DNA of 64,000 nucleotides, taken from positions 8,257,851 through 8,321,850 of the forward strand of contig JAKZAN010000006.1 of the NCBI GenBank assembly GCA_023053545.1, in the 5' to 3' direction. Below are positions 1-64,000 of this stretch, in pieces (positions within the stretch are counted from its first letter, which is position 1; each line of letters starts with the position of its first letter). The position numbers and the translations under genes were made by a program. Below the pieces are notes generated by a model, which was not told the DNA's origin, searched no databases, and was given only the letters and a program-made list of their open reading frames with translations. The stretch comes from Lepidurus packardi (lineage: Eukaryota; Arthropoda; Branchiopoda; Notostraca; Triopsidae).

Positions 1-599
1 TTACAACTAACTCATTGTACTAATTCATTGTAAAGTTCTAACAATGTTGTTTTAAACGAAAATAAAGTTGAAGCATATTTTATTTAATTCGTTTGGGAGA
101 GTTTATTTTATTATTTACTCTTCGCTTGGCTATGGGTCCCCCAAAGCCAGATGGCAAGGTATTATCTGCTCCCAGGCAGGGGTTTCACCAGGTACCACCC
201 GGGTCTCTGTGGCTCACTTTCGCGACTTCGATTGTACTGTACACTCATTTAAACCTAACTAGCCAATGAAAGGCGAAAATTGACTGAAAACTAAACCTAG
301 GGAAGTCAATAAACTAAAACATCTACCTAAAACTAACCACGAAAAGCACCCAACATCAGAGAACCTTAAACTTCCGGCAAATCCTTCATTGAAGAAGATT
401 GTGGAGTGAATAAAGTGCTTTGTTCAAAGGTAGAATATATAAAGATAAACAGGCAGAACAAGTAGCCATAGGAATAGAGGGAAGTCGATTGTTGGTGCGA
501 GCCAAGCCAAATAGTAGGCCGCTCAGCCACCCCTTGCTTTTTGGTTGACAGGACCGTTGGAGATCCAAGATGTAGGGTTGGTCTCGGCAAGTATGCTTA

Positions 600-670
600 G
601 AGAGCGATAGAGTCGCAAGAGAGTGGTTGAGAGCGATAGAGTCGCAAGAGAGTGGTTGAGAGCGATAGAG
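600..670. repeat. 29-bp tandem repeat, about 2.4 copies
   Basis: Two identical copies of a 29-base unit beginning GAGAGCGATAGAGTCGCAAG, followed by a partial third copy that breaks off after GAGAGCGATAGAG. No coding sense is visible. Confidence 0.85.
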
Positions 671-1338
671 TTGGTATCAAGGATCCGAAATATATTTCAG
701 TGAATTTCAGTAGTAACGACAGTTGATAGGTAGACCTGGTAAGTGTAACTCTGCACCCAAGTGTGACCCCCTTTTTGAAACCACCGGCCAGCATTTAATC
801 CGTTACACAAGTTACAGTCCATTCCGTACATTCAGTCGATGATGATGACACGACCACAGAAGAAAGTCCCCTTACGGTGTTCATGACGAATCTTTCGCTC
901 TTGATCTGGTAGCTGAAAGTGTAGAGCTTAATCGGCGTAAATCTGGAATCAATCGGACTGACGATCTTCAAAGTAGATTCTTGAGGCTTTTCAGTGATGA
1001 TCCGGGACTTGCAGGAACTTCAAAGAAGGCAGGAATCCTTCTTGGGTAGGAGTTCTTCAGGCTTGAGCATGTAGATGTAGAGCTCTGGGTGACCATGTTC
1101 CACTTCCTTGGTTTGAAAAGGTCGTAGATATTATTAATGTTCGAACTGCCCGCCAAAGACCGAAACTGCTGTCTAAGGTTAGCCACCATCACAACGAAAA
1201 CCCCCCAACGATATCTTCATCATGAATTGCCCGCCAAAGAGCGTCACTGCTGTCTTAGGTTAGCCACCACCACCACCGATTCTAAAGCGTGACTTAGGGA
1301 AAAGTGAACAAATTTAAAATTAAAACTTAAAAGAAAAC

Positions 1339-1559
1339 TCAACAATACAAACTGCATGCAAGTGGGCTCTTTGTTATCCTTCTCAGTAATCTTAAAAATG
1401 GCTTCAAAATCTTGTGATCCATATTCGACTTCAATCCAAATATTCGATCCAAATAGCCTTCTATTTGCTCGCCTGAAAGAAACAATGAGTAGTAAAAACT
1501 TATAAATTTAAATTTAAAGTGTTACTACCATCAATCCGAAGCTCCCCACGACCTTTAAA
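1339..1559 (-). other. Possible two-exon 3' end of an unknown gene
   Basis: On the minus strand a 31-base exon (1559-1529, acceptor TTTCAG, donor GTAGTA) joins in frame to a second exon (1472-1339, acceptor TTCTTTCAG) ending in TGA. The joined frame contains GELRIDGEQIEGYLDRIFG and then a basic segment near LRRITKSPLAC. Both splice borders are conventional. The same pair of exons is repeated at about 1658-1851, where the second exon has an early TAG, so that copy is dead. I do not recognise the family and found no upstream exon, so this may equally be a chance frame. Confidence 0.25.
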
Positions 1560-1851
1560 CTGAAATCGGATTCGTTAGATTTTGACCTTTTGGCACAGGA
1601 TTGTGTGTTCCTTTTTACCTTCATTTCGCCACCGAAAACTAGAAAAAGACTTTGCTATCCTTTAAAGTAATCTTAAAAATGGCTACAAAATCTTGTGATC
1701 CATATAGACTTCAAATAGACCTATATTTGCTCGCCTGAAAGAAACAATGAGTAGTAAAAACTTATAAATGTAAATTTAAAGTGTTACTACCATAACACCG
1801 AAGCTCCCTATGAACTTTAAACTGAAATCAGATTCGTTAGATGTTGACCTC
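1373..1851. repeat. Direct duplication of a roughly 200-bp block
   Basis: The block at about 1379-1592 recurs at about 1658-1851 with scattered substitutions and a small deletion. Shared landmarks include AAAATCTTGTGATCCATAT, TTTGCTCGCCTGAAAGAAAC and AGTGTTACTACCAT. A separate, shorter pair of related copies sits just upstream (about 1146-1190 and 1228-1273, sharing TGCCCGCCAAAGA and GGTTAGCCACCA). Confidence 0.85.
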
Positions 1852-4800
1852 TTTGAATCTCTTACTCGGCCCTCTTCAACACCACATACGCAATACCGTG
1901 CCTTTCCTGTTGGTCCTCCACAGGCCCCACAATGCACCCGAACCACGCCCACTAAAACCCAGAGAAACTCCATTGCTAGCGTTTAAGACTTACCACACTG
2001 AAAATGAGCGGGCTCGTGGTATTTCCCAATACGGAATATTAGCACAACGGAAGCTATATATCAAGCCTATTAGACAACGATACGGCAGATAGTAATAAAA
2101 AAAGATCGAGTTCACTCAAATTAAACAATGGACCTTGTGTTATGAACATCAAATATGAATCTGGTGAAACGGCTAACTGCGGCTCACAAGAATCCTCGTC
2201 TTCTTCTAAAGTGGACGGAGTTTAGCCTCACAAAGCCTTCAAATGAAGCTAATCTTGGGTAGTAACGCAGTGAATCCAGTTGAAAGCCTTTCACTTCGTT
2301 TTCGCTGGGAATTCTAGAACAAAAGAGATAAGCATCAGTATTATGTCAAAAGTATTATGAGAAAAACACCCACAAAAGAAAAGGTCTGAAACAAAGGGCT
2401 CAAGTTCCAGACGATTGCGACGTTGACCAAGTCGACTTATCCACTCTTCCTTTTCGCTTCGATAAACTGGACGAGTTCCACAGCTCACCAAATTGTTCTT
2501 CCCACCTTCCACACTCTTTCCGCTGTCTACATGGCGAAGATCCTGCAAAACAAACAAAGAAGGGGGGAAACGAGTTAGTCGGAACTCATACACACGAGTG
2601 AAAGGCTAAATTCTAAAACTGACGTTTTCTTTCGAACCAAAATGGCTTTCTGAGCCTTTCCAGCAGCTTTCCTGTTAGCATAAACTGAAGCAATGAATTC
2701 AGCTTTAATATTTAGTATTTTTCATTTTAGCGCTACTTAAAAAGAATGCGTATAGAGACTCAAATGAGAAGGAAAATTTCCTCAAAATAAAAGTTTGATA
2801 ATTTAACACCAATTTGGGGAAAACGAAAAGGTTACCTTGACTTCATCTTGAAAACACCGCGGAATTGAAGAAAGTTCGCCAAGGGACCAGATCACAGGAA
2901 TTACGCATGGTCCAACACAAAGCGCTACTCCTTCCAAACCCGATTAGGGAAAACTAGCACCGAAAAGGCCATAAACTTCATATAAGACAGTCAGCGGATC
3001 AAATCCATCCAGGAGTCCCACGTCCACTCGGAAGGAAAAACGAAAATAAACGAGAAAAGTATCAATAGAATTGCAATGAAAACGACATGTTCTCTTCTAG
3101 GTGCTTTCTCAGAAATGGGCAAGAAATAAACTCTCACTGGGATTAAAATTAACTCAAAAATGACTCCATGCGACAAGTTTGACCGAAATAAAACACTTCT
3201 GGCCAAGAACTGTTTCATTCTTCCAAACCCTATAGCTTCGCGTGGCTAGCATTAGCGAAGCTTTCTCTGCCATAACTCAAGAAACTACCAATTTTTTTTT
3301 TTTTAAGTTTGAATTGCCCAACAAAGATGAAAGCAGAGAGTAATACACGAAATGTACTACCCTTTTTGGAGAGACTCAAATGTATCCATTTTCCAGCCAG
3401 TTGGAGACATAGCAAGTGTGAGAAAGACCGAGATTTTGCCCAAAGTCGACCAGGTGCAGGTTCCGCTCCCCTTTTGCTTAGCTTTCCTACGACCAATAAC
3501 CTTCTGAGACTTCGCCCTCCATTTTCTCGCGGTCTCGTGAACGTCCTAGAAAAAACGAGCAAGAATAAAAACTATAAAATACGAATAAAAACTGTAAAAC
3601 TGAGCTATTTTAAACACTTTCAAAGCAATCTATCTTCTATGACCATGTTAACCAATATGTTCAAACATAAAATGTACTCTTCGATTAGGGACAGAAACCA
3701 GAAAGCCACTTCGGAAAAAATTCAAACCAGTTCTTACCTCGACATAGCGTACACTTGGATCCCCCCAAAAACAACAACAAACTGAAAACATGGCAAAATC
3801 CCAGCCGGAGCGCTAAGGGACCCAAACGGAATGAAAACCTGTAAAGGAGATGGAAGTTAGTTACTAACAATGTTATTAATATGTAAATTCAATAGAAAAG
3901 AATGTACTCAGCCAGAACTGTCCACAGACGAAACTTTTTCCCCGTGCCTGGCGGCGTCTTCGCGTTCTTCAGTCGAGGCTTCCACCACCCATTTGACCCC
4001 TAACCCCATAAAAGTTTTCGCTGTTTTTGCCATTTAAGACCTATTGTATGGCATAGCGAAGACTTTTCTGTCCCCCAGGAAGTTACAATGTTGCAGCTAA
4101 AGACCTAACCGACCACAAAACTATTGAACCTTGGCGTCTGTTCACAAAATGGCTGATGGGATTAATTCGGTCCACTATGCAAAGTGGCGGCGAGTGGATA
4201 CAGAGGGCTGTATCCATACGCCAGAGGCCATGACAACATTAGCAACGAGCAACGTGATTGGGCATTGCGTTTGGTAGTTTTTTTTTGTAATTCGGGCATT
4301 CTGTGTTCTGGCACTCAGCGTTCTAGCAATAGTATTCCCCTAAAAAAATCAAGGAAAATAGCAATGAAAAACTGTACACAACAAATAACTGTACAAAGAA
4401 CAAGTAACTGTACACGACAAATGGATAAAGAACGAAAATTGTGGAAAGTCCACGTCTCCTAGCCACACTTGGGAATTAAGCAAAAAATTCTTACAATTGC
4501 TTATGACGATGATGAATGAAGAAATATAAACATTCGTTTACATGTATAAATAACTAACTAATAAGCCGAATTGATAAGAACGTATTAGAACGAGAGCTGC
4601 GACGTAAAGAGGGCGGACCTATTTTATTCCTTTTATTATTCCTGATATATTGCCTTAAATTAAACTGTTAAATACATTTAAAAACATCTTTCCTTAATCT
4701 CACACATAACTCTCCCACGTTGCATGCTATGTTTTCACTCAGCTTCATTTGAATAACAGGCGAAGAAATAATGATGTCTCTCCTAAAGAATTCAAATAGT

Positions 4801-5549
4801 AATTACCAACTGGAGCAGGCAAAAGGTGAAAAAGAATAACCCAGCGACATCTTATTTGAGCTTGTCCCGCCCAAATTTCCCAAAATCGTCCGTTTTAGAC
4901 GTTAAACACGCCTACACGCCCAAACGTTTCAATGAAACTTCGCACTGAAAACACGCACAAAATCCACAAATGAAGCTGAATGAATGCTTATAAATTAACA
5001 GGAATGTTTATCGTAACTGCAGACAGACTAAGTTACGTGAATCGAGCTAAAAACACAACTATTCTATATATAAAGTAATGCATAACAATAGTTTCTGTCT
5101 GAACATGTAGCTTGTTCGACTTTGCGAGCGCGACTGAGGCTGCAAGTTGGACAAAGCGCCTCTTGCGGCCGTTCCAGTATCGCGCGCTATTCAAATTCGA
5201 TGGAATTGTCTAAAACATTTTTTTTAGGTTTAACTTTGCAGCAACAGGCCTAAAAAAATTAGCCAGCATAACCCAGATACTTTCATTTAATTTCAGTCGG
5301 CTCCTGTGTGGTTGGCACGAGTGGGTTAAGCTTTTGTAGCCCATTATTATACTTTTATTTAACACAAACTAACGATTAACATGGACGAGTTCACGGATTT
5401 TTTGCAAGTTTGCGGATTAAGATTCCTGGCTCCTGGCTTATGTGCTCCTGGCTCCTGAATTACTGGCGTGAATTCTACCCAAGGGCCTTAATTGAGCGCG
5501 CTGTTTTTAATACAGAATCTTATTATCGTGCAATTATTGGGTTATTACG

Positions 5550-5902
5550 ACGAACACCAGACACACAAAGTTGAGAACAATGAAGTCAATGAAGTCACTA
5601 TTGTACGAGATGTCCCAGTAATAACTGATAGGAACGTCACAGCAAACCGCCCAGACTGTGCTGCATGATAAGAGAGGGAGAACCTGCCTGCTAATTGACA
5701 TCGCTATCCCTAATGACTCAAATATCATGCTGAAACATACAGAAAAGACATCTAGGTATAAAGACCAGGAAATCGAGTTCAGCAGGATGTGGAATTGTAG
5801 GACCACGAAGACTGTGCCAGTGGTAATCGAAGCTTTTGGTACAATAAAGAAACATTTTGATCAAACCCTGACTATGCTCCTTGGTCACCCGTCAGCCGGA
5901 TA
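5550..5902 (+). pseudogene. LINE-type ORF fragment (post-reverse-transcriptase region)
   Basis: The plus-strand frame from 5658 contains TCLLIDIAIPNDSNIMLKH, then a KYKDQEIEF-like helix and a MWNCRTTKTVPVVIEAFGTI motif. This is the pattern found downstream of the reverse-transcriptase domain in many non-LTR retrotransposon proteins: LIDVAIP, then KYxDLxIE, then RMWN, then VPVVIGALG. A matching upstream piece (DVPVITDRNVTANRPD) lies in another frame at about 5610-5660, so at least one frameshift separates the two. No RT domain or 3' tail is recognisable, so this is an orphan fragment. Confidence 0.7.
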
Positions 5903-5981
5903 AATGCACAAATTAGCACTTATGGGAACTTAACGCATTCTTCGAAAGGTGCTTGGGTAAAATTTTTTATCTCCTGTTGAG

Positions 5982-5983
<2 letters not shown>

Positions 5984-6020
<37 letters not shown>

Positions 6021-6350
6021 TTCAATACCAACTTAGGCTTCCGCCTATTGTTGGTTATCTTTATTAAATGTCTTTTATTACATCGCTCTTTTAAGCAAAT
6101 GTTATTTGGGCGAGATAAACCTGTACAAAATCGGTGAGTTGATAGCCCTTTAAAACACAGTCGTTTCGCATTTCGCGTTTGGTTCGCATTTTAGTTCGCA
6201 TTTCCGAGAAATTTTGATACAACTTGATAGAATTTGATACACTTGATCGAGTTTGATACAACTTGATAGCAGTTGATAAAAGTTTTGATACAACTTGATG
6301 GCATTTGAAAGATGATTTTATACAACTTGATAGAATTTGATAGATTTTTA
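5984..6350. repeat. Poly-T run and degenerate TTGATA minisatellite
   Basis: A run of nearly 30 T precedes AT-rich sequence. From about 6217 a loose tandem pattern built on TTTGATACAACTTGATAGAA and variants repeats six to eight times up to about 6350. A TTCGCATTT-type motif is repeated just before it (6165-6205), similar to the one in the fold-back at 28463-28556. Confidence 0.7.
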
Positions 6351-7304
6351 TTGGCCGTCTTTTGGGCCATCAGTCAAGCCTGTATCAAAAGTTTTGGGGC
6401 TTACCGAATGCCATATAGCACCACTTCCATTAACGGCGCCCAATACCCGGACTTGCCTTGCGAAATAAACTTGAAAGTCTTTTTATATTTCTTTGTTTTA
6501 AGAACAAATATAAATTATTAGGCTTTGGTTAATTTAAGTCACTAATCATTTTAAAAAGTGTTTCTATCCAGTCAATTTTTTTCAACTTGACCCTACTTTA
6601 AAAAAAAATCGAAATACGACATCTCTATACGGATCCATATGGACAAGTTTATTTACATAAATAACGAAGAACCACTGAATTCTCTGTGAAAGGGTACTGC
6701 TGTGTTCACAGTTACAACAATAGAGCTTCCGAATTCCAGTTTCGCAAGACTTCTCAAACTTGTAGTGTGCGCGTCTTATCGAAACTTGGTCTTAATTATG
6801 ACGCCTAGCATTTCCTAAAAGTAGTGCTAACAACTGTAATTGTACGAGGTACACGAGGAAGAAGGTGAGAAACTGCAAGAATTTCTAAGCATTGGGATGG
6901 CGGAGGGGATAGGACAAAACGTTCAGACATTTGTTTGCAATCATGCGAAAACACGTAGCCTCATTTAAAGAAGAAAATCACAAGGGCATGTATACCCATA
7001 TATACCTATATACCCAAGCACAACGCATACAGCAACCATCCTTGCTTCTTTTGAGCAATGCGAACTTATGGTTTCAGTACCGTTCTTGCTTCTCAAAATC
7101 TCGAAAAAAATACTAGGAAGGACATACTGGAAACTGGAGGAAGACTGGGATGTAAAAAGAAAATAAATCAACATGAGGAAGTTATTTTTATAAAATACTA
7201 AAAATGACTGCATGTGTAGTGAGAACTCCAAGGAAAAGGAGCATTATTTTTTGGTAATAATTGGCACACAAGTCTCGAAATGACAAATTAAGGACGCTTA
7301 CATC

Positions 7305-10300
7305 CTATCCTAATCTTATCCACCGGTCAATTGAATACTCCAAGGCTGCAATCCATCTACGAAAATTGCACATATTTTAGTTTCCCAGCATACCACAAAC
7401 AAATAACAGATTGCCCTTACCTTTTACGCTCGTTCTCGGAATCCGTATAAAAATGGAAATGACGCATTCGCGGTTCAGGTGGTAAGAGTTCAAAGGCAAA
7501 TTTGCGATTTCCACTAGAACTGCCACTCTGTATACGGTAGCCATGAAGATGAATCAAGCCTTTTACAAAAAAAGAACAAAGAATAGGCATTAGAACTATT
7601 ACTAGTTTTTTCTCATGTCTCTAACATACCCAAAGCGCTTTCCGCTGAGCTATCTCCATAAAAGTAGAGGCACGCATCCTTGAGAAGGCAAAAGCGTCGC
7701 TGCCAAGCTTTTAGCCGATGCCCCAACTTCATTAGATGACCTAGGCAATCTGGGTTGGGGATGGCATTGGGAGAGAGTTCTACCTGCTTGCGACATGTTT
7801 CCATCCATAAATCATTCTAAAAAACAATATTATTGTATCACTGGCTCAAATCTTTTATCAGTATATGCATACGTGCACAGCTGCGGCACCAAATTGCGTT
7901 ATAGCACTGGCCCATCGATGCATAGAAGGCTCCGATTCAGCCGCTAACACGTGACGACATAGTCCGCCTTTTAACAAATGAAATGTAAAGGGTCGATCTG
8001 CATCTGAAGCTAAGGAAACGGTGTAATGCAATAAGACAATAGCCCCTAGCGGTTGTTTCATCTGTAAGGTAAAACGAATTATCAAAAAAGGAATTTGGAA
8101 TCAATAATATGTGCATTACTTGGTCATTTTTGTAGTAGTACAACGAATTGTCTTGTTTCAAGACAAACCATCGTCTGTACCAAGGCTTGACAGTATTGCT
8201 AGCTTCGATCTGGTTCTCTATGCGAGTAGTGAACCCTCCTTGACGCCATAAATAGCCACTTAAGATGACCTGGGTATCATGAGGGTCCTCCTGCCCAAGG
8301 GCAAATAAATCACAAGTCCGTGTTACTTCTAGTTTAAGCTCATCAGAACCTGCAACACAAAAAAAGTTAATAAAATAGGTTTCTCTTTTTCTGTTAGTAC
8401 ATCGTTACCTGCGTGGGCAATCTTAACAACCTCAGAATGCGAAGAATCCAAGACGTTCACATCGTTTATGGTAATGATGATATCGCCCACTTCCAAGCCA
8501 GACGTTTCTGCAGGAGTACCGGGCTCGATGGCAGATACCACAACAGGTCTTGAGCCATGAATACGGAATCCAAATTCCCCAGATTGACGTTTCACAACAA
8601 CAGTTTTATCGCATTCTGCGGGATGAAAGGGATTTGAATTCATAAGCAAGATAGCCAACAAAATAACATATTTTACAAGTAAAAGCAAAGTTTTCAATGT
8701 TAGTCATAGTTAAAGTGCAATCTACTGACGAAAGGTTATACAATGACATAATAAGTTTTCTTAAATAAAACGGGTTAATTAGTGCATATATCGGGCTCGG
8801 AGATTTTGTGGTTGGTGTGACTCTTACCACCCGTGATGAGCCTAATGGCATAATGTTCTTTGCACCAGATAATCAACATCAAGTGGACAATATCTTCTAA
8901 CGACTCACGTAACGTCAGTCGATGTCTGATTTCCTCTTGTATGGGGCTGTTCTTGTCTATAAGGGGGGACAACCAAAAATGCATGCAAGAAGTTCATCAA
9001 ATCTATCTGTTGTTTTCTTTACAATTTATGAGATGGTTAAACATCGTAAAAGGTTTGGTTTATAAGCGCAACAAAGAAATACGAGTCAAACTTATCCACA
9101 AAACCTGAAGAAAAAAGAACAAGAATGTTCTACGACTTACTAAACGTATCTGTGGCCAGTCTTCTAAACATTTCCACGCTTGCTTTTCGGTGAACCATTC
9201 GATGAGTTATGGCTGTATATTTACGTCTAAAATCACGCTCCGATGTTGTAGAGTCATTTGACTCTGTGCGAATAAGCTTCAAACCTTGTGTTGTATCTTC
9301 TAAAATTTAACATAATTGTCTTTTTTTTAGCATATTTCAAGTTAAAGATACAAGCAAGTCACTTTTTACCGGTCTCAGCGGGCTTTTCAATTCGCTTCCA
9401 GACTTGTAACTCCTCGGTCTCACCCACGTACATCCATAAACCATTTCGATAACCAGCATCGTAAATTCCAGCGTCTTCGTCTTCATTCGCGTTGGGTGGC
9501 TCATTCTTCTGGGACCCAAACGACTCCCAGCTGCTTTCAACAGACCGGGGACAAAATCTGAAATTGGCACATAAGTCTATGTATTTGTTTCCCCTCACAT
9601 TAAAATGTTGGTATTTTTTAAAAGGAGTAAAAAAATACACGGCAGTCACGAGTTATCACTAATTAGATTCGTTTAGTCAAAGTTAGCCTTTACCTTCTCT
9701 CAATGCGATGCTCTCTGGCTCGCTCTTCTGATTTGGCACGCAAGGTAATTTGTCGCAAGGCTGGCAATTTCGTTTCAGGGTACCACATTTCAGAGGCTGA
9801 TACGGCTCTTTCTGGTTTTTGCCCCTCTCGATGAGTAGACCAGGTGGAATCCCCTTCTAGAGATTTGGAAGATCCCGCGTGACATGCCGACGAAGGCGGA
9901 TCTAATTCATCTTGGCCTGTCAAAGGCAACGTGCAACTTTTGGCACGTTTTCCACGTCCGGATTCTTTGCGTTTATTTTTAAACGACCCTTGCTGTTCTT
10001 CTTTACCCGTCTTGGCGGTTTCGTCTTCCGTCACACTTTGACTTAAAGTACCCGGGGAATCGCCAAAGCCTTCGGGGGGGTTCACATACTCCAACGTTGT
10101 AGTAGAATCCTCCATTTCATGAGCGATTGAACGTCGACTTGTCCGCTTGTGCAAATCCGCTAAGGATTCCGATAAAAACACACTATCGCTTCCTGGACTT
10201 ATTGATCGCAAGGATTCGCAACTAAGTGCTTGCGTGCCCAAAGCAGGCGCTAAAAGATTGGGCTGTGAACCGCCCAAGTCTGTTGTAGGGTTCTCCAGTA

Positions 10301-13300
10301 ATGATATGTAGTCCTCTTCCGCCGCGGAGGCAGGTGAGCGAGTTAGATGGATACTAGTTGTCGCTAATACGGTGGAGGCCTCAATATTTTCATAATCCGG
10401 TTCGGGCAAAATACTCGGCAGCTTATTGTTACCGACAAGCTCGGCGGCTGATGCGGCGACAGCTGCAGGATTGATGATTTCGCTCACGTTCCGCTTGTGT
10501 TTCCGGAACTTGTCTCGACATTGTAGAGAAAATTCCGGGGCATCCCCAGCAACCGGGGCGTCAGGTGTTTGCACTGGTGTACGATCGACGATCCAATCTT
10601 CCACTCGAAAGCCTTCATGCATGGCTGGGCTCCGCACCATGCCAGTTGTCAATTCTTCACAAACACTGCTTTTGAATTTGCTAGCTATGATTTCCTTAAA
10701 AGGCGTCTCAATATTTTCCATGGGGTCGTCAAGTGTTTTAAACTTCCGTCGTGTAGGTGGACTTCGACTCCGCGACTTGGTACTTGCGACTGTCGAGTCG
10801 GACGCTTTGGCTGGCCTTCGCATACTAATTTCAATCGTCTTATTGCGTCTCTTGCGGGCCCCTTCGGCTGTGCTAATTAATAATGCACTTTCGGTCGCAT
10901 TCGATGAATTGGGCTTAGTCATATCCCTACGCATGGCGTGCACCTCTTCGTCGTCCGAGAAAGACCATTTTTCAGCCGCTGCTAAGCCCTTAGGTCTGCG
11001 CGGTAATGCGGAGTGCAAAACGGGACCTCGAGCTGGGGCCGCGAACGTGGCAGCACCCGACGGGAATTGCAATTTTAAAGCTTCCTTCAATTTCCGGCGT
11101 TCGTCTTCCGTAAGCCGGTCTCGAAATTCTGTCACACACCCACCTTCCACCCTGTTAATACTGGGGATACTCGGGATTGGGTCTTCGTCAATAGTACGCG
11201 TTTTTTCGGCAAATTTTTCACGCCGATGCCTCGTTTCAGTACGACACAGGGCGCCTGAAGAAGCCCCCGCCATGGCAATTTCATCATCCGTCGACAAAGG
11301 CATGTCTCGTAAAAGTAGCCTCAAATCGGATGTATCCGAGCGACTTTTGATTTTTCGTTTCGGCTTTTTGGGCTCAGTTGGTCTTAGTATCGGAGCCCCT
11401 AACGGCACAACGTCTTGCTTCACATTTTCGAGCAGTAAGGATATCTGCAAACTTTCGACTGTGGGTGTAATATCGGTAGGGTTCTGACCCTCTAAGCTGT
11501 AACTACCTGAGCTGCTCGATTCTTCCGTTTCTTCGTTAGAGTAGCTCGTTTGGCCTTCTTTAGGTTCTTGCTGATTCTGACGTACCTCGTAATCAGGTGC
11601 GGATTTTGTGTCCGTTTCTGCAATGTCGTCACGTAAAGGCGAGGCGAACTGGACATCTTCGGAGGAGAAATCGGTCCGCAGCGTGCTGTAACGTGAACCT
11701 TCACTAATGGTGGGTTCACATGCCGTCACAAAATTTGAGGAAGTTTCAAAGGCGCTATAGGTGCGTCGCAAGCTTTTATTTTCCTCGCTAGCGGCTGTGA
11801 CGAAGTCTTCCGAACTTTCTGACACCAGTTCTCTCGCTCTACTCTTACTACTTGGATCTGAGGTCCCCAACTCACTGCTCTTATCCGTCAGAGCCGTTAT
11901 CACGGCCGCCGTGGAAGTAGGCGACGTACGAGACACAGGTTCCGAACTTTTTGATGTTTCATGCTCCGTGAAACGACTTTCGGATGATTCAGAATCGGGC
12001 GACGTCAATGTCTCTGACAGGCTTTCCGGGTGGTTCTTCAAGCCGGCCATTGTTAGTCGAGCACGATGGGCTTTTAATATAGCGTCCGCCAAGTTTGATT
12101 TACGAGCTTCTGCTTCATCTGTACTGCTAGTCGCGATTGGAGTGACGGTTGTGCAAGGAACTTGGGGAATAGGCAGCAGTTGGGCAAAGGGGGTAGGGGC
12201 TGGAATGAGCTCATCGCCAAGCCACGGAGGAAATTCTAACATGATTTCCTTCTCTTCTTTGGTAGTTCCGTTTTCGCTTCGACTGCTACTTACCGGTGTA
12301 TTAGCCTGGAGATTGAGGTGAAACAAGGCCGAGGAGGACTTGGGAGGGGGCCGGGGAGACGTGGAATCCATCTCCGAGTCAGAGAGTATGTGATTCCCAC
12401 CCGCGGATGAATTCGGACTAGCTCCCCGATGCAAAACAGTGACTTGAGAAATGCTACCCAAATCAGAGGATTGGTCAGGCAAAGAAGTGGTCGACTCGAA
12501 CGATTTCTGGGCTGGTAACGTTTTCATTAACGGTATCTTAGTACGTAGTAAGACCATATCTGATTTGGGTGACTTGACATCGCCTGTGTCGTATTCGTCC
12601 GTAATATCCATGTCAATATCACTCGCTGGGATCGAACGGTTCGTATCGGAGGAGTCTAAGGGCTGGAAACTGGGCAAATCATAAGATAAGTTACTCTGGG
12701 CGCTTAAAGGTGGGACGGGATGTCCTTCAGGTTCAGGAAGAGGTATTGGGGTAGGGCGATGGCGATTGGCAGCTGGCAGCTCTATGCCCGGCGATAGGTC
12801 AATGCCGTCATGGACGACTACTCGTTCCATGGATACTTCTTCAGCTGGTCGGTGGTCCAAATCGACGTCAACAAAGCCCGAAGCGAAGCGTAAAGCACGT
12901 TTGCGATCTAACAGAATGGCGCCTTCGCTTAGCGCTTTCAGCAGTTGTTTCCTCTTGCCCTTAACATACTGCCCGTTGGGGACAGTCATGTTGCTCTTAT
13001 TAGAATCGAACGAAGAAGACTTAAAAGTTTGCGTAGGCACGTTGTGAGGATGAGCCGTTACGGGGGAATTTGACAAAGAGGAATCACTGCCAGTCGTTAA
13101 GTTTCGTTCGGTTAATTGCAAGGGGGTATCGATTTCATAAACTTCGGTTTCGTACTTGTCGTGTGAATTGTCCACTTCCGAGTAGCTTTTTATGAGGCGC
13201 CTGACTGTAAAGACTTCCTCATCTGAGAATTGAGCCTGAGATTCACGCGACAGCATTGATACCTAGGGAGTTTCACGTGTTTTAGACTTAAATTGGTTTG

Positions 13301-16300
13301 GGATTAGGCGACTTAGAAAAGAAGAGTAAAAAGCTAAATTACGGGAATGCGAACAAGAGGAAAAAGCTTACCTTTTCGACTGAGCAAGTCTCATTAAGAG
13401 GAGGTGAACGTTGTAATATGTCCGTTTGAGTAGCTTGACTCTTCATTGAAGCTTTCTTCAACTTATCTAAAGAAATACCCAAACAAAAAGAATACAATTG
13501 ATTAACTCGTTAGCTTTGCATGTAACTAGCTTTGCGTTTAAAATACATTTTGCAGATAATTTGTTATCTTAACCTTAGAATTAATTAACAATGTAATTAG
13601 AAATGCTCGAAACTATTTGGCTCACAAGCGAGGAGGATTTTAACTATCGCCACATAACTTAATGGAAATCACAAGATTCTGCAAGGAGAGGAAAAATTCA
13701 AGAATGAAAAGACTGGTTCCGAAGATAGTCTACCTATTAAGATAGCACGCGCTAAGGAGGGCGATAATGCAAAAGGATCCACTCGATAGGAAGATTCAGG
13801 TGATTTCCGGCCATCGAGAAGACGCTCATGACTATGATGATGCTGAGAGGCATCTCCAGCGTAAGCCAAATTTGGCACGGAATAGTTACTGTTCGCGTAC
13901 TCCTCAGAATGGTGTTTAGGGGAAGAAGAATCGAAGCTAACATGTTTCTGGCGCCGATCATCGAGTAGCAATTCTGGCGATTGCATTTGTTTACGCCGCA
14001 TTAAGGTAGACAAATCCGGCGTATTGGGTTGAGTGTAGGCTAGCCGGCCACCGTAGCTAAACGGATAAGAGGGAGGCAACGGGTACCCATTTTGATCCAA
14101 TCTAAAAATAGCGACACAAGGAATTCGATTTCAACTTATGTTTCTCGTTGCTTTCTTCGTCCATATTCAATGAAAAGAGAAAAAGTGCTTCTAACTTACG
14201 TGCTACTCAAAGCTACAGAAGGGGATGTCGTGTGATGAACAGGTAACGAGGAACCTTTGGGTAAACTCATAATGGATGTATAACCCCCCTCAGAGAGTCG
14301 ACTCTCGAAATTCAATCCTGGTCCCTATTACAAGGAAAACAGCTCAAGTCCCATCCAATCCTGATCAAGCATTAACAGTGACAAGATACAATATTAAAGG
14401 GTTCTTCTCCCAATCCCCTCTCCCTCAAGTCATGCGTACGAAATCGGGAAATAGCGAGAAATAGAAAAGCCCAGAATGCACATGTTACTTGGCAACGTAA
14501 TAATCTTTTTACCTTCTGCCCCCACACCTGTCACGATGTTACGCAAACATTGAGCGAGTACATTGAGAGAAATTCTTTTACGGCATATTAACTACTCGAT
14601 AACTTGACAAACATATGAAACCAATCAAGAATAAGCGGAGAAAATGTAACATTACCGGCATAGTTAGCGCTGTTCCAACGCCAAATCGCTTCGCGTCGGT
14701 AACACAGAATGACTTGGGTCGTCGTCGAACCAAAGAGTCATCAAGGCTGCCATCCAAACCAACAATGGTGCTAGGTCGGGGTTTATTTGGCATGAAGGGT
14801 GCAGTCGGGTGAAGTGGAGGAAGAGTCGAACTTTTGGAAGCTGCAAAGGAAGACTGGGAGGGATGTTGCGGCACATAATGAAGCACAGGAAGATTGTCAT
14901 CGCTAGCTCGACGTTTGACGCACGACGGTAAGAAAGAAGTTTTTTTCTTGTAAGGACTCGCCTAGAAATAATCCAAAACCAAGTTAAAGAAAACCAGAAA
15001 GGGTAACTAATTGTCAAAGTCAAGGTTTTCCAAATCTTTCCACCCCTGCGTATCTAGAAGATATCCCTTAATTAAAAAGCTGAGCCATGTGAGAAAGCTC
15101 CATACCGCACTGTCACATTGCTGTTTATGTCAAAAATAGAAACTAAGCGTCGGAAACCTCAGGAATTACCAGTGGAAGCTAGGAAAGGCAGAAGCATTCA
15201 AGAAGCTTAATTATATCCGGTTCCGGTTGGAACATATTTTTCTCCGGGGTGTTTCATATTTCTAGATTAACCTTGTCCACATGTGTGAAGCAACATGGGC
15301 CAAACGGGGGTAGTGGGTTCCATAGGGTTTCTTAGAATGGTTACTCAAAGTTCAGGAAAAGGGCCTTTCAATGCTCCCTTTTATGTCAAATGTATAATTA
15401 GGTTTTGCCATTCTAATTAAGCTCGTTCTGAAAACCAGCTTTGGCACTTTCAAGCAAATTTGACTGTCCGTTCTTAAAGTTGGGGCTAATCGGTACACTC
15501 TGCTGGTTTCCGCAGCGGCTAAAAGCGATACTAAACAACCGTATAGATTACAGGTCCGTTATTGGTTTTGACCTTTTCCTTGCCACACAGCTTCTCGCGT
15601 ACGAACAGCCGAGGCGAAAGGGAAACTCTCACATTTAGCAGAGAGGAAACTTGCCTTGGTAATGGTAAAAAAGGGAATAGTTTGACGCGGAAGCTAAAGC
15701 GTCGGCTCTTAACCTTTGACACAGGGCATAATCCAAGTGCAGTTTTGGGATGCTGCATCTTGCGTAGCTTCTCATCCGTACCCGGGCAAGTGGGCTACAC
15801 ACATACTCACACACATAAAGGTAGGTCTTTCTCGCTGTTCCCAATCAATAAAACCAAGCGAAGCTTGGCGGGGGTATAGAAGTTGAAAACTTCTTGCCCA
15901 GCACTCATAGCATTTCGGGTCTTTGGTTATCTACTTTACTTCTGCTCACTTTTTGCACGAGAAACATTTCGGAAAAACTAAGATCCAGGAAAGTATGGTA
16001 TTTGACCAAGACGGACAAACCAAAAACTGGTGTGGTGGTTTGGTCCAGTTTATCTACATTGCGGCTTTTGCTCATAAAAAACAGCTTCAAATTACTCAAT
16101 TTTGCGAAAACGGGCAGCATCCTGAATTCTTAAGGTTTAAGCCCCAATTCGGTTTGCCCCATAAAGAAGGTCTCCGCCTAACGCGTTCAGCCTTTTTGAG
16201 CCCTGCTTACACAAGCTGAACTTGATATTTGGCTGAATATCAAAGTCAAAGGCAAAGTCATTGTAAGGGAAAGCCTATTTTACCTTATGAGCCGACAAAC

Positions 16301-19300
16301 ATCCGAATAAACTCCTGCTTTTGGCCCGCTCCAAAACTTCAATTTCTTTGCTATTGATGCAGTATTGCTCTCGAATATCTTCGCGGGAATAGAGCGGCGT
16401 ACCCTTACGGATTTTCGCTAAGTCGTCACGTTTTTTCCCCATCTTTCCAGGGTCGTCTGAAAACGTTTCTCCCGTATCTACCTGTAAACATAAACCGTAT
16501 AAGTTAATTAATAGTTGTTTCTCTATTTTTTACACTCAAAGAAAAAATACACACCTGTACAGCAGCGTCGATGTGGTTAAGAGTACTCTTGGAAGCACCT
16601 AAAGTATCATATGAACCAAAACTGGAGCAAGGTCCTCGCCAAGACCCTAGAGAAAAATGAATAAAGAAAACTTTCAGTTCTATGCACGGTTGGTAATATC
16701 TAAAGCCTTCGGAAGACAGGATTCATCCACATTTTTCTATTTGTATATTCTGTTTACATATTCCGTTATAGACATATAAAAATAAGTATACTAAAAGACC
16801 ATTTAACCAGCCAATCTATGATTTTCGACTGTTCGAAATACACAAAGTTACAGCACAAGTTTTTAGCAATAATTGACACATACAAGATACTTCCCTCCCA
16901 AGACGCTGTCCTTATTTCTTTTACCTTTAAACAATTTAGTGGCAAACGCAATTGGTAAGTAAAAAGAGACTTTCAGAAAACATAACTAGAATTTCGGTGA
17001 AAGAAGAAAACCATTTACGTTCTATACAGCTGTGACTGGGAGCAGAAATAAAACTTGTTATGGACCACAATTTAGAAGACAAAGGAAACCGGGACAAAGC
17101 CGGATTCGCAGAAAAAACGAACAAACGAAAAGCAAAAGGATGAAAGAACCTGGCACAGCTTATTAACCCATGGAACTTAATGTCCTTACGCGTAATACAT
17201 TAAGGATAGATACGTAGACAAACCTTCCGAGTCACTGTTTTGCTTGCCTAAGCAAAACGGTGCATAACAAGCCCATGGCTAATTAAAAGTTTTGTAGAAA
17301 CGATGCCGAGACTTCAAAGGGTGAACCGTGAGAGAAAATGTGTGACAAAAACTAAGTCAAGGAAAAAAAAGTATATAGACACGATCGAGTCCGGATATGA
17401 AGTTGAGGTCGAGTCCCATCAATCCCATTACAACTTACGTCCACAAAAAATATACGAAAAAGCTTTTTTTATTGGAAGAAGCCGCATTCCACATAATTTC
17501 TTTTGAAGTCTAATTCAACGCGAAGCTAGAGTAATCTGGCTTTTGGTCCTAAAATCCGTTTGGTAAGTTGAAAAACAGCGGGTTCTATAATAACGTCTTA
17601 TAAACGTAGTCGAAAGGCTGGAGTAATAAGAGTATGCAAGGTAAACGGATTAGTCTCTCTAAAATATAGGATTTCCTCTGATCTGTCATTACTTGCTAAC
17701 AGGAAGAAACAGAAACCAGCCTACTGGCCAAAAGCCTGATACGATCAAGAGCAGCGGGCCCTGGTTCCAATCGCGATCAATATCTTCGAGAAACAAAAAT
17801 AGGTCGTACATAGGGACCGCGATTCAGAACCAATTTCCTTAGCTAAGTTGCGCCTAATCAGGATCAGGGTATACGTGTGGCCCATAGAATCGCTTAACGG
17901 TAAGAAAAAAATATCCCCAGTGGGCAATAAATGCCCTCGATTTTTGAAACTCTCTTCTTCTTTAACAAAAAAAGTGAAGAAAATATTGGGAAAAGATAGC
18001 CTCCGCGTTCAGTAAAAAAGGGGTACGAGAATTTGAACAGTATTTGTGTAACGCGTGTTCTTGCCTACGAAGACATATGGCGGTAGGTTTGTCAAGTTGA
18101 ACTGCAGAAAGGCTCCTTATGTCTTTAACGCCTGCGACTTCCCGGTATGCAAACCGTCCATTAAACACCCGTACGGCGCGGTAGAACGGGTCGCAGTGCA
18201 AGCAGACGTTTCCGTTTTAAAAGTTACAAACTGTGCTGCTCACCCTCTTACGGAAAAGCAAAAGCGTGCAAGCCTTGATGTGTGCGAAGTCTGAAAATGT
18301 GGTGTATGTGTGTGTCGTGTGTGAGTGTGTATATGTGTCCAGGTGCTATTTCTGACAACGCAACGCCGTGACCATGCTATTCAGGACCTTTAAGTCAGCA
18401 GACATGCACATGCTGTCTACTTATTGAGTAGAATGTTGGCGAATATCTGGCTTCATGACTTCGTTTGAGGGTCAACACAAGAGAAATACGCTTTTCGATG
18501 AAGGTATACGTCATGGGTCTGTGTTACGGCATCAGCAGTGATAGGGGGTTAATAACTTCCACAAACCTAACATAAGAAATCGATTGAGGAATGCTAATGT
18601 ATGCTCTATCCTCTATGCGCTACAATGACCAAGATGAGAGAAAAAGACATTGTCAAATATACATATGTCAAATATATATGTCAAAACACGCTAATCGCCC
18701 ACTGGTTATCACGTCAGGTATTATTTTTGTGTCCGTAATGGACACAAAGATATCTTTGCGTGCGAAATAGACGCTACAGGCTGACTAATAGATGCCGACA
18801 GAAAAGCTCGAGAAACAGATTACGGACCAAGACAGGGCACAATTAAGTTGGGCGCATTCAAGCGCTTACCTGACGAGGTATGTTGAATAATTACATGGAC
18901 CCAAAAAGCCTTTCAACCTATCAGTATAACTACTGGTAGACGAGGCTTAGCTTTTTGTGACATAATAATTAAAAAAATATCGCTACATCTTAGGTCAAAG
19001 TGCCTTTCGTTTGGTTATTATTAACTAGTTATTTAGATGGGAGTAATAAGTTAACTAATTACTTATACGGAGTAACTAGTTATTTATACTCAGTAATATG
19101 AACACAATCCCTTAATTTTGTTAAATCACAATCCGAGTTTACCTACACAGATTTTCGTCTCGACAAGCCGGCAAAAGTTCACTGTTCACCCTAGGAACTA
19201 AAGGGGGGAACGTTAATCATATCCACACCCTTTTCTTGCCTTAACTCTCAAAAAAATTATTGTTTCCTTTCTTGAAAGTTTCAAGCTCCTTCCCCCTTGC

Positions 19301-19622
19301 TCTACACGTGACCAACTGTCTTCTGCCTTCAATCTTAACTATCTTAGCTTCCTCTCCTTAACTCGCAGCCTCCTGTCTGGGAAAATCATCTTCCTCTGAC
19401 GCGCGAACCAAGAAAGCTGCAAATAACTTGATAGTGCTGACACTACTCGGCACCTAGCACAAGAGGAAGTTGGTTACCTAGCATCCCTAACCACTATTTC
19501 TGCCTGCAGATGGCAGCAGACTTCGGAATTATATCCTGGGATAAAAAGGCAGCGCAGAATTACTAAGATATAAAAAAAATATTACCTGATGCTCCGCTGT
19601 TCTGTCGCGTTACAGGCTCCAT
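7305..19622 (-). CDS. Large scaffold protein ending in PDZ and tandem PH domains
   Basis: Seventeen coding exons join without a frame error: 19622-19586, 16646-16555, 16481-16284, 14961-14656, 14303-14200, 14101-13734, 13466-13372, 13262-9694, 9557-9370, 9299-9141, 8956-8828, 8615-8409, 8349-8120, 8061-7873, 7816-7630, 7559-7421 and 7356-7305. They total 6,249 bases, or 2,082 residues. The first 1,650 or so residues are Ser/Pro/Glu-rich and look disordered; exon 8 alone gives 1,189 codons. The C-terminus is folded: a helical segment ([18 protein letters not shown]), a PDZ domain with carboxylate loop GEFGFRIHG and [20 protein letters not shown], then PH1 (SGYLWRQGG ... [10 protein letters not shown] ... 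MHRWASAIT) and PH2 ([20 protein letters not shown] ... [18 protein letters not shown], stop). A PDZ followed by PH domains suggests a membrane-associated adaptor. The vertebrate PDZPH1 type is one candidate family, recalled rather than checked. The acceptor of exon 5 is weak and is the least certain junction. The first ATG could be preceded by further exons. Confidence 0.85.
8409..8615 (-). other. PDZ domain exon of the scaffold gene
   Basis: One exon holds nearly the whole PDZ fold. It carries the GFGF-like loop (EFGFRIHG), the second strand ([13 protein letters not shown]), the helix after [17 protein letters not shown], and a helix with [11 protein letters not shown] whose His lies at the position that sets class I ligand choice (S/T-x-phi C-termini). 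Both ends are phase 1, so the domain could be skipped without breaking the frame only together with a neighbouring exon. Confidence 0.85.
15000..16283. other. Intron 3 of the scaffold gene
   Basis: This 1.3-kb intron is much longer than its neighbours. It contains short open frames on both strands and an ACAC-type run near 15799-15816, but nothing with a domain. I see no embedded gene. Confidence 0.5.
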
Positions 19623-22600
19623 TCTTTCTCTTTCCTCCAGGCAATGGGCACTTGACGAGTTCCTCCAAAAAGAAAAACAGAAAAGTCACATTAGGTAAGT
19701 AAGATTGCTACTTCGACAACTGACTCTTCTATGCTAGCGGAGGGTAATGAGATCTTCGTATTGCAAATAAACAGTGGATACCTTATTATGCCTTCACGTC
19801 ATTTCTGCTGGAATGAATTCAGCTATGGGAACCTATTTTGTTACACATTAGAGAATGGGGGGAGCAAAGTTACAAACGAAGAGGAAGGTTCAAGTGGGGT
19901 GGGGCATAATCATGAAGGACGCTGTAGAGTTACTGATGCTGTTATCTAGATCATTACAGGGGGTAACGCCGTAAGTTAGAGGTTGGCAAAAATACGGAAT
20001 TAAATCAATAGCCCGTTTTGGCTTTCTTGTGCTTCGTGTTTTTTTTTTTTGTTTTTTTTTTAGCATTTTGTCTGGTACACAAACACGTTTGTCCGTTCAT
20101 GCTCCGACAGGGTCAAGTAAGGTTTTCTCGGTAAACGCTAGCGTATAAGCCTTTGCCGGCCTTCCGGAACCTTCTCCACTCGAGGCTCGAGGCCATGCAA
20201 CAATGCTTGACAATCAAGCAGCACTAAAACCACAGAGGCATCCAGACCTACGTAAGTTCCGTTGGGCTTCTGCCACTGTGGCTATAGTATCGATCTGTGG
20301 TCTTGCATCTACTTCCACTGTCTTTAATTCCCAACTAAAAAAAAACGATAAGGACTTCCAAGGGTTTTTCTAAAACTACTAGCTGAGCTGCTGGCTACTA
20401 GAAAAACAGGAATGAAGATTTACCGGCCTACAGAGCAATTGTAGTCGGGTGTATGTCTTCAAGGGTCAGACACGTGGAAACAGAAGGACTCTTTCGTGAT
20501 ACTTGTTCCACTGGACAAAATGAAACGCTACCCGGCACGCCTCTCGAATCTCTTTCAAATGAAGAACAAAGACAGGGACGAAGCTATATCGCTTAAGAAA
20601 AGTAAATTACAATTACTTTCTTCTTCAACCCCAGTAACTCCTCAGCTTGTATAAAAGGGGAATAAACGGGACAACCGCAGCGTTGACTATTGTTGAGCGT
20701 GTGGCGCGTGTTTATCGACCCAGCCAAGTGTAAAGAACTATTAGCAGCCTCAACTGATGACGCCAAAGGCACAGCAGCACCGTACCAACGAATCCTCGTT
20801 AGAAAACTTGTAAGAAAAGAAATTATCAGCTTTACTCGCAGAGTACATTTCTCAGTTGTTGGACTAAACAGAGATTAAAACTTCGATATACCTCGGCCAA
20901 CAGGTTGCAAGCCAGCGCAGTAACTAATTTAGTCTTGTTGCAAGACTTGGAAAGCCAATCCATCTTACTGATGCTATATTTTTACTTTTACGGCGACATA
21001 GGTAGCAGTCTTGATCTGTCTCGCAGTGAAACTTCCAGAAAAAGATACCAAAACTTCGGAAAATGCGATGGAAAAGTTATTCCAATGTGGCATTCCTAAG
21101 ACCACCCAGCTTAATATCCACGTAAAATTCTTTCGTTAGGCAAAAGTAATCATGGACAAGAACTTAATAGGGTAGCCGATAAGGGCACATCCTATCGAAG
21201 GAAAAAAAAGTAAATCCCCAAACACGACAGCTACGGCATTTCTGTCAGCCGCCATAAACGTCTCACAAACGAATCCACAGCCTAATGGGCATATCGATGT
21301 TTGCTGTACTCCACTCTGCTCTTTTATCTTTCCCAGTCAAACATCAATACGAGTAAATCAATCCCATTTGAACTTCTATACATCAGCAGCCATACAATGC
21401 ATCATAGCCATAATTTGTACAGTATATCATATGTAACATGGCTAAACTTCCAGAATCGCACGGTAATCCGAACAAATCCGGACAGCAATATATCATATGA
21501 TGTTTGCTTGCTTTCGTGGCCCCAGAAAGGAGAAGAATAAAGTGTGTACACAAGGCCTGACAAAATTGTTTTCGTCAATGCATCTCTGTTCTACTGTAGA
21601 AGAAAACAAGGTTCTAGTAAGTCCAATTGAAACGTAACCAAACACCAATAAAGATGGTGGGAACGACGTCACGGTCACAAATGCCTTTTAGTAGCAGAAG
21701 GGTAAGGAAGAGACGTTACGGCTGGGTTTTTAACAGATAAACTCTGAAGAGCTACTGTAAGACCGTCGTCTTATAGAAAAGAGATCAATAATACTCTGGA
21801 CTTTAGCCATAATTTTTAAAGAAAAAACCTACTTTTGTTTTGAAAGACATGCGAGTATTATTGCATAGGTCGGATGTAGGCCGGGAATACAGACAGGATA
21901 CTGTATAAGAAACTTCGTCTGGTCTCTCGAAATCTTGGTACAGTCTCCTATTCGCCGCCCAGAACATTTCCCCGAGGAAGCCTCACCGGTTGTGCCCTTT
22001 ATCTTAGCCCGTGATGTTCTATATACCTATTGCCGAACAATTTATGAGAATTCTGTGAGCTCTAGAACACGAAAGTATCACAAAAACAGCGCATTTGGTC
22101 CTATCAAACCTAAGTTTTCTTTCAAGAGTTTATGGCCAAAGTTCTCTCTACGGGAAACGCTTAGACTGGAACAGTAAGAACGAGTTAGCGTTGAAAATTC
22201 AGCTAAAATAGGATTAGCATGGAAAGATATACGACAAACATGCTCTAAATAGATTGTAAAACAGTTTACAAGCCGCTCCCTGGAGACCAATTGGTGCATC
22301 AAGTAATCAATATAGCGTAAGGAATTGCCTATCAAAATCATGGCCTTATTTCTCATCTCGAAGTCGCGGGTTATTGATCTAAACCATCTCACTTGTCCTC
22401 CATCTACAGTGGAACCACGAGCCCAGCCTATTGTTGCCTGCAGCTCCCCATGCAAAACTCGACAGTGGCAAAACAGCAATAATTAGGAATTCTCACTGGC
22501 AATACTAAACAAGCAAATTCGACTTTAACATTTGCGTTTGCTAGTGACCGATTCGGTTAATACCTCAACATTGGCCCCACAGTTATATCCTCCCCGTGAG

Positions 22601-23469
22601 ACAACTCCGCTAAGCTGTGGTTTAGAACTTCATTACCACACTTCTGGGAGCAGCGCTTAAGATAACGTTTAAATTAACAACAGGTCCATCTTGTCAAGTA
22701 AATCCTTCGTTACAGTCTACTTCCACGCCACTAGTTTGCACTTACACCTTAACTTGCACTTTTTGATAGAACAATCCCTCTGTGATAAGACCGTTCTTCT
22801 CGCGATCAATTCCCCGGCTTTACTGGAGCACAAGAAAGGCGAAGCCCAGCAATGGGATGCTGGTCCCTGTAGCTCTTCTGCTGCTTGCCTTCCGACAGCA
22901 TTTCGTTTCAACGTTCATGTTCTGCTGAGAGAGAGAGAGAGCTAGCGCCATGGCTGCAGGTTGGAAGTTGGAGAGATTTTCCTGCTGAGCTACGAAGGCC
23001 GGATTATGCTACCCCAACGCAGAAGCGAAGAGTATAGAGCGTGGGTAAGTGCTGCTTCTTTTATAAGCAGCAGGAATAAGAAACAGGGAACTTTGGCAAC
23101 GGACTGGAACTGTATCAATCCCGTACAAATCATTTTTATACATATGATTGAATACTGGGGCCGATGACGTAAAGGACGCCTGAATTGTGATTTCCTGCTG
23201 TAGCAAGTCAAGCAATTTCCGACATGACGTTTTCTGAAAAGGAACGCGTGGCTTTAGGCTATGCCACTTCAGTAAACTTGCTTTGTCAAGAAAACTCCAC
23301 AGGGAGCGGACATGTTACACAAGAAATTGCACACGCAGGTGACGCCAAGCAATGACTTCTTCTCCTAGAAGACAATGTACCACCCAAGCTTAAAAAATCC
23401 CTTCGCTCAGTGGGTGCAAACTTTCCTTTAGCAAACAATCCTTATCCGTGCTGCGGCGATTGGCTTCTA

Positions 23470-23725
23470 AAAAACGTCGAATGCGAACAGAACCGAAATC
23501 GTTTCTGCGGGTACCAATGCAGGTTTGGCTGCAGTCGCAACTGCAGTAAACGTAGAAATTGCTAATGTAAATTTCAAAACTACGCTTTGTTTTACTTTTA
23601 CTGAATTATGGATGTACGATGGCGAAATAAGTGCAGACATTTTAAAGGCTACCCAAAGAAATAATATTCCGTCAAAAGATTCTAGGTTCTGGGAAGCAAC
23701 CAAGTCATGCCGTACAATCCTATAA
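23470..23725 (+). other. Unidentified protein-like frame
   Basis: An open plus frame running from before 23525 to the TAA-type stop at 23725 contains AAVATAVNVEIANVNFKTTL and ELWMYDGEISADILKATQR. The composition is protein-like, but I cannot assign a family, there is no convincing start, and no flanking exon was found. It could be a decayed exon or chance. Confidence 0.2.
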
Positions 23726-24269
23726 GAGAAAAAGTCTACACCCACTTAGGCAAGTTATGCTTCTACGCTTGACAGCTTGAGCTTGACAGCAACGACGCAA
23801 TTTCGGCATCAATAATGAACCCCAGCCAGAGGGGCAGAAATTTCTATGTAGGGTATATCTTCATAGGGAGTCGGCTGGCTTGCGTTACGGGGTGTTCACA
23901 CAAGGTGTACACGATTCGGGACAGCCCAACAGAGACAGAGACAAAAAAGGACGAAAGATCCAACTTACTGTTTCCTTTGCAGGCTCCAAATGACAGTTGG
24001 GGGTAAGACAAACAGAAAAAGGAAGTTATTTCTTGTCCATCTGGCCGATCATGTCCCGGTCTTTTTGCTCAGTATGTCAATGACATATTTTTTTTATTTG
24101 TTTACTTCAATCGGGTTAGAAAGGTAAGCATGCTCGTTCAACAAAGCGTAGGATTTTCCTCCTGTCGATACCTCGAGTTTATTTGGCATCAAAATTGTTC
24201 GAGGCAAAACAAACCACATAATAAGGTGGCATTTTTGTATCAATCCACGGATCGTATTCCTAACATCCT

Positions 24270-24302
24270 CCCCCCCCCCCTTTTTTTTTGGGGGGGGGGG
24301 GG
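24270..24302. repeat. Consecutive homopolymer block C11-T9-G13
   Basis: Eleven C, nine T and thirteen G follow one another directly. The C and G runs can pair, giving a hairpin with a T loop, and either strand could fold into quadruplex or i-motif structures. Confidence 0.9.
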
Positions 24303-24939
24303 TGAACGGAGGGGGTTCGCGAGCCGGAAACGCTTAAATATTCCGTGGCAAATGTGCATAATATGTAACGTGCATAATGCGCACGAGTTCTCCGTGTGGA
24401 TATCACGGAAATCGAGGTGGTAAAGTGCATGTAGGATTTTGCGAAAAGGAAAAAAAAAATTCAGAACGGCAAAAAAAGGAAGAATAGAAAGCTATAGGAT
24501 TTTAAGATAACGAAAAAAATCTTCCTAAGAATCCAGCTTTTAACGGTTTCTTCGTGTTGCTCTCTGAATCTCGTTTCTATGACGGCAAATTTTTCCAACC
24601 AACACAATTATACTACACTTTCTTTGAGCACTTTCCTTTTTTACAGAAATGGTAAAACGAACCTTACATTTTCTCTCCTGATATAATACAACATGCAAGG
24701 GAAAAAAGTGTCCTTTTCATACGGAATCCGGAAAAGCACGAGAAAAGGAAGTAATAAAGAATTGGGAAACGTTTACCTAGCCAGAAAACAACAGAAAAAC
24801 TTGGCAAGCTAGAAAATGCTTTCACGTTCCAATGTGTGCTCAACTATCGATTACGGAAATTCATATGTATTATCAACGAATTTTGCAAATGAAAATGACT
24901 GTTCAAGAACATCCCCCCAAAAAGAAGTGAGCTTAAAAA

Positions 24940-26866
24940 CTAGACGAAACCTTTACAAAGCGCTATGCAATGATCGACCCCAAACTCGACTTTGAGAACC
25001 CGTGCGGACAAAGCCACCTAAACAGAAGTAAAAGAATAAAAAGTAAAAGAATCTCTTATTAGGGGTTCATGTCAAAGGTGTTATACAATCAGAGTGAGCT
25101 GATGTAATACCTTGAAGGGAAAGGGTTGGTCCCGATCGTGACCCAAACCCAGACAGCTTCCGCGGTTACGACCCCATGTGTATAAATCTCCTTGGGAATT
25201 AATGGCTGCTAACTGGTTGATACCGCACGAAAGAGACGATACATAACTGTCAGGATTCAACTCATGACGGCCAAATAAAGTGGCTGGGATTTCTAAAGGC
25301 TCGTAGGATTGTTTTACTGTCGGGCCTTTCCCCAGTAGCCCATAGCCCCAGACAAACACGTGGCCTTCATCTTCAACGATCGGAAAGGAAAATAGGATAA
25401 TGGGAATAGACGATAAATGTTAATACTGGCTTTATTATTAAGTTACCGTTCAGTATCGAACAAGAACTCCCGGCAGCTGCTACATCAACGATTTTTCCAA
25501 AAAGGGGAGATAACTTGAGGTTCTTCGCGGTATGAATTTGCATATCTGACGTGGCTAATCGTAACTGACCGTATTCTGAATTACCCCAGCCGAAAAGTTC
25601 GCCCTTGTCTTATTGCAAAAGGAAAAGCACACAACACGTTACGAATGTCTTTTTGAAAAATCGGGAGAGACAGACTTATAAGTTAAACGTTACGATAGAG
25701 GACTTACCATTGAGGGCTAAGACACAGTCTGCTCGACAAGACAATTTGGTGATTTTCTCACCACGTACGTCCCCAACAATCTGTTCAGGCAGTCCACGGT
25801 TGTTATAGTGGCCTAATCCAGTTTGGCCGTCTGCTCCCCACCCACACGCGAACACCTGTCCAGCTGCTGTTAAAAAATATCTGGAAGTGTAGGGGAATCC
25901 ACATAATACGTGTACATAGGAAGCTTGAGTTACCTACGTGCTATCCTGACCACAAACGACGTCAATTATATCGGAAGGAAGATGCTTAATTTGATGATGA
26001 GTAGGGTTGCCGGAATACTGCTCGTTTTCAATAATCTTGCGACCACATTGACCATAAGCATTGTTTCCTAAGCTAAACGTACCTTCTTTGTCAGTTAACA
26101 CGATGGTATGTGCTCGACCGCAAGCTACCCTTTTAACGCGACTATCTTCTTTTAGTGATAGTAGATTAATAGGCACTGGCTCTGCTAGGAGCTCCAATGG
26201 ATGGTCTTTGCGAACGCAGTGATACCCTACAACAATATGGACAGTCTACCTTGCATAACGAATGGGTAAGAAAGGCGACAATTACCTATTTGTGAGTCTG
26301 CATTCAAACCAACACCGAAGACTTTCTGGCGGTTTTTGGATTTGACAGCCATAACCGTAAAACCGTACCCACATGCTACATCCGTAACCTAAAATCATTA
26401 AGATATTTATACTTTTACGGTATTTTAGGGTTGAGGTTACTTCATGTTTCTCGCCGAAACCCATCCGATACGGCCTTTCCATGACCTTCTTTGGTTGACG
26501 TCCTTTCTCTGCTGGTTTCACAAAACTACTAACTCCCAGGGCCCCGTGACCAGCTAAACCCCAGGCATATACTCTTTTCGTCGGTTGACTGTTCTCTGTA
26601 GCATACTTGAACACTAAAATAAAACAAAAACTCCATTATACAGAAACATGCCTGAAAAGATGAAAGTTAACATGCAAGGTAGGAAATTAATAATAACCTG
26701 GCATATCTTTGACTTTCTGTGGATCCTGGGGTATCTTCAGCTTGGCATACTGACGTTGTTGAGTTAACCATAACTGATCTTGAATTTTTTTTAAGATGAT
26801 GGAACATGTCGAGTAGTTCTTTGACTGTAAAACGCGTGTAAACTCATGCATGTTCAAAAGAATCAT
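24940..26866 (-). CDS. RCC1L: RCC1-like mitochondrial protein
   Basis: Eight exons join in frame to 468 codons plus stop: 26866-26698, 26613-26441, 26388-26286, 26226-25938, 25880-25708, 25608-25447, 25370-25111 and 25017-24940. The length matches the roughly 464-residue animal RCC1L (WBSCR16). Seven RCC1 blades are visible, with landmarks such as VYAWGLAGHGALGVSSFV, CGRAHTIVLTDKEGTFSLGN, NAYGQCGRKIIENEQYS, CGWGADGQTGLGHYN, HVFVWGYGLLGKGP, YTWGRNRGSCLGLG and the terminal FGVDHCIALCKGFV. RCC1L acts in the mitochondrial matrix on ribosome/pseudouridine-module assembly and has been linked to OPA1 nucleotide exchange (family knowledge). The N-terminal segment is basic and hydrophobic, as expected for a targeting peptide. 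Two in-frame ATGs (26866 and 26851) are possible starts. A frame reading straight through the penultimate donor ends at 25081, giving a protein without the last blade strand; I take the spliced form because it restores the family C-terminus. Confidence 0.93.
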
Positions 26867-27185
26867 AGAATACAAAGAAAACACTACCAGTACCAGTGTC
26901 AACACACTGACAAGTTCCACGTTTGCAACTGTTAAATAAGCACGTGGCTTTGACGAAACAAGAGTGGGCAAGTGGGGCAGATCTAAGCACTGAAACGTGA
27001 AGAATGAAACTGTGAACCAATAATTACTTCACCTTAGGTCATATTTGATTATATTAAATTAAAGCTAAATTTAAAGCTTCCAGACGTTAGGTCTTATTGG
27101 TTATAGCTAAGTAGATGTTATGTGTATTAGACTAAAGCTAAACTTAAACTCAACCTAATTTAACCTAACATTTAACTGATCGAAC

Positions 27186-27227
27186 CTATAACTACAAAGG
27201 TCCATAGGACAGGTTCGATCAATGGCA
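27186..27227. repeat. Short perfect inverted repeat
   Basis: TGATCGAACCT and AGGTTCGATCA form an 11-bp perfect stem around a loop of about 22 bases, with partial extra pairing (TAT/ATA) inside. It lies upstream of RCC1L. Function unknown. Confidence 0.6.
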
Positions 27228-27761
27228 AAATTCGCCGTAAAATTGCAAGGAGTTTATAGAGGAAAGTTTAGGTCTGCCAAGAAACAATGGTATCTTTGAA
27301 TCGAAATGCGTTTAATTGGTCGGATTCATTTGTTCCGTTGAGCAGCGACGTAGCTGGAGATTTTTAACGGTACAGTACGCATTTCACTTTTGATACGTAC
27401 TTGCGTACTGTGCGTATCGCTGGCTATGTCATTGCTGTTGAGTCGAATCGATAATGGTCGAATTAACACAGTAAGGTTCCGTAAAGGTTCAAGGGGCATT
27501 TTTATACAGCGACCCATCGGCCCAGGCTATCATCGAGCTAAGACAGTAATATAATAATAATTATTTTAATCGAGATCCCAAACAAGCTTCTTCGCATCTA
27601 TTATCATTGAAAAATTTATTCGTTATAATGCACGTCACTTGATCATTCTAGTTATTGTGCAGGAAAAAATGCAAATTAATATTAAAATAATTCCATATAT
27701 CGTATTGCGCAGTGAAGCTGCAATTTGCGCATACATTAGGGCGTATGGACATCTACTACTA

Positions 27762-28430
27762 CAGTGGAACCCACTTAATTTCATATCGCGTAAGCTCATA
27801 ACCCGTCTTACTTCATACTGAACTTACGGTCCCGTTTTATTCCCATTTAATTCTGTACAGACAGGGATCGTTTTATTTCATATCGCCTAATCATATATAA
27901 AGCGCCGAAATGAATAAAATTATTCAAGTCCCGTTGGGTATTTTACAACGGTAAGTTACTCCAGCTAAATTCATACGCAATCGCAACGCCGATTAGTGAA
28001 ACCAGGAGGCCGCAAAATTTTAAGAAATGCTTGGTCTAAACTCTTATTCGAACGTAATCCTGTAGCCATGACCCTTCACCTTTCACCGTTGACGAGCGAT
28101 ATGATTTACTTGTGTTTAGTACCGTGTTTATACCGTGTTACTTGCGTTTAGACCGTGTTTAGTAGCGTGCTGTAAAACAGGAAGTAAAGAGGTCTAGGAA
28201 CAAGCACACAAACTAATCACTAAAAGTTAGCGAGTAGAAATTGTAGCCCTTTTAGAGACAAAATAAACCCAAGAAATCAAATGAATCAATGAGAATCAAA
28301 TCGTAAAAATGGTTTCTTTCCTTTTGTGTTCCTTTGCATTATAATAGGCAAGTTCGTGTTATTTCATGCTCCGCATAAATTTATATTGGTCGTCCGGTTC
28401 CCAGCCTATGTAATTAAGCGGGTTCCACTG
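27762..28430. mobile_element. Non-autonomous pogo/Tigger-like element
   Basis: The ends are CAGTGGAACCCACTTAATT and the inverted AATTAAGCGGGTTCCACTG, differing at one base in 19, flanked on both sides by TA (27760-27761 and 28431-28432). CAGTGGAACC termini and a TA target duplication are typical of pogo/Tigger members of the Tc1-mariner superfamily. The 669-bp interior is AT-rich, repeats internal pieces related to the terminus (TTTCATATCGC) and has no transposase frame. It sits between the divergent RCC1L and FAM8A1 genes. Confidence 0.85.
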
Positions 28431-28462
28431 TATTACCATGAACAAACTAAAAACCTAAAATG

Positions 28463-28556
28463 GTAAAATGCGAAATGGACGAGAAACGGAAAAACGCGAA
28501 GCGCGTTTCGAAGTAGTTTCGCTTTTTACCGTTTTGCTGTTCGCTCTTCGCATTTG
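28463..28556. repeat. Imperfect fold-back with TTCGCATTT ends
   Basis: AATGCGAAATGGACGAGAAACGG on the left pairs imperfectly with the reverse complement of the right side (CCGTTTTGCTGTTCGCTC, TTCGCATTT). The centre is GCGAAGCGCGTTTCG. It lies about 110 bases upstream of the FAM8A1 start, so it could be in the 5' UTR or promoter. Confidence 0.5.
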
Positions 28557-28669
28557 GAATGTTATCTTCACGTCTGTGGGTCTGTCATTCTTTTAAGAAG
28601 TAAACAAACAGCATTTTAGGTAGCATCAAAGTTAAGTTAGTCTCTAATTGTCTACGTTAAATTGAGCCG

Positions 28670-29761
28670 ATGGAAGAAAATGCAGCAGAAGTAATGACAG
28701 CTGCGGAATATGCTGGCAAAGTCAGAGAATGGATTGCTCAAGCGTACCATTGGCATTATGTGTCGTACTGCATTCCGTTCATGGTTATGCAGCAGTCAAC
28801 ACAAGCAGCCCCTAGCTCTCCGACGTTGCGTCCATTGCCAGGAAGGCATGATCAGGAACATAACGTCTTTCAACATGGAAATGCGAGAGACAGAGAGGTA
28901 TTTTTTTTAATGCCGCTTATGTTCTTATTGATAGTTTTGTTTAGGGTAGACAAGAAAGAAGGGAAGCCACAGTTGGCGCCGAATTTAAAATTCCATCCTT
29001 GTTAAAGCGACTAGGAGCCGAAATGATTGATTTTACCTTGCTTTTTGTCGTTAAGTTTGCAGTCACTCTTCTAGCTGCCGACTTTGCGGATCTTATGTTA
29101 GTTGGTTATGTTTTAATTATGAGACAAAGTTTAATTCGCTTTTTTAAGAGATACTGGAAAGTATAGCCCTGATCTGCTAGACCCCGAATCGTCACTTGAT
29201 TATGACACTGCTATGCAGATTACTGCAGATATAGTCACCTTAGAATTACTCCATCGCATCGTCGTATGCGTCTTTGAAGTAAGTTTTTTTTTTTTAATAC
29301 CGATTCTTATAGCGTATGCCTTTTTTCTGTTGCTGGTCTTCGTTACCAGAAGTACCTTACGCAACATTTAAGTCTTACGAAGTTTTTTTATATAAGGGTA
29401 TGTAGTTGTTTATTTTAATTGAGGGTTGTTTCTTGGTTCATTTTTAATGAAGACGTTATGCCTACACCGAGGAGCGCAGACACCTGGCGGAACTACTCCA
29501 GGCAAAAGCTTATTCCGGTTACGTGTGGTTTCATGCGAACGCATCACCACTATTGCGGAAAACAGGGTACTGGTTTATCCGGCAGGAGATTTGGGACTAA
29601 CAAAAGCTCTAGAGAGAGCTTTGTTGAAAAATTTCGGAAGTACGTTATTTTTTCCGATTGGGTTCCTTCTGTTCTTTTTTCAGCATAATAGAGCTATATA
29701 TGACATACTTTGTGGCTGTGTTGTCGTCGAAGATATTGAGAGACCCAGGAACCGCCTCTAA
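28670..29761 (+). CDS. FAM8A1: RDD-domain ERAD cofactor FAM8A1
   Basis: Four exons (28670-28897, 28945-29104, 29151-29278, 29453-29761) give 274 residues. The N-terminus carries the family's helical segment (EYAGKVREWIAQAYHWHYVS). The RDD domain starts at IPSLLKRLGAEMIDFTLLFV with the defining Arg and Asp residues, continues through LERALLKNFGSTLFFPIGF, and ends at FFFQHNRAIYDILCGCVVV, with the third motif Asp in RAIYD. Three hydrophobic segments are visible. The family member in vertebrates is part of the Hrd1 ubiquitin-ligase complex in the ER membrane and promotes its assembly (family knowledge). The exon-2 donor (GTTATG) is not ideal but is the only one that keeps the frame into the conserved YSPDLLDPESSLDYD segment. 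ATG 28670 opens the only frame that yields the family N-terminus. Confidence 0.92.
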
Positions 29762-29976
29762 AACAGTGGTATTATTTTGTTGTTGGTTGAAATCACTATC
29801 CCCTTAATTGTGTTCATATGTATATAAGAACCTGTGGCTCGCATATATCTTGAGCTTTGTTGGGTTAGGTAAATACAGTCTACTGGTGTCAAGTCGTTAA
29901 ATATCGGGTATGTTTACCAGCGTACAGTTAAACTGTTAAAGGCAATAACTGGTAGCTTTTACATGCAACGTAGAAA

Positions 29977-30685
29977 CTTCGAAGCAATGTTGCCAGACTT
30001 GGCGATTCTCGCCAAAATTGGCGACTTGAAAGCATGACCTGGCGACAATTTTACGAGATTTGGCGATGGTGATTTGTTTTGCGACTTTACTATATTTCGT
30101 TATATTAATTGAAAGTAAAGTAAACCTGTAGAAATCCATTCTCTGCTCCACTGTGTCAGTATAGTTCACGGAGTAAAGATATATTTTGAGGGAACATGCA
30201 GCCCCTTCCTTATTGGCCTGCTGTTACCACTTTTCGACGCTCCAGGCTAGTTCCCTGAAATTACAGGACTGGTCAGACCTGCTTGACCAACCCCTTGCTT
30301 ATGGTGGGAAATAAAATAAAAAATAGATTCAAATATAATCGATAGCAATCGATAAATCGATTCCCTAGCTCATCTGAGCTTCCGCATTGCTTTTTCCCGT
30401 ACTATTAGTATTCACACCTGAATTGTGTTATAATCGATGTGTCTGACGAGCGATACCGATCTGTGTCTTAACGGCCAATCAGCAATTGGTTCCATTTGGC
30501 TCCTCTTCGATTTTTTTGGAAACAGACTTGTACATAGGGATGTTTTTGTAGAGATGATTATTTATGTATTTATTTTGGAGAGTGTTTTAGCGACTTCTAT
30601 AAAAAAAAAATTGGCGATAAGTTTGGCTACTTTACAGGAGATTTTGGCGGACGATTCTTAAATATTTGGCAACACTGCTTCGAAG
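29977..30685. mobile_element. Inverted-repeat element, about 709 bp
   Basis: CTTCGAAGCAATGTTGCCAG at the left and CTGGCAACACTGCTTCGAAG-like sequence at the right (mismatching at a few bases) are inverted, and interior TTGGCGA motifs near each end continue the pairing. No coding capacity is evident; the longest frame (75 codons) resembles nothing. The right end is only about 20 bases from the terminus of the 13-kb element, so the two insertions abut. The target duplication was not resolved. Confidence 0.6.
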
Positions 30686-30706
30686 CACAGTACTGGGCGC
30701 TTTTAA

Positions 30707-30810
30707 TTTTGGTACTGTTGCGACCCAAGTTCGATATCTGCCCGAGTTCGAGCTCGGGCAGCCCAAGTTCGTACTTGGGTAGACACTGAACTTGGGACGC
30801 GAGGCATCTG
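30707..30810 (+). repeat. Left terminal inverted repeat with subterminal AAGTTCG motifs
   Basis: The perfect 24-bp terminal match is followed by imperfect pairing to the right end over about 40 more bases (CTGCCCGAGTTCGAGCTCGGGC against CTACCCGAGTTCGAACTCGGG). Four copies of CAAGTTCG or GAGTTCG lie in both orientations. Such clustered subterminal motifs are where a transposase would be expected to bind; that role is inferred. Confidence 0.75.
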
Positions 30811-31531
30811 CCCAAGTTCGATGCTTAAAAGTATGAACTTTATATTTGACGTGAACATTTTGCAGAGGCGTGGCATTTTCCAAAAGAAGGGTGTAGCTTT
30901 GGATGTGACTTTATCTACTTGCAAACATGATCCGTTGGAGTCGCTGTTAATTGTATTTTCTCTCCGGTATAAAGCTTGTTAAAATTGTTATTCTTTCTTT
31001 ATTCAACCCGTGAACAAAAATATAAACAAATGGTATCTCTTTTAACGGAAAAGATTTAGTGAACTTATGTGAAGTTACTTAACTTAGACAGACACAGATT
31101 CATTTTAAATGTATTTTGTATTTATATATTTCATAGAAATCGAAGGATGCTTAAAACTTCTCATTCGACATCCAAACATAGACCTTCGTTGTGTCAAATC
31201 TCCTACTTTCTATTCAAGTTTGTACTTGTGAATGTAACCCTTTCTTAGTGATTACACCGTTGCGTTTCATGTATTGTTCATGCAGTTAAAATAGTGAATA
31301 AAGTGTTAATAAACTTTTTTGTTGTTGTTAAGAAAAGGAGACCGCGTTGCTCGGTCTCTTTGTATTCGCGTATTAAATAAAATCGATACATCTGATAGAA
31401 TAATAAACTTGATGAAATTAATTAACTGGTTTCTTTTTGTTCTGAAAATGCGATGGAAAAAGTGCTCTCTCTACATAATACTGAACTTGAGCTACCCAGC
31501 ATAAGTTCGAACTATTGGGTAAACATATAGC
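30811..31531. other. Left shoulder of the element, no intact gene
   Basis: This AT-rich sequence does not match the right shoulder. A frame at about 30861-30982 (QRRGIFQKKGVALDVTLSTC ... LRYKAC, stop) follows a CAG acceptor-like site and could be the last exon of something lost. A 7-bp hairpin (GAGACCG/CGGTCTC) lies at about 31340-31360. Nothing recognisable. Confidence 0.4.
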
Positions 31532-31559
31532 TCAAGAATTCCCCATAAGCGTCATGTTT

Positions 31560-32600
31560 TGAGAGAGTTTTTATAAGATTTAATAGCACACTTTAACCTG
31601 TTGATGTAATAAATTAAGTGGTTTATCTTTGTGCTGTGAACATGCTATGAGAAGGGGCTTTTTCTACACAATACCGAACTCGGGTTCCCAAAAGTTAGAA
31701 CTCTATCGGTAATAGCCCTATATTGTTCAAGAATTGAGACAATATTGTAAAATTTGATTGAATAAAAATCTTGCTTATGATTTTAAAAAGTTTGAGAGAC
31801 CTTTCGTAAAATTGTATAAAATAATAAGCTTATTGATGTAATAAATTAAGTGGTTTATCTTTTTGTCGTGAACTAGCTGTGAATAGTCCTTTCTCTACGC
31901 AATACTGAACTTGGGCTCCCCAAGTTCGAACTCGGGTAACCCGAGTTCGAACTCGGGGAGCCCAAGTTCAAGAAATCCCCATAAGCGTCCTATTTTGAGA
32001 GAGTTTTTATAAGATTTAATAGCACACTTAACCTGTTGATGTAATAAACTAAGTGGTTTATCTTTTTGTCGTGAACTAGCTGTGAATAGTCCTTTCTCTA
32101 CGCAAAACTGAACTTGGGCTCCCCAAGTTCGAACTCGGGTAACCCGAGTTCAAACTCGGGGAGCCCAAGTTCAAGAAATCCCCATAAGCGTCCTATTTTG
32201 AGAGAGTTTTTGTAAGATTTAATAGCACACTTAACCTGTTGATGTAATAAACTAAGTGGTTTATCTTTTTGTCGTGAACTAGCTGTGAATAGTCCTTTCT
32301 CTACGCAATACTGAACTTGGGCTCCCCAAGTTCGAACTCGGGTAACCCGAGTTCGAACTCGGGGAGCCCAAGTTCAAGAAATCCCCATAAGCGTCCTATT
32401 TTGAGAGAGTTTTTATAAGATTTAATAGCACACTTAACCTGTTGATGTAATAAATTAAGTGGTTTATCTTTGTGCTGTGAACATGCTATGAGAAAGGGCT
32501 TTTTCTACACAATACCGAACTCAGGTTCCCAACTTTGAACTCTATCGGTTGCCCTATGTTCAAGAATTGCCTGCAAATGTCTTTTTTTAATATAATGGTG
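31560..32600 (+). repeat. Tandem array of about 203-bp units with nested palindromes (arm L)
   Basis: The landmark GATGTAATAAA recurs at 31603, 31834, 32038, 32241 and 32444, giving spacings of 231, 204, 203 and 203. Each complete unit carries a palindrome of nearly 60 bases made of AAGTTCGAACTCGGG steps around GGTAACC. The outermost units are degenerate. Mirrored in arm R at about 40232-41272. Confidence 0.9.
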
Positions 32601-32958
32601 CAATATATACCAAATGTGTGTATATTTTCAAAAGTTTGGTTCACTCGGGTATGTTCACTAAATGGAATGCCTATATTTATTAAAATTTCATTTGAACTTA
32701 TGTAGCAGACAAAGCAAATAAATGCTTAGCATCGAAATTGAAAATATAATATTCGTATATGTGATGTAAAGGGAAGGGAAGTTAAGGGGATTCGTAAATG
32801 TGAAGAGTGCGCAGTGCATTTAAGGACAAGGATTTCCCCTATTGGTCGGAATATAACAATATAAGTACAGTCTATATATTCAATATAAGTACTTGGGATG
32901 ACCGTATTCCACTTCTCATTTTACTGTGGTCTTACTAAGAGCGCGAAGCTTGTTTACC

Positions 32959-33425
32959 ATGGAAGGTATATCCTCCCATCTCCTGTGAAGGCGTTTGCTA
33001 CCAATTTCGTTTTTTCTTTTCTTACAGGAAAATGCAATTTAATTGATAATTGTGAAGAGTGTCTTGGTGATGGCGACTGTGCCTTCATGGTTGGACCCAA
33101 CGACGGGGACATCGTCTGTTTCAACGAAGATACGGGGCACCCGCTGGCACCCTACTATGCTCGTATTGAGCATTGCGGTAGTAATACATTTTCTTTTAAT
33201 AGAATATGCTAAATTCGATTCTTTAGATGAAAGTACCTACATTCGAGTGGCTACAAGCCTCGTCGTTCTTGCAGTTTGTGTAATTTGCGTACTTGGAGTT
33301 ATGGTTTACTGGTACGCTCTGAAATGCTTTAATTACAAAACTTTATCCTAATGATTTGTCGTTATAGTAAACGACGGCGTAATCGACGGAATGAAATAGT
33401 ATATGAAAATTACTCATGCTTTTGA
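32959..33425 (+). CDS. PSI-like single-pass membrane protein (arm L copy)
   Basis: Exons 32959-32965, 33028-33177, 33227-33311 and 33368-33425 join to 99 codons plus stop, starting at a near-ideal ACCATGG. After MEGKCNLIDNCEECLG comes a cysteine-rich segment (C-x5-C-x2-C-x5-C ... C) like a PSI/plexin fold, then a membrane helix (VATSLVVLAVCVICVLGVMV), a basic stop-transfer stretch (KRRRNRR) and a cytosolic tail with a YENY motif. The layout recalls PTTG1IP-type proteins, which is a weak analogy. No signal peptide is present unless an upstream exon exists. If the third intron is retained, the tail becomes ALKCFNYKTLS. It lies wholly in the inverted arm, so an identical second copy exists. Confidence 0.6.
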
Positions 33426-33890
33426 TCCTCTTCATGCTTTTGTGTTTCCGGTTTTTGTAATCCAGTTTACGATTTGTAGTTTAATCGGACATTGTATGCT
33501 TTTGATTTTTTCAATGGTTTTTATTGTGCTTTTATCATATTTTGTGATTTTTCTCAATTTTTATGTCTAAAAACTTTGAATACATAAGTTAACCTTGTTT
33601 TTATCTATCTTGTCTGTTCGGTGAAATGTTTTAACAATTTACGCAGCTCCTTTTCCGAAATAAATTTTCCGTTTATTTACTCTTTTCGTTACCTCCTGAC
33701 AACACAAATTTTACACGTTTTCCGAAGGTTTTGCCTTCGAAAGGCTTGGAAAGATACGGTCCGAAAGGGTTGGAAAGCAATGCTATATCGGTTCTTCCGT
33801 CCCCCAGCAACCATCGTTGCATCCCAGCACTCAACCATCGTCGTTCTGATTTGAGGTCACACAGTGCAAACATTGTCGGCTTTTCAAAAT

Positions 33891-34475
33891 TTAGCTTTCG
33901 TCGCTGTTTCCACAAGTTCCACAAAACCAGTCTTTATCCTTGTGCTCCGCCATGTGAAAATTCGTTGCACAAAGGTAATGAAACCATGACAAGCATCGGT
34001 CACACTGTACAGTTTTGTTTTTCGCCGGTAGACTGCATGCAGGACAGCAAAATAGCTTTTTCCCGCGCTTTTCTGCGATGAACTTTTTTACGGTAATCTT
34101 GGCTTGCGGTGTGAGGTACGTATATACTCGGTTAAATTCTTTGTTAACCCGCTGGTCAAGAACTCCATCCGAGATAGCCCGGGAATCTAATTTTAGATCG
34201 CTATTGTCGGCCTTTTCTAGTTTTTTAATTCCTTTGTCCAGACTCGATTCCTTCAGAAGCCATGATAACACTAAGTGCGTCTTTTCTGTAGGCAGCATGT
34301 TTTCAAACTTTAGTGGTCCGGCTCGCAATTTTCTCGACGCCGGAACCGAAGGATGTTTAAAACTGGTCGCACGTACCGTTGTGCGATTGCCTTGTTCCTT
34401 TTGTGTTACGGCCCAATTTAGGACAGTAGTAGCATGAGACGACTGCTGCTTCCCAGCCTTAGATTTGGAATCCAT
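33891..34475 (-). CDS. PHD-finger protein of the element
   Basis: A single 194-codon frame. Residues 1-135 are basic and helical (for example LDQRVNKEFNRVYTYL). A C-terminal PHD finger spans about residues 143-188 with the ligand order C-x2-C ... C-x2-C ... H-x2-C ... C-x2-C, visible in CCPACS, VQCDRC, FHYLCA and DWFCGTCG. PHD fingers usually read histone H3 tails, so this could tether the element's integration machinery to chromatin (inference). The gene begins just after the transposase stop. Its last eight codons, including the final Cys ligand, lie inside inverted arm L. It might instead be the last exon of the transposase transcript, but its own ATG is in a clear context. Confidence 0.7.
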   Translation of the reverse strand: MDSKSKAGKQQSSHATTVLNWAVTQKEQGNRTTVRATSFKHPSVPASRKLRAGPLKFENMLPTEKTHLVLSWLLKESSLDKGIKKLEKADNSDLKLDSRAISDGVLDQRVNKEFNRVYTYLTPQAKITVKKFIAEKRGKKLFCCPACSLPAKNKTVQCDRCLSWFHYLCATNFHMAEHKDKDWFCGTCGNSDES

Positions 34476-34509
34476 CGCTAGCTGCCGAAAAGTAATGGTT
34501 TAGGTTAGG

Positions 34510-37500
34510 TTATAGCAGAGATGTCTTGTTTTCTACCTGATACTCGAGCAATTTGTATGGACTTCGGTTAGTCGAAGCTTCAATTGTCACAGCATTGGAA
34601 GCCCAAAGAAGACAGATCTTTGCATCGCGCAGAATTTCTAAATCATCCGGGGTGTGAGCAATAATTCTATAGCGGTACCAGTAATCATCCAAATCACGAT
34701 CCAGGATTACAGTGGGGTAATCCAAGGCCCCCGTTTCCTTAATACGCTTTTCCATTTTATTGTTTAATTTCCATTTTTGTTCCAACTATAAAAGGAATTT
34801 TAGGGTGAGGAATTTGTGCCATTGAATACCTTACGTAGGGGATGGTAACATGCTCCTCAAAGTGATGCATGTTTGCCTGAATCCATGCATATGCAGCATA
34901 TAACGACGGTAGCACCGTGCGTAAATGCTTGAGTTTCGTGGAATGAAAAAGCGTCTCCAACTTATTAGTAACTGTCGAGCAAAAAGTAATTAAATCTTAA
35001 TCGGGTAAGTTTGAATTCTTCAATAAAATTACCTTTTCGTACAACTTGGTTTGAACATAATCGTCCTCTATGACATGTCGTGCTGCATCGAAGAGATTTT
35101 ATTGTACGGGAGAGGTCAGTTGGATCCAGCAAATTAACGGTCGTTCGACAAGGACAGAATTTTGGTGCGCAATAATTATCTTTGCATTGGCAGTTGAATT
35201 TTTTAAATAAATCATCCTCAGTTAAGGGCTGTGTTTCGTCTTCCATAGGGATAGCCTCCTCGTTGACTGCTTAAATGATTGAAAAGTAAAAATCAATCAG
35301 CAATTTAGGAGGAAGAATCAAAATGCGTACCCATGTCTGCATCAGTGAATTGTGGTTCAGCGGACTGAATCGCTGACTGGTCATCGCGTGGTCCCGCTTG
35401 TGTTTCTGTTTTGAATAATTAGAGTAGTCATCTTCGCGTTTTTCTTTGCAGCAGTATGGTAATAAACTTACCCATGTTCTCATCGATAAGATCACAAGTC
35501 CTTCCGTTATGGCACAAAGCTGACCAATACGGAATGTCAGCCTTCTTGCATTCACATTCCTTACTGTTTATACATGACTCCGTGCAGTCACACATGATTC
35601 GGTTATTCTGGGTTGGGAGGCCTTTCCCTACATGTAATTATATATTGTTGTATGGAACGGGATTAAATGATATATTCACAAAATTGATTTACTTTTTGAA
35701 CAGTTCTTGCTGCAAGTGCATTCCATATCACAGAATGCTCGACAGGAACAATCTTCTGCCACATCGCAGCCTTCAATGCAGTCACACCCATTCGAAGATT
35801 TTTTTGCTTGATGTTCTGTACCGCAGAATAAGTTTGACATTGTTATATTCATTTGCAACTCACTTAATTCTCGTGCTTCGGCATTGTTGCAAGCTTGTTC
35901 GCCATGGCAAAGTTCGGTACATCTCCGTGAGGCCTGCATGCACTTGCAAAATTTTTTCAAACACATCTTACGGCAGCTACAAGAAGTCGCATCTGGATCA
36001 TAAATAAATAAGTCGGGACTTTAAGCCTTGTATCTCTCTTAAATAATTTATGTGCCTACCAGCTTGATCCCAAAAATGGTCTTCAGAGACTTTCAAACGA
36101 TATTGTAGTCCTTGCTCCGACAACACCTGCATTTCATCTACCGGAATGGATCTGTACGGTTCGTGATATTCAGGTTTGCAATAGTCGTTCGAATCGTCAG
36201 AGTTCACATCTCCTAAAAGAAAAACAAAACCTTACCCACTTCGCCCCAAAACAAAGTGAAGAAATTACCAGCAAGGTTATATGCGGAGCCGATCACTTCG
36301 TTTACTTTAAACCTCAGAGCTTGAAAGTATAATTGTGTAACTGCCATACTTGTTTCAGAAAGCGCCTGGTTTTGGCAGTACCTTCCACCATGACAAGCCG
36401 ATGTGCAATTTTTTAACGTTCGGTTACACCTGCACCGCTTAGTTTCACAAGCACTTTTACACTCGCAAATGTCTACTTTGCTTTTACCGCCGTAAAAAAG
36501 TCGAACCGCCGTCCTTAGCGGTATAACTTCGTAACTTTTACAATGGTAGAGTTGCTTAAATTTCTGTTCATAAAGTTCTAATTGATTTTCCGTATATGAC
36601 TCCCGAAGTACCCCGTGGAACGACTGGACGGTGTAGGTTCGGTATGTATCACCGCTCACTCTGATGACTATACCTGGAAGGCGGCTGCTCTCCAAGCTTG
36701 TCCGGTCTTTGGTGGGAATTAACACGGTAACGTGGTTCCCTACTTCTAGCTTGGTTGTGCGTTTGCACGGATTTAACCCAGCCTTTTGATTCATAGTTTC
36801 ATGGCTATGGGATAATGCTGCTGCCGCTTGGCTGCGGACAAAGCGGAAGATGGCCAGACGATCCTCGTTTAGTGGTGCAACACCGTCAAGCTAAAATAAA
36901 AATACATAAAAAAATTAAATATGATGAACCATGGCAGTAATTTTGTTTTCTTGGTGGAAAAGTGCACGCAGGTAGTACCTCTGAGTCCGTTTCAGCGACT
37001 TCAACATCCGTGCAGATCACACCACTTCTACCGCAGTAGGCTTCGATGACCGGATTGGCAGTTGACGTGGAAGCTAGCGCAAAAGGGTCCTCTTCAGGTT
37101 CCATTAACTCCTGAGTCGGCGATTTCAGGCATACCACATCTCCACCGCAGTAGGCTTCGATGACCGGATTGGCAGTTGACGTGGAAGCTAGCGCAAAAGG
37201 GTCCTCTTCAGGTTCCAATTCCTGAGTCGAAACAGATAATTTTTCAAGTGATAGCTCAGGAACATTGGAAGGAACAACATCATCATTGGAAGAAACTTAC
37301 AGCATCAAGGGTATCTAGAAAAATGAAGTCCGCTGACAGAGTAGGAAGAGGTTCTGATCCGTCTTCCTCGCTATCTTCTGAATCAGGACCCAATGGCAGT
37401 TCCGTAGTGGTATAATCAGCAGCTGGTGTTGGGTTTAGTTCCGGTCTTCCATAAGGTACCGGAGCTTTCCCAAACATGACCGCGAATGAAGATAGTTGGC

Positions 37501-38666
37501 CAATGGGTTGTGATCTTCTCGTATTCATTTGATCTGAAAATAAAATACAACATTATTCCATTACAAACCCAAATCCCTCATTGTTTAATCAAAAGAATAT
37601 TACACTGAACTACTGGCAGCCAGTAGAGCCAGGTTCTTTGTTGCTTGTCGGTCAGCGTGCGGTTACGAAGCAATTTCTTCAGCTCAGCGTTGGCCCGCTC
37701 AACTACTCCTTGGCTTTGGGGATGTCGTACCCTTCCAAAGATATGTTGTATGGGCCAATTACTTAAGCCCGCTGCCAACGCCTGTGAAATAATATTAATC
37801 TTCCTTTGGTATCCGTTCATGTTCATGTTAACAGTATTACTTGATCCCGAAATTCAGTTCCATTATCTGTCTGGAGCCTTTTTGGGGGTCCAAACACGCT
37901 GAACACGTATCTCAGTAAGCCTTCATAGATTTCCGTCCCATTTTTTTGCGCATTGGCCATAGAATATGGAAACGGGACGCCAAGTCTACATACTGGGCTA
38001 TGTAGCGATACCCGTCGACAACCGACTTCTTCGGCAGAAGGACCAGATCGAGCTACCAAAGAAAAATAAAATCTGTAAGCTTTTCCCCGTATCTTCTCAG
38101 GACCACTTACCTGTCCTTGTGACATGACATCACTGGCAACCACGTGCCTCATGGGAGTTGCATTTGTTTGGACTTTTTTGGTTGCACAGTACGGGCACAT
38201 TTGGGTATATTCTTCAACTAAAAAACGGGTTACTCCATAGTAATACGCTTGCACCTAAAACAATGTTATAGTATGGTAAGCTTGATATATTGCTTAATTA
38301 ACTTACATAATGAAACGCCGCCCTAGGTGACGTATGATTCGTGTCATTTTCGTGCACCTTCTTGATGTAATCGTACATTTCTTCAGCCCGGACGACGCGC
38401 TTGAAAGGTTGACGCGCGTACCCTTTTGCCATACTTTGGGACGGCTCAGTAAAGCACGCAACGTATTCCTCACCGCTTTCGTCAGTTTGCAAAATAAATT
38501 TTCTACTTATTTCATTACTTAACGTCGCCCCTTCTTTTTGTTTATGCAATTCGGCAAGAATCTTCTGATATTTCTCATTGGTGATAATCACCGAGTTGCG
38601 AACTCTGGCTTTTTGTCGTACCACTAAATCAAATTTCTCGCGATCCACAGGACCAAGACCCTGCAT
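34510..38666 (-). CDS. Integrase-type transposase with CXC cysteine array (frameshifted)
   Basis: Fourteen exons: 38666-38307, 38254-38111, 38052-37841, 37781-37604, 37533-37301, 37221-36979, 36890-36269, 36212-36060, 35992-35693, 35627-35472, 35405-35331, 35269-35033, 34971-34835 and 34785-34510. They make roughly 1,108 codons if one -1 shift in exon 3 is allowed. Order: N-terminal helices, an HHCC-like zinc site (CPYC), a DDE integrase core (first Asp in LDLV, second in LQTDNGTEF, Glu in HPQSQGVVERANAELKKLL), an acidic linker with a 96-base duplication, a beta-rich segment (LEVGNHVTVLIP ... YTENQLELY), then at least four Tesmin/TSO1-like CXC blocks (CECKSACETKRCRC, CSCRKMCLKKFCKC, CDCTESCINSKECECKK, CQCKDNYCAPKFCPC), and an unidentified C-terminus. 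The same arrangement occurs in KRBA2-like and Ginger proteins. In exon 3 the two halves of the core lie in different frames that meet at a run of seven A at about 37950. Acts on the element's termini (inference). Confidence 0.8.
36979..37221 (-). repeat. In-frame 96-bp duplication in the transposase linker
   Basis: Exon 6 of the transposase contains two near-identical copies of an acidic segment beginning MEPEEDPFALASTSTANPV or LEPEEDPFALAS, joined by GGDVVCLKSPTQEL. The DNA copies are almost identical over about 85 bases, so the duplication is recent. Confidence 0.9.
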
Positions 38667-38870
38667 TTTAAACTTAATGTAAGGAGCAGAATTAGCAAAC
38701 TGCAAGCAACATGATAACTAAAAAAGAAAGGACAACAACTTAAAGACAAGTTTAATCTCACTATCACATTAATATAGAGGCAAGAGCAACACTCAACACA
38801 ACACAACCGAAGCACACATGCAGCAGGTCAGACGAGCTGTACTTGCGCCCAGAGCTAAAAATCGGTCTTC

Positions 38871-38908
38871 AAAATTGGCGAGCGAAATCGCTCTTCGCTC
38901 GCAATTTT
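38871..38908. repeat. Hairpin at the inner edge of arm R
   Basis: AAAATTG-CGAGCGAA pairs with TTCGCTCG-CAATTTT around a short loop, with one bulged G. It ends five bases from the inner boundary of arm R. Arm L has no counterpart at its inner boundary. Confidence 0.75.
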
Positions 38909-39406
38909 AAAAGAACTTGTGGAAACAGCGACGAAAGCTAAATTTTGAAAAGCCGACAATGTTTGCACTGTGTGACCTCAAATCAGAACGACGATGGTTG
39001 AGTGCTGGGATGCAACGATGGTTGCTGGGGGACGGAAGAACCGATATAGCATTGCTTTCCAACCCTTTCGGACCGTATCTTTCCAAGCCTTTCGAAGGCA
39101 AAACCTTCGGAAAACGTGTAAAATTTGTGTTGTCAGGAGGTAACGAAAAGAGTAAATAAACGGAAAATTTATTTCGGAAAAGGAGCTGCGTAAATTGTTA
39201 AAACATTTCACCGAACAGACAAGATAGATAAAAACAAGGTTAACTTATGTATTCAAAGTTTTTAGACATAAAAATTGAGAAAAATCACAAAATATGATAA
39301 AAGCACAATAAAAACCATTGAAAAAATCAAAAGCATACAATGTCCGATTAAACTACAAATCGTAAACTGGATTACAAAAACCGGAAACACAAAAGCATGA
39401 AGAGGA

Positions 39407-39873
39407 TCAAAAGCATGAGTAATTTTCATATACTATTTCATTCCGTCGATTACGCCGTCGTTTACTATAACGACAAATCATTAGGATAAAGTTTTGTAAT
39501 TAAAGCATTTCAGAGCGTACCAGTAAACCATAACTCCAAGTACGCAAATTACACAAACTGCAAGAACGACGAGGCTTGTAGCCACTCGAATGTAGGTACT
39601 TTCATCTAAAGAATCGAATTTAGCATATTCTATTAAAAGAAAATGTATTACTACCGCAATGCTCAATACGAGCATAGTAGGGTGCCAGCGGGTGCCCCGT
39701 ATCTTCGTTGAAACAGACGATGTCCCCGTCGTTGGGTCCAACCATGAAGGCACAGTCGCCATCACCAAGACACTCTTCACAATTATCAATTAAATTGCAT
39801 TTTCCTGTAAGAAAAGAAAAAACGAAATTGGTAGCAAACGCCTTCACAGGAGATGGGAGGATATACCTTCCAT
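39407..39873 (-). CDS. PSI-like single-pass membrane protein (arm R copy)
   Basis: Exact mirror of the arm L gene, with exons 39873-39867, 39804-39655, 39605-39521 and 39464-39407. Splice sites, membrane helix and both possible C-terminal tails are preserved. The two copies point toward each other across the transposase core. Whether both are transcribed cannot be told from sequence. Confidence 0.6.
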
Positions 39874-40231
39874 GGTAAACAAGCTTCGCGCTCTTAGTAA
39901 GACCACAGTAAAATGAGAAGTGGAATACGGTCATCCCAAGTACTTATATTGAATATATAGACTGTACTTATATTGTTATATTCCGACCAATAGGGGAAAT
40001 CCTTGTCCTTAAATGCACTGCGCACTCTTCACATTTACGAATCCCCTTAACTTCCCTTCCCTTTACATCACATATACGAATATTATATTTTCAATTTCGA
40101 TGCTAAGCATTTATTTGCTTTGTCTGCTACATAAGTTCAAATGAAATTTTAATAAATATAGGCATTCCATTTAGTGAACATACCCGAGTGAACCAAACTT
40201 TTGAAAATATACACACATTTGGTATATATTG

Positions 40232-41272
40232 CACCATTATATTAAAAAAAGACATTTGCAGGCAATTCTTGAACATAGGGCAACCGATAGAGTTCAAAGT
40301 TGGGAACCTGAGTTCGGTATTGTGTAGAAAAAGCCCTTTCTCATAGCATGTTCACAGCACAAAGATAAACCACTTAATTTATTACATCAACAGGTTAAGT
40401 GTGCTATTAAATCTTATAAAAACTCTCTCAAAATAGGACGCTTATGGGGATTTCTTGAACTTGGGCTCCCCGAGTTCGAACTCGGGTTACCCGAGTTCGA
40501 ACTTGGGGAGCCCAAGTTCAGTATTGCGTAGAGAAAGGACTATTCACAGCTAGTTCACGACAAAAAGATAAACCACTTAGTTTATTACATCAACAGGTTA
40601 AGTGTGCTATTAAATCTTACAAAAACTCTCTCAAAATAGGACGCTTATGGGGATTTCTTGAACTTGGGCTCCCCGAGTTTGAACTCGGGTTACCCGAGTT
40701 CGAACTTGGGGAGCCCAAGTTCAGTTTTGCGTAGAGAAAGGACTATTCACAGCTAGTTCACGACAAAAAGATAAACCACTTAGTTTATTACATCAACAGG
40801 TTAAGTGTGCTATTAAATCTTATAAAAACTCTCTCAAAATAGGACGCTTATGGGGATTTCTTGAACTTGGGCTCCCCGAGTTCGAACTCGGGTTACCCGA
40901 GTTCGAACTTGGGGAGCCCAAGTTCAGTATTGCGTAGAGAAAGGACTATTCACAGCTAGTTCACGACAAAAAGATAAACCACTTAATTTATTACATCAAT
41001 AAGCTTATTATTTTATACAATTTTACGAAAGGTCTCTCAAACTTTTTAAAATCATAAGCAAGATTTTTATTCAATCAAATTTTACAATATTGTCTCAATT
41101 CTTGAACAATATAGGGCTATTACCGATAGAGTTCTAACTTTTGGGAACCCGAGTTCGGTATTGTGTAGAAAAAGCCCCTTCTCATAGCATGTTCACAGCA
41201 CAAAGATAAACCACTTAATTTATTACATCAACAGGTTAAAGTGTGCTATTAAATCTTATAAAAACTCTCTCA
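40232..41272 (-). repeat. Tandem array of about 203-bp units (arm R copy)
   Basis: Mirror of the array in arm L, with the same unit order and the same degenerate edge units. A further palindromic block at 41300-41352 and another at 43688-43728 carry the same GTTCGAACTCGGG steps toward the right terminus. Confidence 0.9.
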
Positions 41273-41389
41273 AAACATGACGCTTATGGGGAATTCTTGA
41301 ACTTGGGCTCCCCGAGTTCGAACTCGGGTTACCCGAGTTCGAACTTGGGGAACCTAAGTTCGGTATTGTGTAGAAAAAGCCCTTTCTCT

Positions 41390-43202
41390 GCGCAAAACAA
41401 CAGAACGCAAATCAAACATCTGACCTTCACAGACAGTCGCCAACGTAGCATAGAGAAACTCGACACCGCAATGCTAAAATTCATCAAAGAAATGCAAACA
41501 AAACGAAACGACGAAAATAGACAAATCAAAATTGAACTGGACGCCATTAACAGTACCTTGAGACACCTAACATTGAGATACCTAAGAGACACTAATGAAG
41601 GCCATTTCATACGAAGATTCAACCCCCAACTTAATTCCGAGGAAAAAACGGGGAATCCTTAACGGTGGAGGTGAAGTCTTGCGCTGGCTTTTTGGCACCC
41701 TTAGCAGCAAAGATCTAGAAGACATTAACCGAAAATTCAGCAGGATAACAAAGGACAATAGAATGCTGTATCATTTAGAAGAACAACAGGCTACATTACT
41801 AAACGGCACGTACCTGCAGGTCCGGAAAAATGTGGACGCTATTTCAAAAATTACGAAAGCAGTGAGTAGCCTTGCCAGTAGTGTTGAAGACCTCGAAGCT
41901 GTGATTTCAGAATTTGGAGATTTTTATGCGTTTACGTGGAATTTTGCTCGAAAATTGGACAACGCTTATCATACCCTTGGTACCATTATACTTTGGTTAC
42001 ACCAAAACGTTAATAACATGAACACGGGCTTGTCAACAATAGCGTCAGGACGACTTTCACCAAACATAATTCCTCCAACAGAGCTATGGCAAATTCTTCA
42101 AGAAGTAAGCCGCTACCTATCCCGCAACTGGGTCGTAACAAAGGCGGCAGAACCAGGGAACATGTGGACCCATTATCAGGAATTCCGGGTGCGTTCAGCA
42201 GCAACACTCCAAGGCACACTGAAAATCTTCGTGGACATACCACTACAAGATTTAAGTACTACACTTGATCTATATCAACTAATAGCTCTACCGACTTTTT
42301 TACCTGGAGGGAATTTCTCAGGTGACACAATACGATTATCTCGGCTTAACAAGCGACAGACAGTCGTATGTTGAATTTACTTCCTCAGAATTGGCAGAAA
42401 CTTGTACAACAGGATCAGCGAAGATTTGCTCCACCAGTAAAGCCCTCACGCGTGGCATCCATGGGCGCTCTTGCTTGTATGCTGCGTTCTTTAATGATAC
42501 TGTCTTGATTGCGGAATTGTGCAAAAAGACAGTCCGAATAGACGGCAGGCCATGGTGTCATTACCTTGGGAAAAACAAATGGATCTATTCAATACCTCAA
42601 CCAATGCAACTTACAATATCTTGCCCAGAAGAACGACGTCCAGAAGCCTACAGCAAGAGTTCCAGTGTCCAGCTAAATGATGTGGGCATCTTAGAACTAC
42701 CGGATGGCTGCTCAGCTCACTCCGGGTGGTGGACCTTTCCGGCAAACTTGGAAAAACTTAATAATTATACAATCCACACCAGCACTATAGACGTAAAAAA
42801 TATCTTTTCCGATTTAGATTTTAACTTACCATATCCTGTTGTGCAACTCCCAAAACCAAATCATCAAGGATTAACGCAAATTACCAAAGACATTTTGGAA
42901 GACCTACAGAAAAAAGTACATTAGACCCAAATTGGGAAATCAGATACAAGTTGTTCGAAAAAGCAGTTCAAGATTCAAAACCTATTTTTAATAATCTGAG
43001 TGACGAAATTTCGTATGTCTGTCTGACCCAAAGCTTCTTGACCCAATTTTTACTATACTGTTGGGCTGTTGTGATTACTGCCGCCACAGTATTTGCCCTC
43101 CCTGCCATCATCTATATGTTTTTGAGGCTTAGATGGCTGACAAGAAAACAAATTGAACTACTTCGTCTCTGGCAAACCTTACTTGATGTTGATGATAAAT
43201 AA
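41390..43202 (+). pseudogene. Broken envelope fusion-protein gene (baculovirus F / errantivirus type)
   Basis: Four successive plus-strand frames carry the parts in order. The first (from about 41390) resembles the small F2 part. The second has a furin-like RKKR at 41640-41651 followed by a Gly-rich hydrophobic stretch, as at the fusion peptide of baculovirus F and errantivirus Env, then long helices. The third (42322-42924) has the Cys-rich beta region. The fourth (42951-43202) has a membrane anchor (about 43036-43125) and a short tail. Frames change near 41600-41640, 42320-42370 and 42915-42950, so the gene is not intact. The 5' end fuses directly to arm R sequence and no signal peptide remains. 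No gag or pol and no LTR were found beside it. A frameshift-tolerant alignment would settle the family. Confidence 0.75.
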
Positions 43203-43687
43203 GTAGGGTATATATAGTGAATTATAAATTCCAACTTGTAATTCAATATTATTATTATAATAACCATACCTGGATATCCAACTTCTGCATGCTATACGTT
43301 TGAGCTACTGTTATTATATGAGTGAACATTAGTTACCAACAAACTTTTCAAGTACTGTACCCCAAAAACAATAATAAAAATAATGATACATATAAATTGA
43401 GGAGTGACAAGCACAACTCTACTCTTTAGTGATGAAAGTCGACACAAGTGGCGTAAACTGCAATTCTAAGTAGCCCCTCCTACATGCAACGCCTCCAAGT
43501 AAAGTAGTCTACACTCCACTGTAAACAAAACTTGTCATGTAAACTTCGAAGATAAATATTTAAATAAGTTGTGAAATTACTGCCAAGGTAATAATGCCAA
43601 ATTAAAGATAACTAAACCAATAAACTGTATTGTTAATTTCACTTGCAAAAACTGTGTAGGTGTGGAGAACTTTACTGTCAAATATTG

Positions 43688-43763
43688 CTACCCGAGTTCG
43701 AACTTGGGTTACCCGAGTTCGAACTCGGGTAGAGGCTCTACTTGGGTCGCAACAGTACCAAAA
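43688..43763 (-). repeat. Right terminal inverted repeat
   Basis: Palindromic CCCGAGTTCGAACTTGGG and CCCGAGTTCGAACTCGGG blocks lead into the 24-bp sequence that is the exact complement of the left end. The terminus is about 120 bp upstream of the LRR1 start codon. Confidence 0.8.
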
Positions 43764-43874
43764 CAAATCGCGCGGGAAAGGGACGAGCATCTAATCTTTT
43801 GTGTCATTCCCTGGAACTAAACTTAATAAGAGCAGTAAGTCGGTGGCTGTCTAAAGTTTCTACACGTAAGAGGA

Positions 43875-45339
43875 ATGTTACTAGCAGGGACAGTGAATAT
43901 TGTAAATAGGTTATTGCCTTCCACTGGTCAGAAATCTAAAAGTAAAAGCTGCAAGACAAACATCGTTGTAAGTACTTCTGCAGCCAATGGTTTAGAGGTA
44001 TCACTATATACAGCTAAAAATAAAGAAGGCGTCAGTTACAAGGTGAGAAGAATTACGGTAAATATAACTAACACCATATAGTTCTTTTATGTTTGTTTTC
44101 GGTTTTAATAGATCTCTGGAAATGTGCAGCAAATCTTCCAGACGTTTATAAAAGAAGGAAAACTTACTATTCGCTTTATACAACCTGCTCATGATTTGTG
44201 CTTCACCGCAGCAGCAGAAGCACTAGCAAGATTTGTGGATGTCATCACCGGAAAAACTCCCGTTGGCAGTTTATCTGTCAATGAAGCTGCAGGAACATGT
44301 AGCTCTTATGTTAAAAAAGTAGCTGGCAAGCTTCCATCTAGAAAAACGAAGTTATGGATAACTCACAAGTCGGATTATCCTATCACAACTTCGTTTCCTG
44401 ACACCTTGGAATGTCTTAAAGTGATATCATAGTTTTTATTTGATTATTAGTGTTCATCGTATTGTGTTGCAGATTAATGAAATATGCCTAAAGAAAGTTG
44501 ACCGACGTATCTTGCGATTGAAAAACCTAACAATCTTGGACTGCAGTCATAATGAAATTAAAGAGCTGCCTCAGTTCGACACTAGCTGCTTGCCAAGTTT
44601 GGATACTCTGATTCTGAGTTACAATCAGATTAAACAACTACCTGCTACTATCCAAAACCTCTCTTGCCTTCGCCATTTGGACGTGAGCCACAACAAACTC
44701 GACAATATACCTCCGCAGCTATGCAACTTGGCCAAGCTGAGTAAACTGTGCTTAGATCACAATAGTATTCTTCGACTACCATTTAATTTGGGTAAAATGA
44801 AGTCCCTAAGGTGGGTATTCTTGTATTTTTACTACATGCACTACCCTGTACTATTGTGCCAATAGAGAGGCCCTGTTAGCTCATAATAGTCTTAGCGCTT
44901 TGCCGTCATCCCTATTGGAGCTCAAACTAGAAACTCTTGATGTTTTCGCCAATACACACATTCAAGACGTGACCACAAAGAACATACCGGTGTCGTGGTC
45001 GCCGGTCGCAAGCTTGAAAGAATTAGCTGGACGAGCCATTTTAAAGCAAAAGTATCAGAAGCTACAAGTTTTCTACTTAGCCACAGTATTAAATTATATC
45101 TTTTATTCAGGATGTACTTGACAGAAGAAAATGTTCCTTGGGATGTTTTACATTATTTACGTAGCAGTACTTTATGTTTATGCGGTAAAACATGCCTGGA
45201 CCACACATTTATAGCGTATGTAAATTGTTCCCTCCGAAGACTGGCCATATCGGTCAGTGGTCCTGATGTAGTAGCATTACAAACCTCATTTTGTTCCATC
45301 AAATGCTTTCATAAATACCAAAATAGTTTTGCGATTTAA
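43875..45339 (+). CDS. LRR1: LRR1, substrate receptor of a CUL2 ubiquitin ligase
   Basis: Five exons (43875-44042, 44112-44420, 44473-44810, 44866-45051, 45111-45339) give 409 residues, close to the human 414. The N-terminal PH-like half (TAAAEALARFVDVITGKTPV) precedes about six leucine-rich repeats (LTILDCSHNEIKELP, LDTLILSYNQIKQLP, LRHLDVSHNKLDNIP, LSKLCLDHNSILRLP). The C-terminus has paired cysteines (CLCGKTC and FCSIKCF), as in vertebrate LRR1/PPIL5, where the region binds Elongin/CUL2. CRL2-LRR1 ubiquitylates MCM7 to unload the CMG helicase at replication termination (family knowledge). ATG 43875 is the only in-frame start before the first donor. The 13-kb element ends just upstream, so promoter sequence must lie in or beside it. 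Confidence 0.92.
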
Positions 45340-46357
45340 ATCTAACGAATACAAATTACATGAAGCCTTGATTTATTTTCGTTGTTGCTGGGAAAAGTAC
45401 ACAGGAGGCAGTATCATTGGTGCTAGATAATTGACTAGAAATGTGTGCCTCTGGCTTTTTTTTTTTGCTTATCTAAAGACATGCGACTTCTCATCTGGCA
45501 ACAAAAAACAGAAAAAGAGCTTTCAAATAACTAAATATGCAACAAAAGAAATAACTACCCGTGTTCGTACCCAAATATTCGTGTGTTCCTATTCCTAAGT
45601 AATCGAAAAATTCAAGATGATTCCAAAAGAAAGAAAAAAAATATTACTACGGCCAGCGCTACAATTACGGTATTCATGAGTTGAACCCAAGCAGACGACA
45701 TAGCCAGGGTTGTTCAGGGAAAGTAGTGGAATGCGGATGTTACAATTAATTGATTAGAGAATGTCAGGTTCAGTTAAGATTTCTGAGAGGTATAGACCAC
45801 AGTATAGAGGTTTACACAGTATGGTAACAGGGCTATCTTCCAATGTTAAGGTTTTCTGACGACCTTCTCGGTCCCCAGAGTAATATTCAGCTTAAAGGCC
45901 AGAAGACGAAAGGGTACACTCGCAAACCTCCCAGTGCAGTTCAAGAAAGGTCACAACGGTTTACAAAGCGCGTAATTTAAATCTATTGCTTTAAACTATG
46001 TGAGCTTAAAATAAAAGATGAATCAACTAGGTCAAAGCACAACACCTATACACATTATAGACTATTTCGCGTTACCCAGGTTGCACGACGAGGAGACGAG
46101 GAGGCAGTCTATTTTGCAACACATACATAAGTGTTTTATAGTATACAGGTTTAACCCCATATACTATAAAATACCCATGTATATTAATGTCTATGTGTTG
46201 TTATGACTATTTATGTCTATATACGAGTTATCCATTACATTGGTACTTTACAACTATTCCTAAATATTACTAACTTTTGCAAGTTTAGTATTTTTCCAAA
46301 ACACTTTCAAATGCGCGCGTTGCCGGCAGGACCCTACGTCAGCCCAAAACTCCCTAG

Positions 46358-46740
46358 GGTGCGTTCCAATTGGCGACTCAACCCGGGTTGAAGTGGGTTT
46401 TCAACTCGGGTTCCAGAACTCGCCTGTTTCAAGTGGCCAAACTCGGGTTCAAAGCGGAGTTTGGGGAAGGGTTGTTCGACTCCACTTTGGATCAGGGTTG
46501 AACACAGCAGAAGCGAGTTGGGGGACGTTTCGCGTCTGGGTGCTAGGTGGAGTCGTGGTTCGATGTAAACAAAACAAAGCTTCATTGATTCAAACTAAGA
46601 TTCATTGTCTCTGATTACAAGTTATATCGATTCCAACCATAACCCGATTGAATAGTACAAGTGCCTATTGGGACGCGGGTTTACTCAACCCGAGTTCAGA
46701 AAACTCAACTCCCTAGTCGAGTTCGCAATTGGAACGCACC
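46358..46740. mobile_element. 383-bp inverted-repeat element with 5-bp target duplication
   Basis: GGTGCGTTCCAATTGGCGAC at the left is matched by the inverted GAGTTCGCAATTGGAACGCACC at the right. CCTAG flanks both ends (46353-46357 and 46741-46745). The interior holds degenerate CAACCCGGGTTG-like motifs and no gene. The superfamily is not certain from a 5-bp duplication alone. Confidence 0.85.
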
Positions 46741-48684
46741 CCTAGAGTGCCAGAGAGAAAGGTCACCAGTCCCCCGTTTTGCGAATGTTTTGTTCTCTTC
46801 TCGAACCCTTTTTCTAGTAGATTAGGAATGCCTACATGGGGGTACATGGCTGCCATAACAGTCTGGGAATCCATCCCCCATATAAGCCTTCGTACCCTCA
46901 CGTTCTCTTGGGACCGAGAGATTTGTCAGAAAACCTTAACATTGGAAGGATACCCCTGTTACCATACTGTGTAAACCTCTATACTATGGTATAGACAGTG
47001 TAGTGTGCTTGTATTTGAACACTATGCCATTCACTATCAGACTCAGCTCAGACTGCCTGTTTTACACATTCTTGTGACTATTTATTAGTGGGGCAGTGAC
47101 CAAGACGAGGGAAGGTTAATTGGGGTTCAGGGTGAGGTCAAGGTGGTAGGATTGGAGTCAGGTTAAGGTCAAGGGTCAGGATAATTCAAAGAAACGATAA
47201 TTGGCTACATTACAGAAAGGGGACTAAATTGGCACCAGTGTGCCCAGCAGTAAAGGTCGTCAGTCCACGCCCACTGTGCTAAGTAGCCGCCTTCCAAGAC
47301 ACAACCTTCTAGAGAGAACACCGTCTTATCTAACGGGTGTTTCGACCCATGTTAACTTTCCAGAAGGACGCTCCACTATTTCCCCAAACATTTCGTCTAC
47401 GATGTAATTCTAGAAAGGCCTAATGTTTCCTATCCATCTTCATCAAAGTAGGTTTCACATCCTCACGCAATTGCTTGAAAACAGCAGTCAGGTTTTCAGC
47501 AGCACCGTTCAAGAGTACGTGGTATCGCGCCACCAACTCTTCGTAGTTTTCGGACTGAAAAGCCGCGCGGTCAAATTTGGTATTATAGTGATCGCAGTGT
47601 TAGTGTCTGTAATTTCGCATTGCTGACGTAGAGCTCTTGTTTCCAAGCTCTGTATCGACAAAAGCCCTTGATGCTACATCTTTATTTTCGATCTTACTGC
47701 TTTCCTGGGCTCAAATCAGTCAGCGAACTGCGTTTTCTTTTTTTTCCGACTGCGGTTTCTTTTTTCAGACGTATCTAATGGTTCCAGTCTTGCACCGTTT
47801 GTTAAACCTCCCTTCGTAAGATTTCACTCGGCAGCACAATACGAACCAGTTAGTCGCGAAATGTTAACACAAATGTGAACTGTACAGGTCTCCAACGTGT
47901 AGTATTGGAACGCAGAAACGTTGCGTCGCTTGTCATGGACTCGCAATAATAACGTGTGACAAGAAAGGGTAAACCAAAATCAATTTCATCCGCAAGATCA
48001 CTTAAATTCACTTTAGACTGGTCAATTAATACACCATCTCCAAAGCAAAGCACTTTTTTTTAAAACAAATAACCAGTCATTCAATTAAATACCATTTTGT
48101 AGCGAAGCTAATAATCCCTCTTCACTGGCAAAAAGGAAAAAACAAGAAAGTGCTTGGCGATCATGAATCAAACAATTTTTTTAATCAATAGCTTGTATGC
48201 ATCCCTCCATTTAATTTAGCTGAGTGACCTGTTCCTTTAATTGGCTGGGGAGTTTAGAAGGGTTATTGTGTTGAAAACCCTGTGTCAGCGTAGTAGTGGT
48301 CTGAAAATAACAGAATTGGTCAAAACGACGGATAAGCACAGTCACTGGTCAATTTGCGAAGTCCGTAAGATGTTCCATAGTTTTGAGTACTGTACTTACC
48401 TTTCTGGGCAAAACCCAATAGCGTATGGGCTCATTTCGGAGCAATTACAGTTAGAACATTAAATAGCTTAGAGCTAGAGATTAACTAATTTCAGTCACAT
48501 ACTTTTTCGTTTGCGAAAGGTTCCACTCATCGTGCTGTAGAAATAAGCGACCTAAAGACCACCCAAACTATAAAACAATTATTTACACTAATCTTCCCAG
48601 ACCAGTATGTCCAAACTAATCCAAGTTATAACTATACACTTTCCTACCCTTGTCTACCTTAAAATAATTTTAAAAAACGGAGAG

Positions 48685-48950
48685 TAACCTTTGCCTCTGT
48701 AACGAACGAGTGCAACAAAACCTACACCACCTTTTTGACTGTAAACTTTTTAACAAAGAAAGAGCAAAACTCCTTAGGGTCCTCAGCTGCCACAAACCAC
48801 ATTTCAATGCACCAACCCTACTAACCAATCCAAAAGTAATCACCTCCAGCATCCACGGTCAATTTTTTTCTCCAAACAGTCAAATCCAACAAAGGCACCC
48901 GACCCCACCCGATCAAGGCGCAACTTCGTTGCCCTTCCATGTACTATGGT
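48685..48950 (+). pseudogene. LINE 3' fragment (post-RT zinc region)
   Basis: A plus-strand frame reads CLCNERVQQNLHHLFDCKLF followed by NKERAKLL. This is the C-x2-C ... H-x4-C pattern found at the end of many non-LTR retrotransposon reverse-transcriptase proteins. The reading breaks upstream and ends in TGA at about 48952. Only this tail is present. Confidence 0.55.
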
Positions 48951-49960
48951 GAGCAAAAACATCTATACCGAGCAGACCAGAGGTCTAATTAATCCGCTCG
49001 AGCCTGATTTTCCTTCAGTGAAGGTTTACCTTTGAACGTAAACCAGCCTAATACTAATGCTAGACGGGAAGCTAAATATCATTAACTTGTAATGTTGGTT
49101 AAGTAGTCCCAGAACGGGGAATACTTCATGAGTGTCCAGACGACAAACTGAAAGTTCACTTTCATTAAGCTTAAGGCTACACCTTCACATGTCTAAACAC
49201 TTTTCTGTCAAAAAAGTCTTTTTCCTACCACTTTCCTACAAGAAAGTATTTTGCAGCGGCAAAGGATGGACGTTTCACATCCGTTTTGTTCATTTTCTGA
49301 AAGTAGACTTTTTCCGAATCGAACTTTTAAAGCATGTTCAGACTGAGTCAAAAATGATTCTTTGCTTACAGTGAAATGTGCGAAAGTAGAGGATACAATT
49401 TTTTCTAATCCGAACACTATTTAGAAGATCGGTTATGGTGTCCCAATTGATACCGTAGAAATCGCTTATCCAATTATTTTTCTTGGCTTTTACTGGCCAA
49501 CGGCTTTAAACTTCTCTTTCATTCCCTTCTTTCGTGTTCAAACCGAACCGAGCTCCTAAAGCGTGTTAAGACTGTAGGTCAAAACCGTTCTTCGCTTTAC
49601 CATGCTTTCCAGTAAACACGTGAAAAGTGTAAGAGAAATTTCTGACTTAATCTGAACACGATTTAAGATTGAATTAAATGTGACTTACATTTAATCTATA
49701 TTTTTGTTTCTTTCACTGGCATTGTTTCGGGGGAGATCTTGATTTACCATTTTAAGACGCAACTATAAGTGTGTTGGTGAACTTTCCAGTAACAAGTTCT
49801 GTAGCCTACATTTATTTATCTTCGCAGAACTGCAAAGTGCGACATTCCAAAGTTGGGCGAACTCGGGTGTTTACCTGCAAGTGTTATTTTAAGGAGTAGT
49901 AGTCTTGCAAGCTTTTAGTGAATCTGGTTAGATTAATAAATTTACACAATTTCAGTTCAA

Positions 49961-50300
49961 GCGTGCGTTTTATTGGGAACGGAACTGAGTAACTGCGTTG
50001 GCCAGTTGGCTCACCTGGCACTTTCGCGTGGACTTGTATCAGCTGAACGGGTATTTTAGCTTGAACAGCTCAATGGGATGGCTTGGCGCGTAACTCGGAA
50101 ACCGCTTTCCGTTCAACTGCGGCCCTGATGCATAGTAGAACCCTGGACGATCCCTAAGCCCGCCCCTAAGCTTGATGGCGTTTTACTGTCAACGCTCGTT
50201 CAACTCAGCCAGTTGAACTGCGAACGTCCGTTTTATTGTCAACAAGAGCTGTCCAACGGAATAGCTGGTGAACGGATCAGTTCACAATAAAACGCACCCC
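49961..50300. mobile_element. Probable short inverted-repeat element
   Basis: GTGCGTTTTATTG (49963-49975) has its exact complement CAATAAAACGCAC at 50285-50297, and GAAC/GTTC continue the match inward. Related CGTTTTACTGTCAACG and CGTTTTATTGTCAAC motifs occur inside, together with several GTTGAAC/GTTCAAC pairs. The end sequence resembles that of the 46358-46740 element (GTGCGTTCCAATTG). No clear target duplication was found. Confidence 0.65.
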
Positions 50301-50549
50301 AACTTAGCATGCGAAAAATGCGTCAAGCTGAATCACATTTCCGGGATTTGCCGAAGAAGCTCCGGACGTGAAATCCAACGGCGCTAGTGTCGAACTCGGT
50401 TCAGAATATACTGTCGAGTGACAGCTCCCCACTTCATACTTCTTGAAATGACACTTGTCCAAAACAAAACAAAGTCATGATAGCTGGCACGTTTCTATCA
50501 AATAGATTTAGTATATTACTATAGACTGTATAGGACTTGGTACTTCGCT

Positions 50550-52812
50550 TTGATTGAAACTCTGATATATTTCCAAGAAGTCGGTATGGCAGATACAATC
50601 GGGCACTGTGGAAGTCCAATGCAAAGTCTGGCGCCAGACCCGGACCCTTCATGTAGGGTCATTATCACAGATCCTGACATGGCCACCACAACTACCAACT
50701 CGACTGTCGTAATTACCAAGCCAATCTGTTTTATAGGTAAGCTCTATTAAAGGAAACCGTTGTTTTCTATTGTTACGAAATAAATTTAAATCTTTGCAGC
50801 CGACCAGACCCCTACCCCTACACGATTTATAAGGAATTGCGAGGAAGTAGGCTTGTTTCAAGACTTGCAAAATGTCAACCCCTTTGATGAGCAGTTTCGG
50901 AGAGCGACAGAAGCCGTTACTAATGGTGTCACTAATTCCTCTGCTCCCCGTCAAGTATGTTGTGTAATGCGCGGTCCGTTTATTAATAAATTTGTATGTT
51001 TCCCGCAGGGAGTTGATGTCCCACATGGTCACCTCCATCATGTTGATGATGCCTTGCATACACCACATGTTTTTCCGCCTTTGACAGCTGAACCTCTTCG
51101 ACCTTTGCTGCTACAGAGGTCTTGCTCTGTCGACGAAGCTGGCTTACTACGACCCAGCTTTCTAGTACCTTCTTTATCCATAAGTGATGGAACAGCGTTT
51201 TCCATTCCGCAGTTGCCCTCATCTGCTCCGTCAACAGAAGAAAATACCGTTAGATCTGTGCCTGTAGTAAGCTTTGCTGCAGCCGATGCCCAGACGAATA
51301 AAACTACCTCATCAATCAAAAGATCGAATCGAAAAAGATCAGACCCGGGTCCCGCCTCCGTCAACAGACATGCAAGCAACAAACGTTTGTTCACATCGCG
51401 AATCCGAAATTTGTTACCATCGAATCCTCCGATTTCCGCAGCTCCTGTTTTGGCGCCAACGATAGCAAAAAAGACAGAGTCTGGTGTTCAGTTGCTCCTG
51501 CGATTGCCGGATGGTAAATTGCTCCAAATCCCTGCGTTGCCCTTAGCAGCGGAAACAAGCATGATAAATTCTGCTGCCAAATATGGCATGGACACTGTCA
51601 TTACAAGAACCTCTGACGTCACAACTGTTTCAAATTCAAAAGGGGTGGATGCTCGTCAAGTATGATTTATTTTTCACCTAGTGTTTTTTTTTTTTACAAT
51701 ATGCATTGTATCTGTCGTAGAAACTCAAAGAAGCTTTATCCCGAGGTAGCACTCGAAAAGAGGCCCAAAACGCTATTTTCAATTCCCCTGTGTCCTCCAT
51801 AGCCTCTGCCGTGACAGAGCCCAACAATAACAGCAACTCTGCTTCCAGTCATACTTCAGCGAGGGCAGATTCCGAAGTAATAGTGTCATTGTGTTTTTAT
51901 TTCTTAGTTTAGTATTCGTTATTTCAGAGCGACGGCAGCCAAACAAGCAGGTATGATTCTGACCCAAATCAGACTGTTTCTTCACACAAAACCCATGGCA
52001 AGAAATTAAGAAGAGGAAGTGAAGATGACACCCCGGAAGACAAAAGACGCAAGTTTTTGGAAAGAAATAGGTATACTTCATCTAATTTATAGATTTCTTC
52101 CTTTTTTTTTTTGCAATTCACTGTCTATGTGTCTCCTCTGGATATGTTCAGGGAAGCTGCGTATCGTTCTCGACAAAAGCGCAAAGATTGGATTCATACA
52201 CTGGAAACCGTTGCTGGCGAGCTGAGTGCTACAAATAAACGATTGGTTACCGAAGTCGCAAATCTGAAAACAGAAGTGGCACAGTTGAAAGTCTTGCTTT
52301 TGGCTCATAAAGATTGTCCAGTGACGAAAGCTATTCAGCAAGGTAGTACCAAGATTTAACAGCATATTGTTTACAGACCAAATTGATTTATGTTGGCAGG
52401 ATTAATTACGGTGAATCCAGTATCTTTGGAAGCGTCTGAGCCGGAGACGTCGCCTGTGCCGCGCAGGAGTCTTCCCACCACGAGGGTCAATACGGACCCG
52501 CAACCTCCACCTGACAGACAAATCATTATACTCAATGCTGGCACGTCGAGTACGAACGGAACCCCGGTGCCTCCTCCGGTGATCATATTCAAAACCTTCC
52601 TACCAGCCAACAAAGAGACTACTTTGCACTTACCTAGAACACAATCGGGGATTGTCAGATCCGCAGGTAGTGACGTTTCCAAGGAACTCGATGGTTCTCC
52701 CGGTTCCTTACCAATAGAAGTGGATTTGGAAGCGAGTGATCATAATGTGTCGTTCACTGGTGCACCAGTGAGTAGTTCACGAACGGTTATAATATCTCCC
52801 CGAACAAAGTAA
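50550..52812 (+). CDS. ATF2: ATF2/ATF7-type bZIP transcription factor
   Basis: Exons 50550-50736, 50800-50954, 51009-51659, 51721-51876, 51928-52070, 52152-52342 and 52400-52812 give 631 residues from ATG 50550, or 619 from the in-frame ATG 50586. The signature DQTPTPTRFIRNCEEVGLF matches the JNK/p38-phosphorylated TP-TP segment of ATF2/ATF7/CREB5. The bZIP is intact: KRRKFLERNREAAYRSRQKR is the basic region, followed by a leucine zipper with heptads through AQLKVLLLAHKDCPV, a string nearly invariant in ATF2 and ATF7. It binds CRE DNA as a dimer, usually with Jun, under stress kinases (family knowledge). The N-terminal C2H2 finger of vertebrate ATF2 is not seen, so it is either lost or in an undetected upstream exon. 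The intron 50955-51008 is 54 bases long and free of stops. Confidence 0.9.
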
Positions 52813-53187
52813 AGATTTCATGGAAGACTAGATTCTTAGGTACAATCGAATAACATAGTGCAAGATTTTTTTCACCCGAGACGAATTGTTTTCGGAATTT
52901 TTAGCCCCTGTTCATGACTGTTCATTACAGAACATTCCGTACTGTACTAAAAGTTGTAAAGCTATTGTGCGTTCCGTACGTTTAGTTTGCAAATTTGACT
53001 ACAAGATGGCGGACCAGTCGGACTATCAGGTCATTAGTGAAACGATACGATAGGAGTTACCCAGAATGTTTAGATTGCCGTAAACATGGTAGAAGGTTGA
53101 AACGCCCCTGAGATAAACTGCGAAGTTAATGTGGAACTGTACAGTATTGTTACTTGCATCTTTTCCATACTTAGCTAATAAATCGAA

Positions 53188-54742
53188 ATGGTAAGATACT
53201 TCGTAGCATAAACTTGGTGTATTATATAAGATTAAGTTTTACCAGGAAACTAACCAGTTTTGCGCCTTTGATGTTACACATAACGCATGTGTTATTTGTT
53301 CCTGCCCTTTTTATATCTAATTGAATGAATAGTAATTAATGTAGTGTTGTCTCATATTAAAGTCGTACGAACAGGAAGATGATGAACAGTATGGGGACGA
53401 TGTGGGTTCCTACCCTAAAGATTATGGCTATGGTCTTTATGATCAAGACGGGGATGGAGCTGCAATTGATCAGAAGCCGCGCATTCTCTTAATGGGGTTA
53501 AGAAGGTATTAAACTTGATGAGTATTGAAACAAATTTAAGTTGTATGAATTTTTTCTTAGGAGTGGTAAATCTTCCATTCAGAAAGTAGTTTTCCACAAA
53601 ATGTCCCCCAACGAAACTTTGTTCTTGGAAAGCACCAACAAGATAGTGAAGGATGATATTTCAAACTCTTCGTTTGTGCAGTTCCAAATCTGGGACTTTC
53701 CTGGACAGATGGATTTCTTTGATCCCACGTTTGATTCAGTCATGATTTTTGGCAGTTGTGGGGCTATTGTGTTCGTGATCGACGCTCAGGACGATTACGT
53801 CGATGCCCTGGTCAAGTTACACCAAACAGTGACGAAAGCGTATAAAGTAAATCCTGCCATCCGCTTCGAAGTATTTATCCATAAAGTAGACGGACTATCA
53901 GATGATCACAAGATTGAAACTCAACGCGACATTCATCAAAGAGCCAATGACGATTTGATTGACGCCGGATACGAAAATGTCAATTTGAGCTTTTATCTTA
54001 CGTCAATATATGATCATAGTATCTTTGAAGCCTTTAGCAAGGTTGTACAAAAACTCATCCCTCAGCTGCCTACGTTGGAAAATTTGCTTAACATCTTCAT
54101 TTCGGTGAGTTTTGTGTTATTTCTTCTTAATTGTTTCTCCGGTGTTACATAAACATGACATTTGAACTCTGGCCTTGTCCAGAACTCTGGAATTGAGAAA
54201 GCTTTCCTCTTTGATGTCGTTTCCAAAATTTACATCGCAACCGATTCTTCACCAGTCGATATGCAAAGTTATGAGCTTTGCTGTGACATGATTGACGTAG
54301 TGGTTGATATTTCTTGCATCTACGGGTAAAATATTTAGTTATTATGAAAATCACCAATCCTTACGATTAATGTTCTAGTCTCAAATCCGACGGGGAGACG
54401 CCTTTTGACCAGCAGAGCTTAAGCCTAATAAAACTCAACAATGCAACTATTCTTTACTTACGGGAAGTAAACCGCTTCTTGGCGTTGGTTTGCATCCTTC
54501 GCGAAGATCACTTTGATAGACAAGGTGAGCTCTTGTTTTAAAGTTGCAAAAGGCAAATAATAGTTTCATATTGCTTTGTTTTACTTACAGGATTAATAGA
54601 CTATAATTTCATGTGCTTTCGACAAGCAATCCAGGAAGTGTTCGAAGTGCGATGCAAAAGTCAAAGCACACCAGTTTCAATTACGTCTCCTGGTTCAATA
54701 CCGGGTGTAGAAAGTGCACACAGCAACGGAATTCGGGCCTAA
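53188..54742 (+). CDS. RRAGC: Rag GTPase C/D
   Basis: Six exons (53188-53190, 53363-53505, 53561-54104, 54183-54325, 54379-54524, 54591-54742) give 376 residues. The P-loop is LLMGLRRSGKSS, switch II is [11 protein letters not shown], the base-recognition motif is HKVDG, and the C-terminal roadblock domain begins near [18 protein letters not shown]. Identity to vertebrate RagC is high, including [20 protein letters not shown]. With RagA/B on the lysosome it recruits mTORC1 when amino acids are available (family knowledge). The first coding exon holds only the ATG, followed directly by GTAAGA. Joined to TCGTACGAACAG it gives MSYEQEDD and then YPKDYGYG, matching RagC's SFPKDFGYG. The C-terminal tail after FEVRCKSQ is short. 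Confidence 0.93.
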
Positions 54743-57700
54743 ATATTGTTCTGTATTTGTGATTTGCTTTACTGTCATGTGTAGGATAATACGTCTGATT
54801 TAATGATAATGCAATTTTGTTCCGAAAATTCGTTTTTTAGGGGATTTAATTTTTAAAAATTCAAAAAAAATTCTGCACTCTGACTTTTCTGTCAATAGCG
54901 GCCAAGAGTGTGTGAATTCCTTAGCAGATATCGGAGTGCCTTTTGATTAAAATACACTATGGGAAATACGTAGGTGTGGGTCGCGCCCTATTTTTTTCCA
55001 GGTTATATGAATAGATAGAGGCCAGTTCAAGAACTCTAGCTCGCTTACCTTGATTTGATCTGGTAGCTTAAAAGCACAAATATAAAAATAAAATTATGAT
55101 GGCTAAGGCTAGTGATTGAAATCAGGTTTCAGGAAGGGTATTTTACTTGATACCCTTCCTGTTCGATTCCCCTTTTACTTTTCGACATGATACGGCCTTC
55201 TTGGAGATTAGATGGTTGCACTACTTGCTGACAATGACCTAGTTAACGACCACCTGCAAAATTCCTTTTTCCTTTTGCCCTAAGCTTTGCGGGAGTAGTT
55301 ACGGTTTCTAGGGCAAGTTCCCGGTGAGGTGTTTTCGAGATGTCTGTGTGAGCCAGGAAGGTGTGGTCCCTTTCCTTTATTTCGTAGCCAGTTCCAGATG
55401 TAAAGTAGACCTGTAAGGGGAAATCCTGGGTTTGCTGAGCAACACTAGAAACTGGTGTCTAGCCTGAATGAAAAAAGAAAACGTTCTTTGAAAGCCTATC
55501 CGAAAAGAACTGCTTCTCATGTTTGGGCTGAAGAAATTCTTGTCGTAAAAAATGATCCTCTACCAAAGAATCCAGAAGTCTTAGGCAACCACCTTCAGGG
55601 TCTGGCGGAACAGGTAATAGCTCTATTATGTGGAGGTAGGAGCTCGTCTTCCTGGAAGAAAATATGCGATGTCCAATTTATCTTCAGCGACATTTCAAAA
55701 TCCATGCGGCATTATTTCGTCCGTCTCAACGGAGTTTACAAGGAATAGCGGAAATTGTAGTCGAAAAATAAGTATTTACTTTGGAGCTATTAATTATTAG
55801 AAAGTAAAAATAGAAGAGGAAGAAGGTTGTATGTGTTTCCGTAATTTTCTTTATTTTACATAAAAACTCTCGTTTTGTACTTCAATACACTTATTAAGTA
55901 AGGTAGTCCTATACTAACTTTTCCAGTTTTTCTGCCGTAATGGTCTTACTGAAGTTGAAATAGCTGGAATATCCTCTTACGTCAGACTCATGCATTGTAG
56001 TTGAAATATTACGAAGTTGTTCCGTTTCGAGAAAAAAACGAAAAGTTAGGGATGCGCGCAAAAACTGACACAAAAGAGCGTATCGTGCTGGCATGTAGTC
56101 TGTATAAGACCTTACGGAGTATTGAGTGCCAATAAAATATGTTTTTTAATTCACAAAAAAAGATTACGCGAACTGACTCCCTTCATTTCAAGTCTATGGA
56201 GAAAAACCTTCATTTGCGTGTTAATTAAAACTTTAGTAGGCTGACATCTTGTTTCTTGACATCCTTGACGCGTCGGTCTTCTAGTTCTGACACGGAATCT
56301 CGGTAGCCTTTACCTGGATTAATAAGCACCACCCACAACTCCTTCAAGCATGCTTACTTGCAACGCACATATTTTCTGTACGCATTTCGACTGGGACCAT
56401 TGCCTGTTATCTGGGCGAAAAGCCAAGGTGAGTTGTTGTCTACTCAAGGTAAGACGGGCAAATGTTAAAATGAGGGGATTTTTGTTTGGTTTTACAGAGT
56501 TCATAACGAATGCAATATCTTCTCGGAAGAATGCGCTTTACACTTTACTGAAATATGTCTATGATTTTTGATTTGCGAGCACCATTCTACCGCGTCCTTG
56601 CCCGAAGCAGCTTATAGGAACCGGCTGCTTCATCATAGTACTTTATATCATTAAGAGGTAATTTGGAACCGTTAACAGGAAACTATTTGACCAAGACATT
56701 ATAATGGACTTGTTTAGGCGAACTGTTTGCTTACTGTACAGCAATTGTGCTCGCTAGGGGAGTGTTTTGCAGTGTATCCGAAGTTTGTACGAAGTTTCTT
56801 GCTTCTGGAGTCTCAAGTGAACGAGATGACCAAGTCCGTCAAGGTCGCGAACGCTTTTGAAAAACCTGGTAAGGTGGGTCCCTGGGACATGGTTGTACTA
56901 TATACGATGCCTTACGATGGGTGTATTGAAGATTTCTCGTTCTTGGAGCAGTTGGCTTCACCTATCCGGACTGATAACATGTCCCTGCATTGAAGTCTTT
57001 CATTGAATTATTGGTATTGGGAGTTCCAGTGAAAACACGTGTACTTTTAAATTCTATATAGTACATGCAAATGACCACTTGTACTATAAGTACCAGCTTT
57101 CTTCAGTTGAACAGCAATAAGCAAGTGTAAAATTAGGCATGTTTTAAGTTTTGACCACCGCACTCGCGTTTTTTGTCGTGAAGTTTAGCTGGAATATCTG
57201 CAACATAATCTTTGCAAGTTTGGTAAGGTAAGGCGCAAGACTTTGTTGAATTTATGGCATTGGTTGACGTCATTTGATGGAATAGTTTCGGGAAACGTTT
57301 AAACCAGCCAAGGTCGTAAGGTGTCTATCATGGTCTTATTGGATCTTTACAAATTGTAAGATTTTTATGGCTATATGCGTGCACGCACATGATGCAGCAT
57401 TCAAGCATTGTATAAAATGGTAATCGATGGCCAAACAATTGGTCACTACTTTGAAAGTCAGATTTGTTCTCCTCGCTTGATATCGCAGATAATCAATTCA
57501 ATTTGTACCCTAGAACTAATCCTTTATTGAAGCATTTTCAGAGTCATCCTGGTGCAGTGTTCCGTATGGAATAGCGCGGGTGTATAAATAGCCTTATCTG
57601 TAGCGTATTTTCAAGGATATTAGACCTGGAGATCAGCGTGAGACTTATCCGTTTCAATATTTTCTGTATCGGGAACTAATGTGCTCCATTGGTCCGGGTT

Positions 57701-58232
57701 ATACAGTTCCGCTAAGCTTGTAGTAGCAAGTGGAACTAATTAACGTTCCGCAACATAAGTGAAAGCGACTCCAGACGTTTCTTTTGTGTTCACGAATCGT
57801 GCAATACACACCAGTTGATAAGTTGCTTTGCAAAAAAAAAAAAAATATTTATCTGGCATACAAAAAACAATGAGAAATGTTGGAGCATGTTGAACTCAAA
57901 GTTTTTAAAGAGCCCAAGAACTTTTTTTAAAAAAAGTAAAATACGCTGCATTTGGAGCTTCTTCTGCCGAAGGCCTGTATAATTTTACTGCTGTTCCGTG
58001 CGATGCTGGCTGATGGGAACGTGATATTTTAGAAAACTAAGCGTTATCTCATCAACTTAGCCATATAAAGAGGTGAAGGCTGGCACGATGGAGAAACATG
58101 TCGAGATCGACAGAAAGCTGGTATTTGCTTTGATGTAATGCGCTGATGGAGAAATAATTCTTATTAATAAGATGGCGGGAATTTTTGCTTATTCTGCCGA
58201 ATCTCTTTTACAGGTATTGATATTTGAACAAC
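54743..58232. other. Intergenic region, no recognised gene
   Basis: Three short frames look slightly protein-like but match nothing I know: 55455-55748 plus (KNPEVLGNHLQGLAEQVIAL, ends VYKE), 56094-55909 minus (ends KTITAEKLEKLV) and 56727-56993 plus. None has convincing flanking splice sites. The last few hundred bases probably include the SLC22 5' UTR. Confidence 0.45.
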
Positions 58233-60988
58233 ATGGCTATTCAAGATTTCGATGACATGCTTCCCCACGTGGGAGGCTTTGGAGTTTTTCAGAAACGAAT
58301 TTTGTTAGTTTCCCTTCCCGTCAATTACTTTTTAGCCGTAAGTGCAACGCAACAGTCTGGGAAAGGAGTTCGTAGCTAATTATGTGGCCTTTTCTCAGGT
58401 GGTTTACATGGCCCAGATTTATATTACCTTCGTACCGGAGCACAGTTGTCGCGTCCCGGACCTGACAAATTTACCACATGACATTCGGAAAAATTTATCT
58501 TTACCACTAGAAGAAAGGGACGGTGCTTTACAGTATAGTAGATGTAAGATGTACGATGTCAATTATACAGAGGTAACCAACAAAAACTTGTCAAACAGTT
58601 GGCCGTTTATGGCTGCTGGAAACCTAAATTACAGTTGTTCGTAGAATTTTGTAAAATAACTGTAACTGGTTCTGGGGGTTTTCTTTGTGTATAGATACTC
58701 GAAAGTAATCTGTTGGTTCCTAATACTTCTTGGCCTGTGACCAAATGTCAATATGGCTGGGACTATGAATTTACTGGTGGTCTTTACCCGACTATCGTAA
58801 CAGAGGTATGTTGCAATATTTATTTGACTTTGTCCCGAGTTGTGATTATAGGATTGTGCCTTTTTTTCTATTCGGCTTGGAAGGGTAACTGGGTCTGTGA
58901 TGACGACTGGCGGACGAACTTCGCACAAGCCATGTTCTTCGCTGGAGCTATCGTCGGTAGTCTACTGTTTGGGCTCATGGCGGATTACTTGGGCAGATTG
59001 CCGGTGTTGGTCGTCTCGCATATGTTAGCAGCTGTCGCTGGGATTGCCACGGGTTTTGCCAAATCTTTTGTCGTCTTCGTGGCTTGTCGGTTTCTCGTTG
59101 GGATGGCCTATGATTTGCATTACATGATGATGTATATTATTTGTAAGTACTTGGTCACTTTCCTTTTTTTGCAAAACTTCTAAACCGAGTCACCTTCCTA
59201 ATCATTCCGAGTTTCGTAATATGAAGAGCTATCCTGGGTTCCTATTTCTTAGCTGTTGTTTTTTGGAATGATGAAGCATTTTCCCCCCTCCCTCTCCCGT
59301 CTTTTTAGCTCAAGCTCCAAAAAAGTACGAGGTTGCGTAGAGTTTTCAAGGAGAAGTTTTTTTATTGTCATAAAGACCCCAATTGTACTGAAAAGGTGAA
59401 ACTTTGGTTGGGGTTCCATGGAGTTGTACTAATGACTGAATTCGCTTTTCAGTGATGGAGTATGTTGGCCCAGACAAACGCACTTTGGTAAGACTTGACT
59501 TTGCATAACAGAAGCTTGTGCAACGCACAATTACGAAGCCGAAGAATGACATATTTGATTCGTTGTTTGATCAAAAATATAGGTGGGCAATGTTCCGTTG
59601 GCCGTCTTCTTGACGTTGGGTGCTGTTACCTTACCTTGGATTGCATACGCCCTCCATGATTGGCGCCTCTACTGCTTCATAACTTCCGCTCCGTTGGCCA
59701 TAACCGTAATAGCCCCATGGTAATAGACGTGGCATTGATTTGCCTTACAAAGTTTCTCCTTGATATAGGCTTTTCTACTTAATAGGGTCGTACCAGAATC
59801 CGCCCGTTGGTTGCTTCTAAGAGGGAAGATTGACAAATGCCTGGATATTTTACGGAGATGCGCTATGTTGAATGACAAGAAGGTCCCCGAACATATCTAC
59901 GATGAATTTAAGGTGGCAGCGATTAAGGCTTACGAAGAGGAAAAGTTAAAAGAAAGCAACTGGCTAGACTTGTTCAGGACTTCAAAGATGCGTTCCAGAA
60001 TGTTTCTTATGATATTCGCTTGGTAAAAACGCCTCATTCCACCCGCATATATTTGGATAGTTTTTATTACCTCTTTATGTCCCATAGGATGGTTATCACG
60101 CTAGTATACGACGGACATGTGCGAAGTTTGGGCATATTACCGTACAGTCCCTTTATCACTTTCAGTTTCGCTGGGTCTTTAGAACTTCCAGCTGATTTAG
60201 TGCCCCTACTAATTTTGGATACCCTGGGACGTCGATGGTCTTGTTTCTCAGCTTTGGGTCTATCTGGCTTATTTGGAATTGCTAGCGGACTTGTTCCTCT
60301 AGGTACTAAATGATTTGGGTAAAGTAACCCATCCGATTTTAATTAACAATTTTTGTGTTAGATTACCCGCTAACAATTGCCGGATTGGCCATGGCGGGCA
60401 GGTTCTGCATTACGATTGCCATGAATGCCGGAGTACAATATACCGTGGAATTAGTGCCTACTCAACTTCGAGGACAAGGTGTGAGCGCCGTGCATATCAC
60501 CGGACATTGTGCGACATTCTTCGCACCGTTTATTTTATACCTGGTATATATAGGCTTTATAGGTTCTATAAAACTAGTTAGCTAACTCTGCCTCACTACT
60601 TTTCTTTATAGAGCGCCTATAGTCGAACTCTTCCGTATATTATCTTGGGTGCCATCTCCATCGTCGGTGGATTCGTGTGCTTGCTGTTACCCGAAACTGC
60701 GGGAGAGTTTTTGCCCGAGTCGGTAGAGGACGCTGATGCCTTCGCAGCCAATCAGAAATTCTGGGATATTCCTATACTTAGAGAGTAAGTTTCTCATCGC
60801 GCAAGTTCTTTTTTTTATTATTTTAATCGCACTGTGGTGTTTACAGTCGTCGACGCCAACGAGAGCAAAGGCTGGGAGACGAAAACGGAAACCCCGTTGC
60901 GACCAATGACAGTAAACCAGATAAAAAAGAAGGCCAAACAAACAGTGGCTTTGAACTCCAAGAAGATAGGCAGATTACTTCTTTATAA
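58233..60988 (+). CDS. SLC22-family organic ion transporter
   Basis: Eleven exons (58233-58337, 58399-58572, 58695-58805, 58884-59142, 59453-59487, 59583-59719, 59786-60022, 60088-60302, 60362-60543, 60612-60784, 60847-60988) give 589 residues. The start MAIQDFDDMLPHVGGFGVFQ is the classic SLC22 N-terminus. A Cys-containing extracellular loop follows TM1, then WVCDDDWR before TM2, the major-facilitator motif GLMADYLGRLPVLV, the PESARWLLLRGK motif after TM6, the LDTLGRRWS loop between TM8 and TM9, and LLPETAGEFLPES after TM12. It moves organic cations, anions or carnitine-like solutes across the plasma membrane; the substrate cannot be read from sequence. The first loop lacks several usual cysteines and is compact. 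The fifth exon is only 35 bases. Sequence downstream shows no further exon. Confidence 0.92.
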
Positions 60989-61578
60989 TTTACACAAGTC
61001 AAAAAGGTTCTCATGGGAATGTTGTTCGCGCATACGTATACTTAATGAGATTTTTTTTTCATTCAGTAGGATGACTGTATACTAAGAAAATTACGAAGTG
61101 AGATAGTTTCCTTGAGTCTAAATAAGTGTTTCCTGACAAGCTCTCACAATATGCGAGCTTATACCTATAGAGCAGATGGAAGGATAACAAGTTTTTCCTG
61201 TAAACACAATATTTGGAAGCAGAATTTGCCTTGCCAACAATAAATTATTCTCGATATACGCCGTATTTCTTCTTATATTACAGACTTTAGTGAATTAACA
61301 AAATATGGGATATGACATTAATAACAGGACAGGGCCATATCGATTACTATTTACATGCATTAATCTTTATTCGTTTAATCAAAGTAAACGGGCAAAGGAC
61401 AAGGACTTGGAACAGATCCATGCAACCAAGGCAGATAAGCCGGGCCAGTGCTTGCTCGTATACTTTACGAAACACATGTAAAAGTTTCGTGGGTGCGATA
61501 TTTGTACCACTGCCAAAGGGCTAGTTTTGCGAATAGCAAATTGTTGTATAGCAAAGTATTATTGTTATCGTAAGTACG

Positions 61579-63093
61579 ATGCATCCAGCGTTGGAATTAT
61601 TGTGGGGAATTCTTTCTATATTTTATTATTGGTTAGCCGCATTAGTGAAGTGTTTTATTCCTCTTCAATATCGCGCAAAAAACGTCAAAGGACAGATCGT
61701 GCTTATAACTGGTGCAGGGAGTGGCATTGGTCGTATGCTAGCACTCGGGTTTGCTAATTTAGGAGCCAAAGTGGTTTGTTGGGACGTGAATAGAACAGGT
61801 GAAATATCCCTGCTTTTGAAAATAACAAATATTTTAAACAAAATAATTGTTTTGGTTCTTTAGGCAATGAAGAAACTGTGCGGCTCGTACGGATGTCTGG
61901 TATGGGTGCTATTAAACTAGTTTCGCAGTGCTAGGATAATGTTTGTTCATGTGCTAATATCTTTTTTTGATGGCACTGTTTGCTGGATTCCGCTTTGAAC
62001 TTATCGGAAAAGAGCAAGATTGCCGTTTGTTTAGCCTGGTCATTTAGCAAACAGCTCTTTGTAAATTTCGACAATCAGTTGCATACATAGCGTGTTGCTA
62101 CGATTCGTAATAATAATAACTTTATGACGGTGCAGGTGGTGAAGCATGTGGCTATATTGTCGACCTGTGCGTGCGGGAAAAGATTTATGAAACCGCAGAC
62201 AAAGTAAAACGTGAAGTTGGAAAGGTAGAGCACTTTAACCCCATTTTTTCCCATTATTAATAAAGAAACCTATTTAGGTTAACATTCTGATCAATAATGC
62301 CGGAGTGGTCACAGGTCGAAACATTTTGGATTGCAGTGATACAGAAATTCAGCAAACGTTTGATGTAAACATTATGGCCCACTTTTGGGTAATGTATTTA
62401 TTCTTATTACACTCAATTCACACTATATTATTGAACGTTTCAGACGGTGAAAGCCTTTTTACAAGACATGTTGCTTGCGGAAAGCGGTCATATTGTTACA
62501 ATTGCATCCCTAGCTGGTCTAACCGGATGTAGTCAGTTAGTGGATTATTGTGCTTCTAAGTTTGCAGCAGTTGGCTTTGACTCTGCTTTACGAACAGAAC
62601 TTTTTGTAAGTCATTAAAAAGCAGAGAAATTCATTTAATAATAGCCATCTCTGTTACATTACATGCATTGCAGGTGGAGGGTAGGAAAGGAATCAAAACT
62701 ACAGTTGTGTGTCCTTTCTTTGTGCAAACTCCACTATTCGATGGAATTACTTCTAGGTATATCGCTAATTCCTATAAAGGGCTAATTAATTGAAAACTTC
62801 AAAATCTTTCTTTTCAAAAAGTGTACTGCCTATCTTACAAGCGGATCAAGTTGCGCAGGACACTATTGAAGGAATTATAACTAATCAGCAAATGGTTATG
62901 CTTCCCAAATACAGTTCTGTACTTATAGGCTTACAATGGTAAATAGTTAAATATCCTAATCAAGCTGCTTTAGCGTTTGTTATTGCGTTCTAGGATCATG
63001 CCCATTAGCTCCAGCTTGCGTTGCATGAAAGCTTTCGGTCTTGATAATTCCATGAAGACATTTCAAGGGTATGCGGCCAAGAAACAGAGCTAG
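61579..63093 (+). CDS. SDR16C-like short-chain dehydrogenase (retinol dehydrogenase type)
   Basis: Eight exons (61579-61798, 61864-61899, 62136-62224, 62278-62388, 62444-62605, 62674-62756, 62822-62938, 62994-63093) give 305 residues, the usual length for SDR16C5/DHRS3/RDH10 relatives. An N-terminal membrane helix (LLWGILSIFYYWLAALVKC) precedes the Rossmann motif TGAGSGIG. WDVNRTGNE is consistent with an adenine-binding Asp, NNAG is intact, and the catalytic Ser (IASLAG), Tyr and Lys (YCASK) are all present. The C-terminal FGLDNSMKTFQG matches the SDR16C tail. These enzymes oxidise retinols or reduce retinals, or act on related lipids, at the ER or lipid droplets (family knowledge); the exact substrate is not determined. 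The second coding exon is only 36 bases. It lies about 590 bases after the SLC22 stop on the same strand. Confidence 0.92.
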
Positions 63094-64000
63094 AACTTTG
63101 TCCTACCTCACAGTCAAGTGATTATTTATTTTCATTACGGAGCACTTTTGGTGATCTACTCAGGCGTTTAATACCTCATGGCTTCACATGTTTTCTTCCA
63201 ATTGCAGGAATCGACGCGTTGTAGCCCGTTACTGAGTGGTTCGCCAAGATAGCCACGAGCTTCTTCCAGTTAATTTGTTGTAGACAAAACAGACCCATTA
63301 ATACAACCACTGTTTATTCAATTTAGTAGAAAGTTCGTATTACAAACGGGTTGATAATGCATTGGTCCTATTTTTTACGTATTTCTTTGCAACACAACAT
63401 AATAGTGCCTAAAATAACATCAAATTCAACATAGGTAACATAATCGATCTTGTTAACTAGCCTTGGTTAGAACATGATTTGACATCCTAAATAAAATAAC
63501 AATTGTAACTAAATAAGATAAATAACGCGTGTAACCAACGCCGACGTATAGGTTGGTACATGTGACGGGCAAGACTTAATGAAAAATAAAACGACGAATT
63601 CAAACAAATCTTCAATGAAGTCGTTAAGTCACAAACAAAGTTAGAAACGCCTTTGTTGCCATGCCCCAACGAAAACGTCTGTATTTTCGTGTACGGCGAT
63701 TATGAAGTAGAAACAATTGTCGAAAGGTCTCAAGTCAGGCAACAGGTTAGGCCAGGTCAGGTTTTTACTTCTGGACTGTGTCAATTTAAAGCCGTTTTAC
63801 GGGGGTCTGCAGAAAACGTATTCTTTCTTAGCTGTCATGTCAGGGTGAGTTTCTGGACTAGTTTTACAACGTAACAGCCCAGTATGGCAACGCGACACAA
63901 GGACGACTCGACAAAACGACTACGTATACGTACTCTTTCAATGGACCAAAGCATTTTCGAGTTCAAAAAGTCTCTGCTTATAGGTTAGGTTAGGTTTTCA
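63094..64000. other. Right edge, no recognised gene
   Basis: Presumed SDR 3' UTR, then AT-rich sequence. GGTTAGG-type runs occur at 63744-63765 and at the very end (63984-63998, three TTAGG-like steps). A 73-codon frame at 63653 has no recognisable domain. Confidence 0.45.

What the first reader, a model, noticed from the sequence alone, without database searches (positions are those of the whole stretch)
30716..43754. A 13-kb TGTTG...CAACA transposon carrying integrase, CXC array, PHD finger, membrane protein and viral envelope
Seen: a perfect 24-bp inverted terminal match 13 kb apart, subterminal AAGTTCG clusters at both ends, and between them an integrase-type transposase, a PHD gene, two copies of a membrane-protein gene and an envelope-fusion remnant. 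Known: Ginger transposons use retrovirus-like integrases, TGT...ACA ends and short target duplications. Inference: this is one unit, a DNA transposon that has gained an envelope and a small membrane protein, parallel to how errantiviruses and envelope-bearing Mavericks became virus-like. I know of no described Ginger element with this gene set.
Basis: partly seen in the sequence, partly recalled or inferred. Interest (0 to 1): 0.93.

Follow-up and report, generated by a model that had tools for sequence, protein, structure and literature searches.

The report
Jumping gene carrying viral envelope gene
A 13-kb jumping gene in an arthropod-like genome carries, inside its own ends, a virus-type membrane-fusion envelope gene and two copies of a small membrane-protein gene; many copies have moved as one piece, although the envelope gene looks broken or incomplete in those that also carry the enzyme for moving.

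Summary
The unit is 30716-43754. Its ends TGTTG...CAACA bound copies across a 108.6-Mb genome. Of 20 pairs of ends, 17 carry a perfect 4-bp target duplication, 2 do not (one is in a tandem pair), 1 could not be scored. Eleven copies carry the transposase region; ten of these also carry envelope sequence. The 24-bp "terminal match" is really 15 bp of element end, the GTAC duplication and 5 bp of symmetrical target.

The transposase is an intron-split H2C2, DD35E integrase with a C-terminal CXC array, colinear with a rotifer protein. Best name: a Ginger-like DNA transposon with cargo; strict Ginger1 or Ginger2 membership is not met. The envelope is of baculovirus-F type, at most 32% identical to 13 other such loci of the genome, and was aboard before an old relative diverged.

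Against a virus-like life now: the envelope is interrupted or only partly matched in all ten transposase-bearing copies that have it; long open frames occur only in loci without a transposase match; no F2 part was found. Passenger cargo is most likely.

The parts
30712..30715 (.). left target site duplication GTAC
30716..30782 (+). left terminal inverted repeat: 15 bp perfect (TGTTGCGACCCAAGT), then imperfect
30716..31528 (+). left shoulder, no long ORF; 23 long matches (734 bases or more) in the genome, the window included
31529..33919 (+). left long inverted arm, 100% complementary to the right arm
31791..32491 (+). repeat copies at 203-bp spacing, rich in CCCGAGTTCGAACTCGGG-type palindromes
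32889..33351 (+). small cysteine-rich membrane-protein gene (two overlapping frames in the window copy; one 154-aa frame in another subfamily); membrane segment judged by eye; no Pfam match
33891..34499 (-). PHD-finger exon; the splice phase would allow it to be the last exon of the transposase gene (inference)
34510..34785 (-). open exon between CXC array and PHD exon (inference)
34965..36890 (-). C-terminal region of the transposase with CXC repeats (exon 36890-36269; ORFs 36020-35676 and 35270-34965; only the ORF 36020-35676 has a Pfam CXC match, the others are read by eye)
36886..37296 (-). acidic linker ORF with a 77-bp direct duplication spaced 114 bp
37301..38666 (-). integrase exons 38666-38307, 38254-38111, 38052-37841, 37781-37606, 37533-37301 (my gene model); H2C2 and DD35E; the catalytic exon is not one open frame in the window copy
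38913..41303 (-). right long inverted arm
39481..39943 (-). second copy of the membrane-protein gene
40341..41041 (-). repeat copies at 203-bp spacing in the right arm
41586..43202 (+). Baculo_F-type envelope in three overlapping frames: 41586-42374 and 42286-42924 (Pfam matches), 42825-43202 (hydrophobic segment by eye); RKKR cleavage-site-like motif by eye
43203..43754 (+). right non-coding end; its part 43227-43754 is shared with the PAN-carrying sibling L082 at 86%
43688..43754 (-). right terminal inverted repeat
43755..43758 (.). right target site duplication GTAC

Best explanation
A Ginger-like (integrase-type) cut-and-paste DNA transposon, 13.0 kb, that carries cargo genes. Shown: the unit between TGTTG and CAACA inserts as one piece and makes 4-bp duplications at weakly palindromic T-G-NNNN-C-A targets; it contains an integrase-type gene with H2C2, DD35E and CXC repeats, a PHD exon, a membrane-protein gene in both long inverted arms, and a baculovirus-F-type envelope gene; copies without the transposase also have TSDs; the segment between the arms is inverted in 2 of 11 copies. 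Inferred: the transposase binds the subterminal AGTTCGAACT palindromes, cuts the element out as double-stranded DNA and joins it to a target with a 4-bp stagger; recombination between the arms flips the centre; the envelope was captured from a metavirus- or baculovirus-F-like source before an old relative split off, and in the present genome it rides as passenger cargo that is not needed for transposition.
For: TSDs: 17 perfect of 20 end pairs, 2 not matching, 1 not scorable. Copies: left shoulder in 23 long matches, of which 22 adjoin an exact left terminus and the 23rd has one about 7.4 kb away; right shoulder with envelope in 15 copies that reach the right end; transposase interior full-length in 10 copies plus 1 in two pieces, 2 further copies with part of it. 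Listed matches to the envelope-coding part lie in copies or relatives of this family. Integrase: colinear with P0001 of the rotifer Didymodactylos carnosus including C-terminal CXC; the profile of the two hits PFV integrase at 1.1e-23. Envelope in an old relative, L081/L104, in the same order (integrase exons 74-75% nt, an envelope stretch of 112 nt at 91%). Two copies without transposase, C2:8387126-8392499 and C5:6745925-6750973, have a 630-base insert at the same place (its sequence was not compared) yet different flanks, each with a TSD. Inverted centre in 2 of 11 copies.
Against: Ginger membership is incomplete: target motif differs from Ginger1 (CCGG/CCGT) and Ginger2 (RTATAY), perfect TIR only 15 bp, tree poorly resolved. 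Pfam hits of the window's integrase and CXC exons are weak and under cut-off. Two end pairs lack a TSD: C2:7191717-7204552 (AAGG/AGGT) and C2:7991744-8004200 (AATA/GCAC, a member of a tandem pair whose outermost flanks both read GCAC). No excision, empty-site or expression evidence (one search found no empty site). That the envelope is useless is an inference: four loci without a transposase match keep it as a long open frame.
Confidence: 0.8

Rival explanations
1. A virus-like transposon: the envelope (and perhaps the small membrane protein) serves cell-to-cell or host-to-host transfer of the element, as proposed for errantiviruses and envelope-bearing Mavericks (recalled).
For: Fusion-protein gene with cleavage-site-like RKKR and C-terminal hydrophobic segment (by eye; Pfam); envelope already aboard before the divergence from L081; long open frames in 4 of 10 envelope-bearing loci without a transposase match.
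Against: Interrupted or only partly matched in all ten transposase-bearing copies that have it; no F2 part found upstream; no capsid or polymerase domain in Pfam scans of 16 ORFs of the element; differences among copies show no sign of purifying selection, though too few to judge (1 synonymous against 5 non-synonymous between L095 and the window; 0 against 8, 1 against 6 and 0 against 1 for three others).
Confidence: 0.12
2. A shrunken endogenous DNA virus that uses a Ginger-type integrase, like the sesarmid nimaviruses.
For: Precedent for Ginger2-like integrase in endogenous crustacean nimaviruses (PMC10871703, passages read); the four named hits of a host protein are Daphnia.
Against: 13 kb without a viral core gene recognised in 16 ORFs scanned with Pfam (no nimavirus profiles were used); among the ORFs of 110 aa or more listed for the old relatives L105 and L106 I saw only retroelement-like ones (judged by eye); the best integrase relative lies on contigs of 20.8 kb at most and no virus link was seen.
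Confidence: 0.05
3. A nested patchwork: an errantivirus-type LTR element inserted into a simpler Ginger element and left an envelope remnant that was then copied along.
For: The genome has 27 other Baculo_F matches; the one whose surroundings were read, L101, has RT and integrase beside the envelope.
Against: No LTR noticed in the right shoulder and no listed match of the envelope-coding part outside this family; envelope at most 32% identical to the 13 other loci compared; envelope stretch at the same relative place in the old relative. Three short matches to the non-coding right end (C5:5851998, C1:2390970, C1:2351641) were not examined.
Confidence: 0.1
4. Segmental duplication or assembly artefact rather than transposition.
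For: The interior is 99-100% identical between copies and the window's arms are 100% complementary; one tandem pair exists on C2 and the old relative is duplicated (L081/L104, 99%).
Against: Different flanks and 4-bp TSDs at 17 pairs of ends on several contigs.
Confidence: 0.01

Closest known systems
Ginger1/Ginger2 DNA transposons (Bao et al. 2010, PMC2836005: parts 1-2 of 5 read; word search of the held text)
   Same: TGTNR termini, 4-bp TSD, H2C2 + DDE integrase-like transposase with introns; a PHD finger is recorded for Ginger1-9_HM.
   Different: 13.0 kb against 2.6-7.1 kb in its tables; CXC array instead of OTU/Ulp1; other target motif; short perfect TIR plus 2.4-kb inner arms; membrane-protein and envelope genes. 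The words env, envelope and CXC do not occur in the held text.
Integrase protein of Didymodactylos carnosus (P0001)
   Same: Colinear H2C2, DDE, C-terminal domain and CXC motif, 29% identity.
   Different: Its element, ends and cargo were not examined; no PHD in its Pfam scan.
Errantiviruses / env-bearing Metaviridae; baculovirus F protein
   Same: Envelope of the Baculo_F family.
   Different: No LTR noticed and no RT match in the unit; envelope 22-32% identical to 13 other Baculo_F loci of the same genome, one of which was checked to lie beside RT.
Endogenous sesarmid nimaviruses with Ginger2-like integrase (PMC10871703, passages read)
   Same: Integrase-type transposase with viral genes between inverted repeats, in crustaceans.
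   Different: Large DNA virus genomes inserting in (AT/TA)n; no nimavirus gene noticed here (no nimavirus profiles used).
Envelope-bearing Mavericks of nematodes (recalled, Widen et al. 2023; paper not held)
   Same: A DNA element with a membrane-fusion gene.
   Different: No DNA polymerase B or capsid match in the ORFs scanned here; 13 kb, cut-and-paste type transposase.

Membership tests
Ginger superfamily | Gypsy-integrase-like transposase with H2C2 finger and DDE core | tested here: met
   H105 H111 C140 C143 and D170, D231, E267 (35 residues between the last D and E) conserved with P0001; PFV integrase hit 1.1e-23 for the two-row profile. The exons were joined by my gene model with X at the frame break.
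Ginger superfamily | termini TGTNR | tested here: met
   TGTTG left ends and CAACA in all 20 fetched right ends
Ginger superfamily | 4-bp TSD | tested here: met
   17 of 20 pairs perfect, 2 not, 1 not scorable
Ginger superfamily | TIRs of about 40-270 bp | tested here: inconclusive
   15 bp perfect, about 67 bp imperfect
Ginger1 | CCGG or CCGT/ACGG target | tested here: not met
   0 of 17 TSDs
Ginger1 | OTU or Ulp1 domain in the transposase | tested here: not met
   no match in the exon ORFs scanned with Pfam
Ginger2 | RTATAY target | tested here: not met
   1 of 17 (TATA, in GTATAC) fits
Ginger2 | place in an integrase tree with reference Ginger2 elements | not tested
   no reference Ginger2 sequences were at hand; small trees only
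Gypsy/Metaviridae | LTRs and reverse transcriptase; integrase within the gypsy clade | tested here: not met
   no RT match in 16 element ORFs scanned; clade with four RT-bearing rows rejected at p-AU 0.0256 on 9 rows, a grouping named after the first tree had been seen
Polinton/Maverick | protein-primed DNA polymerase B and capsid genes | tested here: not met
   none among the 16 element ORFs scanned; not every ORF was scanned
Baculo_F envelope family | Pfam PF12259 match over cut-off | tested here: met
   34.9 and 27.2 bits against 24.1
Tesmin/LIN54 CXC proteins as TTYRAA binders | the DNA-inserting tyrosine in each CXC repeat (PMC4974476, passages read) | tested here: not met
   by eye, against the LIN54 repeat as recalled, the position reads F, R or E in the element's repeats

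The most novel reading that the evidence does not exclude
A two-part, virus-like DNA transposon system: transposase-bearing copies with interrupted envelope and transposase-less copies with a long open envelope frame share the same ends and complement one another, so that the family keeps an envelope for occasional transfer between cells or hosts while moving as an ordinary Ginger-like transposon.
Probability: 0.1. Interest if true: 0.95.

Novelty: new variant of a known kind. Interest (0 to 1): 0.76.

Why it matters
Retrotransposons with envelopes (errantiviruses) and, as I recall, Mavericks with fusion genes have been described. A classical cut-and-paste transposon with an envelope gene inside its own ends, moving as one unit, did not appear in my paper searches (listings seen, five papers opened; two searches were about LIN54). 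It offers a case of envelope capture by a class II element, with cargo that varies between siblings (envelope and membrane protein; PAN-domain ORFs), and makes the question whether envelopes help DNA transposons cross between hosts testable.

Tried and rejected
Rejected: the arm boundaries (31529/41303) as the true ends; the ends with TSDs are the outer ones, and long shoulder matches continue beyond the arms. I did not test every one of the arm matches for a TSD. Rejected: LTR explanation of the right shoulder, on the listed matches (318 matches, not all listed). Considered: that the CXC array reads TTCGAA in the subterminal palindromes as LIN54 reads TTYRAA; weakened because the contacting tyrosine is not conserved (by eye) and because the paper calls TTYRAA optimal only where Y is T or R is A. 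Considered: PTTG1IP/PSI-like host origin of the membrane protein (from memory); no Pfam match even at E 10 and, of 25 matches in this genome, none outside the family (22 in the arms of the 11 copies, 2 in partial copies, 1 a 62% fragment at C1:4438481 in the old relative L105). No relatives in IMG/VR for the CXC exon or an envelope piece. No empty site for the window insertion in the assembly. Integrase trees: 11 rows, window next to P0003 at 48/50 only; 9 rows after I dropped P0003 and P0018 for long branches, where a 95/92 split sets window, P0001, P0002, P0004 and P0016 apart from four RT-bearing rows, and window with P0001 has 59/52. Envelope selection count uninformative. Paper searches returned no paper.
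Full report
Where it lies. The window is G000:C5:8257851-8321850 of a 108.6-Mb genome in 344 contigs. The element stands about 120 bp upstream of the apparent start (by eye) of a gene with LRR1-type PH and leucine-rich-repeat matches.

Ends. The left end reads ...TTTTG GTAC|TGTTGCGACCCAAGT and the right end ACTTGGGTCGCAACA|GTAC CAAAA. I searched the genome with the left shoulder, the right shoulder and the centre separately. The left shoulder has 23 long matches (734 bases or more), the window included; of the other 22, 20 begin within ten bases of 30716 and 2 begin later. The exact 18-bp left terminus adjoins 22 of the 23, and for the 23rd it lies about 7.4 kb away; two more exact termini stand alone or beside a short match. 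The right shoulder with the envelope is covered from base 113 or earlier to the right end in 15 copies, and from base 311 in contig C39. Only the best candidates are scored by that tool and its lists are capped, so counts are lower bounds.

Proof of a single unit. I paired left and right ends of 20 copies. In 16 the 4 bases next to both ends are the same (GTAC, GTGT, GAAC, CAAC, AAAT, GGTC, GGTG, TATG, TCCT, GGGT twice in different flanks, TATA, GATC, ATAC, GGCC, AGCA). A 17th, GAAC, was added when its displaced left end was read. Two pairs do not match: AAGG/AGGT, and AATA/GCAC in a copy that belongs to a tandem pair on C2, whose outermost flanks both read GCAC. One could not be scored, its left end being absent. 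One of the 17 is the sibling L082. The 16 sites share a weak palindrome: T (13 of 16) and G (10 of 16) before, C (9 of 16) and A (9 of 16) after the 4 bp.

Gene content across copies. The centre is full-length in 10 copies at 99-100% and in two pieces in an eleventh; two further copies hold only part of it. In 2 of these 11 (C3:6607574, C3:7592035) the centre is inverted relative to the shoulders, as expected from recombination between the arms. The arms of the window copy are identical over 2391 bp, and each holds the membrane-protein gene; a pair of matches to it is found in all 11 copies. It reads as one 154-aa frame in a second subfamily and matches no Pfam family.

Transposase. On the minus strand, exons with GT-AG introns (my model) give an N-terminal region, H2C2 finger, DD35E core, acidic linker, C-terminal domain and CXC repeats; a PHD exon follows in a phase that would allow splicing onto it (inference). 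The protein is colinear with P0001 of Didymodactylos carnosus, including the CXC motif. The profile of the two finds PFV integrase at 1.1e-23. In the window and two other copies the catalytic exon is matched in two pieces; in 8 of 11 one match runs through that place, each with one TAG that in the window is the last codon of the intron. Whether any copy is intact over its whole length was not tested. In a 9-row tree, holding the window with four RT-bearing rows is rejected at p-AU 0.0256, a grouping I named after a first tree; grouping with P0001 is unsupported (59/52). In the first, 11-row tree the window stood next to P0003 with 48/50 support.

Envelope. Two pieces match Baculo_F in order (profile 136-327 and 339-535); a third piece has a hydrophobic segment (by eye). 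In the genome scan (55 matches, 28 in this family, 27 elsewhere) ten transposase-bearing copies have envelope rows: six in two separate rows and four in one row covering only profile 110-357. No row was seen for the eleventh, whose right shoulder is cut short. Of ten loci with envelope rows and no transposase match (one of them, C39, at a contig edge), four show long open frames: 541, 512, 512 and 478 aa, of which three were read as 496, 505 and 454 aa within the stretches fetched. All four have stops at the upstream side of the match or flagged inside it. No F2 match was found upstream of 41640 with nine envelope queries. Compared with 13 other Baculo_F loci of the genome, identity is 22-32%. 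One of the two best, L088, lies beside reverse transcriptase and integrase; the surroundings of the other 12 were not read. So it is not a recent copy of any of these. Among five copies too few substitutions exist to judge selection.

Older relatives. L081 (duplicated as L104, 99%) has, in the same order, a left end, left-shoulder pieces, integrase exons at 74-75% nucleotide identity, a 112-nt envelope stretch at 91% and the right non-coding end at 84-85%; its right terminus was not found. The envelope was thus aboard before that split. L082 shares both ends (81-86%) and has an AGCA duplication, but carries three ORFs matching the PAN domain (E 2e-5 to 6e-4, one over the curated cut-off), and none of the transposase or Baculo_F pieces matched it. 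L105 and L106 are old copies interrupted by what look, by eye, like other retroelements.

Reading. One unit is established; Ginger-like is the best fit but not strict membership; the envelope is real, old cargo. Its interrupted state in the copies that could supply transposase argues for a passenger, while the long open frames in copies without transposase leave the bolder two-part reading open.

Literature. Bao et al. 2010 (PMC2836005; parts 1-2 of 5 read, words searched in the whole held text) describes Ginger elements of 2.6-7.1 kb with OTU, Ulp1 or PHD and holds no mention of env or envelope. PMC10871703, PMC12863088, PMC6431247 and PMC4974476 were seen in passages. None of the listings or passages I saw describes an envelope in a Ginger or other cut-and-paste element; the collection lacks most subscription papers and, by its own statement, bioRxiv preprints.

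Noticed in passing
C3:2804800-2811900 (L082): Sibling element with the same ends and an AGCA target duplication that carries three PAN-domain ORFs and no match to the transposase or envelope.
   Followed up: partly
C3:6607574-6620406 and C3:7592035-7607095: The 5-kb centre between the long inverted arms is inverted relative to the shoulders.
   Followed up: partly
C2:8387126-8392499 and C5:6745925-6750973: Two copies without transposase, with an open envelope frame, have a 630-base insert at the same place near the start of the right shoulder (sequence not compared) but different flanks, which suggests that a non-autonomous derivative has itself moved.
   Followed up: partly
43875-45121: LRR1-like gene (PH_LRR1 and leucine-rich-repeat matches) begins about 120 bp beyond the right end of the element.
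   Followed up: no
G000, 27 rows: Many Baculo_F matches outside this family, most with long open frames; the one whose surroundings were read (L101) sits beside reverse transcriptase and integrase.
   Followed up: partly
C2:7991744-8015212: Two copies in tandem whose outermost flanks share GCAC, suggesting insertion of a dimer or a later duplication.
   Followed up: no
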